Source: Clostridia bacterium
GTDB lineage: Bacteria; Bacillota; Clostridia; UBA1381; UBA9506
DNA length: 37,861 bases
Direction: 5' to 3'
Assembly (NCBI GenBank): GCA_017546245.1
Contig: JAFYXI010000031.1
Location: forward strand, 1 to 37,861
The number at the start of each line of letters is the position of its first letter. The first letter of the stretch is position 1. The notes under the pieces were generated by a model, which saw only the letters and a program-made list of their open reading frames with translations, had not been told where the DNA came from and searched no databases. A program made the translations under genes and the position numbers. Positions 1 through 37,861 of this stretch are shown in pieces.

Positions 1-27
1 ACGTAACTACTTAAGGAGGGGAAAGCT

Positions 28-1377
28 GTGGCATTTGAAAACTTATCTGAAAAGCTTACGCAAACATTTAAAAAGCTGCGCGGTAAGGGCATAGTTACAG
101 ACAAGGATTTAAAAGAATCCATGCGTGAAATAAAGCTGGCTCTCCTCGAAGCAGACGTAAACTTTAAAGTAGTTAAAGATTTTATTGCAAAAGTATCTGA
201 AAGAGCGGCAGGGGCAGATGTTTTAGAAAGTTTAACCCCCGGTCAGCAGATTGTTAAAATAGTAAATGATGAATTAACTCAGCTTATGGGCGGCGAAAAC
301 GCACGAATCGAGTTCGGCAAGCAGGTGCCCACTGTTGTTATGATGGCAGGTCTTCAGGGTGCAGGTAAAACTACATTCTGTGCAAAGCTTGCCGGCTATA
401 TGAGAAAAAAGCATAATAAGCGTCCTTTAATGGTTGCTTGTGATATTTACCGTCCTGCAGCTATAAAACAGCTTGAGGTTGTAGGAAAGCAGATTGATGT
501 TCCGGTCTTTCAGATGGGAACAGATGTAAGTGCAGTCGAAATTGCAACAAAGGCGGTTGAGCATGCTAAGGCTCATGGTAACGACTTTGTTATTATCGAT
601 ACCGCGGGTCGTTTGCATATTGACGAAGAGCTTATGCAAGAGCTTGAAGATGTTAAAAATGCAGTTTCTCCTGAAGAGATATTGCTCGTTATTGATGCAA
701 TGACCGGTCAGGATGCCGTAAACATTGCCGAAAGCTTTAACAATCGTCTTGAAATTTCGGGCGTTGTTATGACAAAGCTCGACGGTGACACCCGTGGCGG
801 TGCGGCGCTTTCTGTTAAGGCAGTTACGGGTAAGCCGATTAAGTTTGCCGGTACAGGCGAAAAGCTTTCGGATTTAGAAGAATTTCATCCTGAAAGAATG
901 GCATCAAGAATCTTGGGCAGCGGCGATGTGCTTTCTTTAATAGAAAAGGCAGAGCAGGCAATTGATGAAAAATCGGCAGCCGCTTTAGAAGAAAAAATAA
1001 GAAGAAATCAGTTTGATTTAAACGACTTTTTAGAGCAAATGCAGCAAATGAAAAAAATGGGTCCGCTTTCTCAGCTGGTAAAAATGATACCGGGCATTAA
1101 TGCAAAGGCTTTGGAAAATGTCGATTTAGATGATAAAAGACTTTTAAGGGTAGAGGCAATTATAACCTCTATGACCGAAAAAGAAAGACAAGACCCGTCT
1201 ATAATAAATGCAAGCCGCAAAAGAAGAATAGCGGCAGGCAGCGGTAATGACGTAAATGCGGTTAATAATCTTTTGAAACAGTTTGAACAGATGCAGACAA
1301 TGATGAAGCAGTTAACCGGCGGTAAGTTTGCCCGTCATATGAAAAAGGCTACCAAGAAAAAGAAAAAGCATAAATAG
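28..1377 (+). CDS. ffh: Signal recognition particle GTPase Ffh (SRP54)
   Basis: Protein part of the signal recognition particle; it binds signal sequences on nascent membrane and secreted proteins and docks with FtsY. The 449-residue product has the full layout: N-terminal four-helix domain, G domain with P-loop GLQGAGKTT at about residues 108-116, then DIYRPAAIKQL, DTAGR and TKLDGDTRGG, and a methionine-rich M domain (QMQQMKKMGPLSQLVKMIPG onward) with a lysine-rich tail. The GTG start at 28 follows a strong AAGGAGGGG at 13-21. Length is normal for the family. It heads the ffh-rpsP-khpA cluster common in Bacillota; the partner gene often found upstream (ylxM) would lie outside the window. Confidence 0.98.
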   Translation: MAFENLSEKLTQTFKKLRGKGIVTDKDLKESMREIKLALLEADVNFKVVKDFIAKVSERAAGADVLESLTPGQQIVKIVNDELTQLMGGENARIEFGKQVPTVVMMAGLQGAGKTTFCAKLAGYMRKKHNKRPLMVACDIYRPAAIKQLEVVGKQIDVPVFQMGTDVSAVEIATKAVEHAKAHGNDFVIIDTAGRLHIDEELMQELEDVKNAVSPEEILLVIDAMTGQDAVNIAESFNNRLEISGVVMTKLDGDTRGGAALSVKAVTGKPIKFAGTGEKLSDLEEFHPERMASRILGSGDVLSLIEKAEQAIDEKSAAALEEKIRRNQFDLNDFLEQMQQMKKMGPLSQLVKMIPGINAKALENVDLDDKRLLRVEAIITSMTEKERQDPSIINASRKRRIAAGSGNDVNAVNNLLKQFEQMQTMMKQLTGGKFARHMKKATKKKKKHK

Positions 1378-1458
1378 CCAATCGGCTTTTTATAAATAAT
1401 TTAAGTTAATTAATTGTACAGATAGTTCTGTGCTGTAAATGATATGGAGGTGAAAGAA

Positions 1459-1704
1459 ATGGCAGTTAAAATGAGACTGAGAAGAATGGGTGCTAAAAAA
1501 GCTCCTTTTTACAGAGTTGTTGTTGCTGATTCAAGATACCCGAGAGATGGTAGATTTATCGAAGAAATCGGAACTTACAATCCGCTTACACAGCCGTCTG
1601 AAATTAAAATCGACGCAGAAAAAGCAAAGAAATGGTTGGGTAACGGCGCACAGCCGACCGATACTGTTAAGGGTCTGCTGAAAAAGAGCGGCATTATTGA
1701 CTAA
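1459..1704 (+). CDS. rpsP: 30S ribosomal protein S16
   Basis: Small-subunit ribosomal protein S16, 81 residues, beginning [20 protein letters not shown] and containing the family signature [18 protein letters not shown]. An in-frame ATG at 1444 would add five residues, but GGAGGTG at 1446-1452 is clearly the ribosome-binding site for the ATG at 1459, so I use 1459. It lies 81 bases after ffh and 66 bases before khpA, probably in one transcript. The gap to khpA holds a small hairpin (stems 1732-1738 and 1745-1751) without a T-run. Confidence 0.97.
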
Positions 1705-1770
1705 TTATTAGTTGATTTTGTATCCCGATGAAGTGATGATATAACATCACTCTTTAAGGAGGTAAATGCT

Positions 1771-2001
1771 GTGAAAGAATTATTGGAAGTTATCGCAAAG
1801 GCTCTTGTTGACGAACCTGATGCAGTAAGCGTAAACGAAAAAGAAAACGAACATTCTGTTCTTTTAGAGCTTCGTGTGGCTGACGGCGATATGGGTAAGG
1901 TAATCGGTAAGCAGGGAAGAATTGCAAAATCTATCCGTACCGTTATGAAAGCGGCTGCAAACCACGAAAACAAGAAAGTCATAGTCGAAATAGTACAATA
2001 A
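1771..2001 (+). CDS. khpA: KH-domain RNA-binding protein KhpA
   Basis: Small single-KH-domain RNA-binding protein (76 residues; YlqC/KhpA family). The KH GxxG loop is seen as VIGKQGRIAKSIR at about residues 48-60, followed by the expected helix and a short beta-strand tail. In Gram-positive bacteria KhpA pairs with KhpB and affects cell division and small-RNA biology (family knowledge). GTG start at 1771 follows TAAGGAGGT at 1755-1763. The usual downstream neighbours rimM, trmD and rplS are absent: a strong terminator and the convergent gltX follow directly. Confidence 0.93.
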   Translation: MKELLEVIAKALVDEPDAVSVNEKENEHSVLLELRVADGDMGKVIGKQGRIAKSIRTVMKAAANHENKKVIVEIVQ

Positions 2002-2023
2002 AAAAGCACATTGTGCTTAAAAT

Positions 2024-2055
2024 AAAACGGAGTAGTGATTTCACTACTCCGTTTT
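2024..2055. terminator. Bidirectional terminator between khpA and gltX
   Basis: A 15-bp perfect stem (2024-2038 with 2041-2055) starts with AAAA and ends with TTTT, so both strands read stem plus T-run. It ends the ffh-rpsP-khpA transcript and the convergent gltX transcript. A smaller hairpin, AAGCAC/GTGCTT around 2004-2018, precedes it. Confidence 0.9.
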
Positions 2056-2069
2056 GTCGTTTATAACGG

Positions 2070-3521
2070 TTACTTGCTTAAAAGTTCAATACCTTTTTCA
2101 ATTCTTGCGAGTGTTTCTTCTTTTCCTAAAATTTCGGCAAGCTCTACACCGCCGCCGGGGGTAAAGGCCTTACCCGAAACTGCGCAACGAAGCGGCCAGA
2201 GGATAATTCCGTTTTTAACTTCTAATTTCGCAATCAGGTCAAATAAAGCGTTATGAATGTTATCTAAAGTCCAGTCAGATACAGCCTCTAACGCCGGAAC
2301 GATTGCCTTTAAGCTTTCAAGCGAGTTTTCTTCGTTTGTTTTCATCTTTTTGTGGCAATACATTTCGGGTGAATACTCAGGGAGAGTATCGAAAAAGTCA
2401 ACCTGTTCAGGAATGTCGGACAGCTTTTCGCAACGCGGCTGCAAGAGTGCGCTGACTTTTTTAAGGTCAATTGCAGGATTTTTAATAACATCCTTATAAT
2501 ATGGCAGAGCCATTTCGTGAAATTCCTCTGCTGACAGTTTTCTGATATACTCACCATTTAACCAGTCGAGTTTTTTCTGGTCAAAAATAGCAGGAGATTT
2601 GCTTATTCCCTTAAGGTCAAATGCCTCGATAAGCTCTTCTAATGTAAATACTTCCTGTTCACCGCCGGGACTCCAGCCTAAAAGTGCGATATAGTTAACG
2701 ATTGCATCTTTTAAATACCCCTTGTTTATAAAGTCTTCATAAGAAGCATCACCCTCGCGCTTTGACAGCTTTTTGTGAGCGTCCTTCATAACCGGAGAAA
2801 CGTGAATGTACTTAGGAACCTCCCATCCGAAAGCTTCATAAAGAAGATTGTATTTAGGTGAGGAAGAAAGATATTCACTTCCGCGGATTACATGTGTAAT
2901 TTTCATCAAATGGTCATCAATAACGTTAGCAAAGTTATATGTCGGCAATCCGTCTGATTTTAAAAGTACGTTATCGTCTAAGGTTGCATTATCAACGGTG
3001 ATTTTGCCATAGATTTCATCATAGAAAGAGGTTGTGCCTCTTTTCGGTATTTTCTGACGGATAACGTAAGGAACGCCTGATGCCAGTTTTTCTGCAATTT
3101 CTTCTTTTGAAAGACGTGCGCAATGACCATCGTATTTAGGCATAAGCTTAGCCGCTTCCTGTTGCTGACGAAGGTCGTCTAAACGTTCTTTATCGCAGAA
3201 ACAGTAATATGCTCCGCCCAGTTCAACTAACTTTTCGGCATATTCTTTATAAATGCTGCGTCTGTCGCTCTGTACATATGGGCCGTACGGTCCGCCGATA
3301 TCAGGACCTTCATCGTGAAAAAGTCCTGTTTCTTTCATAGTTTTATAAATTAACTCTACCGCACCTTCAACAAAACGTTCCTGGTCGGTATCCTCAATTC
3401 TCAAAATAAAATCGCCACCGCTGTGCTTGGTCAAAAGATAAGCATAAAGAGCGGTACGCAGATTACCGATATGCATATATCCTGTCGGACTGGGTGCAAA
3501 TCTTGTTCTGATTTTTTCCAT
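2070..3521 (-). CDS. gltX: Glutamate--tRNA ligase
   Basis: Class I aminoacyl-tRNA synthetase that charges tRNA with glutamate; 483 residues, normal length. The HIGH-type motif is [11 protein letters not shown] (HIGN at 17-20) and the KMSKS-type motif is KLSKR (251-255). [18 protein letters not shown] and the [18 protein letters not shown] segment are typical of the family. The C-terminal half is the helical anticodon-binding cage. ATG start at 3521 is preceded on the minus strand by GAAAGGATG. Whether it is discriminating or also charges tRNA-Gln cannot be decided here. It has its own promoter just after the neighbouring glycosidase gene. Confidence 0.97.
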
Positions 3522-3561
3522 TTTTATATATCATCCTTTCGTAAATTTTCCATTATAAATA

Positions 3562-3590
3562 ATTATATCGGTTTATAAACTCTGTGTCAA
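3562..3590 (-). promoter_or_regulatory. Promoter for gltX
   Basis: On the minus strand TTGACA (3590-3585), 17 bases, then TATAAT (3567-3562): a consensus sigma-A promoter about 40 bases before the gltX start. There is no convincing terminator between the upstream glycosidase gene and this promoter, so readthrough is possible. No T-box leader fits in the short gap. Confidence 0.8.
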
Positions 3591-3599
3591 GAAATAAAT

Positions 3600-5369
3600 C
3601 TACTTAACCTTTGGTTGGGGCGGATTTGTTTTCTTAATTCCGTCTCCAAATGCCGAAAGCGATTCTTCGGTTTCGTCAAGCATATAAGGTCTGCTTATTT
3701 TACCTTCAAATCCGGGACGCATATCCATATCGGGAGCAGAGAACCATACTGCTACCTTAATATTAGGATATTTATGCAGATTTTTAAACATATGGTTAAT
3801 CCACATCGGTTTATTTCCGCCAACAGAGCTTGATGCAAATTCTGTAATTATCCATGGAAAATCTGCAAAGAACGGACTGTATGCCTCGTTAACCTCGTCA
3901 TAAATCTCGGTAAACGAGCGCCAGTCTTCGCCTGTAACATTTTTAAAATATGTGCCTGTATTATAGCCCGTAACACCTATCATCTGTACATATTCATCAC
4001 CGGGGTAATATGCTAAAAAGTTGTTCCAGTTACACGGCGGATAGTTGCGGTCGTTGGGGTTAAACACCCATATTGCGTTATCTACGCCCTCTTCTTTAAA
4101 AATGTTATAAACTCTGCGCCAGCTTTCAACATAAATTTCGGGGTCAGAAAGGTTTATAATTCCCGAATAGTTTGTCCAGTCTGTGTTCATTTCGTTGTTC
4201 AGTCTGAAAAAGAACGGAAGCTTTATGTTTTCTTTTATATCACGGGCAAGAGCACGGATTTTATCATCGTACTTACCCTTATAGGTTTCTAAAAGCGGAC
4301 TTTTGCAGTGCAAATCTTCGTTGTTTGTTTCGGTCATCTGAACGGTTAATTCCAGCATTCTGCCTTGCTCGGCACATTTTTCTGCCAGACCCTCTGCCAA
4401 AGGATTACCCAGATGATTGTAAGTAAGAATTACAGGAAATGTAAAGTCAATTTTTTCTTCAATATCGGCAATCGCATCGTCAAGCTTTCCTGCCTGAACA
4501 TCTGCGTGGAAAATTCCCCAGAAAATATCGTCGTGATTGGTCATAGTTTCATATGTTTTTTTTGTATCACGCGACCAGAAGTCAGGTTGTTTGGGCGAAA
4601 ATTTTAAATCGTAATGAGCTGTACCGAATGAGGCGCATTTAACAAAACTGGTAAGAGCAGTATTTGTTGTTTGCTTTATTTCATCCTGTGAATCTGAACG
4701 GAATTTAAATAAAAATCTGAAAAATTCACGGTCAACTGTCTTTATTGTTGCGTAAGTATACACATTTTTTTTATCTTCGGGCATATCGGTTATTTTTACC
4801 GATATAACACGAGCGGTATTTTTGCCATATGTGCTTGTAGAATCTTCTAAAAGCTCAATAGAATTATTTTTGCGCAAGGTTTCGTTTGTAATAAAACGAT
4901 TCAAATAGTGAGCAATATATTCGTCAATATCCTCATACGGAGAGCGTTCTTTAGATATGGTAACATCTAAAAACTCGCTTGTCATTTTTACAAAATTGGG
5001 GCTGTGCGAAAAGTCAGGCTCCATATTTTCGGGCAGGTCGATTAAAAATCCTGTACAATAGTCAATAAGACGGGTTTGATTATCGGTTTTTTCAACAATT
5101 TTATTATCTTTTTTGGGGTTTAGCTTTTCAACTTTAGATTTTTGGTTATCTGCATAAAGAACGCTTTTGGCATTTTCGAGCGGTTCGTATTCTAAAGAGC
5201 GAACTGACAAAAGCTCTGTTCCTATACTGCGGATGGTACTTTTTATTTTTTTTACATAAGGGGAGTTTGTGCTGTATAGGGCGCAGCCTGCGCATACTGT
5301 AATTGCCAGAACAATAAAAATTAAAAGTCCTATTCTGTTTTTTAATTCAGATTTTTTTTGTTTGCGCAT
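3600..5369 (-). CDS. Membrane-anchored GH26-like glycosidase (beta-mannanase type)
   Basis: 589 residues. An N-terminal hydrophobic segment (about 13-33) acts as signal anchor; VCAGC within it is only a poor lipobox. About 240 residues of unrecognised extracytoplasmic sequence follow, then a C-terminal TIM-barrel resembling glycoside hydrolase family 26. Support: PFFFRLNNEMNTDW, where the Glu near residue 391 fits the acid/base; AIWVFNPND; and WIITEFASSS, where the Glu near 508 fits the nucleophile. GH26 enzymes mainly cleave beta-mannan or related beta-glucans, but the substrate here is not shown. The protein would act outside the cell, attached to the membrane. ATG start follows AAGGAGG. 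Neighbours do not form an obvious mannan-use locus. Confidence 0.75.
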   Translation of the reverse strand: MRKQKKSELKNRIGLLIFIVLAITVCAGCALYSTNSPYVKKIKSTIRSIGTELLSVRSLEYEPLENAKSVLYADNQKSKVEKLNPKKDNKIVEKTDNQTRLIDYCTGFLIDLPENMEPDFSHSPNFVKMTSEFLDVTISKERSPYEDIDEYIAHYLNRFITNETLRKNNSIELLEDSTSTYGKNTARVISVKITDMPEDKKNVYTYATIKTVDREFFRFLFKFRSDSQDEIKQTTNTALTSFVKCASFGTAHYDLKFSPKQPDFWSRDTKKTYETMTNHDDIFWGIFHADVQAGKLDDAIADIEEKIDFTFPVILTYNHLGNPLAEGLAEKCAEQGRMLELTVQMTETNNEDLHCKSPLLETYKGKYDDKIRALARDIKENIKLPFFFRLNNEMNTDWTNYSGIINLSDPEIYVESWRRVYNIFKEEGVDNAIWVFNPNDRNYPPCNWNNFLAYYPGDEYVQMIGVTGYNTGTYFKNVTGEDWRSFTEIYDEVNEAYSPFFADFPWIITEFASSSVGGNKPMWINHMFKNLHKYPNIKVAVWFSAPDMDMRPGFEGKISRPYMLDETEESLSAFGDGIKKTNPPQPKVK

Positions 5370-5402
5370 CTGTGCAATTTCCTCCTTGGTTTATTTTATA
5401 AT

Positions 5403-5431
5403 ATTGTATATTATTTTAACTTAAAATGCAA
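5403..5431 (-). promoter_or_regulatory. Promoter for the GH26-like gene
   Basis: On the minus strand TTGCAT (5431-5426), 17 bases, TACAAT (5408-5403), about 35 bases before the start codon. The -35 element is four bases from the stop codon of the upstream gene, so this gene has its own promoter. Confidence 0.6.
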
Positions 5432-5434
5432 GAA

Positions 5435-6784
5435 TTAACAAGATACCGTTTCATCGGCACTTGCAAATTTTTTAATAACTGATTCAAGGCTTTTGCCGTC
5501 TTTTAAAAGCTGCTTCCATATTAAAGCAGGGCAGGTAAGGTGTTCTGCTCGGGCAAACAAAGGCTCTAAAAGTTTTTCTTCGCCAAAACCGCGTTTTATA
5601 AGTGATTCGTTAGCTAAAGCTACAAGATTTGTTAAAAGCTTTCGAACTTCGTTGTTCGGTGCAGAAAGCTTGTATTCGTATATTACGCTGTTGCGCAGAA
5701 TTTTATTTTTATCGGGTGATTCTAAAATCTCTTTTGGTATGTTGTTGTTTAAAAACTCATCTAAGATTTGAGCCGCTTTTTCTTTAGCGTATAAAATCCC
5801 CAAGTTAAAAGCAGGAGCACAAAAAGCTTCACTTACAGGCTGAGCACAGTCGCTTCGGACTTCTAAAGTGCCTCGGCGTGTAACCTCTGCGTTGCAAAAG
5901 GATAAATAGCAGCTGATGTCACTTTCTTCGCTTTCGTTACTGTTAAAATATTCGCTCAAGGTTACGGGTGTTATAGTTTCATATTTTCCGTTTCTTATTC
6001 GGTTAAACATTTTGCGCTCTAAGATTAAATCTTCTATATCAGATATTGAAGAAAAATCAGAACAGATTTTGCCTGTGTTTTTGCCAAGACTGCCAAAGCC
6101 GCTTTTCTCCCACAGATAGTCACGAAAACATACGCAGTCAGAAAAATCATCAGCACCTGCAAATGCAGGGGAGTTAGAAAATAAAAGCGCGCGGACAAAA
6201 TCTAAATTTGCAAAAAGTGTTAATGATTTTGCAAGTTCATTTTCTGAAACGTCTAAATGGGTTTGTACTGACGAAAGATATGCAGGAAAATCTGTATAAG
6301 CATGGTAATCACCGCCACAGAAATTGCCTAAAAATTCGTGTATCATTTCGTAAACGGGGAAGGATACGAAATCGCTTTTAATGTACTCTTTAAACGGATT
6401 TGTACCAATTCCGCAAAGAGTGTGAGAATGTGGCAACAAAAAATTCTGCACTATATCATAAAGCTTATAAAAACGAGCGGCACATTCAGCTAAATTTTCA
6501 CCTTTTTCCATTGAAAACTCAAAATTGTTATACGAGTTGTCAAACGATAAAACATCGCCGTCTTTGTTTATTATAAAAGTGAGATTGCCTTGGCTATCTG
6601 TTTCTGCCATACGAAAAGAATGGTTTTTAATCATATATTCTAAAAGACCTGAAGCTACATTGTGCTTGACAGGTGCTTTTTTTAAGTTAAGCAAAGGAAA
6701 TTCAAGCTCAACACCGATGTTTTTACGGTCTTTGGCGCAAAAAGGTTTGATAAAGGTTTGGTTAACAATTTTTCTTGCGTTCAC
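5435..6784 (-). CDS. Glutamate-cysteine-ligase-like protein (GCS2 family)
   Basis: 449-residue cytoplasmic protein resembling ATP-dependent gamma-glutamate-cysteine ligases of the GCS2 type. Supporting segments are IGVELEFPLLNLKKAPV near the N terminus (the acidic metal/glutamate-binding strand), HTLCGIGTNPF, HAYTDFPAYLSSVQTHLDVS, and RRGTLEVRSDCAQPVSEAF, which matches the E-x-R substrate-binding strand. Family members make gamma-glutamylcysteine, but related enzymes ligate other amines, and no glutathione synthetase is nearby. No clear sigma-A promoter was found in the AT-rich gap upstream; AAAGGAT precedes the ATG. It lies divergent to the glycosyltransferase unit. Confidence 0.72.
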   Translation of the reverse strand: MNARKIVNQTFIKPFCAKDRKNIGVELEFPLLNLKKAPVKHNVASGLLEYMIKNHSFRMAETDSQGNLTFIINKDGDVLSFDNSYNNFEFSMEKGENLAECAARFYKLYDIVQNFLLPHSHTLCGIGTNPFKEYIKSDFVSFPVYEMIHEFLGNFCGGDYHAYTDFPAYLSSVQTHLDVSENELAKSLTLFANLDFVRALLFSNSPAFAGADDFSDCVCFRDYLWEKSGFGSLGKNTGKICSDFSSISDIEDLILERKMFNRIRNGKYETITPVTLSEYFNSNESEESDISCYLSFCNAEVTRRGTLEVRSDCAQPVSEAFCAPAFNLGILYAKEKAAQILDEFLNNNIPKEILESPDKNKILRNSVIYEYKLSAPNNEVRKLLTNLVALANESLIKRGFGEEKLLEPLFARAEHLTCPALIWKQLLKDGKSLESVIKKFASADETVSC

Positions 6785-6873
6785 TTTTAAAATCCTTTCT
6801 TGTTAAAATCGGTTATTATCTTATATTATCACAAAAATTTGGTTGTTTCTACTATGTTTTCATATATTTTAAG

Positions 6874-6922
6874 TTAAATTTTGGTGTCAAAGGTTGATTC
6901 CCATTAAATTTTGGTCTATAAT
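6874..6922 (+). promoter_or_regulatory. Promoter with a direct-repeat pair for the glycosyltransferase unit
   Basis: TTGATT (6894-6899), 17 bases, TATAAT (6917-6922). The same 12-mer TTAAATTTTGGT occurs at 6874-6885 and 6904-6915, exactly 30 bases apart: one copy lies just upstream of the -35 and the other fills the spacer. This layout suits a regulator binding site, which is inference. Confidence 0.7.
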
Positions 6923-6956
6923 AAGAATGATAAATTATATTTAGGAGGAATTTTTA

Positions 6957-8612
6957 GTGAATCCTTTATTGTTGATTATATTTGCGATTATGTGTATAGC
7001 GGCAGTTAATGCGGCGCGTAAAAGCGGCAATGCCTTTTCTTCTGATGCTGAAAACGAAAACACAAGTGCGGTGCTGTCGTTTTTATATAAGCATGAAAAG
7101 AAACTGGCTGTTTTAATTTTAATTATAGGAATACTTGTAAGAATTTCGTTTTTCTGGGTAACTCCTGACGGACTTAATCAGGATGAAGCATCGTTAGCAT
7201 ATGATGCATATGCAGACCTTACCTACGGTCAGGACAGAAACGGTGACCACAACCCTGTTTATTCTGTAGCCTGGGGCAGCGGACACAGTTCTTTTTATAT
7301 AACCTTTACCAAGCTTTTTATAGCACTTTTTGGACTTAATGTATTTAGTGTTCGTGCAACTAATGTGCTGTTTGGTGTAATTGCATTATTTGCGTTTTGG
7401 GGAATAGCAAAGCGTATAAACAGGCGCAGCGCTGTTATTTCGTTATTTCTTTTTGCAATTTGTCCGTGGCATATTATGATGTGCCGCTGGGGTTTAGACT
7501 GTAATGTTTTTCCTAATGTATTTTTACTGGGATTATATTTTCTTATGCGCGGTTTAGAAGATAAGCGCTGGTATCCTGTATCTATGGTTATTTTCGGCCT
7601 TTCGCTTTACGGCTATGGTGCAGCATATATGACAGTTCCTGTATTTTTATTGCTTACTGCCGTATATCTTTTATATAACAAAAAAATTACTGTTAAAATG
7701 ACAGTTGTTTCGGCTGCCGTATTTTTAGTGGTTGCGTTGCCTATTATAATCTTTATGGTAATCAATACCTTCGGATTATCAGAGCTTAATCTTGGTTTTA
7801 TTACTATTCCAAAGCTTATAAGCGGTCGTTATAACTCTACCGTAACAGTTTTGAGCGGTGGTCTTGGTGCGGCATTTAAAAATCTGTCGGTTTTAACCAG
7901 TTTGCTTTTTGTTCAGTATGACGGATTGCCGTGGAATGCAATTCCTGAATACGGCACATTATATTTGTTCTCGGTACCGTTTTTAATTTTAGGTATTATA
8001 TATGTAATTAAAAATACTGCTGCTGTTAAAAAGAAATATTCGCCTATGGCATTACTCTTGTTTATGCTTATAGCATCATTGGTGCTGGCAATATTGAGCA
8101 AATTAAATATTAACCGTGCAAACTTTATGTATCCGGCACTTATTATGGTTTTGGCAGAGGGTATTTTATATGTTATTACTCATTTAAAGAAGCCGGCATA
8201 TGCAATTTTGCCTATATACTTGTGCGTGTTCTTACTTTTTACAGGAACATACTTTACAAGCTACCGTGAAAAAATAGGGCACTACTTCTTTTTAGGAACC
8301 GGAGATGCCATAACCTATGCAATAGAAAATACCAATGATGATATTTATATAACTGAAAAAATTAACGGACCTTATGTTTTTGCGCTGTTTTACGATAAAA
8401 CCGATCCGCAGGTGTTTATTGATACAGTAGATTATGAAAACCCGAATTCTCAGGTGCGCAAGGTTAACTCGTTTGACCGTTTTATAACAGGTATTCCTGA
8501 AGAGCTTCCTGATGACGGAGCATTTATTTTGCATAAATCAGAAAAAGAAAAATTTGCTGATAAATATAATCTAAAAGAATTTGGAAACTATTACGTAGCG
8601 ACAAAAAAGTAG
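6957..8612 (+). CDS. GT-C fold membrane glycosyltransferase (PMT/ArnT-like)
   Basis: 551-residue integral membrane protein with about eleven or twelve hydrophobic spans. The first periplasmic loop carries LNQDEASLAYDAYADLTYGQDRNG, with the DE pair typical of GT-C enzymes using lipid-phosphate sugars (PMT/ArnT superfamily), followed by FSVRATNVLFGVIALFAFWGI, also typical. The C-terminal 120 residues form a soluble extracytoplasmic domain. Expected reaction: transfer of a sugar from polyprenyl-phosphate sugar to a cell-envelope acceptor outside the membrane; acceptor unknown. GTG start at 6957 follows AGGAGG at 6943-6948. Its stop codon is nine bases before the start of a GT2 gene that could supply the lipid-linked donor. 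Confidence 0.8.
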   Translation: MNPLLLIIFAIMCIAAVNAARKSGNAFSSDAENENTSAVLSFLYKHEKKLAVLILIIGILVRISFFWVTPDGLNQDEASLAYDAYADLTYGQDRNGDHNPVYSVAWGSGHSSFYITFTKLFIALFGLNVFSVRATNVLFGVIALFAFWGIAKRINRRSAVISLFLFAICPWHIMMCRWGLDCNVFPNVFLLGLYFLMRGLEDKRWYPVSMVIFGLSLYGYGAAYMTVPVFLLLTAVYLLYNKKITVKMTVVSAAVFLVVALPIIIFMVINTFGLSELNLGFITIPKLISGRYNSTVTVLSGGLGAAFKNLSVLTSLLFVQYDGLPWNAIPEYGTLYLFSVPFLILGIIYVIKNTAAVKKKYSPMALLLFMLIASLVLAILSKLNINRANFMYPALIMVLAEGILYVITHLKKPAYAILPIYLCVFLLFTGTYFTSYREKIGHYFFLGTGDAITYAIENTNDDIYITEKINGPYVFALFYDKTDPQVFIDTVDYENPNSQVRKVNSFDRFITGIPEELPDDGAFILHKSEKEKFADKYNLKEFGNYYVATKK

Positions 8613-8621
8613 GTGTTCGAT

Positions 8622-9338
8622 ATGATTTCAGTTATAGTGCCTGCATATAACGAGCAAAACCGAATAGGAAAAACTCTCGATGCACTCAGCTCGTATATGC
8701 AGAATAATTTTAACGGCGATGAGTATGAAATTTTAGTTGTATCTGACGGCAGTAAAGACGGTACAAACGATGTTGTTAAAAACCATCCCGGAAAAAATGT
8801 TTCGCTTTTGTCTTATGAAAAGAATCGTGGCAAAGGCGGTGCGGTTAAATACGGTATAGAAAACGCAAAAGGCGATATTATTATTTTTACCGATGCAGAT
8901 TTGCCTTATCCGCCCGAAAGCATTAAAAAAGCGGCAGAGATGTTTGAAAAAGAAAAGTTCGATTTAATTTTAGGCAGCCGTGTAATTTCAGAGCAGGGTA
9001 AAAAGTATCCCTGGTATCGCACTATTATGTCACGTGCGTTCTCGATGCTTGTAGATATGGTTTTAAAGCTGCATGTTCCTGATACTCAATGCGGATTTAA
9101 GTGCTTTAGAAAAAGCGCTGCCGATAATATATTTAAAAAAAGTACTCTGGTTGGCTGGGGCTTTGATGTTGAGCTTATTTTTATAGCTAAAAAGAGGGGA
9201 TATTTAATAGGCAGAATTCCTGTCAGCCTGTCACACGAAAATGACGGCTCTAAAATAAGAGTTTTAGAGGCGACTAAAACTATGATCGGCGAAGTGCTGA
9301 AAGTAAAAGAAAACAATAAAAACGGACTTTATGATTAA
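8622..9338 (+). CDS. GT2 polyprenyl-phosphate sugar synthase-like glycosyltransferase
   Basis: 238-residue family 2 glycosyltransferase of the dolichyl/polyprenyl-phosphate sugar synthase type. It opens MISVIVPAYNEQNRIGKTLD, has VSDGSKDGTNDVV, the D-x-D-like FTDADLPYPPESI, LGSRVI and DTQCGFKCFRK, and ends without membrane spans. It would transfer a sugar from a nucleotide donor to undecaprenyl phosphate at the inner membrane face. A GTG at 8613 is in frame, but it is part of AGGTG (8611-8615), which best serves as the ribosome-binding site for the ATG at 8622. Close coupling to the GT-C gene suggests they work in sequence: lipid-linked donor synthesis, then transfer. Confidence 0.85.
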   Translation: MISVIVPAYNEQNRIGKTLDALSSYMQNNFNGDEYEILVVSDGSKDGTNDVVKNHPGKNVSLLSYEKNRGKGGAVKYGIENAKGDIIIFTDADLPYPPESIKKAAEMFEKEKFDLILGSRVISEQGKKYPWYRTIMSRAFSMLVDMVLKLHVPDTQCGFKCFRKSAADNIFKKSTLVGWGFDVELIFIAKKRGYLIGRIPVSLSHENDGSKIRVLEATKTMIGEVLKVKENNKNGLYD

Positions 9339-9353
9339 AACGGAGGGGTTAAA

Positions 9354-10079
9354 ATGTGGAACGGCTTTAAAACAGAACGCATAAGATTTGCAGAAAGAGA
9401 TGCAATAATTGTGTATCCTAAGGGCAAACCAAACGGTAAAATTTTGCTTAAAACCGAGTATTTGGATGCCTTTCCTGCATTCGATATGGCAATGCTTGAA
9501 CGCGGATATTATTTAATCCATATCGTTCAGCGCACTCGTTGGGCATCTTTAGAAGAAATATCAATTATGGCAGATTTTGCGCATTTTTGCATGGAAAAGC
9601 TTGGTGCTGACAATAAGCTTATTGTTGAAGGTATGAGTTGCGGCGGTTTGCAGGCGGCAAAGCTTGCAGAGCTTTATCCTGAGCTTGTGGGTGTGCTTTA
9701 TTTAGATGCACCTGTACTTAATATTTTGAGCATGGTCGGTCTGGGTGAATGCAGATGCGAGGCAATTGATTCGTTCTGGAGAGAAATTGTGGCAACCTAT
9801 GGCGTCAGCCGCTCTACAATAATAAATTTCAGAGAAAGCCCAATTGACAATATGCAGCCATTAATTGATAACAACATACCGATTATTATGCTTTACGGAA
9901 ATGCAGACAATGTTGTTATTTATGAAGAAAACGGTAAGGTTTTAGAGAATTTTTATCGCGAAAACGGCGGTATTATGCAGGTAATTTGCAAATCTATGTG
10001 CGGACACCATCCGCACGGTCTGGATGACCCGATGATTATTGTGGATTTTGTAGAGGCAAATTTTCCTGAAAAACAATAA
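9354..10079 (+). CDS. Alpha/beta hydrolase
   Basis: 241-residue alpha/beta-hydrolase-fold protein. The nucleophile elbow is VEGMSCGGLQ (G-M-S-C-G, Ser95). Asp185 in YGNADNVV and one of the histidines in CGHHPHG (218-221) fit the rest of the triad. No signal peptide or membrane span is seen, so it is probably cytoplasmic. It follows the GT2 gene by 15 bases with GGAGGGG as ribosome-binding site, so it is most likely cotranscribed. The substrate is unknown; a deacylase or esterase role in the same glycosylation process is possible but unproven. Confidence 0.8.
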   Translation: MWNGFKTERIRFAERDAIIVYPKGKPNGKILLKTEYLDAFPAFDMAMLERGYYLIHIVQRTRWASLEEISIMADFAHFCMEKLGADNKLIVEGMSCGGLQAAKLAELYPELVGVLYLDAPVLNILSMVGLGECRCEAIDSFWREIVATYGVSRSTIINFRESPIDNMQPLIDNNIPIIMLYGNADNVVIYEENGKVLENFYRENGGIMQVICKSMCGHHPHGLDDPMIIVDFVEANFPEKQ

Positions 10080-10105
10080 AAACATAAAAAATGCCTGATG
10101 CTTAG

Positions 10106-10131
10106 GTAGAGTGTCCTTAAGGACACTCTAC
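10106..10131. terminator. 26-base perfect palindrome after the hydrolase gene
   Basis: A perfect inverted repeat (13 bases per arm, TTAA at the centre) is followed by AGTTTTATT. It may end the upstream operon, though the T-run is weak. It may instead be the left edge of the hairpin array that starts ten bases later. Confidence 0.5.
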
Positions 10132-10139
10132 AGTTTTAT

Positions 10140-10303
10140 TCGCCTTTTGGCGAGTTATATTGCTTCGCAGTGATATTTGCTTTGCAAGTGGTATTGTGCT
10201 TCACACAGTTTATGGTGAATAAAATACCACTAAATCTAAAGGATTTAATAACACTTTTGATTTATCAAAAATATCACTCTGTACGAAAGTACAGAATATC
10301 ACT
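10140..10303 (+). repeat. Array of 9-base repeats alternating with mini-hairpins
   Basis: Three left units (AGTTATATT 10153-10161, AGTGATATT 10169-10177, AGTGGTATT 10187-10195) are followed by four right units in inverse orientation (AATACCACT 10223-10231, AATAACACT 10247-10255, AATATCACT 10270-10278 and 10295-10303). Nearly every spacer is itself a hairpin: TCGCC/GGCGA (10140-10153), GC-TTC-GC, TGC-TTT-GCA, GTG-CTT-CAC, AAATC/GATTT (10232-10246), TTTGAT/ATCAAA (10256-10269) and CTGTAC-GAAA-GTACAG (10279-10294). Left and right units can pair in nested order (the innermost pair is 9/9), giving one long branched structure. It ends 47 bases before the four-helix-bundle gene. Confidence 0.85.
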
Positions 10304-10350
10304 TGAAAAACCAACAATATAGAAGTATAATTATCGCAGAGGTGATTATA

Positions 10351-10701
10351 ATGGCAGAGAGCGTTTTAAGAGATAAAGCAAAGCAATTTGCAAAAGATAT
10401 TGTTTTCTTATGTAGAGAGATTAAATCAAGTCACAAAGAAGCGGTATTAGTAAATCAACTACTTCGTTCTGCTACTTCAATAGGTGCAAACCTTCACGAA
10501 GCACAATATGCTCAAAGTAAAAATGATTTTATATCAAAGCTTGAAATAGCACAAAAAGAGTGCTACGAAACAGAGTATTGGCTAGAATTATTTTTTGAAA
10601 CAGAATGTATCGAGGAAGAGAAATATAAGAAGATACAAAATGAGTGTGGTGCTATTCGCAGAATGTTGATATCATCACTTAAAACAGTTAAATCTAAATA
10701 A
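10351..10701 (+). CDS. Four-helix-bundle protein (23S rRNA IVS / bAvd-like family)
   Basis: 116-residue protein of the family found inside 23S rRNA intervening sequences (S23/IVP, TIGR02436-type), structurally like the Avd accessory protein of diversity-generating retroelements. Family signs are the helical pattern with LLRSATSIGANLHEAQYAQSKNDFI split over helices two and three, then KECYETEYWLELF, and a lysine-rich end. The frame is open from 10303 (TTG), but AGAGGTG at 10338-10344 places the start at ATG 10351. Related proteins form basic RNA- or DNA-binding pentamers. No reverse transcriptase, variable repeat or rRNA lies nearby, so this is a free-standing copy, tied in position to the hairpin array upstream. 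Confidence 0.88.
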   Translation: MAESVLRDKAKQFAKDIVFLCREIKSSHKEAVLVNQLLRSATSIGANLHEAQYAQSKNDFISKLEIAQKECYETEYWLELFFETECIEEEKYKKIQNECGAIRRMLISSLKTVKSK

Positions 10702-10705
10702 TAGT

Positions 10706-10739
10706 AAGCCTGAAACGAGAGATGTCGTTCCAGGCTTTT
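10706..10739 (+). terminator. Terminator after the four-helix-bundle gene
   Basis: Stem AAGCCTG (10706-10712) with CAGGCTT (10731-10737), one mismatch, then AACG/CGTT (10714-10717 with 10726-10729), followed by TTTTC. It begins five bases after the stop codon. Confidence 0.8.
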
Positions 10740-10836
10740 CTCATTAAGGTCTTAGGATATCCTAAATATTTGGAAGATGGTATACATCCTCCCTGCTTGT
10801 TACAGTACCGGACAATTTTCTAAAATAAAAATTTTT

Positions 10837-11064
10837 TTAATCTCTAAAATCAAATAATTCTTTTGGTTTTATATCTAATACTTCACAAATTTTAAATATT
10901 ACATCAAAAGAAACTCCAACATTGCCTAATTCTATAGCACTTATATGGCTTCTGTCTATATCGACTAACTCTGCGAGTTGTAGCTGAGTTAGTTTTTTTC
11001 TTTTTCTATAGTATACCACATTTAATCCAAACTTTTCATAAAGGTATTTATATTCTTGCTTCAT
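10837..11064 (-). CDS. XRE-family helix-turn-helix regulator
   Basis: 75-residue protein that is almost all one Cro/CI-type HTH domain: LNVVYYRKRKKLTQLQLAEL then VDIDRSHISAIELGN (turn and recognition helix), FDVIFKICEVLDIKPKELF. No extra sensing domain. ATG start at 11064 with AGAGG upstream. It is divergent from a lipoprotein gene across a 122-base gap with promoters in both directions, so it may control itself and that gene (inference). Base composition here is visibly more AT-rich than in neighbouring operons, suggesting separate acquisition. Confidence 0.85.
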   Translation of the reverse strand: MKQEYKYLYEKFGLNVVYYRKRKKLTQLQLAELVDIDRSHISAIELGNVGVSFDVIFKICEVLDIKPKELFDFRD

Positions 11065-11082
11065 ATTTTTACCTCTACATAT

Positions 11083-11111
11083 ATTATAGGATAATATTTA
11101 AGAGAGTTAAA
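11083..11111 (-). promoter_or_regulatory. Promoter for the XRE regulator
   Basis: On the minus strand TTTAAC (11111-11106), 17 bases, TATAAT (11088-11083), about 20 bases before the start codon. The -35 is weak and the -10 is perfect. Confidence 0.55.
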
Positions 11112-11135
11112 CCTTGTAAAAACATCATTACGCTA

Positions 11136-11164
11136 TTGATACAAGTCATAAAATGTGTTATACT
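11136..11164 (+). promoter_or_regulatory. Promoter for the lipoprotein gene
   Basis: TTGATA (11136-11141), 17 bases, TATACT (11159-11164). It starts 25 bases from the -35 of the divergent XRE promoter, so one bound regulator could affect both. Confidence 0.65.
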
Positions 11165-11186
11165 AATAACAAAGGATGGTGTTTAT

Positions 11187-11864
11187 ATGAAAAAATATGT
11201 TTTATTAATGTTGATAATTGTTTTTTGTTTTTCTTTTTGTGGATGTAACAATGAGAATAATATTAGCGATTTTGAAGTTAATGAAAATCTTCCTTATGTA
11301 GAAGGTGGTTTAAGCGAGAAAGTATATAAAGAAATGCTTAAGGAACAAGAGACTATTAAAAATTACGAGTATAGACTTTCAACTACAGTAGGAGTTGCAA
11401 ATATTGGCAATGGACAAATGCTTGAATATTCTTATGGTTCGGATAATGTTTTTGTTTCAGCCGATATTGCCGCATTTGAATACAAATACATGAAAGAAAC
11501 GACATCTATTAATAGAGAAAGTATAATAAATACATATCAAGGCACATATATGCCTATACACGGAAATGTTACAGATGTAACTTCTGCAGTTATTTATACA
11601 GAGGTACAATATACGCCTTCAGATAGTTCTATTCCTAAGTATTATACTATTCCAATTACTATTGTATCAGAACAACAAAATTTACTTTATGATATCAATG
11701 TGGGAGATAATGTTTTGCTATATGGAAAAATTGATTTACTATATGAGGATGTTTGGGATTCATCTCATAGATGTTACGATGGTATTATTAGAGAAATTAA
11801 TGATAAAAAATATGAGGTTCCTATATTAAACTCGGTTAATGAAGGAATATATAAAATTTATTAA
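11187..11864 (+). CDS. Putative lipoprotein of unknown function
   Basis: 225 residues. Signal peptide MKKYVLLMLIIVFCFSFCGC with lipidation Cys probably at residue 20, so the protein would be anchored outside the membrane. The mature part has no family I recognise; it is rich in beta-type sequence, with a stretch near the end (YDINVGDNVLLYGKIDLLYE) that resembles an OB-like barrel strand pattern as in tRNA_anti-like lipoproteins, a weak match. The frame is open from 11136, but that TTG is the -35 element; AAAGGATGG at 11171-11179 supports ATG 11187. AT-rich codon use differs from flanking operons and resembles the XRE gene it faces. Confidence 0.75.
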   Translation: MKKYVLLMLIIVFCFSFCGCNNENNISDFEVNENLPYVEGGLSEKVYKEMLKEQETIKNYEYRLSTTVGVANIGNGQMLEYSYGSDNVFVSADIAAFEYKYMKETTSINRESIINTYQGTYMPIHGNVTDVTSAVIYTEVQYTPSDSSIPKYYTIPITIVSEQQNLLYDINVGDNVLLYGKIDLLYEDVWDSSHRCYDGIIREINDKKYEVPILNSVNEGIYKIY

Positions 11865-11882
11865 ATGTTAAACATAATGATT

Positions 11883-11913
11883 AAAGGCTCTCGCAATTTG
11901 GCGAGAGCCTTTT
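11883..11913 (+). terminator. Terminator after the lipoprotein gene
   Basis: A 12-bp perfect stem (11883-11894 with 11901-11912), rich in GC, with a six-base loop and TTTT at the end. The AAA at the other side lets it also serve the convergent gene at 11951. Confidence 0.88.
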
Positions 11914-11950
11914 AAACTGTACTTACGAGTTCGCGCCATAAGCATTTATT

Positions 11951-12973
11951 TTATTCCCAGTATGGCAATTTTATACCCTTGCCGGTTTTTTGCGCGTTTT
12001 TATAGCAACGTGTTGTAACTGCAATGTCAGATATTCCTGCGCCAACGGCGTTAAAATAGATAATTTCGTCATCGTTTTCGCGTGCCGGCTTGTCTCCGCT
12101 TAAGATTTCACCAAGCTCTGCGTGGATATCCTCGTCTTTTACAAGACCTTCCTTCCACATAAGTGCAACTGTGCTTATCATACGGTGCTTAATGCTGTCC
12201 CAATAGTCAACTACTAACTTGTCGGCTTTTTTTACGCAGTCATAATCTACCTCGAAATCTGCCATATTCATAACAAGTGCACCTTTTTTAAGCCATTCGC
12301 CTTTGATAAACGGCTCAGATGCCAGGGTCACGCAGTCAATAATATCACTTTCGCGTGTTGCTTTTTCAATATCGCTTGTTGCAATTGCTTTAATGTTAGG
12401 ATATTTTTTCATGGTGCTTTCGCAAAAACGCTCTGCGTTTTCCATTTTAATATCATAAACATATAAAGTTTTTATAGACGGACGGGCAATAAGTGCCGCC
12501 TCTAACTGTGTGGGTGCCTGTGCGCCTGCACCGCAAATTGTCATAACAGAAGCATCACTTTTAGCCAAAAGCCTTACAGCAACACCGCCGGATGCGCCTG
12601 TGCGCATTGTGCTTACTGCAGTTCCGTCTGCAATACATACAGGAAGCTTTGTGTCGGGGTCATTTAAAATAATGGTAACACTTGCGCGCGGCAGACCTTT
12701 TTTAAAGTTCATAGGGCCACTGCCTATCCACTTGATTCCTGCCATATCGTACTCGCCACCTATGTATCCGGGCATTGCGTTTATACGACCCATTACGTTT
12801 TCGTCTTCAACAGTCTTACCCCAACGCATTACGCATTTTCCCGGTGCGATTATATCGCCCTGATTTCTTAAAACATAAACTCTTTCTACGTCGTTAATAA
12901 CCGCTTCCATATCGGTTACACCAAGCTCTTCCATAGCTTTGTTGTTTAAAAATAAAATTTCTGCTGTGCTCAT
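11951..12973 (-). CDS. Ornithine cyclodeaminase / mu-crystallin family protein
   Basis: 340-residue NAD(P)-binding enzyme of the OCD/mu-crystallin family. It shows the substrate-domain signature PGYIGGEYDMAGIKWIG, then ADGTAVSTMRTGASGGVAVRLL, and the Rossmann glycine motif TICGAGAQAPTQLEA. Members include ornithine cyclodeaminase, alanine dehydrogenase, ketimine reductases and a group annotated as tyramine oxidase subunit B, which this sequence resembles in length and ends; that name is not evidence of activity. ATG start at 12973 follows AAAGGAGAAT. It is divergent from a LysR gene, which is the usual pattern for a LysR target. Confidence 0.85.
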   Translation of the reverse strand: MSTAEILFLNNKAMEELGVTDMEAVINDVERVYVLRNQGDIIAPGKCVMRWGKTVEDENVMGRINAMPGYIGGEYDMAGIKWIGSGPMNFKKGLPRASVTIILNDPDTKLPVCIADGTAVSTMRTGASGGVAVRLLAKSDASVMTICGAGAQAPTQLEAALIARPSIKTLYVYDIKMENAERFCESTMKKYPNIKAIATSDIEKATRESDIIDCVTLASEPFIKGEWLKKGALVMNMADFEVDYDCVKKADKLVVDYWDSIKHRMISTVALMWKEGLVKDEDIHAELGEILSGDKPARENDDEIIYFNAVGAGISDIAVTTRCYKNAQKTGKGIKLPYWE

Positions 12974-13005
12974 ATTTATTCTCCTTTTAAATTACTTTAA
13001 GAATA

Positions 13006-13034
13006 ATTATAGCAATCCGGCAGATAACTGTAAA
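13006..13034 (-). promoter_or_regulatory. Promoter for the OCD-family gene
   Basis: On the minus strand TTTACA (13034-13029), 17 bases, TATAAT (13011-13006). It lies about 33 bases before the start codon, with the dyad at 13039-13051 directly upstream of its -35. Confidence 0.7.
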
Positions 13035-13038
13035 CAAT

Positions 13039-13051
13039 TGCATAAAATGCA
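13039..13051. promoter_or_regulatory. Candidate LysR operator (T-N11-A)
   Basis: TGCAT-AAA-ATGCA, a 13-base dyad of the LysR T-N11-A form. It sits five bases upstream of the OCD -35 and two bases from the lysR -35, the usual place for activation of one gene and autorepression of the other. Confidence 0.65.
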
Positions 13052-13052
13052 G

Positions 13053-13081
13053 TTGCACCATTTTTAAATATGTGGTAAAAT
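13053..13081 (+). promoter_or_regulatory. Promoter for the LysR regulator
   Basis: TTGCAC (13053-13058), 17 bases, TAAAAT (13076-13081), 31 bases before the start codon. Confidence 0.65.
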
Positions 13082-13111
13082 GTTTTATATACTATTTTTA
13101 GGAGAGGTCTT

Positions 13112-13948
13112 ATGGAGATTTTACAGCTGCGATATTTTTTTGAAAGTGCAAAAAACGAAAATTTTGCAAAGACGGCAGAAAAATATATGGTGCCGACTAC
13201 ATCTGTTTCGGCATCGGTAAAAAGACTTGAACAAGAGCTGGGATGCAAGCTTTTTGACCGTCTTTCGAACCGAATTATTTTAAACGAAAACGGAAAAAGG
13301 CTCAGGCAGTCATTGTGTTTGGTTTTTTCTGAGCTTGACGAGGCGGTTGACAGCTTATCCAAAGCAGAAGAAGACAGCCGAGAGATAAAAATGCTTGTTC
13401 GTGCAATGAGAAGCAATATTACTGATTATATAATCGAATATAAAGAAAGGCATCCTAATATTGCGTTTAAAACGGTATTTGATTTTGCTGAAACTGATTT
13501 TGAAAAATATGACATTATAATTGATGAAAAAACAGATGCTTATTCTGAATATGAAAAATTTGAGCTTTGCACAATGCGATTAAGAATGAAAGTCAAGGCA
13601 GGAAGCCCCTTAAGCGGCAGAAGGCTTGTATTAAAGCAGCTTTCCAATCAGCCGTTTATATCTATGGGTGAGCAGAGCAATATGCATAAAATTTTAATGC
13701 GAAACTGCAACCGTGCAGGCTTTACACCGAATATTGTGGTGCAGAGTAACGATATTAACTGTTATGATAAACTGGTTGAATCGGGAATAGGCATAGGTCT
13801 TGGCCGCGAAAGGCTAAATGATGCGGCAGATTATTTGGATATTACCGATTTTGATGAGAGATACACCGTTTACGGATATTATAAAAAGCACGCAGATTAT
13901 GGAAATGTACGGCACTTTTTGAATTTTTTAAAGGGAAAGTCGAAGTAA
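13112..13948 (+). CDS. LysR-family transcriptional regulator
   Basis: 278 residues. The N-terminal winged helix is typical: LQLRYFFESAKNENFAKTAE, KYMVPTTSVSASVKRLEQEL, GCKLFDRLSNRIILNENGKR. A linker helix follows, then a periplasmic-binding-protein-like effector domain that is somewhat short (about 190 residues). ATG at 13112 follows GGAGAGG at 13101-13107. It is divergent from the OCD-family gene with a T-N11-A dyad between, so that gene is its likely target; the inducer is unknown. Confidence 0.9.
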   Translation: MEILQLRYFFESAKNENFAKTAEKYMVPTTSVSASVKRLEQELGCKLFDRLSNRIILNENGKRLRQSLCLVFSELDEAVDSLSKAEEDSREIKMLVRAMRSNITDYIIEYKERHPNIAFKTVFDFAETDFEKYDIIIDEKTDAYSEYEKFELCTMRLRMKVKAGSPLSGRRLVLKQLSNQPFISMGEQSNMHKILMRNCNRAGFTPNIVVQSNDINCYDKLVESGIGIGLGRERLNDAADYLDITDFDERYTVYGYYKKHADYGNVRHFLNFLKGKSK

Positions 13949-14003
13949 AAATATTTTTATATTCACAATTGGTTGTGTGACAAAGTTATATATTATAAAA
14001 ATG

Positions 14004-14032
14004 TTGAAATAATGTAAAATATATTGTATAAT
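14004..14032 (+). promoter_or_regulatory. Promoter for the toxin mRNA
   Basis: TTGAAA (14004-14009), 17 bases, TATAAT (14027-14032). Transcription should begin near 14039. Confidence 0.75.
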
Positions 14033-14033
14033 G

Positions 14034-14059
14034 CTTTTGTCGGAGGAATCCGACAAAAG
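14034..14059 (+). other. 5'-end stem-loop of the toxin mRNA
   Basis: An 11-bp perfect stem (14034-14044 with 14049-14059) with loop GGAA. The start site predicted from the promoter falls within the left arm, so part of the stem would cap the transcript's 5' end, a common stabilising trait of type I toxin mRNAs. Confidence 0.7.
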
Positions 14060-14127
14060 GTAAGACCAAAAACAGTGTAAAAGCTGGGCGGTTATGCTGT
14101 CATCTCTTTTATAAGGAGGTGGTTGCT

Positions 14128-14196
14128 GTGGATAACGAATACATAATATCATTTATGATTATTCTTTTACTTTTAGTAATTTCCATAAAAAAATAA
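14128..14196 (+). CDS. Small hydrophobic peptide, putative type I toxin
   Basis: 22-residue peptide: short polar N terminus MDNEY, one membrane-spanning stretch (IISFMIILLLLVISI) and a KK end. GTG start at 14128 follows a very strong TAAGGAGGTGG at 14113-14123. Its mRNA has its own promoter, a 5' stem-loop, an 89-base leader and a strong terminator, and a consensus promoter on the opposite strand would make an RNA antisense to its 3' end. This is the layout of Bacillota type I toxins that insert in the membrane (TxpA/BsrG and holin-like toxin groups); the peptide itself is too short to place in a family by eye. Confidence 0.72.
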   Translation: MDNEYIISFMIILLLLVISIKK

Positions 14197-14226
14197 CGCC
14201 CACCGCCAAGTAGTGCGTTATTTTTT
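14188..14226. terminator. Bidirectional terminator shared by toxin and antisense RNA
   Basis: A 12-bp stem (14188-14199 with 14215-14226) with a 15-base loop, flanked by A-run and T-run so it works on both strands. The toxin stop codon (14194-14196) is inside the left arm, so the antisense RNA covers the end of the toxin frame. The loop sequence CCACCGCC is complementary to GGGCGGT in the toxin leader (14086-14092), allowing long-range pairing. Confidence 0.82.
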
Positions 14227-14275
14227 ATAAACGATATTTATTTGGCATAACCGTTTGAGGTCTTGCCTTTTTCTA
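14190..14275 (-). ncRNA. Predicted antisense antitoxin RNA
   Basis: A transcript of about 85 bases is predicted from the minus-strand promoter at 14281-14309 to the shared terminator. It contains a hairpin GGCA/TGCC with AAGACC and GGTTATGC in the loop, segments that also occur in the toxin leader (14059-14067 and 14090-14097). It overlaps the toxin's last codon region and terminator in antisense. Ends are estimated from promoter and terminator positions. Confidence 0.65.
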
Positions 14276-14280
14276 TATTT

Positions 14281-14309
14281 ATTATATATTCAAAATTACA
14301 TTTTGTCAA
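14281..14309 (-). promoter_or_regulatory. Promoter for the antisense RNA
   Basis: On the minus strand TTGACA (14309-14304), 17 bases, TATAAT (14286-14281): both boxes are perfect consensus, stronger than the toxin promoter. It lies 21 bases past the prfB stop codon and no open frame of note follows, as expected for an antitoxin RNA. Confidence 0.8.
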
Positions 14310-14330
14310 CAAGTAATTTTGTAAATATGT

Positions 14331-15453
14331 TTACTTTAAATTTAATGTTCCCATACTTGATGCCTTTAAGTACGCATTTACAAAACCGTCAAGGTCGCCA
14401 TCCATTACAGCGCCTATGTTACCAACCTCGAAGTTTGTGCGGTGGTCTTTAACCATATTATACGGATGGAAAACATAAGAGCGAATCTGACTGCCCCAGG
14501 CGATGTCTTTCATATCGCCTTTTAAGTCTTCTATCTTTTCTTTTTGTTCACGTTCTGCCATCTCGAAAAGCTTTGCAGTAAGCATTTTCATAGCGTTATC
14601 TCTGTTCTGATGCTGTGAACGTTCGGTCTGACAAGCAACAACGACACCTGTGGGAATATGTGTAATGCGTATTGCAGAGTCGGTTTTGTTTACGTGCTGA
14701 CCGCCTGCGCCGCTTGCGCGGAAGGTATCTACCTTTAAATCTTCGGGATTAATGTGTACTTCTATATCATCATCAATTTCGGGCATTACATCAACCGATG
14801 CAAACGAGGTGTGTCGTCTGCCGGATGAGTCAAACGGCGAAATTCTTACCAGACGGTGAACGCCCTTTTCGCTTTTGGCATATCCGTAGGCATTTTCGCC
14901 CTTTATAAGAATGGTTACACTTTTTATTCCTGCCTCATCGCCTGCTAAATAGTCTAAGGTTTCTACGCTAAAGCCACGGCGTTCTGCCCACATCTGATAC
15001 ATGCGGAAAAGCATCTGCGCCCAGTCCTGAGCCTCTGTTCCGCCTGCGCCGGGGTGGAGTGAAATGATGGCATTGTTTTTATCATATTTTCCTGAAAGCA
15101 GGGTTTCAAGCTTCATACCCTCTAAGTCTGCCGTAAGTGCATTATAGCCCTCGGCAACCTCGTCGAGCATAGATTCATCTTCTGCTTCGATTGCAAGTTC
15201 AACCAAAGTGACCATATCTTCCCATTGCAAAGAAAGAGCAGTATAGCGTTCAACCTTTGCTTTTAACTGCTTTAATTCCTGTAAAACCTTTTGCGAATTT
15301 TCCATATCATCCCAAAATCCGCTTTCGGATGATTTTGCCTCAAGCTCAGCTATCTTAGATTCTGTCTTGGGCAATTCAAAGTGAATCCCTCAATTCAATA
15401 ATATCCTTCTTCATAGCGTCTAAATCCAGACGGTATTGGTCGAATTCTATCAT
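14331..15453 (-). CDS. prfB: Peptide chain release factor 2, with programmed +1 frameshift
   Basis: RF2 ends translation at UGA and UAA. Translation starts at ATG 15453 (MIEFDQYRLDLDAMKKDIIE...) and meets an in-frame TGA at 15378-15376 after 25 codons. The sequence AGG-GAT-TCA-CTT-TGA is the classic site: a Shine-Dalgarno-like AGGGA, a CTT slip codon and TGA. A +1 shift continues as ELPKTESKIAELEAK to give 373 residues. Motifs: the recognition tripeptide SPF in RISPFDSSGRRHTSFAS and the catalytic GGQ in ASGAGGQHVNKTDSAIRIT. AAGGATG precedes the ATG. It is 38 bases after secA, in one operon. The level of RF2 itself controls the frameshift. Confidence 0.96.
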
Positions 15454-15491
15454 TTTTTCACATCCTTATAATTTAATGATATTTTATGCTG

Positions 15492-18227
15492 TTATGCTTC
15501 TTCTGCACCGCAGCATTTTTTGTATTTTTTACCTGAACCGCAGGGACAAGGGTCGTTTCTGCCGATTTTTTCGGTCTTTTTAACTGTTTTATTTGTGTTT
15601 TCGCCTGCAAGACCTGCGCTTGTTGGCTCGGCTACCTGCTCGCGCTCCGGCGGAGCTTCGATTCGTGCGTGGAAGATAAATCTTACAGTATCTTCGCCGA
15701 TTGCACTAATCATTTCTTCGAACATATTAAAGCCTTCGAATTTATACTCAATAACCGGGTCGCGCTGAGCATAAGCTCTGAGGTTAATACCGTTTCGAAG
15801 CTGGTCCATATCGTCAATATGATCCATCCACTTTCTGTCAACCACCTGAAGAAGAACAACGCGTTCAAGCTCACGCATATTTTCGCTGCCAAACTCTGCT
15901 TCGCGCTGTTCGTAAAGCTCGTATCCTATATTGAGTGCCTTTTCTTTAAGCTCTTCTTTTGTAATAAATTCAAGCTCGTCACGGCTTATTTCCAATGCTC
16001 CCTGTGGAATATATAAAGATTCTAAATAGTTAATAAGTCCTTCTAAATTCCAGTCGTCTGCCACATCGGTTTCGCCTGTAAAGCGAAGAATTGCAGATTC
16101 GGTAACATCGCTAAGCATTTTTAAAATGCTTTCTTTAACACTTTCGCCGCCTAAAACCTTCTGACGTTCTCCGTAGATAACTTCGCGCTGCTGATTCATA
16201 ACATCGTCATACTGAAGAACGTGCTTACGAATCTGAAAGTTACGACCTTCGACACGTTTCTGCGCATTTTCGATTGCGCCTGTTAACATACTGTGCTCAA
16301 TCGGCTGATCTTCTTCCAAGCCTAAGGTTTCGACAACGCGCGATATTCTTTCTGAACCGAAAAGACGCATAAGCTCGTCTTCTAATGAAATATAGAACTT
16401 AGAATAACCGGGGTCGCCCTGACGTCCTGCACGACCACGAAGCTGATTGTCAATACGTCTTGATTCGTGTCTTTCTGTACCTATAATAAACAAACCGCCT
16501 GCCTGGCGCACTTTTTCTGCCTCGGGTGCAATTTGTTCTTTATATTTTGCCAAAAGCTCGGCAAAGGTTTTTCTTGCATTTAAAATTTCTTCATTATCGG
16601 TTTCGCCAAAGCCCATAGCCTCTGCAATCATTTCATCTTCATAGCCCATACGCTTCATTTCGTGCTTTGCCATAAATTCGGCATTGCCGCCAAGCATAAT
16701 ATCTGTTCCACGACCTGCCATATTGGTTGCGATGGTTACTGCACCAAGCTTGCCTGCCTGAGCAACGATTTCTGCCTCTTTTTCGTGGTGTTTTGCATTT
16801 AATACCTCGTGCTTTATGCCACGACGTTTGAGCATTGATGATAAAAGCTCTGATTTTTCGATTGTTACAGTACCCACCAAAATAGGCTGACCCTTTTCGT
16901 GACATTCTGCAACCTGATTTACAACTGCATTTAACTTGCCTGCTTCGGTTTTGTATACGGCATCGGCAAGGTCAGCTCTTGCAAGCTCTTTATTTGTAGG
17001 AACAACAATAACATCGAGCTTGTAAATATCCTGAAACTCGGTTTCTTCGGTTTGGGCAGTACCTGTCATACCCGAAAGCTTAGAATAAAGTCTGAAATAG
17101 TTCTGGAAGGTGATTGTAGCTAAGGTTTTGCTTTCACGCTCAACCTTAACTCCTTCTTTTGCTTCGATTGCCTGATGCAATCCGTCAGAGTAACGTCTTC
17201 CGAACATTAAACGTCCGGTAAATTCGTCAACGATTATTACTTCACCGTCTTTTACGACATAGTCTTTGTCGCGGTGCATTGTGCCGTGTGCTTTAATTGC
17301 CTGATTTATGTGATGCTGAAGAGTCATATTTTCAGGGTCTGAAAGGTTTTCAATATTAAATGCACGTTCTGCCTTTTCTACACCGTGTTTTGTAAGAGTT
17401 GCGGTTTTTGCTTTTTCATCTATTATATAATCTGCCGTGATGCTGTCGTCTTCTAAAGCTTTATCGTCAGACTCTGCAACGCGATGGCTTTTAAGTGTGC
17501 GTGCAAAGTTTTCTGCCTGCTGATATAAAAGAGTAGAGCGGTCGCCCATACCTGAGATAATAAGCGGAGTTCTTGCTTCGTCGATTAAAATGGAGTCAAC
17601 CTCGTCGACAATTGCGTAGTTATGACCGCGCTGAACCATCTGCTCTTTGTAGATAACCATATTATCGCGCAGATAGTCAAAGCCGAACTCGTTGTTTGTA
17701 CCATAGGTAATGTCGGCTGCGTATGCAGCTTTTCTGTCTTTGTTTTCAACCTCGTGAATTATAAGACCGACACTAAGACCTAAATATTTAAAGATTTTAC
17801 CCATCCATTCAGAGTCGCGTTTTGCAAGATAGTCATTAACCGTTACAATGTGAACACCTTTGCCGCTTAATGCATTTAAGTATGCAGGCAGGGTAGATAC
17901 CAATGTTTTACCTTCACCTGTTTTCATTTCGGATATACGACCCTGATGCAGAACGATACCACCTAAAATCTGCACATAAAAATGACGCATACCAAGCACA
18001 CGGTCCGCTGCTTCGCGCACGGTTGCAAATGCCTCTGGCAATAAATCGTCTAAAGTTTCTCCGTTCGCTATGCGAGCTTTAAACTCTGCAGTTTTCCCCT
18101 TTAATTCGCTTTCAGAGAGCTTTCGGTATTCGTCCTCTAATGCCATAACCTTATCGGCAATGGGGCGCAAACGCTTTAATTCTCTTTGTGAATAGTTGCC
18201 TATTATTTTTTCGAGTAATTTTTTCAA
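15492..18227 (-). CDS. secA: Protein translocase ATPase SecA
   Basis: Motor ATPase that drives preproteins through SecYEG. 911 residues from TTG 18227. Seen in order: Q-motif region, Walker [15 protein letters not shown]-type [20 protein letters not shown], the preprotein cross-linking domain, [23 protein letters not shown], the helical scaffold [13 protein letters not shown], and the C-terminal SEC-C zinc motif [19 protein letters not shown]. The frame is open upstream to 18308, but GAGGTG (18239-18234) is spaced for TTG 18227, giving [20 protein letters not shown], which fits the family start. The prfB gene follows on the same strand. Confidence 0.97.
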
Positions 18228-18337
18228 TCCGTTCACCTCATAACTGCAAAAATTTGCAGAAGTAGTATTTATTATAGTATTACCGCTCACATTGTAAAAA
18301 TGCGGCATATATTTTCAAATAGAACACTCCAACCTTT

Positions 18338-18366
18338 AGTATAGCATAAAATATATCCAAGGTCAA
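18338..18366 (-). promoter_or_regulatory. Promoter for secA-prfB
   Basis: On the minus strand TTGACC (18366-18361), 17 bases, TATACT (18343-18338). The leader of about 100 bases holds a hairpin CTGCAAA/TTTGCAG (18244-18259) just before the ribosome-binding site, which could affect start of translation. Confidence 0.72.
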
Positions 18367-18430
18367 AGAAAATATTAAAATTAATGAAAAGTTAACAATG
18401 TGATAAAATAAAAAAATGACAAAATATTTC

Positions 18431-18459
18431 TTGACAAAGTTTTAACAAGATATTATAAT
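18431..18459 (+). promoter_or_regulatory. Promoter for the AGCS symporter gene
   Basis: TTGACA (18431-18436), 17 bases, TATAAT (18454-18459): perfect consensus, 40 bases before the start codon. Confidence 0.85.
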
Positions 18460-18498
18460 TAATTCAGTGCATAAATTAACTGAATAAGGAGATTACAC

Positions 18499-19881
18499 AT
18501 GGGCGCAATCATAGGTTTTATTGAATTTGTAAACGGGAAGATTAATGGCGTAGTTTGGGGGCCGATAATGCTGACACTTTTAATCGGCACAGGTCTTTTT
18601 TTATCGTTTAAAGTCGGATTCATTCAATTCAGAAAATTCGGTTATGCGATAAAAAATACAATTGGCAGTGTTTTTACAAAAAATCAGCACGCAAAAGACA
18701 GTTCCGGCGTAAGTCCGTTTCAGGCGGTTGCTACGGCAATGGCAGGCACAATAGGAACCGGAAGTATTGCAGGTATTGCGACAGCTATCGTTGCGGGCGG
18801 ACCGGGTGCGGTTTTTTGGATGTGGATAAGTGCGCTTTTGGGTATGGTTACAAAATATGCCGAGATTGTGTTGTCTTTAAAGTTCCGTGAAAAGAATGAA
18901 AAAGGCGAATGGATTGGCGGTCCTATGTATTATATAAGAAACGGATTGGGTATTAAATGGCTGGCTGCTGCATTTGCGGTTTTTGCAATGATAGCTTGTC
19001 TTGGTACAGGTAATGCCACCCAGTCAAATTCGATTTCGGTTGCCCTTGATTCTACTTTAGGAATTGCTCCGTGGATTACAGGTGTTGTTCTTACCATAAT
19101 TGTTGCTGCCGTAATTCTGGGCGGAATGCGCAGAATTGCATCAGTAAACGAAAAGCTTGTGCCGTTTATGGCTGTGTTCTATGTTATTTGTGCTGTTGTT
19201 GCGCTCGTGCTTAATATAAAAGAAGTTCCGGCAGCATTTGCTTTAATCTTTAAAGAAGCATTTAATTTTAAAGCTGCTGCAGGCGGTGCGGCAGGATACG
19301 GCATTATGCTTGCAATGCATTACGGCTTTGCGCGCGGCGTATTTTCAAACGAAGCAGGTCTTGGTAGTGCACCGATTGCTCATGCGGCATCAAGTACAAA
19401 GAATCCGGTTGACCAGGGACTTTGGGGAATGTTTGAGGTATTCTTTACCACAATTATTATCTGTACATTTTCTGCTTTAATTATTTTAACTACCGGTATA
19501 TGGTCGCAGGGGGAGCTTAACGGTGCGGCACTTTCAATTGCATCGTTTAACGCAATCATACCGGGTATAGGCGGTGTGGGTGTAACACTTTCAACGGTGT
19601 TCTTTGCGTTGTCTACTATCTTAGGATGGGCATATTACGGTGAGGTAAGTGTTGAGTATTTATCAAAAAACAATAAAAATGCAGTAATGGCATACAGAAT
19701 AATTTACGTTATAATGGTATTTGTCGGAGCGGTAGGAAATTTAGAGTTAATCTGGAGTATTTCAGAAACGATGAACGGTCTTATGGCGATACCGAACCTT
19801 ATAGGTGTTATTGGTCTTTACAAGGTTGTAAGCACGCTTACAAAAGAATATTTTGCTGAAAAAAGACACGAAATAAGATAA
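18499..19881 (+). CDS. Alanine/glycine:cation symporter (AGCS family)
   Basis: 460-residue integral membrane protein importing alanine or glycine with Na+ or H+. About ten to eleven hydrophobic spans. Family marks: GVSPFQAVATAMAGTIGTGS (substrate and cation-binding loop), FWMWISALLGMVTKYAEIVLS, GGPMYYI, and ARGVFSNEAGLGSAPIAHA. ATG at 18499 follows AAGGAG at 18487-18492. It is a single-gene unit with strong promoter and terminator. Confidence 0.95.
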   Translation: MGAIIGFIEFVNGKINGVVWGPIMLTLLIGTGLFLSFKVGFIQFRKFGYAIKNTIGSVFTKNQHAKDSSGVSPFQAVATAMAGTIGTGSIAGIATAIVAGGPGAVFWMWISALLGMVTKYAEIVLSLKFREKNEKGEWIGGPMYYIRNGLGIKWLAAAFAVFAMIACLGTGNATQSNSISVALDSTLGIAPWITGVVLTIIVAAVILGGMRRIASVNEKLVPFMAVFYVICAVVALVLNIKEVPAAFALIFKEAFNFKAAAGGAAGYGIMLAMHYGFARGVFSNEAGLGSAPIAHAASSTKNPVDQGLWGMFEVFFTTIIICTFSALIILTTGIWSQGELNGAALSIASFNAIIPGIGGVGVTLSTVFFALSTILGWAYYGEVSVEYLSKNNKNAVMAYRIIYVIMVFVGAVGNLELIWSISETMNGLMAIPNLIGVIGLYKVVSTLTKEYFAEKRHEIR

Positions 19882-19883
19882 AT

Positions 19884-19913
19884 AAAAGGATGCATCGTAA
19901 GATGCATCTTTTT
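19884..19913 (+). terminator. Terminator after the AGCS symporter gene
   Basis: Stem GATGCATC (19889-19896) with GATGCATC (19901-19908), loop GTAA, flanked by AAAAG and TTTTT. It starts three bases after the stop codon. Confidence 0.88.
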
Positions 19914-19976
19914 GTTTGCCTTTGCATAGAAAATGTGCTACAATTATAGCATATTTTAAAATCGGAGGCAGGCAAT

Positions 19977-20900
19977 ATGAATTTATATTTTGCACCGCTT
20001 GAAGGGATTACAACAAGCATATACCGCACCACGCACGCCGAAATTTTTGGCGGATGCGATGCTTATTATGCGCCGTTTATAACCCCAAGTGATAACGAAA
20101 AGGTCAGCAAAAAGGGTTTAAAGGATGTGCTGCCCGAAAACAACGCAGGAACAAACATAAAGGTGCAGACTCTGGTAAATCACGCAGAGTCATTTGTAAA
20201 ATTTGCAAAAAAGATTAAGTTTGCAGGTTTTGATGAAATAAATATAAATTTAGGTTGTCCTTCGGCTACTGTTGTTAAAAAGGGTCGCGGCTCCGGCTTT
20301 TTAGCAAAGCCGGATGAGCTTGACAAGTTTTTATATGACATTTTTTCAGAATGTGACATAAAAATAACGCTTAAAACCCGAACGGGATATGATTCAAGTA
20401 ATGAGTTTGAACAATTAATGCAGATTTATAATAAATATCCGTTAGAGCTTTTAATTGTGCATCCTCGTGCAAGAGTGGATTTTTATAAGGGCAAAGCCGA
20501 CACAGCGATTTTCAATTACGCATACGAAAACTCGAAAAACAAGCTTTGCTATAACGGGGATATTTATACGAAGAAAGATTATGATTTAATAACAAGCCGT
20601 TTTCCTGAGTGCGAGGGCGTTATGATTGGCAGAGGTGCAATAAAAAATCCTGCAATATTCAGAGAAATACGGGGCGGAGAGTCTCTTAAAAAGGATGACC
20701 TGGTAAGCTTTGCAGAGGCGCTGGCAAAAAAATATTTCGAAAGCCTTAAATCTGAAACTTTTACCCTGCATAAATTAAAAGAAATATGGGTTTATGTTAT
20801 GCAAAACTATCCTGAAGAGAAGAAAATACAAAAGGCGATAAGCAAGGCAACTAAGTTAAATCAGTTTATGTCCTTAGTTGAATCCTTGCCTGAATTATAA
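19977..20900 (+). CDS. tRNA-dihydrouridine synthase
   Basis: 307-residue flavoprotein that reduces uridines in tRNA D-loops to dihydrouridine. The N terminus MNLYFAPLEGITTSIYRTTH and the active-site strand ININLGCPSATVVKKGRGSG (catalytic Cys in LGCPS) are clear, as are LKTRTGYD, LLIVHPRARVDFYKG, YNGDIYTKKD and GVMIGRGAIKNP. Similar in length to other Dus enzymes. ATG follows GGAGGCAGG. A possible promoter TTGCAT-N17-TATAGC lies at 19922-19950. Which Dus subfamily it belongs to is not decided. Confidence 0.93.
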   Translation: MNLYFAPLEGITTSIYRTTHAEIFGGCDAYYAPFITPSDNEKVSKKGLKDVLPENNAGTNIKVQTLVNHAESFVKFAKKIKFAGFDEININLGCPSATVVKKGRGSGFLAKPDELDKFLYDIFSECDIKITLKTRTGYDSSNEFEQLMQIYNKYPLELLIVHPRARVDFYKGKADTAIFNYAYENSKNKLCYNGDIYTKKDYDLITSRFPECEGVMIGRGAIKNPAIFREIRGGESLKKDDLVSFAEALAKKYFESLKSETFTLHKLKEIWVYVMQNYPEEKKIQKAISKATKLNQFMSLVESLPEL

Positions 20901-21014
20901 TAAAAAGTCGAAAAAATTACAAAGTTTTAAGTATAAATTCTAAAGATGGAAAAATATAAAACGGCTATAATGCAGTTAAAGACCCAAATATTTAAGTAAA
21001 AGGAGCGGTTTAGA

Positions 21015-22331
21015 ATGAAACTTGCATTATTAGGCGGAGAAAAAACAATAACAAAGGCACCTGCGATATTTCCCATTGTGCCTGAAGCGGCATATGCTAC
21101 TGTAGAAGAAATGATGAAAAAAGGCGCGATATCCATGTCGCCCGTAACTAAAAATTTTGAAGAAAAATTTGCAAACTACATAGGCAGAGAATATGGCTTG
21201 TGTATGTGTAACGGAACAACATCTATTCAGTCGGCTCTCTTTGCCGTTGGAGTTGGCGCAGGCGATGAGGTAATTGTACCGTCGTTTACGTTCTGGGCAA
21301 CAGTAGGACCTGTTGTGGCTTGTAATGCCATTCCTGTATTTGCTGATGTTGATTTAGAACTTCAGACACTGACGGCTGAAACAATAGAAAAGGTTATAAC
21401 CCCTAAAACGAAGGCGATTATTATTGTTCACACATGGGGAACTCCTTGTGAAATCGAGCCTATTATTGCGCTTGCTAAAAAGCATAATATTAAAGTGGTT
21501 GAAGACTGCTCACATGCGCACGGAGCAACATATCACGGCAAAAAAGTAGGCAGCTTTGGTGATGTTGGCTGTTTCTCACTTCAAGGCTCTAAGATTTTAT
21601 CAGCAGGCGAGGGCGGAATTTTAGTAACCGATTCAAAAGAATATTACGAAAGAGCCTGTGCGTTAGGTCATTATGAGCGCATAGACGGATTTTCGGCTGA
21701 TTCTGAATATAAAAAATTTGCCGGCACAGGCTTGGGCTTTAAGCACAGAGCAAATCCGCTCGGAATTGCTGTTGCAGACGCAGGTTTAGATGTGCTTGAC
21801 GAGCGCAACGAAATAAGAAACAATCACGGCAAGCTTTTAGATTCTCTTTTAGCTGATGTTGACTTTTTAAAAGTGCAGAGAACTCCTGACAATGCCGAGA
21901 GAGTGTATGCTTACCACTATATGAGATATGTTCCCGAAAAGCTTAAAAACTTAAGCGTGACAACTCTTTGCAAAGCATTGGCGGCAGAGGGTGTTGCAGG
22001 CGGCACTTGCGGATACGGCAGACTGCATAAAGCACCGCTTTATACAGCAAGCGGAATGTTCGGAAACGGTTGTCCTCTTGCCTGTCCGCATTATGGCAAA
22101 GAATACAGGCCTAATACAGATATGCCAAATACCGAGATTCTGGCAGTAAACGATATTATGATAGCTCCCCGATTTGAAAACGTAGGTGCAGAATTTGTTG
22201 AAGAATATGCGGCAGCATATCATAAAATAGCAGAAAATGTTGATGACTTGCTTGAGTATGAAGAAAAACTCAGCAAAGAAGAGAAAGAAAAGGACTTAGG
22301 CATCGGCAGAAGTATTAACTCTTTTAAATAA
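21015..22331 (+). CDS. DegT/DnrJ/EryC1/StrS-family aminotransferase
   Basis: 438-residue PLP enzyme. Seen: MCNGTTSIQSALFAVGVGAG and DEVIVPSFTFWATVGPV, VEDCSHAHGATYHGKKVGSF, and the PLP lysine in FSLQGSKILSAGEGGILV, then AHGATY-type phosphate-binding residues. Family members transaminate keto-sugars, usually in nucleotide-sugar synthesis. Here no nucleotide-sugar genes are near; it is followed 15 bases later by an amidohydrolase and then by an esterase, a catabolic-looking context, so the substrate may be a free or phosphorylated keto-sugar or cyclitol (inference). ATG follows AAAAGGAGCGG. Confidence 0.88.
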   Translation: MKLALLGGEKTITKAPAIFPIVPEAAYATVEEMMKKGAISMSPVTKNFEEKFANYIGREYGLCMCNGTTSIQSALFAVGVGAGDEVIVPSFTFWATVGPVVACNAIPVFADVDLELQTLTAETIEKVITPKTKAIIIVHTWGTPCEIEPIIALAKKHNIKVVEDCSHAHGATYHGKKVGSFGDVGCFSLQGSKILSAGEGGILVTDSKEYYERACALGHYERIDGFSADSEYKKFAGTGLGFKHRANPLGIAVADAGLDVLDERNEIRNNHGKLLDSLLADVDFLKVQRTPDNAERVYAYHYMRYVPEKLKNLSVTTLCKALAAEGVAGGTCGYGRLHKAPLYTASGMFGNGCPLACPHYGKEYRPNTDMPNTEILAVNDIMIAPRFENVGAEFVEEYAAAYHKIAENVDDLLEYEEKLSKEEKEKDLGIGRSINSFK

Positions 22332-22346
22332 GGAAAGTGATTAATT

Positions 22347-23243
22347 ATGAAAAAATTAGATATTCATACTCACGTTACACTTTATCCTGATATTATACCG
22401 CCAAGAAAGGCAGATATGCAGCGGTTTTTGTCCGTAGATGAGCAGATAAAGCTGTTTGATGATGTAAATACAGCTAAAGGAGTGCTTTTGCCCATCGTTT
22501 CGCCGGAATGTCAGTGGGAAAACGTAAGTAATCAGGAAGCTAAAATTATAGCTGACAGCAATCCTGACCGATTTGTGTGGTTCTGCAATGTTGACCCTCG
22601 TTCAGGAGAAAACTGTGAAAACACGGACTTAGAGCATGCCATAGGCTTTTATAAAGAATTGGGCGCGCGTGGCGTTGGCGAAATTACGGCATCATTATAT
22701 GCAGATGACCCGATGATGGACAATCTGTTTGGTGCGTGCGAAAGCCTTGATATGCCTGCTTTAATTCACATTGCGCCGCAGTGCCGTGCGCACTATGGCA
22801 TAATTGACGAGCTTGGACTGCCGAGAATCGAAAAAATGCTTAAAAAGCATCCTGATTTAAAGCTTATAGGCCATTCGGCATCGTTCTGGTGCGAAATTTC
22901 GGGCGACGTTACCGATAAAGTCAGAATGGCGTATCCTCAAGGCAAGGTTACAGAGGGCAGACTTCACTGTTTAATGCGTGAATACGGAAATCTTTATTGT
23001 GATTTATCGGCAGGCAGCGGGGCAAACGCCTTAATGCGCGACCCTGAGTACGCAGCAAAATTTTTAGAAGAATTTTCCGACAGAATCTGCTACGGAACAG
23101 ATGTGTGCTCAACCGAGCAGACATTCCATCTTGATTTTGACAAGTTTCTTACCAAGATGGTTTCTGATAAGATGCTGACAAAAGAAAACTACGAAAAAAT
23201 TGTTTATAAAAATGCCGCAAAGCTTATAGGACTGGATAAATAG
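22347..23243 (+). CDS. Amidohydrolase-family metal-dependent hydrolase
   Basis: 298-residue TIM-barrel hydrolase of the amidohydrolase-2 type (ACMSD/LigW-like). The metal-binding HxH is in MKKLDIHTHVTLYPD; later LIHIAPQ, KLIGHSASFW and CYGTDVCSTEQ supply the His and Asp expected for the barrel. Members act as decarboxylases or lactone/amide hydrolases. It directly follows the DegT aminotransferase and is probably cotranscribed. ATG follows AGGAAAG, a modest site. Confidence 0.82.
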   Translation: MKKLDIHTHVTLYPDIIPPRKADMQRFLSVDEQIKLFDDVNTAKGVLLPIVSPECQWENVSNQEAKIIADSNPDRFVWFCNVDPRSGENCENTDLEHAIGFYKELGARGVGEITASLYADDPMMDNLFGACESLDMPALIHIAPQCRAHYGIIDELGLPRIEKMLKKHPDLKLIGHSASFWCEISGDVTDKVRMAYPQGKVTEGRLHCLMREYGNLYCDLSAGSGANALMRDPEYAAKFLEEFSDRICYGTDVCSTEQTFHLDFDKFLTKMVSDKMLTKENYEKIVYKNAAKLIGLDK

Positions 23244-23253
23244 TTAAATTTTG

Positions 23254-23282
23254 TTGATTATTTAAAGACTGTGTGTTAAAAT
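23254..23282 (+). promoter_or_regulatory. Promoter for the SASA-type esterase gene
   Basis: TTGATT (23254-23259), 17 bases, TAAAAT (23277-23282), 30 bases before the GTG start. Confidence 0.6.
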
Positions 23283-23312
23283 ATACTTAAATTTGTTTTG
23301 GGGGAGTTTTAA

Positions 23313-24074
23313 GTGATACATTCTTTTCTTTTGGTTGGTCAGTCCAATATGGCAGGCCGAGGATTTGTAAGCGAAGTTGAGCCGATAAATAATGACAAAA
23401 TATTGGTTATGCGAAACGGCTGTTTCAGACCAATGTATGTTCCTGTTAATCCTGACAAGGCAACGGCGGGTATAAATCTTGCAGAGAGCTTTGCCGATAT
23501 GTATGCAAAAGAAAAGGGAGTAGAGGTTGGGCTTATCCCCTGCGCTGACGGCGGAACATCTGTTGACCAGTGGCAGGAGGGCGAACTTTTATTCGACCAC
23601 GCTTGCTATATGGCAGAGCTTGCGTCGCGCACTTCTACGATAGCGGGCATATTGTGGCATCAGGGTGAAAATGATTGCCGTGACGAGCTTTATCCGTCTT
23701 ACGAGCCGAAGCTTTTAAAGGGTATAGAGGCATTTAAAAGAAGACTTAATCTTTATGATGTGCCGTTTATTTTAGGCGGCTTAGGTGATTTTTTACCTGA
23801 ACATCCCGAAATCGAGACATATAAATGGCTTAACAATTATGTATATATAAATGAAAAAATAAAAAATGTTGCAGAAAGTACCGAAATGGTTGGATTCGCA
23901 TCGGCAGAGGGATTGACTTCGAATCCCGACAAGGTGCATTTCAATTCAAAATCATTGCGCGAATTTGGGTTACGATACTATAACGAATTTAAAAGACTCG
24001 AAAAGACAGATAAAGTTTTTGGCGAAAAGCACAGTGAAGATAACTTCATAAAAAGCGGATTTGAAAATCTGTAA
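23313..24074 (+). CDS. Sialate O-acetylesterase-like (SASA domain) hydrolase
   Basis: 253-residue SGNH-type esterase of the SASA/CE6 group. Seen: FLLVGQSNMAGRG with nucleophile Ser11, GILWHQGENDC (115-122), and DKVHFNS with catalytic His209. Members remove acetyl groups from sialic acid or from acetylated xylan. No signal peptide, so it should act inside the cell on imported acetylated sugars. GTG start at 23313 follows GGGGGAG. A 29-base gap leads to the AraC gene, probably one transcript. Confidence 0.87.
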   Translation: MIHSFLLVGQSNMAGRGFVSEVEPINNDKILVMRNGCFRPMYVPVNPDKATAGINLAESFADMYAKEKGVEVGLIPCADGGTSVDQWQEGELLFDHACYMAELASRTSTIAGILWHQGENDCRDELYPSYEPKLLKGIEAFKRRLNLYDVPFILGGLGDFLPEHPEIETYKWLNNYVYINEKIKNVAESTEMVGFASAEGLTSNPDKVHFNSKSLREFGLRYYNEFKRLEKTDKVFGEKHSEDNFIKSGFENL

Positions 24075-24103
24075 TTAAAAGCTTTTATAAAGAGGTGAAA
24101 TAT

Positions 24104-25030
24104 GTGAAAGGTGTAAATTATTCAGATAAGCAGGAATATAAATCTATGCAGCTGATTAAAATGCAGTATAACCTTTCGCATCATAAGTCGCTATTTGTTA
24201 ATAAGCACATTTTTGAAGAGTCGCAGACAGAGCTTCACCGTCACGAGTATATGCAGATAAACTATGTTGCAGAAGGCAACGGTTTTTGCGAGTTTGAAGA
24301 TGGAACAGCACGTTTTGTACAAGGCTCGTGCTTTATTATCCCGCCATATGTTCCGCACAAAATAATCCTTGGTGAAAACGTAAAAAAAGCAGAGGTTTTT
24401 GAAGTGGAATTTCTGACGGACTTTATCTTTCCGCCGTCCCATAAATTAAGCGATATAGAGGCATATTCTGACTTTATATGTCTTGGAATCGGCGATGATT
24501 CAAAAAAAGAATACAGCAAGCATATTTTAAATTTAGAGGGCAAAATATGCGAAAAGGTTGAGCAAATAATAGAAGATGCAATGTATGAATACCAAAACAG
24601 AGAACCCGGTTTTGAAACTGTTTTGCGTTCTCTTATTTTGCAGCTTTTGACAGTTTTGGGCAGACAGTACAGCTTAAATTCTGACGAACTGGCAACTGAC
24701 CGATACAAAAAACACCGTAATGAAATGTTAAAGGTTATTGATTATATTCACTCAAACTATGAAAAAGACATAACCTTAGAGAGCTTATCGCAGCTTGCAA
24801 ATTATTCAAGCTCGTATTTTTGTACGTTGTTTAAATCGGCGACATCAAAAAGCTATTTAGAGTACTTAAATCATTACAGAGTTAAAAAGTCTATGGAGCT
24901 TTTAAAGAATACCGACAAAAGAGTTATTGACGTTGCATTAGACGTAGGCTTTGAGAATGTGACAAATTTTAATAGGGTATTTAAAAAGCTTATCGGAATG
25001 TCGCCAACTCAATACAAAAAATTAAAGTAA
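24104..25030 (+). CDS. AraC-family regulator with N-terminal cupin
   Basis: 308 residues. The N-terminal half is a cupin sensor domain (LHRHEYMQINYVAEGNGFCE, then GSCFIIPPYVPHKII). The C-terminal 100 residues hold two HTH motifs (ITLESLSQLANYSSSYFCTL, RVIDVALDVGFENVTNFNRV) and end with the typical FKKLIGMSPTQYKKLK. An in-frame GTG at 24095 exists, but AGAGGTG at 24091-24097 fits as the ribosome-binding site for GTG 24104. It sits after the esterase and just before nagA, and phased repeats lie in front of the nagA promoter, so both are candidate targets. Confidence 0.9.
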   Translation: MKGVNYSDKQEYKSMQLIKMQYNLSHHKSLFVNKHIFEESQTELHRHEYMQINYVAEGNGFCEFEDGTARFVQGSCFIIPPYVPHKIILGENVKKAEVFEVEFLTDFIFPPSHKLSDIEAYSDFICLGIGDDSKKEYSKHILNLEGKICEKVEQIIEDAMYEYQNREPGFETVLRSLILQLLTVLGRQYSLNSDELATDRYKKHRNEMLKVIDYIHSNYEKDITLESLSQLANYSSSYFCTLFKSATSKSYLEYLNHYRVKKSMELLKNTDKRVIDVALDVGFENVTNFNRVFKKLIGMSPTQYKKLK

Positions 25031-25052
25031 AAATACATATTTAACAAAAAAC

Positions 25053-25085
25053 CGCAACTAATGTAAAGTTTAGTTGCGTTTTTTT
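25053..25085 (+). terminator. Terminator after the AraC gene
   Basis: Stem CGCAACTAA (25053-25061) with TTAGTTGCG (25070-25078), then seven T. The right arm also forms the first of three phased GTTGCG copies upstream of nagA. Confidence 0.85.
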
Positions 25086-25147
25086 GTTAAATTCGGTTGC
25101 GTTTTTTGTTAAAAGCAGTTGCAATTTAAGTGTGAATGTGATATTAT
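25073..25147 (+). promoter_or_regulatory. nagA promoter with phased GTTGC repeats
   Basis: TTGCAA (25119-25124), 17 bases, TATTAT (25142-25147), 37 bases before nagA. GTTGCG or GTTGCA begins at 25073, 25096 and 25118, spaced 23 and 22 bases, and the first two continue as T-run plus GTTAAA. Two-helical-turn spacing ending at the -35 is how AraC-type activators bind; that use is inference. Confidence 0.65.
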
Positions 25148-25184
25148 TTCTGTATAAAAGAAATTTAAAAAGGAGGAATATACA

Positions 25185-26330
25185 ATGAAATGCATTATAA
25201 ACGGTAAAGTCCTCTTAAAGGATAGAATTGCCGAAAATCTGGCAATTATTTTCGGTGAAAAAATAGAGAAAATAACCGAACTTAAAGACATAAACGTTTC
25301 TGACTACGAAGTTATTGATGCAGGCGGCAAATTTGTATCGCCCGGCTTGGTAGATATGCATATTCACGGCTATCTCGGCGAAGATGCATCTGACGGCACA
25401 GCCGAAGGAATCAAAACTATGGCAGAGGGAATCATTAAAAACGGTGTTACCGCCTGGTGCCCTACTACTATGACAGTATCTAAGGCAGAAATTGAAAAAG
25501 CCTTTGACTGCGTAAGAGAAGTTAAAAATTCGGGCGAATATTACGGCGCAAGAATTTTAGGCGTAAACAGCGAAGGTCCGTTCATTAACCCGTCTAAAAA
25601 GGGTGCTCAGGCAGAAGAGCATATTTTAAGACCTGATGCTGATTTTATTAAAAAACATTCAGATGTTGTAAAGCTCTTTACAGTTGCCCCCGAAGTTGAC
25701 GGAGCGGCAGAGTGCATAAAAAAAGTTTCTGACGAAACCGATATTTTAATCTCGATGGGACACACAAACGCTACATTTGAAGAGGCTAATGCCGGAATAG
25801 CTGAGGGTGTCCGTCATACAACACACTTATTTAATGCGATGACAGCACTTACACATCGCAGTCCCGGTGTTGTTGGCGCAGCTTTGTCTGACGACAGAGT
25901 TAGTGTTGAGCTTATTGCAGATACATTCCACATCAGCAAAGGACTTTTTAATCTTGTTGCTAAAATCAAGGGTGACAAGCTTTGCCTTATTACCGATTGT
26001 ATGAGAGCCGGAGGTATGCCTGACGGCACCTATGACTTAGGCGGTCAGGAGGTATTTAAAGAGGGTATTAAATGTCTGCTTGCAGACGGTACAATCGCAG
26101 GCAGCGTGTTAAAGCTTAACGAGGCAGTTCGTAATTTATACGAAAACTCTGACTTAGAGCTTAACGAGGCTGTAAACTGTGCATCGCTTAATCCCGCAAC
26201 GGCTTTGGGCGTTGCAGATGAAATCGGCTCTATCGAAGTTGGCAAACGCGCTGACTTTGCTGTTGCAGACGAAAAATTTAATGTAAGTATGACCATTTTA
26301 GGTGGAGAAATCAGATATAAAGGAGAATGA
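25185..26330 (+). CDS. nagA: N-acetylglucosamine-6-phosphate deacetylase
   Basis: 381-residue cytoplasmic amidohydrolase that turns GlcNAc-6-P into glucosamine-6-P and acetate. The metal and active-site residues are all in place: His59 and His61 in DMHIHGYLGEDASDG, Glu130 in GVNSEGPFI, His193 in SMGHTNATFEEA, His214 in RHTTHLFNAMT, and catalytic Asp271 in LITDCMRAGG. Length is normal. ATG follows AAGGAGG at 25170-25176. The next gene, a sugar-kinase-like protein, starts two bases after its stop codon. Whether it also acts on GalNAc-6-P cannot be judged. No nagB is in the window. Confidence 0.95.
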   Translation: MKCIINGKVLLKDRIAENLAIIFGEKIEKITELKDINVSDYEVIDAGGKFVSPGLVDMHIHGYLGEDASDGTAEGIKTMAEGIIKNGVTAWCPTTMTVSKAEIEKAFDCVREVKNSGEYYGARILGVNSEGPFINPSKKGAQAEEHILRPDADFIKKHSDVVKLFTVAPEVDGAAECIKKVSDETDILISMGHTNATFEEANAGIAEGVRHTTHLFNAMTALTHRSPGVVGAALSDDRVSVELIADTFHISKGLFNLVAKIKGDKLCLITDCMRAGGMPDGTYDLGGQEVFKEGIKCLLADGTIAGSVLKLNEAVRNLYENSDLELNEAVNCASLNPATALGVADEIGSIEVGKRADFAVADEKFNVSMTILGGEIRYKGE

Positions 26331-26332
26331 TT

Positions 26333-27700
26333 ATGATTGCAAAATTAGAACCGGAATTTAAACCTATGGTAAAGGTTATTAACGATTTTAACGCTGCTGT
26401 TAAAGCTGCTGATTCTCAGGAGGTTTGCATCTGTGTTGAACGTAATAACGGTCTTATGGCTGTGTATAAGCTCGATGTGTACAAAGAAAATACAGGTCAC
26501 GACGAAGAAAACTACGAAATCGCAGAAAGAATTATTAAAACTCTTCTGTGGGCAAAGGGTGGCTTTAAGGTATATATTGCAGGCTCTAAATACATCTACG
26601 ACCGCATCGCGGATGATTACAGAGCAGGCGGCGCAAGAGAGTTTGACTTTAACTTTATGGCAAGAGTATATGAAAAGCCGTTTGAAGTTATTTATGTTGA
26701 AAATGTAGCAGATGCACCGAAAGAAAATGATGCATCTTCACCTATCGGCCGTCATCTTGACGGTTGCCGTATCGGTTTTGACGCAGGCGGCAGTGACCGT
26801 AAGGTTTCGGCTGTTGTTGACGGCGAAACTGTGTATTCAGAAGAGGTTGTTTGGTTCCCGAAACTTGAGAGCGACCCGAAATATCATTACGAGGGTATTT
26901 TAAATGCTATGAAAACTGCGGCATCTCATATGCCGAGAGTTGATGCTATCGGTGTTTCGTCTGCCGGTGTTTACATTGACAATAAAATTATGGTTGCATC
27001 ACTTTTCTTAAAGGTATCTGACGAAGATTTCGAAAAACACGTTAAAAATATGTACTTAGATGTTGCAAAAGAAATCGGCGATGTTCCCGTAGAGGTTGCA
27101 AACGACGGTGATGTAACAGCATTAGCAGGTGCTATGAGCTTAGAAGACAACAACGTTTTAGGTGTTGCAATGGGCACAAGTGAAGCAGCAGGTTATGTTG
27201 ACAAAGACGGTAACATCACAGGCTGGCTTAATGAGCTTGCATTCGTTCCGGTTGACTTTAACAAGGGTGCTATGGTTGACGAGTGGAGCGGTGACTACGG
27301 TTGCGGCGTTAAATATTTCTCTCAGGATGCAGTTATTAAGCTTGCTCCTAAAGCAGGCATCGAGCTTGACGAAAGTCTTTCTCCTGCTGAAAAGCTCAAG
27401 GTTGTTCAGGGACTTATGGAAAAAGACGACAGCCGTGCGGCAGATATTTACGAAACAATCGGAACATATTTTGGTTACACAATCGCATACTATTCTCTGT
27501 TTTACGATATTAAACATGTACTTATTATGGGTCGTGTAACAAGCGGTAAGGGCGGTACAATTCTTTTGGCTAAGGCTAACGAAGTATTAGAAAAAGAATT
27601 TCCTGAACTGTTTAAAAAGGTTAAGCTTCATATTCCTGATGAAAAGGCAAGAAGAGTAGGTCAGTCGGTTGCGGCTGCGAGCTTGCCGAAAATAGGCTGA
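26333..27700 (+). CDS. ROK-like sugar kinase with an N-terminal extra domain
   Basis: 455 residues. The C-terminal 310 form an actin/hexokinase-fold (ASKHA) kinase: phosphate-1 loop RIGFDAGGSDRK from about residue 146, VDAIGVSSAGVYID, VEVANDGDVTALAGAM, and GVAMGTSEAAGYVD. These resemble ROK kinases, but the ROK zinc motif CxCGxxGC is absent. The first 145 residues are an added domain I do not recognise. ATG 26327 would overlap nagA, but AAAGGAG (26319-26325) is better spaced for ATG 26333. Tight coupling to nagA suggests it phosphorylates N-acetylglucosamine or a related amino sugar before deacetylation (inference). Confidence 0.78.
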   Translation: MIAKLEPEFKPMVKVINDFNAAVKAADSQEVCICVERNNGLMAVYKLDVYKENTGHDEENYEIAERIIKTLLWAKGGFKVYIAGSKYIYDRIADDYRAGGAREFDFNFMARVYEKPFEVIYVENVADAPKENDASSPIGRHLDGCRIGFDAGGSDRKVSAVVDGETVYSEEVVWFPKLESDPKYHYEGILNAMKTAASHMPRVDAIGVSSAGVYIDNKIMVASLFLKVSDEDFEKHVKNMYLDVAKEIGDVPVEVANDGDVTALAGAMSLEDNNVLGVAMGTSEAAGYVDKDGNITGWLNELAFVPVDFNKGAMVDEWSGDYGCGVKYFSQDAVIKLAPKAGIELDESLSPAEKLKVVQGLMEKDDSRAADIYETIGTYFGYTIAYYSLFYDIKHVLIMGRVTSGKGGTILLAKANEVLEKEFPELFKKVKLHIPDEKARRVGQSVAAASLPKIG

Positions 27701-27801
27701 TAAAAGTGCTGTAGTAAAATGCGCACACCACACAAGGCAAAATTGTATAATTAAGCTTTTAAATTAAACTAAGAGATTTAAAATAACATAAAATTAATGA
27801 G

Positions 27802-27832
27802 GGGATTCGTCAAAAGACGAATTCCTTTTATT
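27802..27832 (+). terminator. Terminator after the nagA-kinase operon
   Basis: Stem ATTCGTC (27805-27811) with GACGAAT (27816-27822), extended by GGG/TCC, loop AAAA, followed by TTTTATTT. It lies 100 bases past the kinase stop codon. Confidence 0.78.
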
Positions 27833-27851
27833 TATATGCCTTGTGTTTTGA

Positions 27852-27914
27852 ACAAACTTCACCTCTCGACGTACCCACGTACGCCTTCGGGTGACCCCTA
27901 CGGGTTCAGTTTGT
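27852..27914. other. Structured non-coding segment
   Basis: ACAAACT (27852-27858) pairs with AGTTTGT (27908-27914). Inside are two small hairpins: CGTAC/GTACG (27870-27883) and ACCC/GGGT (27894-27905). It is richer in GC than its surroundings and lies between two terminators, with no credible frame. Function unknown; it may be a dispersed repeat. Confidence 0.45.
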
Positions 27915-27942
27915 CCAATCTGCGCTATTTTCCTTCCAGCAC

Positions 27943-27984
27943 AATAAAGAAGGCTGTAGAAAAAATTCTACAGCCTTCTTTATT
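27943..27984. terminator. Bidirectional terminator, 19-bp perfect stem
   Basis: 27943-27961 pairs perfectly with 27966-27984 around an AAAA loop; both outer ends are AATAAAG/CTTTATT. It overlaps the stop codon of the minus-strand FAD oxidoreductase gene and would end that transcript as well as leftover transcription from nagA. Confidence 0.9.
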
Positions 27985-29767
27985 AGTTAAAATCAAATGA
28001 TATTATTGCTATTTTTTCATTATCGCCCCAACACTTTTGCGGAACTAAAATCAGCTTATCAAAGCTCTGATTAACATTAACGTGATATGAGCGTTTGCGG
28101 TTATTGGTAACATTTAAAATTTCTGTACGTTTGCCGCCTGATTCTCCGAACAGCTTAAATTCTTTACATAATGTTTTAGGCATATGCATCTGAGGACTTG
28201 CAAGCATATGATTTATGCGTGTTGAATGTCCTCTTTCGCAGACACCACCGGGAAGAGTATCGCGGTTTAAATCGCTGCAAAATACGATGTGTACGGATGA
28301 AATATTTTGCTCGCTAAAACTGTAAACTATTTCTTCGCCGCCTTTGGCTAGATAAGCATATTTACCATCAGCATTTTTGTATATAAAGTGTGCTCTGTCC
28401 TGACCGTTTCGGATTATATCATCAGAAATATTAAGTTCAGCATTTTTACATTCTGTTGAAATTTCTCTTGTTTTAGATGGCAGAAAACAGTCTTCATCTA
28501 AAAGCAACTTCTGCAATAAATCTATCTTTTCAAGATAAACACCATGCGGTGTCAGATTATATTTTGTTGCTATTGCAGCAGCTTTTCCAACCGCTTCGCC
28601 TAAAAGGGAGCAGGTTGCCATAACCCTTATGCTGCTCATAGCCATATGTGTCATACTTATGTTTCTGCCTGCAAAAAACAGATTTTCTATATTTTTAGAA
28701 TATAGTGCACGATACGGAAGCGAATAAGGTGCAGGTGTTGCTATGTCGGTATTAGGAATACCCCTGTGATAAAATCCACCGGGGAAGTGGTCATCTATCG
28801 GCCAGCCGCCGTAAGCAATTTCATCTTCAAAAACCTTGCCGTCGCTTATATCTCTTTGCGTAACCATATATTCGCCGCACATTCTGCGTGATTCTCTCTT
28901 GCCCGGTAAAAAACCTAAAAAGTCTAAATCCCACTTTTTGCTGTCAAACTTTCCTGAATTTTTTATGTAATCCCACGTTCCCGTAGCAAGAGCAACAAGT
29001 TCATCCCGCAGTTCTTCTGTATCATCAATGGTGTTTCGGTCGCCGCCAAGCTCAAGATACCAGAAGTTTTCGATTTCGTTATATAAGTCGGGATTTCTGT
29101 TTTCAAAATTCTGTTCGTTAAGTCTGGTGCTCCATTTGGGGGCAGTATATTTTATGTCATTTGTGGTTTCACGTCCACCGATAAGGCAGGACATTCCCAT
29201 CGTCATAGAATCGGCCTTTAAAAGAGAAGTATCTTCGCCAAATTCTGAGCCGGCCTCTCTGCCTGTCCTGTACTCTGCATTGCAAAGCGGAGCAAGAATG
29301 CTGTCGCCCGAGCTGTCGCAGAAATATTTTGCCTTTACCTCATAAAAGCATTGTGTAGTCATCTGATATCCGGTTACAGATGTAATTTTTGCGCTGCGGT
29401 TATGTGCTAAAGGTTTGTTTTCGGTTGCAGCATCCATACAGGTACAGTTAAGAAGCAGGGTGATATTTTTTTCGCGTTTTACAAAATCGTACAGCACCGT
29501 ATCCCATACAGCATAGCTTTTGGTAGGGTTGCGGTATAAGTTCTCTAAAGCTATTTCTTCTAAAATACCTGTTTCCCGATTGTTTTTGCCGTGTGCACCG
29601 CATATCCACATACGTATTTCAGAAGATGCATTTCCGCCCAGCACGGCACGTTCATGCATTAAAACAACACTTATTCCCTCTCTGGCGGCAGAAATTGCTG
29701 CGGTTAAACCCGACATACCTCCGCCGATGATACATAAATCACATTCTATATGCTTTGTTTTTAACAT
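27983..29767 (-). CDS. FAD-dependent oxidoreductase
   Basis: 594 residues of the FAD_oxidored type. The N-terminal dinucleotide fold is clear: CDLCIIGGGMSGLTAAISAA, VVLMHERAVLGGNASSEIRM, then CDSSGDSILAPL, and near residue 370 NLFFAGRNISMTHMAMSSIR with VMATCSLLGEAVGKAAAIA, the FAD-binding end typical of this group. A C-terminal domain of about 150 residues follows. Members often sit in sugar-use loci of Clostridia and Planctomycetes, with unknown substrates. No signal peptide. GGGGATG precedes the ATG. It is divergent from a PocR-type AraC regulator, its likely controller. Confidence 0.85.
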   Translation of the reverse strand: MLKTKHIECDLCIIGGGMSGLTAAISAAREGISVVLMHERAVLGGNASSEIRMWICGAHGKNNRETGILEEIALENLYRNPTKSYAVWDTVLYDFVKREKNITLLLNCTCMDAATENKPLAHNRSAKITSVTGYQMTTQCFYEVKAKYFCDSSGDSILAPLCNAEYRTGREAGSEFGEDTSLLKADSMTMGMSCLIGGRETTNDIKYTAPKWSTRLNEQNFENRNPDLYNEIENFWYLELGGDRNTIDDTEELRDELVALATGTWDYIKNSGKFDSKKWDLDFLGFLPGKRESRRMCGEYMVTQRDISDGKVFEDEIAYGGWPIDDHFPGGFYHRGIPNTDIATPAPYSLPYRALYSKNIENLFFAGRNISMTHMAMSSIRVMATCSLLGEAVGKAAAIATKYNLTPHGVYLEKIDLLQKLLLDEDCFLPSKTREISTECKNAELNISDDIIRNGQDRAHFIYKNADGKYAYLAKGGEEIVYSFSEQNISSVHIVFCSDLNRDTLPGGVCERGHSTRINHMLASPQMHMPKTLCKEFKLFGESGGKRTEILNVTNNRKRSYHVNVNQSFDKLILVPQKCWGDNEKIAIISFDFN

Positions 29768-29782
29768 AAAATCATCCCCATA

Positions 29783-29842
29783 TTGACAAAATTTCAGTAT
29801 GCAGTATAATTATATTATATTTTATGACGTTTTTCTATTAAA
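29783..29842. promoter_or_regulatory. Overlapping divergent promoters (FAD gene and AraC gene)
   Basis: Plus strand: TTGACA (29783-29788), 16 bases, TATAAT (29805-29810), for the AraC gene. Minus strand: TTTAAT (29842-29837), 17 bases, TATAAT (29819-29814), for the FAD gene. The -10 boxes are three bases apart, so the two promoters would compete for polymerase. Confidence 0.55.
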
Positions 29843-29885
29843 AAAGTGTAGAAAAATATAAAAAATATGCACAGGAGGCAGGGAT

Positions 29886-30689
29886 GTGGAAAAGCTTATT
29901 TTAAAAATAAATTCATATATAGGATATTTAAATAAAGAGTGCGGTCTTAACGTATCGGTTCATTTTGAACAGAATATTTTGTACCGTCTTCCGCAAAAAA
30001 TATTGCCTATGCTGCTTGAATACAATTCTCATACCAATCCGTATTGCATAGCGGTAAAAAGAACAAAGCATCACGAGTGTGTGTTATATCAGCAGAGTAT
30101 TATAAAAAGTGATGTTAAAGAAAGCTTTTTTAATATGTGCCACGCAGGAGTGTTAGAATATGTGCATCCTATATTTAAAGCAGAAAAAACAATAGGCTTT
30201 GTTGTTGTCAGCGGATACAGAAACAAGGTTTTAAATTTTAAATGTGCTAAAGCTGATTTATGGGAGAGGGCATTGTCTGCTGAAGAAATCCCCAAGGCTT
30301 TGTGCGATACGCTTATACCTCCGCTTTGTATAATGCTTGAACAGATATTTGAGCGTTATGCAAAAGAAACAGTCAATGAATTTAATCAGCTGATTCAGTT
30401 TTTAAATGAGTATCATAACAATGTTACCTTAGCAGATTTGTGTGAACATTTTGGCAGAAGTAAATCGTATATAAGCCATATGTTTAAACGTGAAAGCGGA
30501 ATGACGATTAAGGCATACTGCAATAAGTTAAAGCTTGCAGACAGCAAAAAACTGCTTTTAGAAACAGAACTCTCGATGACAGAAATTGCATTTGCCACGG
30601 GATTTAACGATGTAAGCTATTTTATACATCTTTTTAAAAAACAATTTGGAATCTCTCCGCTTAAGTATCGTAAAAACAATTTGAATTAA
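29886..30689 (+). CDS. AraC-family regulator with PocR-like sensor domain
   Basis: 267 residues. The N-terminal half matches the PocR sensor pattern with spaced cysteines: NPYCIAVKRTKHHECVLYQQ, FFNMCHAGVLEYVHPI, IGFVVVSGYRNKV. PocR domains are thought to bind small hydrocarbon or sugar-derived ligands. The C-terminal AraC domain has two HTH motifs (VTLADLCEHFGRSKSYISHM; MTEIAFATGFNDVSYFIHLF) and ends FGISPLKYRKN. GTG start at 29886 follows AGGAGGCAGG; an ATG two bases earlier is out of frame. Divergent from the FAD oxidoreductase. Confidence 0.88.
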   Translation: MEKLILKINSYIGYLNKECGLNVSVHFEQNILYRLPQKILPMLLEYNSHTNPYCIAVKRTKHHECVLYQQSIIKSDVKESFFNMCHAGVLEYVHPIFKAEKTIGFVVVSGYRNKVLNFKCAKADLWERALSAEEIPKALCDTLIPPLCIMLEQIFERYAKETVNEFNQLIQFLNEYHNNVTLADLCEHFGRSKSYISHMFKRESGMTIKAYCNKLKLADSKKLLLETELSMTEIAFATGFNDVSYFIHLFKKQFGISPLKYRKNNLN

Positions 30690-30700
30690 ACGTGTGTTTG

Positions 30701-30729
30701 TTGACAGATTTTTTTTCTTTTGATAAAAT
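30701..30729 (+). promoter_or_regulatory. Promoter for the transporter-SDR pair
   Basis: TTGACA (30701-30706), 17 bases, TAAAAT (30724-30729), 47 bases before the GTG start. It begins 12 bases past the AraC stop codon; no terminator separates them. Confidence 0.75.
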
Positions 30730-30775
30730 ACTAAAAGATATAAAACCTAAATTTGAGAAAATAAGGTGAAAAAGA

Positions 30776-31516
30776 GTGCGAAAAATAAAAGAATATATAA
30801 AAAAAGAGCGAAAAGAAACATCGCTGTTAATAATGTGCATTCCTGCACCTGTTGTTACTTTGTTTGTTGTCAGCGTTATATCTATGAATCTTCTGGCAAA
30901 TAAAACCTTGCTTCAGTTAAGCTGGATAGCATTAGACGGCGGAATATTAATATCGTGGCTTTCGTTTATGTGTATGGATATTATTACAAAGCATTTCGGA
31001 CCTAAAGCATCAAACAAAATATCAGTGCTTGCGGCGATGATAAACCTGCTAACCTGCCTTATATTTTTTGTTGCAAGCATTATTCCATCAAATGCGAATG
31101 ATTACAGTGCGTTTGACGGAATTTTTGGCGGCACCTGGTTTATATTGCTCGGCAGTACGATTGCCTTTTTAGTCTCGGCGGCTATAAATAATATGCTTAA
31201 CTGGTCAATAGGCAAAGCCTTTAAAAATCCTGACGGCAAGCTTGCTTATGCAATGCAGAGCTACATATCTACCTTTATTGGTCAGTTCTGCGATAATTTT
31301 ATTTTTTCGGTTATCGTTTTCGCAGGTTTCGCCCCTGTATTCTGGGACGGTTTCCGTTGGACAGTTTTGCAATGTGCAATGTGCGCACTTACCGGGGCAG
31401 CAGCAGAGCTTATAATGGAAATTATATTCTCGCCAATAGGTTATCGCATTGTTAAAGGCTGGAAAGAAAGACAGGTGGGAAAAGAATATCTTCAATATAT
31501 ATCTGAAAGCAGGTGA
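30776..31516 (+). CDS. VUT/YhhQ-family membrane transporter
   Basis: 246-residue membrane protein with about six spans, resembling the vitamin-uptake/queuosine-precursor transporter (YhhQ) family. Support: FMCMDIITKHFGPKASNKIS, which matches the family D-x-x-x-x-x-F-G-x-K-x-A loop, and YISTFIGQFCDNFIFSVIVFAG near the fifth span. Known members import queuosine precursors such as preQ0 or preQ1; specificity here is not established. A charged N-terminal stretch RKIKEYIKKERKE precedes span one. GTG at 30776 follows AAGGTG. The SDR gene starts six bases after the stop codon. Confidence 0.75.
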   Translation: MRKIKEYIKKERKETSLLIMCIPAPVVTLFVVSVISMNLLANKTLLQLSWIALDGGILISWLSFMCMDIITKHFGPKASNKISVLAAMINLLTCLIFFVASIIPSNANDYSAFDGIFGGTWFILLGSTIAFLVSAAINNMLNWSIGKAFKNPDGKLAYAMQSYISTFIGQFCDNFIFSVIVFAGFAPVFWDGFRWTVLQCAMCALTGAAAELIMEIIFSPIGYRIVKGWKERQVGKEYLQYISESR

Positions 31517-31522
31517 GCTCGT

Positions 31523-32179
31523 ATGGTTGTTTTAATTACAGGAACATCTCAGGGAATAGGCAAGGCAATAGCAGAGAAGTTTTTAAAAGAAAATAACAAG
31601 GTAATAGGAATAGACAAAGAAAAGGCAAGTATTAAAAATTCTGAGTACACTCATTATGTGTGCGATGTGCGTGATTATAATAATCTTCCTGAACTAGACG
31701 AAGTTAATATTTTAATCAACAATGCAGGTACGCAAAACGAAGAGGATATTGACGTAAACCTTAAGGCACTCATTCATATTACAGAAAAATACGGTGTTCA
31801 GAATAAAATTAAATCCATATTAAATATAGGCTCGGCAAGCGGACATACGGGTTCGGAATTTCCTGAATACTGCGCAAGCAAGGGCGGAGTTATGGCATAC
31901 ACAAAAAATGTTGCAATCCGTGTTGCTCCGTTTGGCGCAACCTGTAACAGCTTAGACCCCGGCGGAGTTATAACACCGCTTAACGACTGTGTTATAAATG
32001 ACGAAAGCTTGTGGAATCAGATTATGGAAGAAACACCGCTTAAAAGATGGGCAACTTGCGAAGAAATTGCCGATTGGGCATATTTTCTTACTGCGGTAAA
32101 CAGTTTTTGTACAGGTCAGAACATACTTGTTGATGGAGGAGAAGCAATTAATTATAAATTCGTTTGGAAAGAAGATTAA
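31523..32179 (+). CDS. Short-chain dehydrogenase/reductase (SDR)
   Basis: 218-residue NAD(P)-dependent oxidoreductase. Cofactor motif TGTSQGIG (6-13), NNAG (66-69), Ser in NIGSASGHTG (103-110) and the catalytic YCASK (Tyr116, Lys120). The end, FCTGQNILVDGGEAIN, is typical of classical SDRs; total length is about 30 residues shorter than usual, with a reduced segment after the NNAG motif. Substrate unknown. Overlaps in operon with the transporter upstream. A repeat element begins at the base after its stop codon. Confidence 0.9.
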   Translation: MVVLITGTSQGIGKAIAEKFLKENNKVIGIDKEKASIKNSEYTHYVCDVRDYNNLPELDEVNILINNAGTQNEEDIDVNLKALIHITEKYGVQNKIKSILNIGSASGHTGSEFPEYCASKGGVMAYTKNVAIRVAPFGATCNSLDPGGVITPLNDCVINDESLWNQIMEETPLKRWATCEEIADWAYFLTAVNSFCTGQNILVDGGEAINYKFVWKED

Positions 32180-32338
32180 AAAAAGGGACTGTCTCAATAA
32201 TCAATTTTTATAAATATTTATGCACGAAATATTGTAGGGAACGCATTAATGCGTTCCGCGGAATGGATAAATCCATTCCCTACAACCAAACATTGCATAA
32301 TTATTCGCTATATATGATTATTGAGACAGCCCCTTTTT
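32180..32338. mobile_element. MITE-like inverted-repeat element
   Basis: 159 bases bounded by 24-base terminal inverted repeats (32180-32203 and 32315-32338, one mismatch) that read AAAAAGGG...CTGTCTCAATAATCA inward from the left. The core holds a second inverted pair, TGTAGGG (32233-32239) and CCCTACA (32278-32284), enclosing two perfect hairpins (32238-32257 and 32260-32279). No transposase or credible frame. Ends of this kind resemble insertion-sequence-derived MITEs common in Clostridia. It fills the gap between two convergent genes and may serve as their terminator; a target duplication cannot be assigned because the flanks are A/T runs. Confidence 0.75.
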
Positions 32339-32344
32339 ATTTTA

Positions 32345-34480
32345 TTAACAAAGCTTTTCTTTTAAATATTCACAGCAAATAACTTTTTCTGCCATCATAC
32401 CCTTGTTAAAGTAATAGTGATTTGCTGCTTCATATCCCATAAGTGAGTTTTTGTTCATAAGCTTATACATATCAAAAGCCAGGGTGCGTTCGTCTGATAA
32501 TATTTTTGCAAGCTTTTCTTTATCACCGCTGTCACGGCTTAAAATAAACTCGGTTTGCAGATATGAAGAATAGAACAGAGCATATCCTGCCCAGGCAGCT
32601 TGTGTAAATTCGCAATCGGGCATATCTTTTATAATCTCTAAGCCCTCTCTCCATTTATCGCTTAACTTTTTATACTGGTTTAAATAAACCTCGCGCGGAT
32701 AATTTGCTCTCCATGTATCAATGTCGTCATACGAATAGCAGGTCATGGTTGCGGTAAAGCCTGTCGGCTTTTCAAATAAAAGATTAGATGGGCCTGCGTT
32801 TTGCGGACCATGATACAAGCTGTCTAAATGGAACGGGAACTCGCGGAAAGCATCAGAGAATGTTTTTGCTGCTTTTTTTACAGTTTCGGCATATTTGCCG
32901 TATTCGCTTTTTAAAAGCTCATTATACTTTTCTTCGCTTGGGTCAACTAAACACTCAGATGCTACCTTTAAGTTTACAGACGGATATCCGCCGAGAGTCC
33001 AGCTGAGCATCAAATGGCGTACACCCTCGGCTTTAAGACCGCACATATGCTCTCTTATTAAATCAAATACAGGTAAAAACGGTATGGTACTACATTCCCA
33101 GGTTACGTTTACCTGAACCTTTGCGCAGGTTTCTCTGCCTAAATCCCGAGCCTGCGACCAAATAGATTTTGCAAGCTCACCCGGTCCGGGGATAGACATA
33201 CTGTAATCCTGTATTTTGCCGTTGACACCGCCGATTGTAAACGGCTTTTGCGCCTCGCTGTTGCACTGTATAATAATTTCTTTCGGAAGGGATGCTATAC
33301 ACTCGCGTATTTCATCTTCGTTCATTGCACTTGTCCACGCCCAGGTCCAAGCAATTGTTTTAATTGATGGGTCAACTGCTCTTGATGATTCAGAAATTGC
33401 ACAAAGCACTTCAGAAATCAGTTTTGAAACAGGCTTGTCTTTACATCTGGGGCATTCTTCGCCTTCGGGACGCGATTTGCAATGTGTAAGATTTTCTGAC
33501 TGGGTGATTGTGAAGAATCCGCCTAAACCGGGCACGGCTTTACAAAGTGCGCTGACAGCATTTCTTACATAATCTAAAACACGGCTGTCGCTTGTGCACA
33601 TTGCGCCGTATAAATCGTTTTTACGGCCTAACATTTCAGGATATTTATCGAAAAACGCAAGCGGCATATTTCTCGGCTCGTTTAAATAAAGATATACTTT
33701 TATGCCGTACTGTGCAGCCAGCTTAACTAATTCACGCAGTCTTTCCTGACGTTTTTCATATCCGGCAGAATAGCTTGCGTCAAACGGAAATTCTGTAACC
33801 TGATACAGAACAACCGGCAGCCATACAGCATTAACACCTGCCTGCTGATAGCTTTGCATAAGTGCCTTAGGATACGAAATGTCTATATCGTTATCGAGAG
33901 CACTTGCGTAAAGACCGCAGTATGAAAATATCATTCTAAGATCTTCGGCATCGTTTGCCGGTGTTAAAACCTTTTCGTTTTCGCCGAAAAATTCAAATGG
34001 CTTAGCCCCTTCAAACATATCAGAAAAATCGCTTTGCATAGTTTTTCTTATCTTTTCAAGCTGAGCTTTTTGTTCATCGTTAAGCTCTTCGGCAACAACC
34101 GGCTCGCAATATGCCTTAAACGGAGTCCAGCCGCCGAGCTTTATATCTAAAAAGTCATCTTCTTTTAAGCAGGTTGCAAGCTGTTCGGCAGTCCACCCCA
34201 AAAGCTTTAAAAGCTGTTCGTACGGAAGAATATGCCACGCATTACGAATGGTTGTTATGTAACCGCGCTCGCTCCATATATCCAAGTTTTTTTGCTCGCC
34301 AAGACCTAATTCTTTAGCCGTTTCCGTAATTTTTTCAAGCGGCAGGTCCAAAGCATAAGCTATTCTTTCAGCCTTAACGGTTTCCCACAAACGAAAGACT
34401 GCAGCGTGCAATCTGCTCGGAAAGTGCGGAAGAAAAAGCTGTTTATCCTCTATAACAGGGGGTAATTTAACATTTGACAT
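32345..34480 (-). CDS. Large TIM-barrel protein, putative glycosidase
   Basis: 711-residue cytoplasmic protein with no signal peptide. The first 180 residues are helical and unrecognised. The middle looks like a (beta/alpha)8 barrel: AGVNAVWLPVVLYQV, YGIKVYLYLNEPRNMPLAFF, GLGGFFTITQSENLTHC, TIAWTWAWTSAMNED, KEIIIQCNSEAQKPF, HLMLSWTLGGYPS. The acidic residues in LNEPR and TQSENL could be catalytic. A four-cysteine set (HCKSRPEGEECPRCKDKP, with CTS before it) may bind metal. The overall style recalls GH20/GH123-like barrels, but I cannot assign a family. Start ATG follows AAAGAGG. A proximal and a distal promoter lie upstream. Confidence 0.6.
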   Translation of the reverse strand: MSNVKLPPVIEDKQLFLPHFPSRLHAAVFRLWETVKAERIAYALDLPLEKITETAKELGLGEQKNLDIWSERGYITTIRNAWHILPYEQLLKLLGWTAEQLATCLKEDDFLDIKLGGWTPFKAYCEPVVAEELNDEQKAQLEKIRKTMQSDFSDMFEGAKPFEFFGENEKVLTPANDAEDLRMIFSYCGLYASALDNDIDISYPKALMQSYQQAGVNAVWLPVVLYQVTEFPFDASYSAGYEKRQERLRELVKLAAQYGIKVYLYLNEPRNMPLAFFDKYPEMLGRKNDLYGAMCTSDSRVLDYVRNAVSALCKAVPGLGGFFTITQSENLTHCKSRPEGEECPRCKDKPVSKLISEVLCAISESSRAVDPSIKTIAWTWAWTSAMNEDEIRECIASLPKEIIIQCNSEAQKPFTIGGVNGKIQDYSMSIPGPGELAKSIWSQARDLGRETCAKVQVNVTWECSTIPFLPVFDLIREHMCGLKAEGVRHLMLSWTLGGYPSVNLKVASECLVDPSEEKYNELLKSEYGKYAETVKKAAKTFSDAFREFPFHLDSLYHGPQNAGPSNLLFEKPTGFTATMTCYSYDDIDTWRANYPREVYLNQYKKLSDKWREGLEIIKDMPDCEFTQAAWAGYALFYSSYLQTEFILSRDSGDKEKLAKILSDERTLAFDMYKLMNKNSLMGYEAANHYYFNKGMMAEKVICCEYLKEKLC

Positions 34481-34521
34481 AATTTTTCCTCTTTCTTGTT
34501 AATTTATAGTGTATTTATATA

Positions 34522-34550
34522 ATTATAGAATCAATGAACGATGTAGTCAA
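34522..34550 (-). promoter_or_regulatory. Proximal promoter for the TIM-barrel gene
   Basis: On the minus strand TTGACT (34550-34545), 17 bases, TATAAT (34527-34522), 42 bases before the start codon. Confidence 0.75.
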
Positions 34551-34565
34551 TGTGCCACACCCATC

Positions 34566-34651
34566 GTAGGGCACAGCCTTTAGGATGTGCCGAATGCGGT
34601 TCGTCGGATACCGCCGAACCCTACATTGTACAATTTGGTTGTACAATGTAG
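34566..34651. repeat. GTAGGG/CCCTAC repeat with two inner hairpins
   Basis: GTAGGG-like left end (34566-34571) and CCCTAC-like right end (34619-34624) enclose GGCACA/TGTGCC (34570-34591) and GGTTCG/CGAACC (34599-34620). A third hairpin, 13 bp perfect with a five-base loop (34621-34633 with 34639-34651), starts from the same CTAC. The plan matches the core of the element at 32233-32284, but the inner hairpins differ in sequence. Confidence 0.65.
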
Positions 34652-34679
34652 ATGCCGCAAAATTATTTTACCAGGAGTA

Positions 34680-34785
34680 AAAATGCTTGCTTGCAAGGGC
34701 ATTTTTGCGACGCCGTCAATTGACACAGTGCTCAAATGAGCACAAAAGAGCGTTAGCTCTTAAGAATTTTATGAAATAAAATTCT
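34680..34785. repeat. Run of consecutive short hairpins
   Basis: AAAATGC/GCATTTT with inner TTGC/GCAA (34680-34706), GTCAATTGAC (34715-34724), GTGCTC-AAAT-GAGCAC (34728-34743), AAGAGC-GTTA-GCTCTT (34746-34761), and a 10-bp stem at 34763-34772 with 34776-34785. They are spaced by only one to eight bases. No T-run follows the individual stems, so they are not simple terminators. Confidence 0.7.
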
Positions 34786-34795
34786 GTATGTGTTA

Positions 34796-34824
34796 ATTAT
34801 AAGATATATAGCAAACGTTTGCAA
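34796..34824 (-). promoter_or_regulatory. Distal promoter with LacI-type operator
   Basis: On the minus strand TTGCAA (34824-34819), 17 bases, TATAAT (34801-34796). GCAAACGTTTGC (34811-34822), a perfect palindrome centred on CG as in LacI/GalR-family and cre sites, covers the -35 and the spacer. A related CAAACGTTG is at 34892-34900, 80 bases away. The transcript would run leftward through the hairpin run into the TIM-barrel gene. Confidence 0.65.
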
Positions 34825-34946
34825 CAAGCAAATTCTTACTTGAGTGTTCATTTTGTGACAAAAAAAGAGAGGATAAAGTGAATCGCAATCCCAAACGTTG
34901 AATTTTTTCGGTTCGCTTTAGATGCCTCTGCTTTTGTCTGGTTTAA

Positions 34947-35702
34947 TTAACGGATTTTAGTTGAGTTTTTAGATAATTTTGCTTTTAATTTGTCCGGAAC
35001 GGCTGTATCGGTTACGATATAATCGGCAACCGAAAGGTCTGATATTTTTGCAAAAGCACAGCGGTTAAATTTTGAATTGTCAGCCGCAACGATGCTTACG
35101 CTTGACTGCTTAAGCATAACTCTGTCAATTTCGGCTTCCTTATCATAATAGGTAGAAAAACCGCGTTCTGCATCAATTCCGTCAACGGATAAAATCATTT
35201 TGTCGGCATTATAAGCTTTTAGCTGTCTTATTGCATCGTCACCATAAGTAAACTGATATTTTGAATTTATCTGACCGCCTAAAAGAATTATGTTAAAGTT
35301 AGGGTTTGATGTTCCTTCAAGAGCAATAGAAATCGAGTTTGTAACAATGCTTAAATTAAGATTTGGTGGAAGTGCGCGAAAAACCAAGAGTGTTGTAGTT
35401 CCTGAATTAAGCATAATAGTGTCATTATCTTCAATCATTTCTGCAATTTTTTTTGCTATAATTTCTTTTTGTTCTAAGTTGGTTGACATACGCTGATTAA
35501 AACTCATACTGTAATATGGTTTATAAGAGCTTACTGCTCCGCCGTGCACACGTGTTAAAAGACCTTTGTTTTCCATATCGGCAAGGTCTGTTCGTATTGT
35601 TACTTCAGAAATATTAAAAAGGCGACTAAGGTCTGTTACACGCACGCTTCCGTCTTTATTTATAAGCTCAAGTATTTTTTTTCTTCTGTCATCAGCTACC
35701 AT
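34947..35702 (-). CDS. DeoR-family transcriptional regulator
   Basis: 251 residues. N-terminal winged helix RRKKILELINKDGSVRVTDL, SRLFNISEVTIRTDLADMEN, KGLLTRVHGGAV is the classic DeoR signature. The C-terminal DeoRC domain (about 75-230) senses a sugar phosphate; IMLNSGTTTLLVFRAL, LLGGQINSKYQFTYGDDAI and KMILSVDGIDAERGFST are conserved parts. ATG at 35702 follows AAGGAGAAC. It faces a class III aminotransferase gene; both promoters carry a CGAAA site in the same place, so it likely represses itself and that gene. Confidence 0.93.
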   Translation of the reverse strand: MVADDRRKKILELINKDGSVRVTDLSRLFNISEVTIRTDLADMENKGLLTRVHGGAVSSYKPYYSMSFNQRMSTNLEQKEIIAKKIAEMIEDNDTIMLNSGTTTLLVFRALPPNLNLSIVTNSISIALEGTSNPNFNIILLGGQINSKYQFTYGDDAIRQLKAYNADKMILSVDGIDAERGFSTYYDKEAEIDRVMLKQSSVSIVAADNSKFNRCAFAKISDLSVADYIVTDTAVPDKLKAKLSKNSTKIR

Positions 35703-35748
35703 ATATCGTTCTCCTTAATTTTATAAATTACTTAATTCCTTTTATTTT

Positions 35749-35777
35749 ACTATACAACAAACTTTCGTTTTTGTCAA
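35749..35777 (-). promoter_or_regulatory. Promoter for deoR-type regulator, with CGAAAG site
   Basis: On the minus strand TTGACA (35777-35772), 17 bases, TATAGT (35754-35749). CGAAAG sits four bases after the -35 box. Confidence 0.78.
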
Positions 35778-35786
35778 TAAAAGCAA

Positions 35787-35812
35787 AAATCGAAAGCTTA
35801 AACTTTCGATTT
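35787..35812. promoter_or_regulatory. Inverted-repeat operator candidate (AAATCGAAAG / CTTTCGATTT)
   Basis: Two 10-base arms (35787-35796 and 35803-35812) with a six-base spacer, midway between the divergent promoters. A further GCGAAAA is at 35821-35827. DeoR-family regulators are known to bind TTTCG/CGAAA repeats. The A/T-rich flanks also make it look like a hairpin terminator, but its place upstream of both genes favours an operator. Confidence 0.65.
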
Positions 35813-35845
35813 GAAAAAAAGCGAAAATAAAATGAAAAAAATGTG

Positions 35846-35874
35846 TTGACAAAACGAAAAAAGTGGTGTATTAT
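35846..35874 (+). promoter_or_regulatory. Promoter for the class III aminotransferase, with CGAAA site
   Basis: TTGACA (35846-35851), 17 bases, TATTAT (35869-35874). CGAAAA (35855-35860) starts three bases after the -35 box, as in the divergent promoter. Confidence 0.82.
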
Positions 35875-35935
35875 AGTTACGTACTGATAATAACGTAAAT
35901 CGTTTATAAAAATTTTTTTAAAAGGAGAGTTTAAT

Positions 35936-37306
35936 ATGAGCGCAAACTGGGCAAAAATGGACCTGAGTCAGGTACCTAATATGGTTACATCTGCTGTTCC
36001 GGGTCCTAAATCGGTTGAGTATCACGAAAGATGCTCTAAGTATATGAAGGGTTATTCAAGCCAGGTTAAATTGTTTCCTGTAACATTTGAGTCCGGTTAT
36101 GGATATACATTAAAAGACGTTGACGGTAATACATATCTCGATTTTTCATCAGGTATCTACGTAACAGGTCTTGGCCATTGCCATCCGAAAATAAGCGAAG
36201 CTGTTGCAGAGCAGGCTAAAAAGCTTATGAACTGCCACGACTTTACCACAAAGGTAAAAATGGAGCTTGTTGAAAAGCTTCACGAAATCACAGGCGGACG
36301 CTTTGGCGGATTCCAGTTCTACGATTCCGGTACTACTGCGGTTGAAGCAGGTCTTCGCTGTGCGCGTGCAGCAACCGGTAAGCAGGAATTTATTTCCTTC
36401 TTCAGAGATTTCCATGGTAAAACATATGGTGCAAATTCTTTAGCTGTTGTAGGTGCAGATACTCATATGAGAGCGCCTGGATTTATGCTCGTACCTCGTC
36501 CGAATCCTTATCGTGATTTCTTCGGAAGAAGTGAGGAAGAGGCTTGGAAGGATTCTTCTCCATATATTCATATGATAGAAGGCATGCTTGATAATGCCTG
36601 CGCAAACGGCGGCAAGAATGTTGCAGCTATCGTTTTAGAGCCTATTCAGGGCTGGGGCGGTTCTATTATTCCTCCTGATGATTTTATCCCTGCACTTCGT
36701 GCTCTTTGTGACAGAAGAGGAATTCTTCTCTTTGCAGATGAAGTTCTTAACTGTATGGCAAGAACAGGTAAGTATCTTGCTATGGACCATTGGGATGTTA
36801 CAGCTGATATTACAACGCTGGGTAAAGGCTTTGGTAACGGCTTCCCTGTAACAGCACTTGCGGTTTCGAAAGACCTCGCTCCTGCGATTGAAAAGATTTC
36901 TGCATCGTCAAGCTACGGCGGTAACCCGATGGCTTGTATCGCAGCACTTGAGTCAATCAGAGTTATTGAAGAAGAAAATCTTAATGAGCGTTCAGAGCAT
37001 CTTGGTAAGATTATGCTTGCTAAGATGGAACAGATGAAGAGTGAGCATCCGATTATCGGTGATGTTCGTGCTATCGGTTGTCTTCAGGCTCTTGAGATTG
37101 TTAAAGACCGTGAAACTAAAGAGCCGTTTAACGAAGCAGGTCAGATGATTTATCAGAAAGCATTTGAAAAAGGTCTTGCATGGGTGCCGTCGGGCCACAT
37201 CCTTCGTATGTCACCTCCGATGATTCTTGACGACGAGGCAGCTCTTAAGGGTCTTGACATTATTGAAGAAGCAGTTAAAGAAACAGAAAAACATTTTGGA
37301 TATTAA
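35936..37306 (+). CDS. Class III PLP-dependent aminotransferase
   Basis: 456-residue aminotransferase of the ornithine/GABA (class III) group. Seen: YLDFSSGIYVTGLGHCHPKI, FQFYDSGTTAVEAGLRCARA (PLP phosphate loop), FRDFHGKTYGANSLA, VLEPIQGWGGSIIPP, LLFADEVLNCMARTGK with the Asp that pairs the PLP ring, and the Schiff-base Lys in TLGKGFGNGFPVTALA. It could act on GABA, an omega-amino acid or an amino-sugar-derived substrate; this is open. ATG follows AAAGGAGAG. Codon use is noticeably biased to frequent codons, suggesting high expression. Controlled by the divergent DeoR regulator, and followed by an oxidoreductase gene. Confidence 0.9.
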   Translation: MSANWAKMDLSQVPNMVTSAVPGPKSVEYHERCSKYMKGYSSQVKLFPVTFESGYGYTLKDVDGNTYLDFSSGIYVTGLGHCHPKISEAVAEQAKKLMNCHDFTTKVKMELVEKLHEITGGRFGGFQFYDSGTTAVEAGLRCARAATGKQEFISFFRDFHGKTYGANSLAVVGADTHMRAPGFMLVPRPNPYRDFFGRSEEEAWKDSSPYIHMIEGMLDNACANGGKNVAAIVLEPIQGWGGSIIPPDDFIPALRALCDRRGILLFADEVLNCMARTGKYLAMDHWDVTADITTLGKGFGNGFPVTALAVSKDLAPAIEKISASSSYGGNPMACIAALESIRVIEEENLNERSEHLGKIMLAKMEQMKSEHPIIGDVRAIGCLQALEIVKDRETKEPFNEAGQMIYQKAFEKGLAWVPSGHILRMSPPMILDDEAALKGLDIIEEAVKETEKHFGY

Positions 37307-37320
37307 TTTTAAAAATTTAT

Positions 37321-37352
37321 CAAGGGTTATTGCTGTACAGCAATAACCCTTG
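37321..37352 (+). terminator. 32-base perfect palindrome after the aminotransferase gene
   Basis: 16 bases on each arm, CAAGGGTTATTGCTGT and its complement, centred between 37336 and 37337. It is followed by ACGTGATT, not a T-run, so it may be an mRNA-stabilising or partial termination hairpin inside an operon. Confidence 0.5.
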
Positions 37353-37381
37353 ACGTGATTATTACAGAGAGGTGTAATTCT

Positions 37382-37861
37382 ATGAAAACAGTAAAATTCG
37401 GACTTATCGGCTGCGGACTTATGGCAAAAGAATTTGCATCGGCAGCGGCAAGATGGTGTCATTTAACAGGTGATATTGCAAAGCCTGAAATAGTTGGTAT
37501 TTGCTCTGCTACAGATAAAAGTAAAGAATGGTTTTTAAAGAACTTCCCCGAAATTAAATATTCGGTTACAGATTATAAAGAGCTTTTGGATAAAGAGGAT
37601 ATAGATGCAATTTATTGTGCAGTTCCTCATAATCTTCACGAGCAGTTTTATATTGATATAATTAAAAGCGGAAAAGCGCTTTTAGGCGAAAAACCCTTTG
37701 GTATAGATAAAGAGGCAAATGCAAAAATTTTGCAGGCGATAAAAGAAAATCCGAACACCTTTGTACGTTGCTGCAGCGAATTTCCGTACTATCCAGCAAT
37801 GCAGACTTTGATAAACTGGTACAAAGAGGGCAAATTCGGCAAGGTTTTAGAAATACATTGC
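37382..37861 (+). CDS. Gfo/Idh/MocA-family oxidoreductase (truncated by window end)
   Basis: The first 160 codons are present and the frame is open to the window edge. The NAD(P)-binding start MKTVKFGLIGCGLMAKEFAS, then IDAIYCAVPHNLHEQFYIDI and the family signature GEKPFGIDKEAN, whose Lys in EKP is catalytic, are clear. Members oxidise or reduce sugars and cyclitols such as myo-inositol or glucose. ATG at 37382 follows AGAGAGGTG at 37367-37375. It lies 75 bases after the aminotransferase, probably in the same DeoR-controlled unit. Confidence 0.92.
   Translation, partial: MKTVKFGLIGCGLMAKEFASAAARWCHLTGDIAKPEIVGICSATDKSKEWFLKNFPEIKYSVTDYKELLDKEDIDAIYCAVPHNLHEQFYIDIIKSGKALLGEKPFGIDKEANAKILQAIKENPNTFVRCCSEFPYYPAMQTLINWYKEGKFGKVLEIHC

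What the first reader, a model, noticed from the sequence alone, without database searches (positions are those of the whole stretch)
10106..10740. Ordered 9-mer/mini-hairpin array joined to a four-helix-bundle (bAvd/IVS-like) gene
Seen directly: seven copies of a 9-base unit (AGTGATATT or its complement AATATCACT, with variants), three in one direction then four in the other, and almost every spacer is a different small hairpin, one with a GAAA tetraloop. Spacer sequence changes while hairpin form is kept, which points to selection for RNA or DNA structure. The array ends 47 bases before a gene of the 23S-IVS/bAvd-like family, whose known relatives bind nucleic acid, and the gene has its own terminator. 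Inference: array plus gene form one unit, possibly a mobile or retroelement-like module or an RNA bound by the protein. I cannot say whether it is already described.
Basis: partly seen in the sequence, partly recalled or inferred. Interest (0 to 1): 0.78.

Follow-up and report, generated by a model that had tools for sequence, protein, structure and literature searches.

The report
Cargo-carrying elements nesting in terminator loops
In gut Clostridia, a small mobile DNA element made of a row of mini-hairpins, a four-helix-bundle gene and varying passenger genes has landed again and again in the loop of transcription-terminator hairpins, which suggests what the puzzling insertions long known inside bacterial 23S rRNA genes may be.

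Summary
The array is real and, in this gene clade, always linked to the gene: all 80 relatives retrieved (68-94% identity) carry at least part of it, usually as 4 forward (AGTNNTATT) and 4 reverse (AATANNACT) units separated by hairpins. Covariation supports the hairpins strongly. The array is one part of a larger mobile element. In the window it spans about 10105-11937: left-end hairpin, array, promoter, PF05635 four-helix-bundle gene, cargo (HTH and lipoprotein genes), terminator, and a right end mirroring the left-end apex. Flanking host DNA forms the two arms of an intrinsic terminator, and a same-genus genome holds the uninterrupted terminator at that locus. Other copies, with different flanks and cargo, also lie in terminator loops; copies without an intact gene exist. 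Loop type and G-T wobble polarity indicate that the two array halves fold on opposite strands, which favours DNA over a single transcript. Same-family genomes show the same layout with at least five other unit sequences. The closest known thing is the 23S rRNA IVS (same protein family, loop insertion). Integration chemistry is unknown; neither a reverse transcriptase nor a Y1 transposase is consistently present.

The parts
10086..10104 (+). left arm of the interrupted host terminator (AAAAAATGCCTGATGCTTA)
   Evidence: empty site in G002 reads AAAAACTGCCTGATGCTTTAAGCATCAGGCAGTTTTT
10105..11937 (+). whole mobile element, 1833 bp (ends approximate to a few bases)
   Evidence: comparison with the empty site and with other copies
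10106..10131 (+). left-end hairpin GTAGAGTGTCCTTAAGGACACTCTAC; followed by AGTTTTATT it resembles an intrinsic terminator
   Evidence: conserved position, variable stem in relatives; folds at -19.1 kcal/mol
10132..10140 (+). forward unit F1 AGTTTTATT
10153..10161 (+). forward unit F2 AGTTATATT
10169..10177 (+). forward unit F3 AGTGATATT
10187..10195 (+). forward unit F4 AGTGGTATT; covaries with R1
10133..10143 (+). 5' arm of helix P0, pairing with 10215-10225
   Evidence: 99.3% of cells paired in 52 arrays, 2 pairs with double changes
10215..10225 (+). 3' arm of helix P0
10223..10231 (-). reverse unit R1 AATACCACT
10232..10246 (+). spacer hairpin aaatctaaaggattt
   Evidence: helix 5 of consensus, double changes in 5 of 7 pairs
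10247..10255 (-). reverse unit R2 AATAACACT
10256..10269 (+). spacer hairpin tttgatttatcaaa
   Evidence: helix 6 of consensus, double changes in 4 of 6 pairs
10270..10278 (-). reverse unit R3 AATATCACT
10279..10294 (+). spacer hairpin ctgtacgaaagtacag with GAAA loop
   Evidence: helix 7 of consensus, double changes in 4 of 6 pairs
10295..10303 (-). reverse unit R4 AATATCACT
10303..10331 (+). promoter TTGAAA-17-TATAAT of the 4HB gene
   Evidence: 63 of 71 relatives within 3 mismatches at the same place, 36 perfect; shuffled 15
10351..10701 (+). four-helix-bundle (23S_rRNA_IVP / S23 family) gene, 116 aa
   Evidence: PF05635 8.5e-28, TIGR02436 1.1e-31; fold matches 2rld, 2gsc and Avd 4dwl
10706..10740 (+). 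terminator of the 4HB gene
   Evidence: sequence; same feature in C30, L008-L018
10748..10815 (+). conserved two-hairpin stretch after the gene (TTAGGATATCCTAA ... GGAAGATGGTATACATCCTCC ... CAGTACCGG)
   Evidence: shared by L009, L010, L011, L014, L016, L018, L043; role unknown
10837..11064 (-). cargo: XRE-type HTH protein
   Evidence: PF01381 5.6e-13; inside the element by the empty site
11187..11864 (+). cargo: predicted lipoprotein, no family
   Evidence: no Pfam match; inside the element
11883..11913 (+). terminator hairpin before the right end
   Evidence: sequence; same layout in other copies
11916..11930 (+). right end ACTGTACTTACGAGT, a divergent form of the ACTGTCCTTWAGAGTAC type
   Evidence: comparison with other copies
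11938..11952 (+). right arm of the interrupted host terminator, with a short deletion
   Evidence: comparison with the empty site

Best explanation
This is a mobile DNA element that inserts into the loop of intrinsic-terminator hairpins, between genes. SHOWN: sharp ends; different flanks and cargo among copies; flanks that are the two arms of a terminator; an empty site in the same genus; copies without an intact 4HB gene; hairpins under selection. The left-end hairpin plus AGTTTTATT looks like a replacement terminator for the interrupted gene (form shown, function inferred). INFERRED: the four-helix-bundle protein, whose solved relatives form pentamers, binds the hairpin array as folded DNA, the two inverted halves presenting their hairpins on opposite strands. 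That complex brings the ends together and directs them to another hairpin (a terminator exposed as single strand or cruciform), where cutting at the loop lets the element in. The cutting and joining enzyme is not a recognisable gene of the element; it is probably a host hairpin or recombination nuclease, or an unknown activity of the 4HB protein.
For: All 80 relatives carry array units upstream of the gene, most ending 45-54 nt before the start. Homology stops at about -247 on the left and at common right ends, with different flanks. Of 30 loci with a candidate right end, 19 have arm-complementarity scores of 20 or more against 3.6% of swapped pairs. Empty site: the joined window flanks match G002 continuously at 86%, with a perfect terminator at the junction. 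Second copy in the same genome. L016 and L018 elements are 97.9% identical while an orthologous gene in the two genomes is 74% identical. Array-only copy L106 in a terminator, and L108 with a cut 4HB gene. Hairpin covariation: 270 double-change cells vs 78 shuffled. Loops and wobble pairs put the halves on opposite strands. Fold of S23 and Avd proteins. No RT or Y1 transposase in several carriers.
Against: No movement has been observed. All carriers are MAGs, so misbinning and assembly at repeats are possible. Only one clean empty site was found. The DNA (rather than RNA) argument rests on loop and wobble statistics. No direct evidence shows that the 4HB protein or the array causes movement; the gene could be a passenger, and a missing transposase could have been lost or missed in incomplete genomes. 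tRNA-adjacent relatives seem to use another site.
Confidence: 0.7

Rival explanations
1. Non-autonomous element moved in trans by a Y1 (IS200/IS605 or REP-type) transposase acting on its end hairpins; 4HB and array are accessory or cargo.
For: Both ends carry imperfect hairpins; Y1-like proteins occur in 12 of 20 family genomes and as cargo in L012 and L018.
Against: Array carriers G001, G009 and G018 (86-95% complete) have no Y1 match. The array and 4HB gene are far more constant than any other gene. Targets are loops of varied sequence, whereas Y1 elements use short fixed target sequences (own knowledge).
Confidence: 0.17
2. Retroelement or RNA-level mover: an RNA copy inserts into RNA hairpin loops (terminators, rRNA helices) and is reverse transcribed by an RT supplied in trans, with the 4HB protein acting as Avd does in DGRs.
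For: Fold of the protein matches Avd, including chains of the DGR RNA-RT complex 8ub7/8ub8. rRNA helices and terminators are both RNA hairpins. PF05635 is common in DGR neighbourhoods (PMC10053308).
Against: No RT hit in carriers G001, G009, G018, G019. The two halves fold on opposite strands, the left end looks like a terminator, and the gene's promoter lies after the array, so no single transcript carries the conserved form.
Confidence: 0.1
3. The array is a cis-regulatory region of the 4HB gene (operator or attenuator) and the locus is not mobile.
For: The array lies at a fixed distance upstream of a conserved promoter.
Against: Flanks and cargo differ between copies, ends are sharp, an empty site exists, and an array occurs without the gene. 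The array precedes the promoter, so it is not a leader. In L044 and L083 the gene lies between array halves. An operator role in addition to mobility is not excluded.
Confidence: 0.03

Closest known systems
23S rRNA intervening sequences (IVS) with the S23/23S_rRNA_IVP ORF (Leptospira, Coxiella; PMC4990558)
   Same: Same protein family; insertion replaces the small loop of a host helix; complementary ends extend the host hairpin; suspected mobility.
   Different: IVSs sit in rRNA genes and are cut out of the rRNA by RNase III. These sit in intergenic terminators, carry a 4+4 hairpin array, their own promoter, a terminator-like left end and varied cargo.
Avd of diversity-generating retroelements (4DWL, 8UB7)
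   Same: Same fold (VIA Z about 14.8, rmsd 1.8, about 107 residues).
   Different: About 15% identity; no RT, template or variable repeat in the element; RT missing from several carrier genomes.
IS1397, ISKpn1, IS621 and other ISs that insert into REP palindromes (PMC1525189)
   Same: Target is a palindromic hairpin-forming intergenic sequence, in some cases at its symmetry axis.
   Different: They encode a transposase and recognise one repeat family; these elements encode no recognised recombinase and enter terminators of unrelated sequence.
REPINs/BIMEs with RAYT transposases (PMC3116915, PMC2817692)
   Same: Intergenic hairpin repeats in opposite orientations; array-only derivative.
   Different: Units are 9-mers between variable hairpins in a fixed 4+4 layout tied to a 4HB gene, not to a Y1 transposase.
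Group IIC introns
   Same: Target intrinsic terminators (own knowledge).
   Different: They insert after the terminator stem, encode an RT and are ribozymes; no Rfam match here.

Membership tests
PF05635 / TIGR02436 four-helix-bundle (S23, IVP) protein family | profile match above curated cut-off | tested here: met
   97.1 bits vs 33.8; 109.2 vs 24
PF05635 / TIGR02436 four-helix-bundle (S23, IVP) protein family | four-helix bundle fold of solved members | tested here: met
   2rld Z 20.3, 2gsc Z 17.6; pLDDT 92.8
PF05635 / TIGR02436 four-helix-bundle (S23, IVP) protein family | pentameric assembly | not testable with these tools
   only a monomer was modelled
23S rRNA intervening sequence (IVS) | located within an rRNA gene | tested here: not met
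   lies between two convergent protein genes
23S rRNA intervening sequence (IVS) | replaces the loop of a host helix | tested here: met
   terminator arms on both sides and an empty site; host helix is a terminator, not rRNA
23S rRNA intervening sequence (IVS) | encodes the S23/IVP ORF (in the longer IVSs) | tested here: met
23S rRNA intervening sequence (IVS) | excised from the transcript by RNase III without religation | not testable with these tools
   needs RNA work
Diversity-generating retroelement | reverse transcriptase gene in the cassette | tested here: not met
   none of the window genes near the array is an RT by Pfam; no RT hit in G001, G009, G018, G019
Diversity-generating retroelement | template and variable repeats | not tested
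   not searched for; no RT present
IS200/IS605 or RAYT element | Y1 transposase supplied by element or genome | tested here: not met
   no match in carriers G001, G009, G018; present as cargo only in L012, L018
Group II intron / other Rfam RNA family | covariance-model match | tested here: not met
   no match at gathering threshold

The most novel reading that the evidence does not exclude
A transposase-free class of mobile element in which a four-helix-bundle protein and an inverted array of DNA mini-hairpins are themselves the mobility machinery. It targets strong hairpin loops, and rRNA IVSs are its rRNA-inserted branch, so one mechanism explains both.
Probability: 0.35. Interest if true: 0.93.

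Novelty: new variant of a known kind. Interest (0 to 1): 0.82.

Why it matters
How 23S rRNA intervening sequences spread, and what their conserved four-helix-bundle ORF does, has been open since the early 1990s (PMC4990558 lists transposition remnant and mobile element as untested ideas). These elements give the same protein family a clear mobile context: defined ends, empty and filled sites, cargo and a structural target. They also show a way to insert genes at terminators while apparently restoring termination, and they make the role of the 4HB protein testable with a short sequence in a laboratory strain.

Tried and rejected
Full nested pairing of forward and reverse units as stacked four-way junctions: rejected as the main structure, because only F4:R1 clearly covaries (27 of 53 vs 14.4 expected, p < 0.001), while P0 plus local hairpins is supported. 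Array as 5' UTR of the 4HB gene: rejected, the promoter lies after it. Rfam families: none. Searching the arm of the left flank along the whole downstream region without a right-end motif separated poorly from controls (own median 18 vs 17); requiring the right end fixed this. Literature searches found no description of these elements in the open-access library held; most subscription papers are not in it.

Full report
1. Observation. The seven units are present at the stated places, and an eighth (AGTTTTATT, 10132-10140) completes a 4+4 inverted array. One-mismatch matches to the unit number 27 in the window against 13 in shuffles, and the array folds far better than shuffles (z -6.6 RNA, -5.4 DNA). 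The gene probably starts at ATG 10351 (RBS gaggtg), not at the TTG at 10303, and belongs to PF05635/TIGR02436. No Rfam family matches.

2. Linkage. A search of 84,980 species genomes gave 80 relatives (68-94% identity), from Clostridia/Oscillospiraceae MAGs, mostly of herbivore gut. Every one has units of the array within 300 nt upstream of the start, usually forward units followed by reverse units, in most with the last unit 45-54 nt before the start. In L044 and L083 the 4HB gene lies between forward and reverse halves, and in L081 directly after a forward half. A sigma-70-type promoter TTGAAA-17-TATAAT begins at the last base of the last unit (63 of 71 within 3 mismatches, 36 perfect; shuffled 15), so the array is upstream of the promoter and not part of the gene's leader.

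3. Structure. In 52 aligned arrays a consensus of seven helices keeps 98.1% of cells paired, with 270 double-change cells (shuffled 78), 23 pairs with double changes, and a covariation score of 0.374 against 0.111 in shuffles and at most 0.067 in slid controls. One helix, P0, joins the first forward unit to the centre; the others are spacer hairpins. Forward and reverse units do not covary as full nested partners except F4:R1.

4. Strand polarity. Of distinct spacers, 115 of 123 (reverse half) and 68 of 84 (forward half) form stems of at least 3 bp, against 45 and 21 when shuffled. Read on the strand where the unit is AATANNACT, triloops are GNA in 41 of 86 and never TNC; tetraloops are GNNA in 44 of 90, and the complement of GNRA never occurs; the closing pair is C-G in 152 of 176. 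Independently, non-Watson-Crick pairs on the + strand are GT 19, AC 2 in the reverse half but GT 2, AC 6 in the forward half (Fisher p = 0.0014). So the two halves fold on opposite strands, each running 5' to 3' away from the centre. A single transcript cannot satisfy both; folded DNA can. C(GNA)G is also the extra-stable DNA mini-hairpin motif (own knowledge). This is the main argument for DNA, and it is indirect.

5. Ends and target. Pairwise comparison shows homology stopping at about -247 on the left in nearly all pairs and at common right ends, either soon after the 4HB gene or after shared cargo. The right end is a terminator followed by CATCCTTATGAGAA or ACTGTCCTTWAGAGTAC, mirroring the left-hairpin apex (CTTCTCATAAGGAAG, GTGTTCTTAAGGACAC). 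Outside both ends lie the arms of an intrinsic terminator, for example L034 AAAAAAAGAGTGACC / GGTCACTCTTTTTT, L027 AAGAGGAGTACA / TGTACTCCTCTT, L016 GGAAACTCGCCATAT / ATATGGCGAGTTTC. Of 30 loci with a candidate right end, 19 have arm scores of 20 or more against 3.6% of swapped pairs; the low scorers mostly lack a credible right end. Some loops look repeated at both junctions (L016 CATATG, L027 ACAAA), but without their empty sites this is no proof of a target duplication.

6. The window element. The joined flanks match one contig of a same-genus genome continuously at 86%: G002 carries AAAAACTGCCTGATGCTTTAAGCATCAGGCAGTTTTT (fold -25.6 kcal/mol) at the junction. In the window the left arm is followed by 1,833 bases (10105-11937) and then the right arm, which has lost a few bases. 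The element therefore includes the HTH gene and the lipoprotein gene as cargo, and sits between convergent genes ending at 10079 (+) and 11951 (-).

7. Mobility. The own genome has a second copy on C30. L016 and L018 elements are 97.9% identical over 701 bp, while an orthologous flanking gene of the two genomes is 74% identical; misbinning of the smaller contig cannot be excluded. Nine contigs begin within 3 kb upstream of the gene, five of them within 250 bp, as expected for a repeat. In 20 family genomes the array pattern occurs in five genomes, and several sites lack an intact adjacent 4HB gene. Of these, L106 is left end, array and right end without the gene, in a terminator (AAAAAGCACAGAC / GTCTGTGCTTTTTT); L108 has the gene cut short; L107 and L110 lie behind tRNA genes. 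Cargo includes a methyltransferase, AraC regulators, a GNAT protein, an ion channel, peptidase S51 and a SHOCT protein.

8. What moves it. No RT hit in array carriers G001, G009, G018, G019; no Y1 transposase in G001, G009, G018. These genomes are 86-95% complete, and an enzyme could have been lost after insertion. Array and 4HB gene are the constant parts, and the 4HB protein is highly conserved. Its fold is that of S23 proteins (Z 20.3) and of Avd (Z 14.8-14.9). I infer that 4HB plus array are the mobility determinants acting on DNA hairpins; the chemistry is open.

9. Breadth. Other 4HB genes in the same bacterial family have the same inverted layout with other units: AGCTAAA, ATGAAAT, ATGAATT, GCGATAT, TCGATAT (0 of 316 control windows). 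Both halves change together, as expected whether they pair or are bound by one protein. Some of these arrays, and array loci L107, L109, L110 and L151, follow tRNA genes or tRNA-like ends directly.

10. Relation to the known. IVSs encode the same family and replace tetraloops of rRNA helices (PMC4990558); CPR rRNA insertions, some with this ORF, sit mostly at the top or base of stem-loops (PMC11270868). The present elements are not IVSs by location but behave as an intergenic counterpart. IS elements that enter REP palindromes (PMC1525189) are a functional parallel with a transposase. PF05635 is also linked to DGRs through Avd (PMC10053308). No paper found describes these elements, within an open-access library.

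Noticed in passing
L112, L114, L115, L117, L118, L121, L122, L123, L125, L003: Same inverted hairpin-array layout upstream of other 4HB genes, with different units: AGCTAAA, ATGAAAT, ATGAATT, GCGATAT, TCGATAT.
   Followed up: partly
L107, L109, L110, L113, L114, L122, L151, L074-L080, L085: A branch whose left end is an A/T-flanked terminator hairpin directly after the CCA end of a tRNA gene; some right ends are followed by tRNA-3'-end-like sequence (…CATTCGGTTCTTCCAG), suggesting a second, tRNA-linked site.
   Followed up: partly
L111, L116, L152 (Treponema plasmid), L153 (Nostoc plasmid): 4HB genes next to or flanked by short tandem repeats, inverted on the two sides in L111, L116 and L152 (for example AATTGCAAATTGCAAATGGC, GAAAGTGGAAAG, TTACGAATTACGAATTA), possibly a simpler form of the same arrangement in other lineages.
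   Followed up: no
L021, L022, L024, L029, L033, L039, L040, L047, L049, L059: Conserved motif GGGTTTGGGCTTAGCCC...GCATTTGTACATACAAATGCGATGCTGGTTCT between the 4HB stop and different cargo genes; may be a cargo junction or leader. The window has an analogous two-hairpin stretch at 10748-10815.
   Followed up: no
L012 and L018 cargo: RAYT-like (Y1_Tnp) genes occur among the cargo; passenger or driver unclear.
   Followed up: partly
G011 (many contigs), G014:C6: The terminator region hit by the L016 element belongs to another intergenic repeat with dozens of copies in related genomes.
   Followed up: no
L051, L065, L084, L108: 4HB reading frames broken by early stops or truncation next to intact arrays, as expected for decaying copies.
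   Followed up: no
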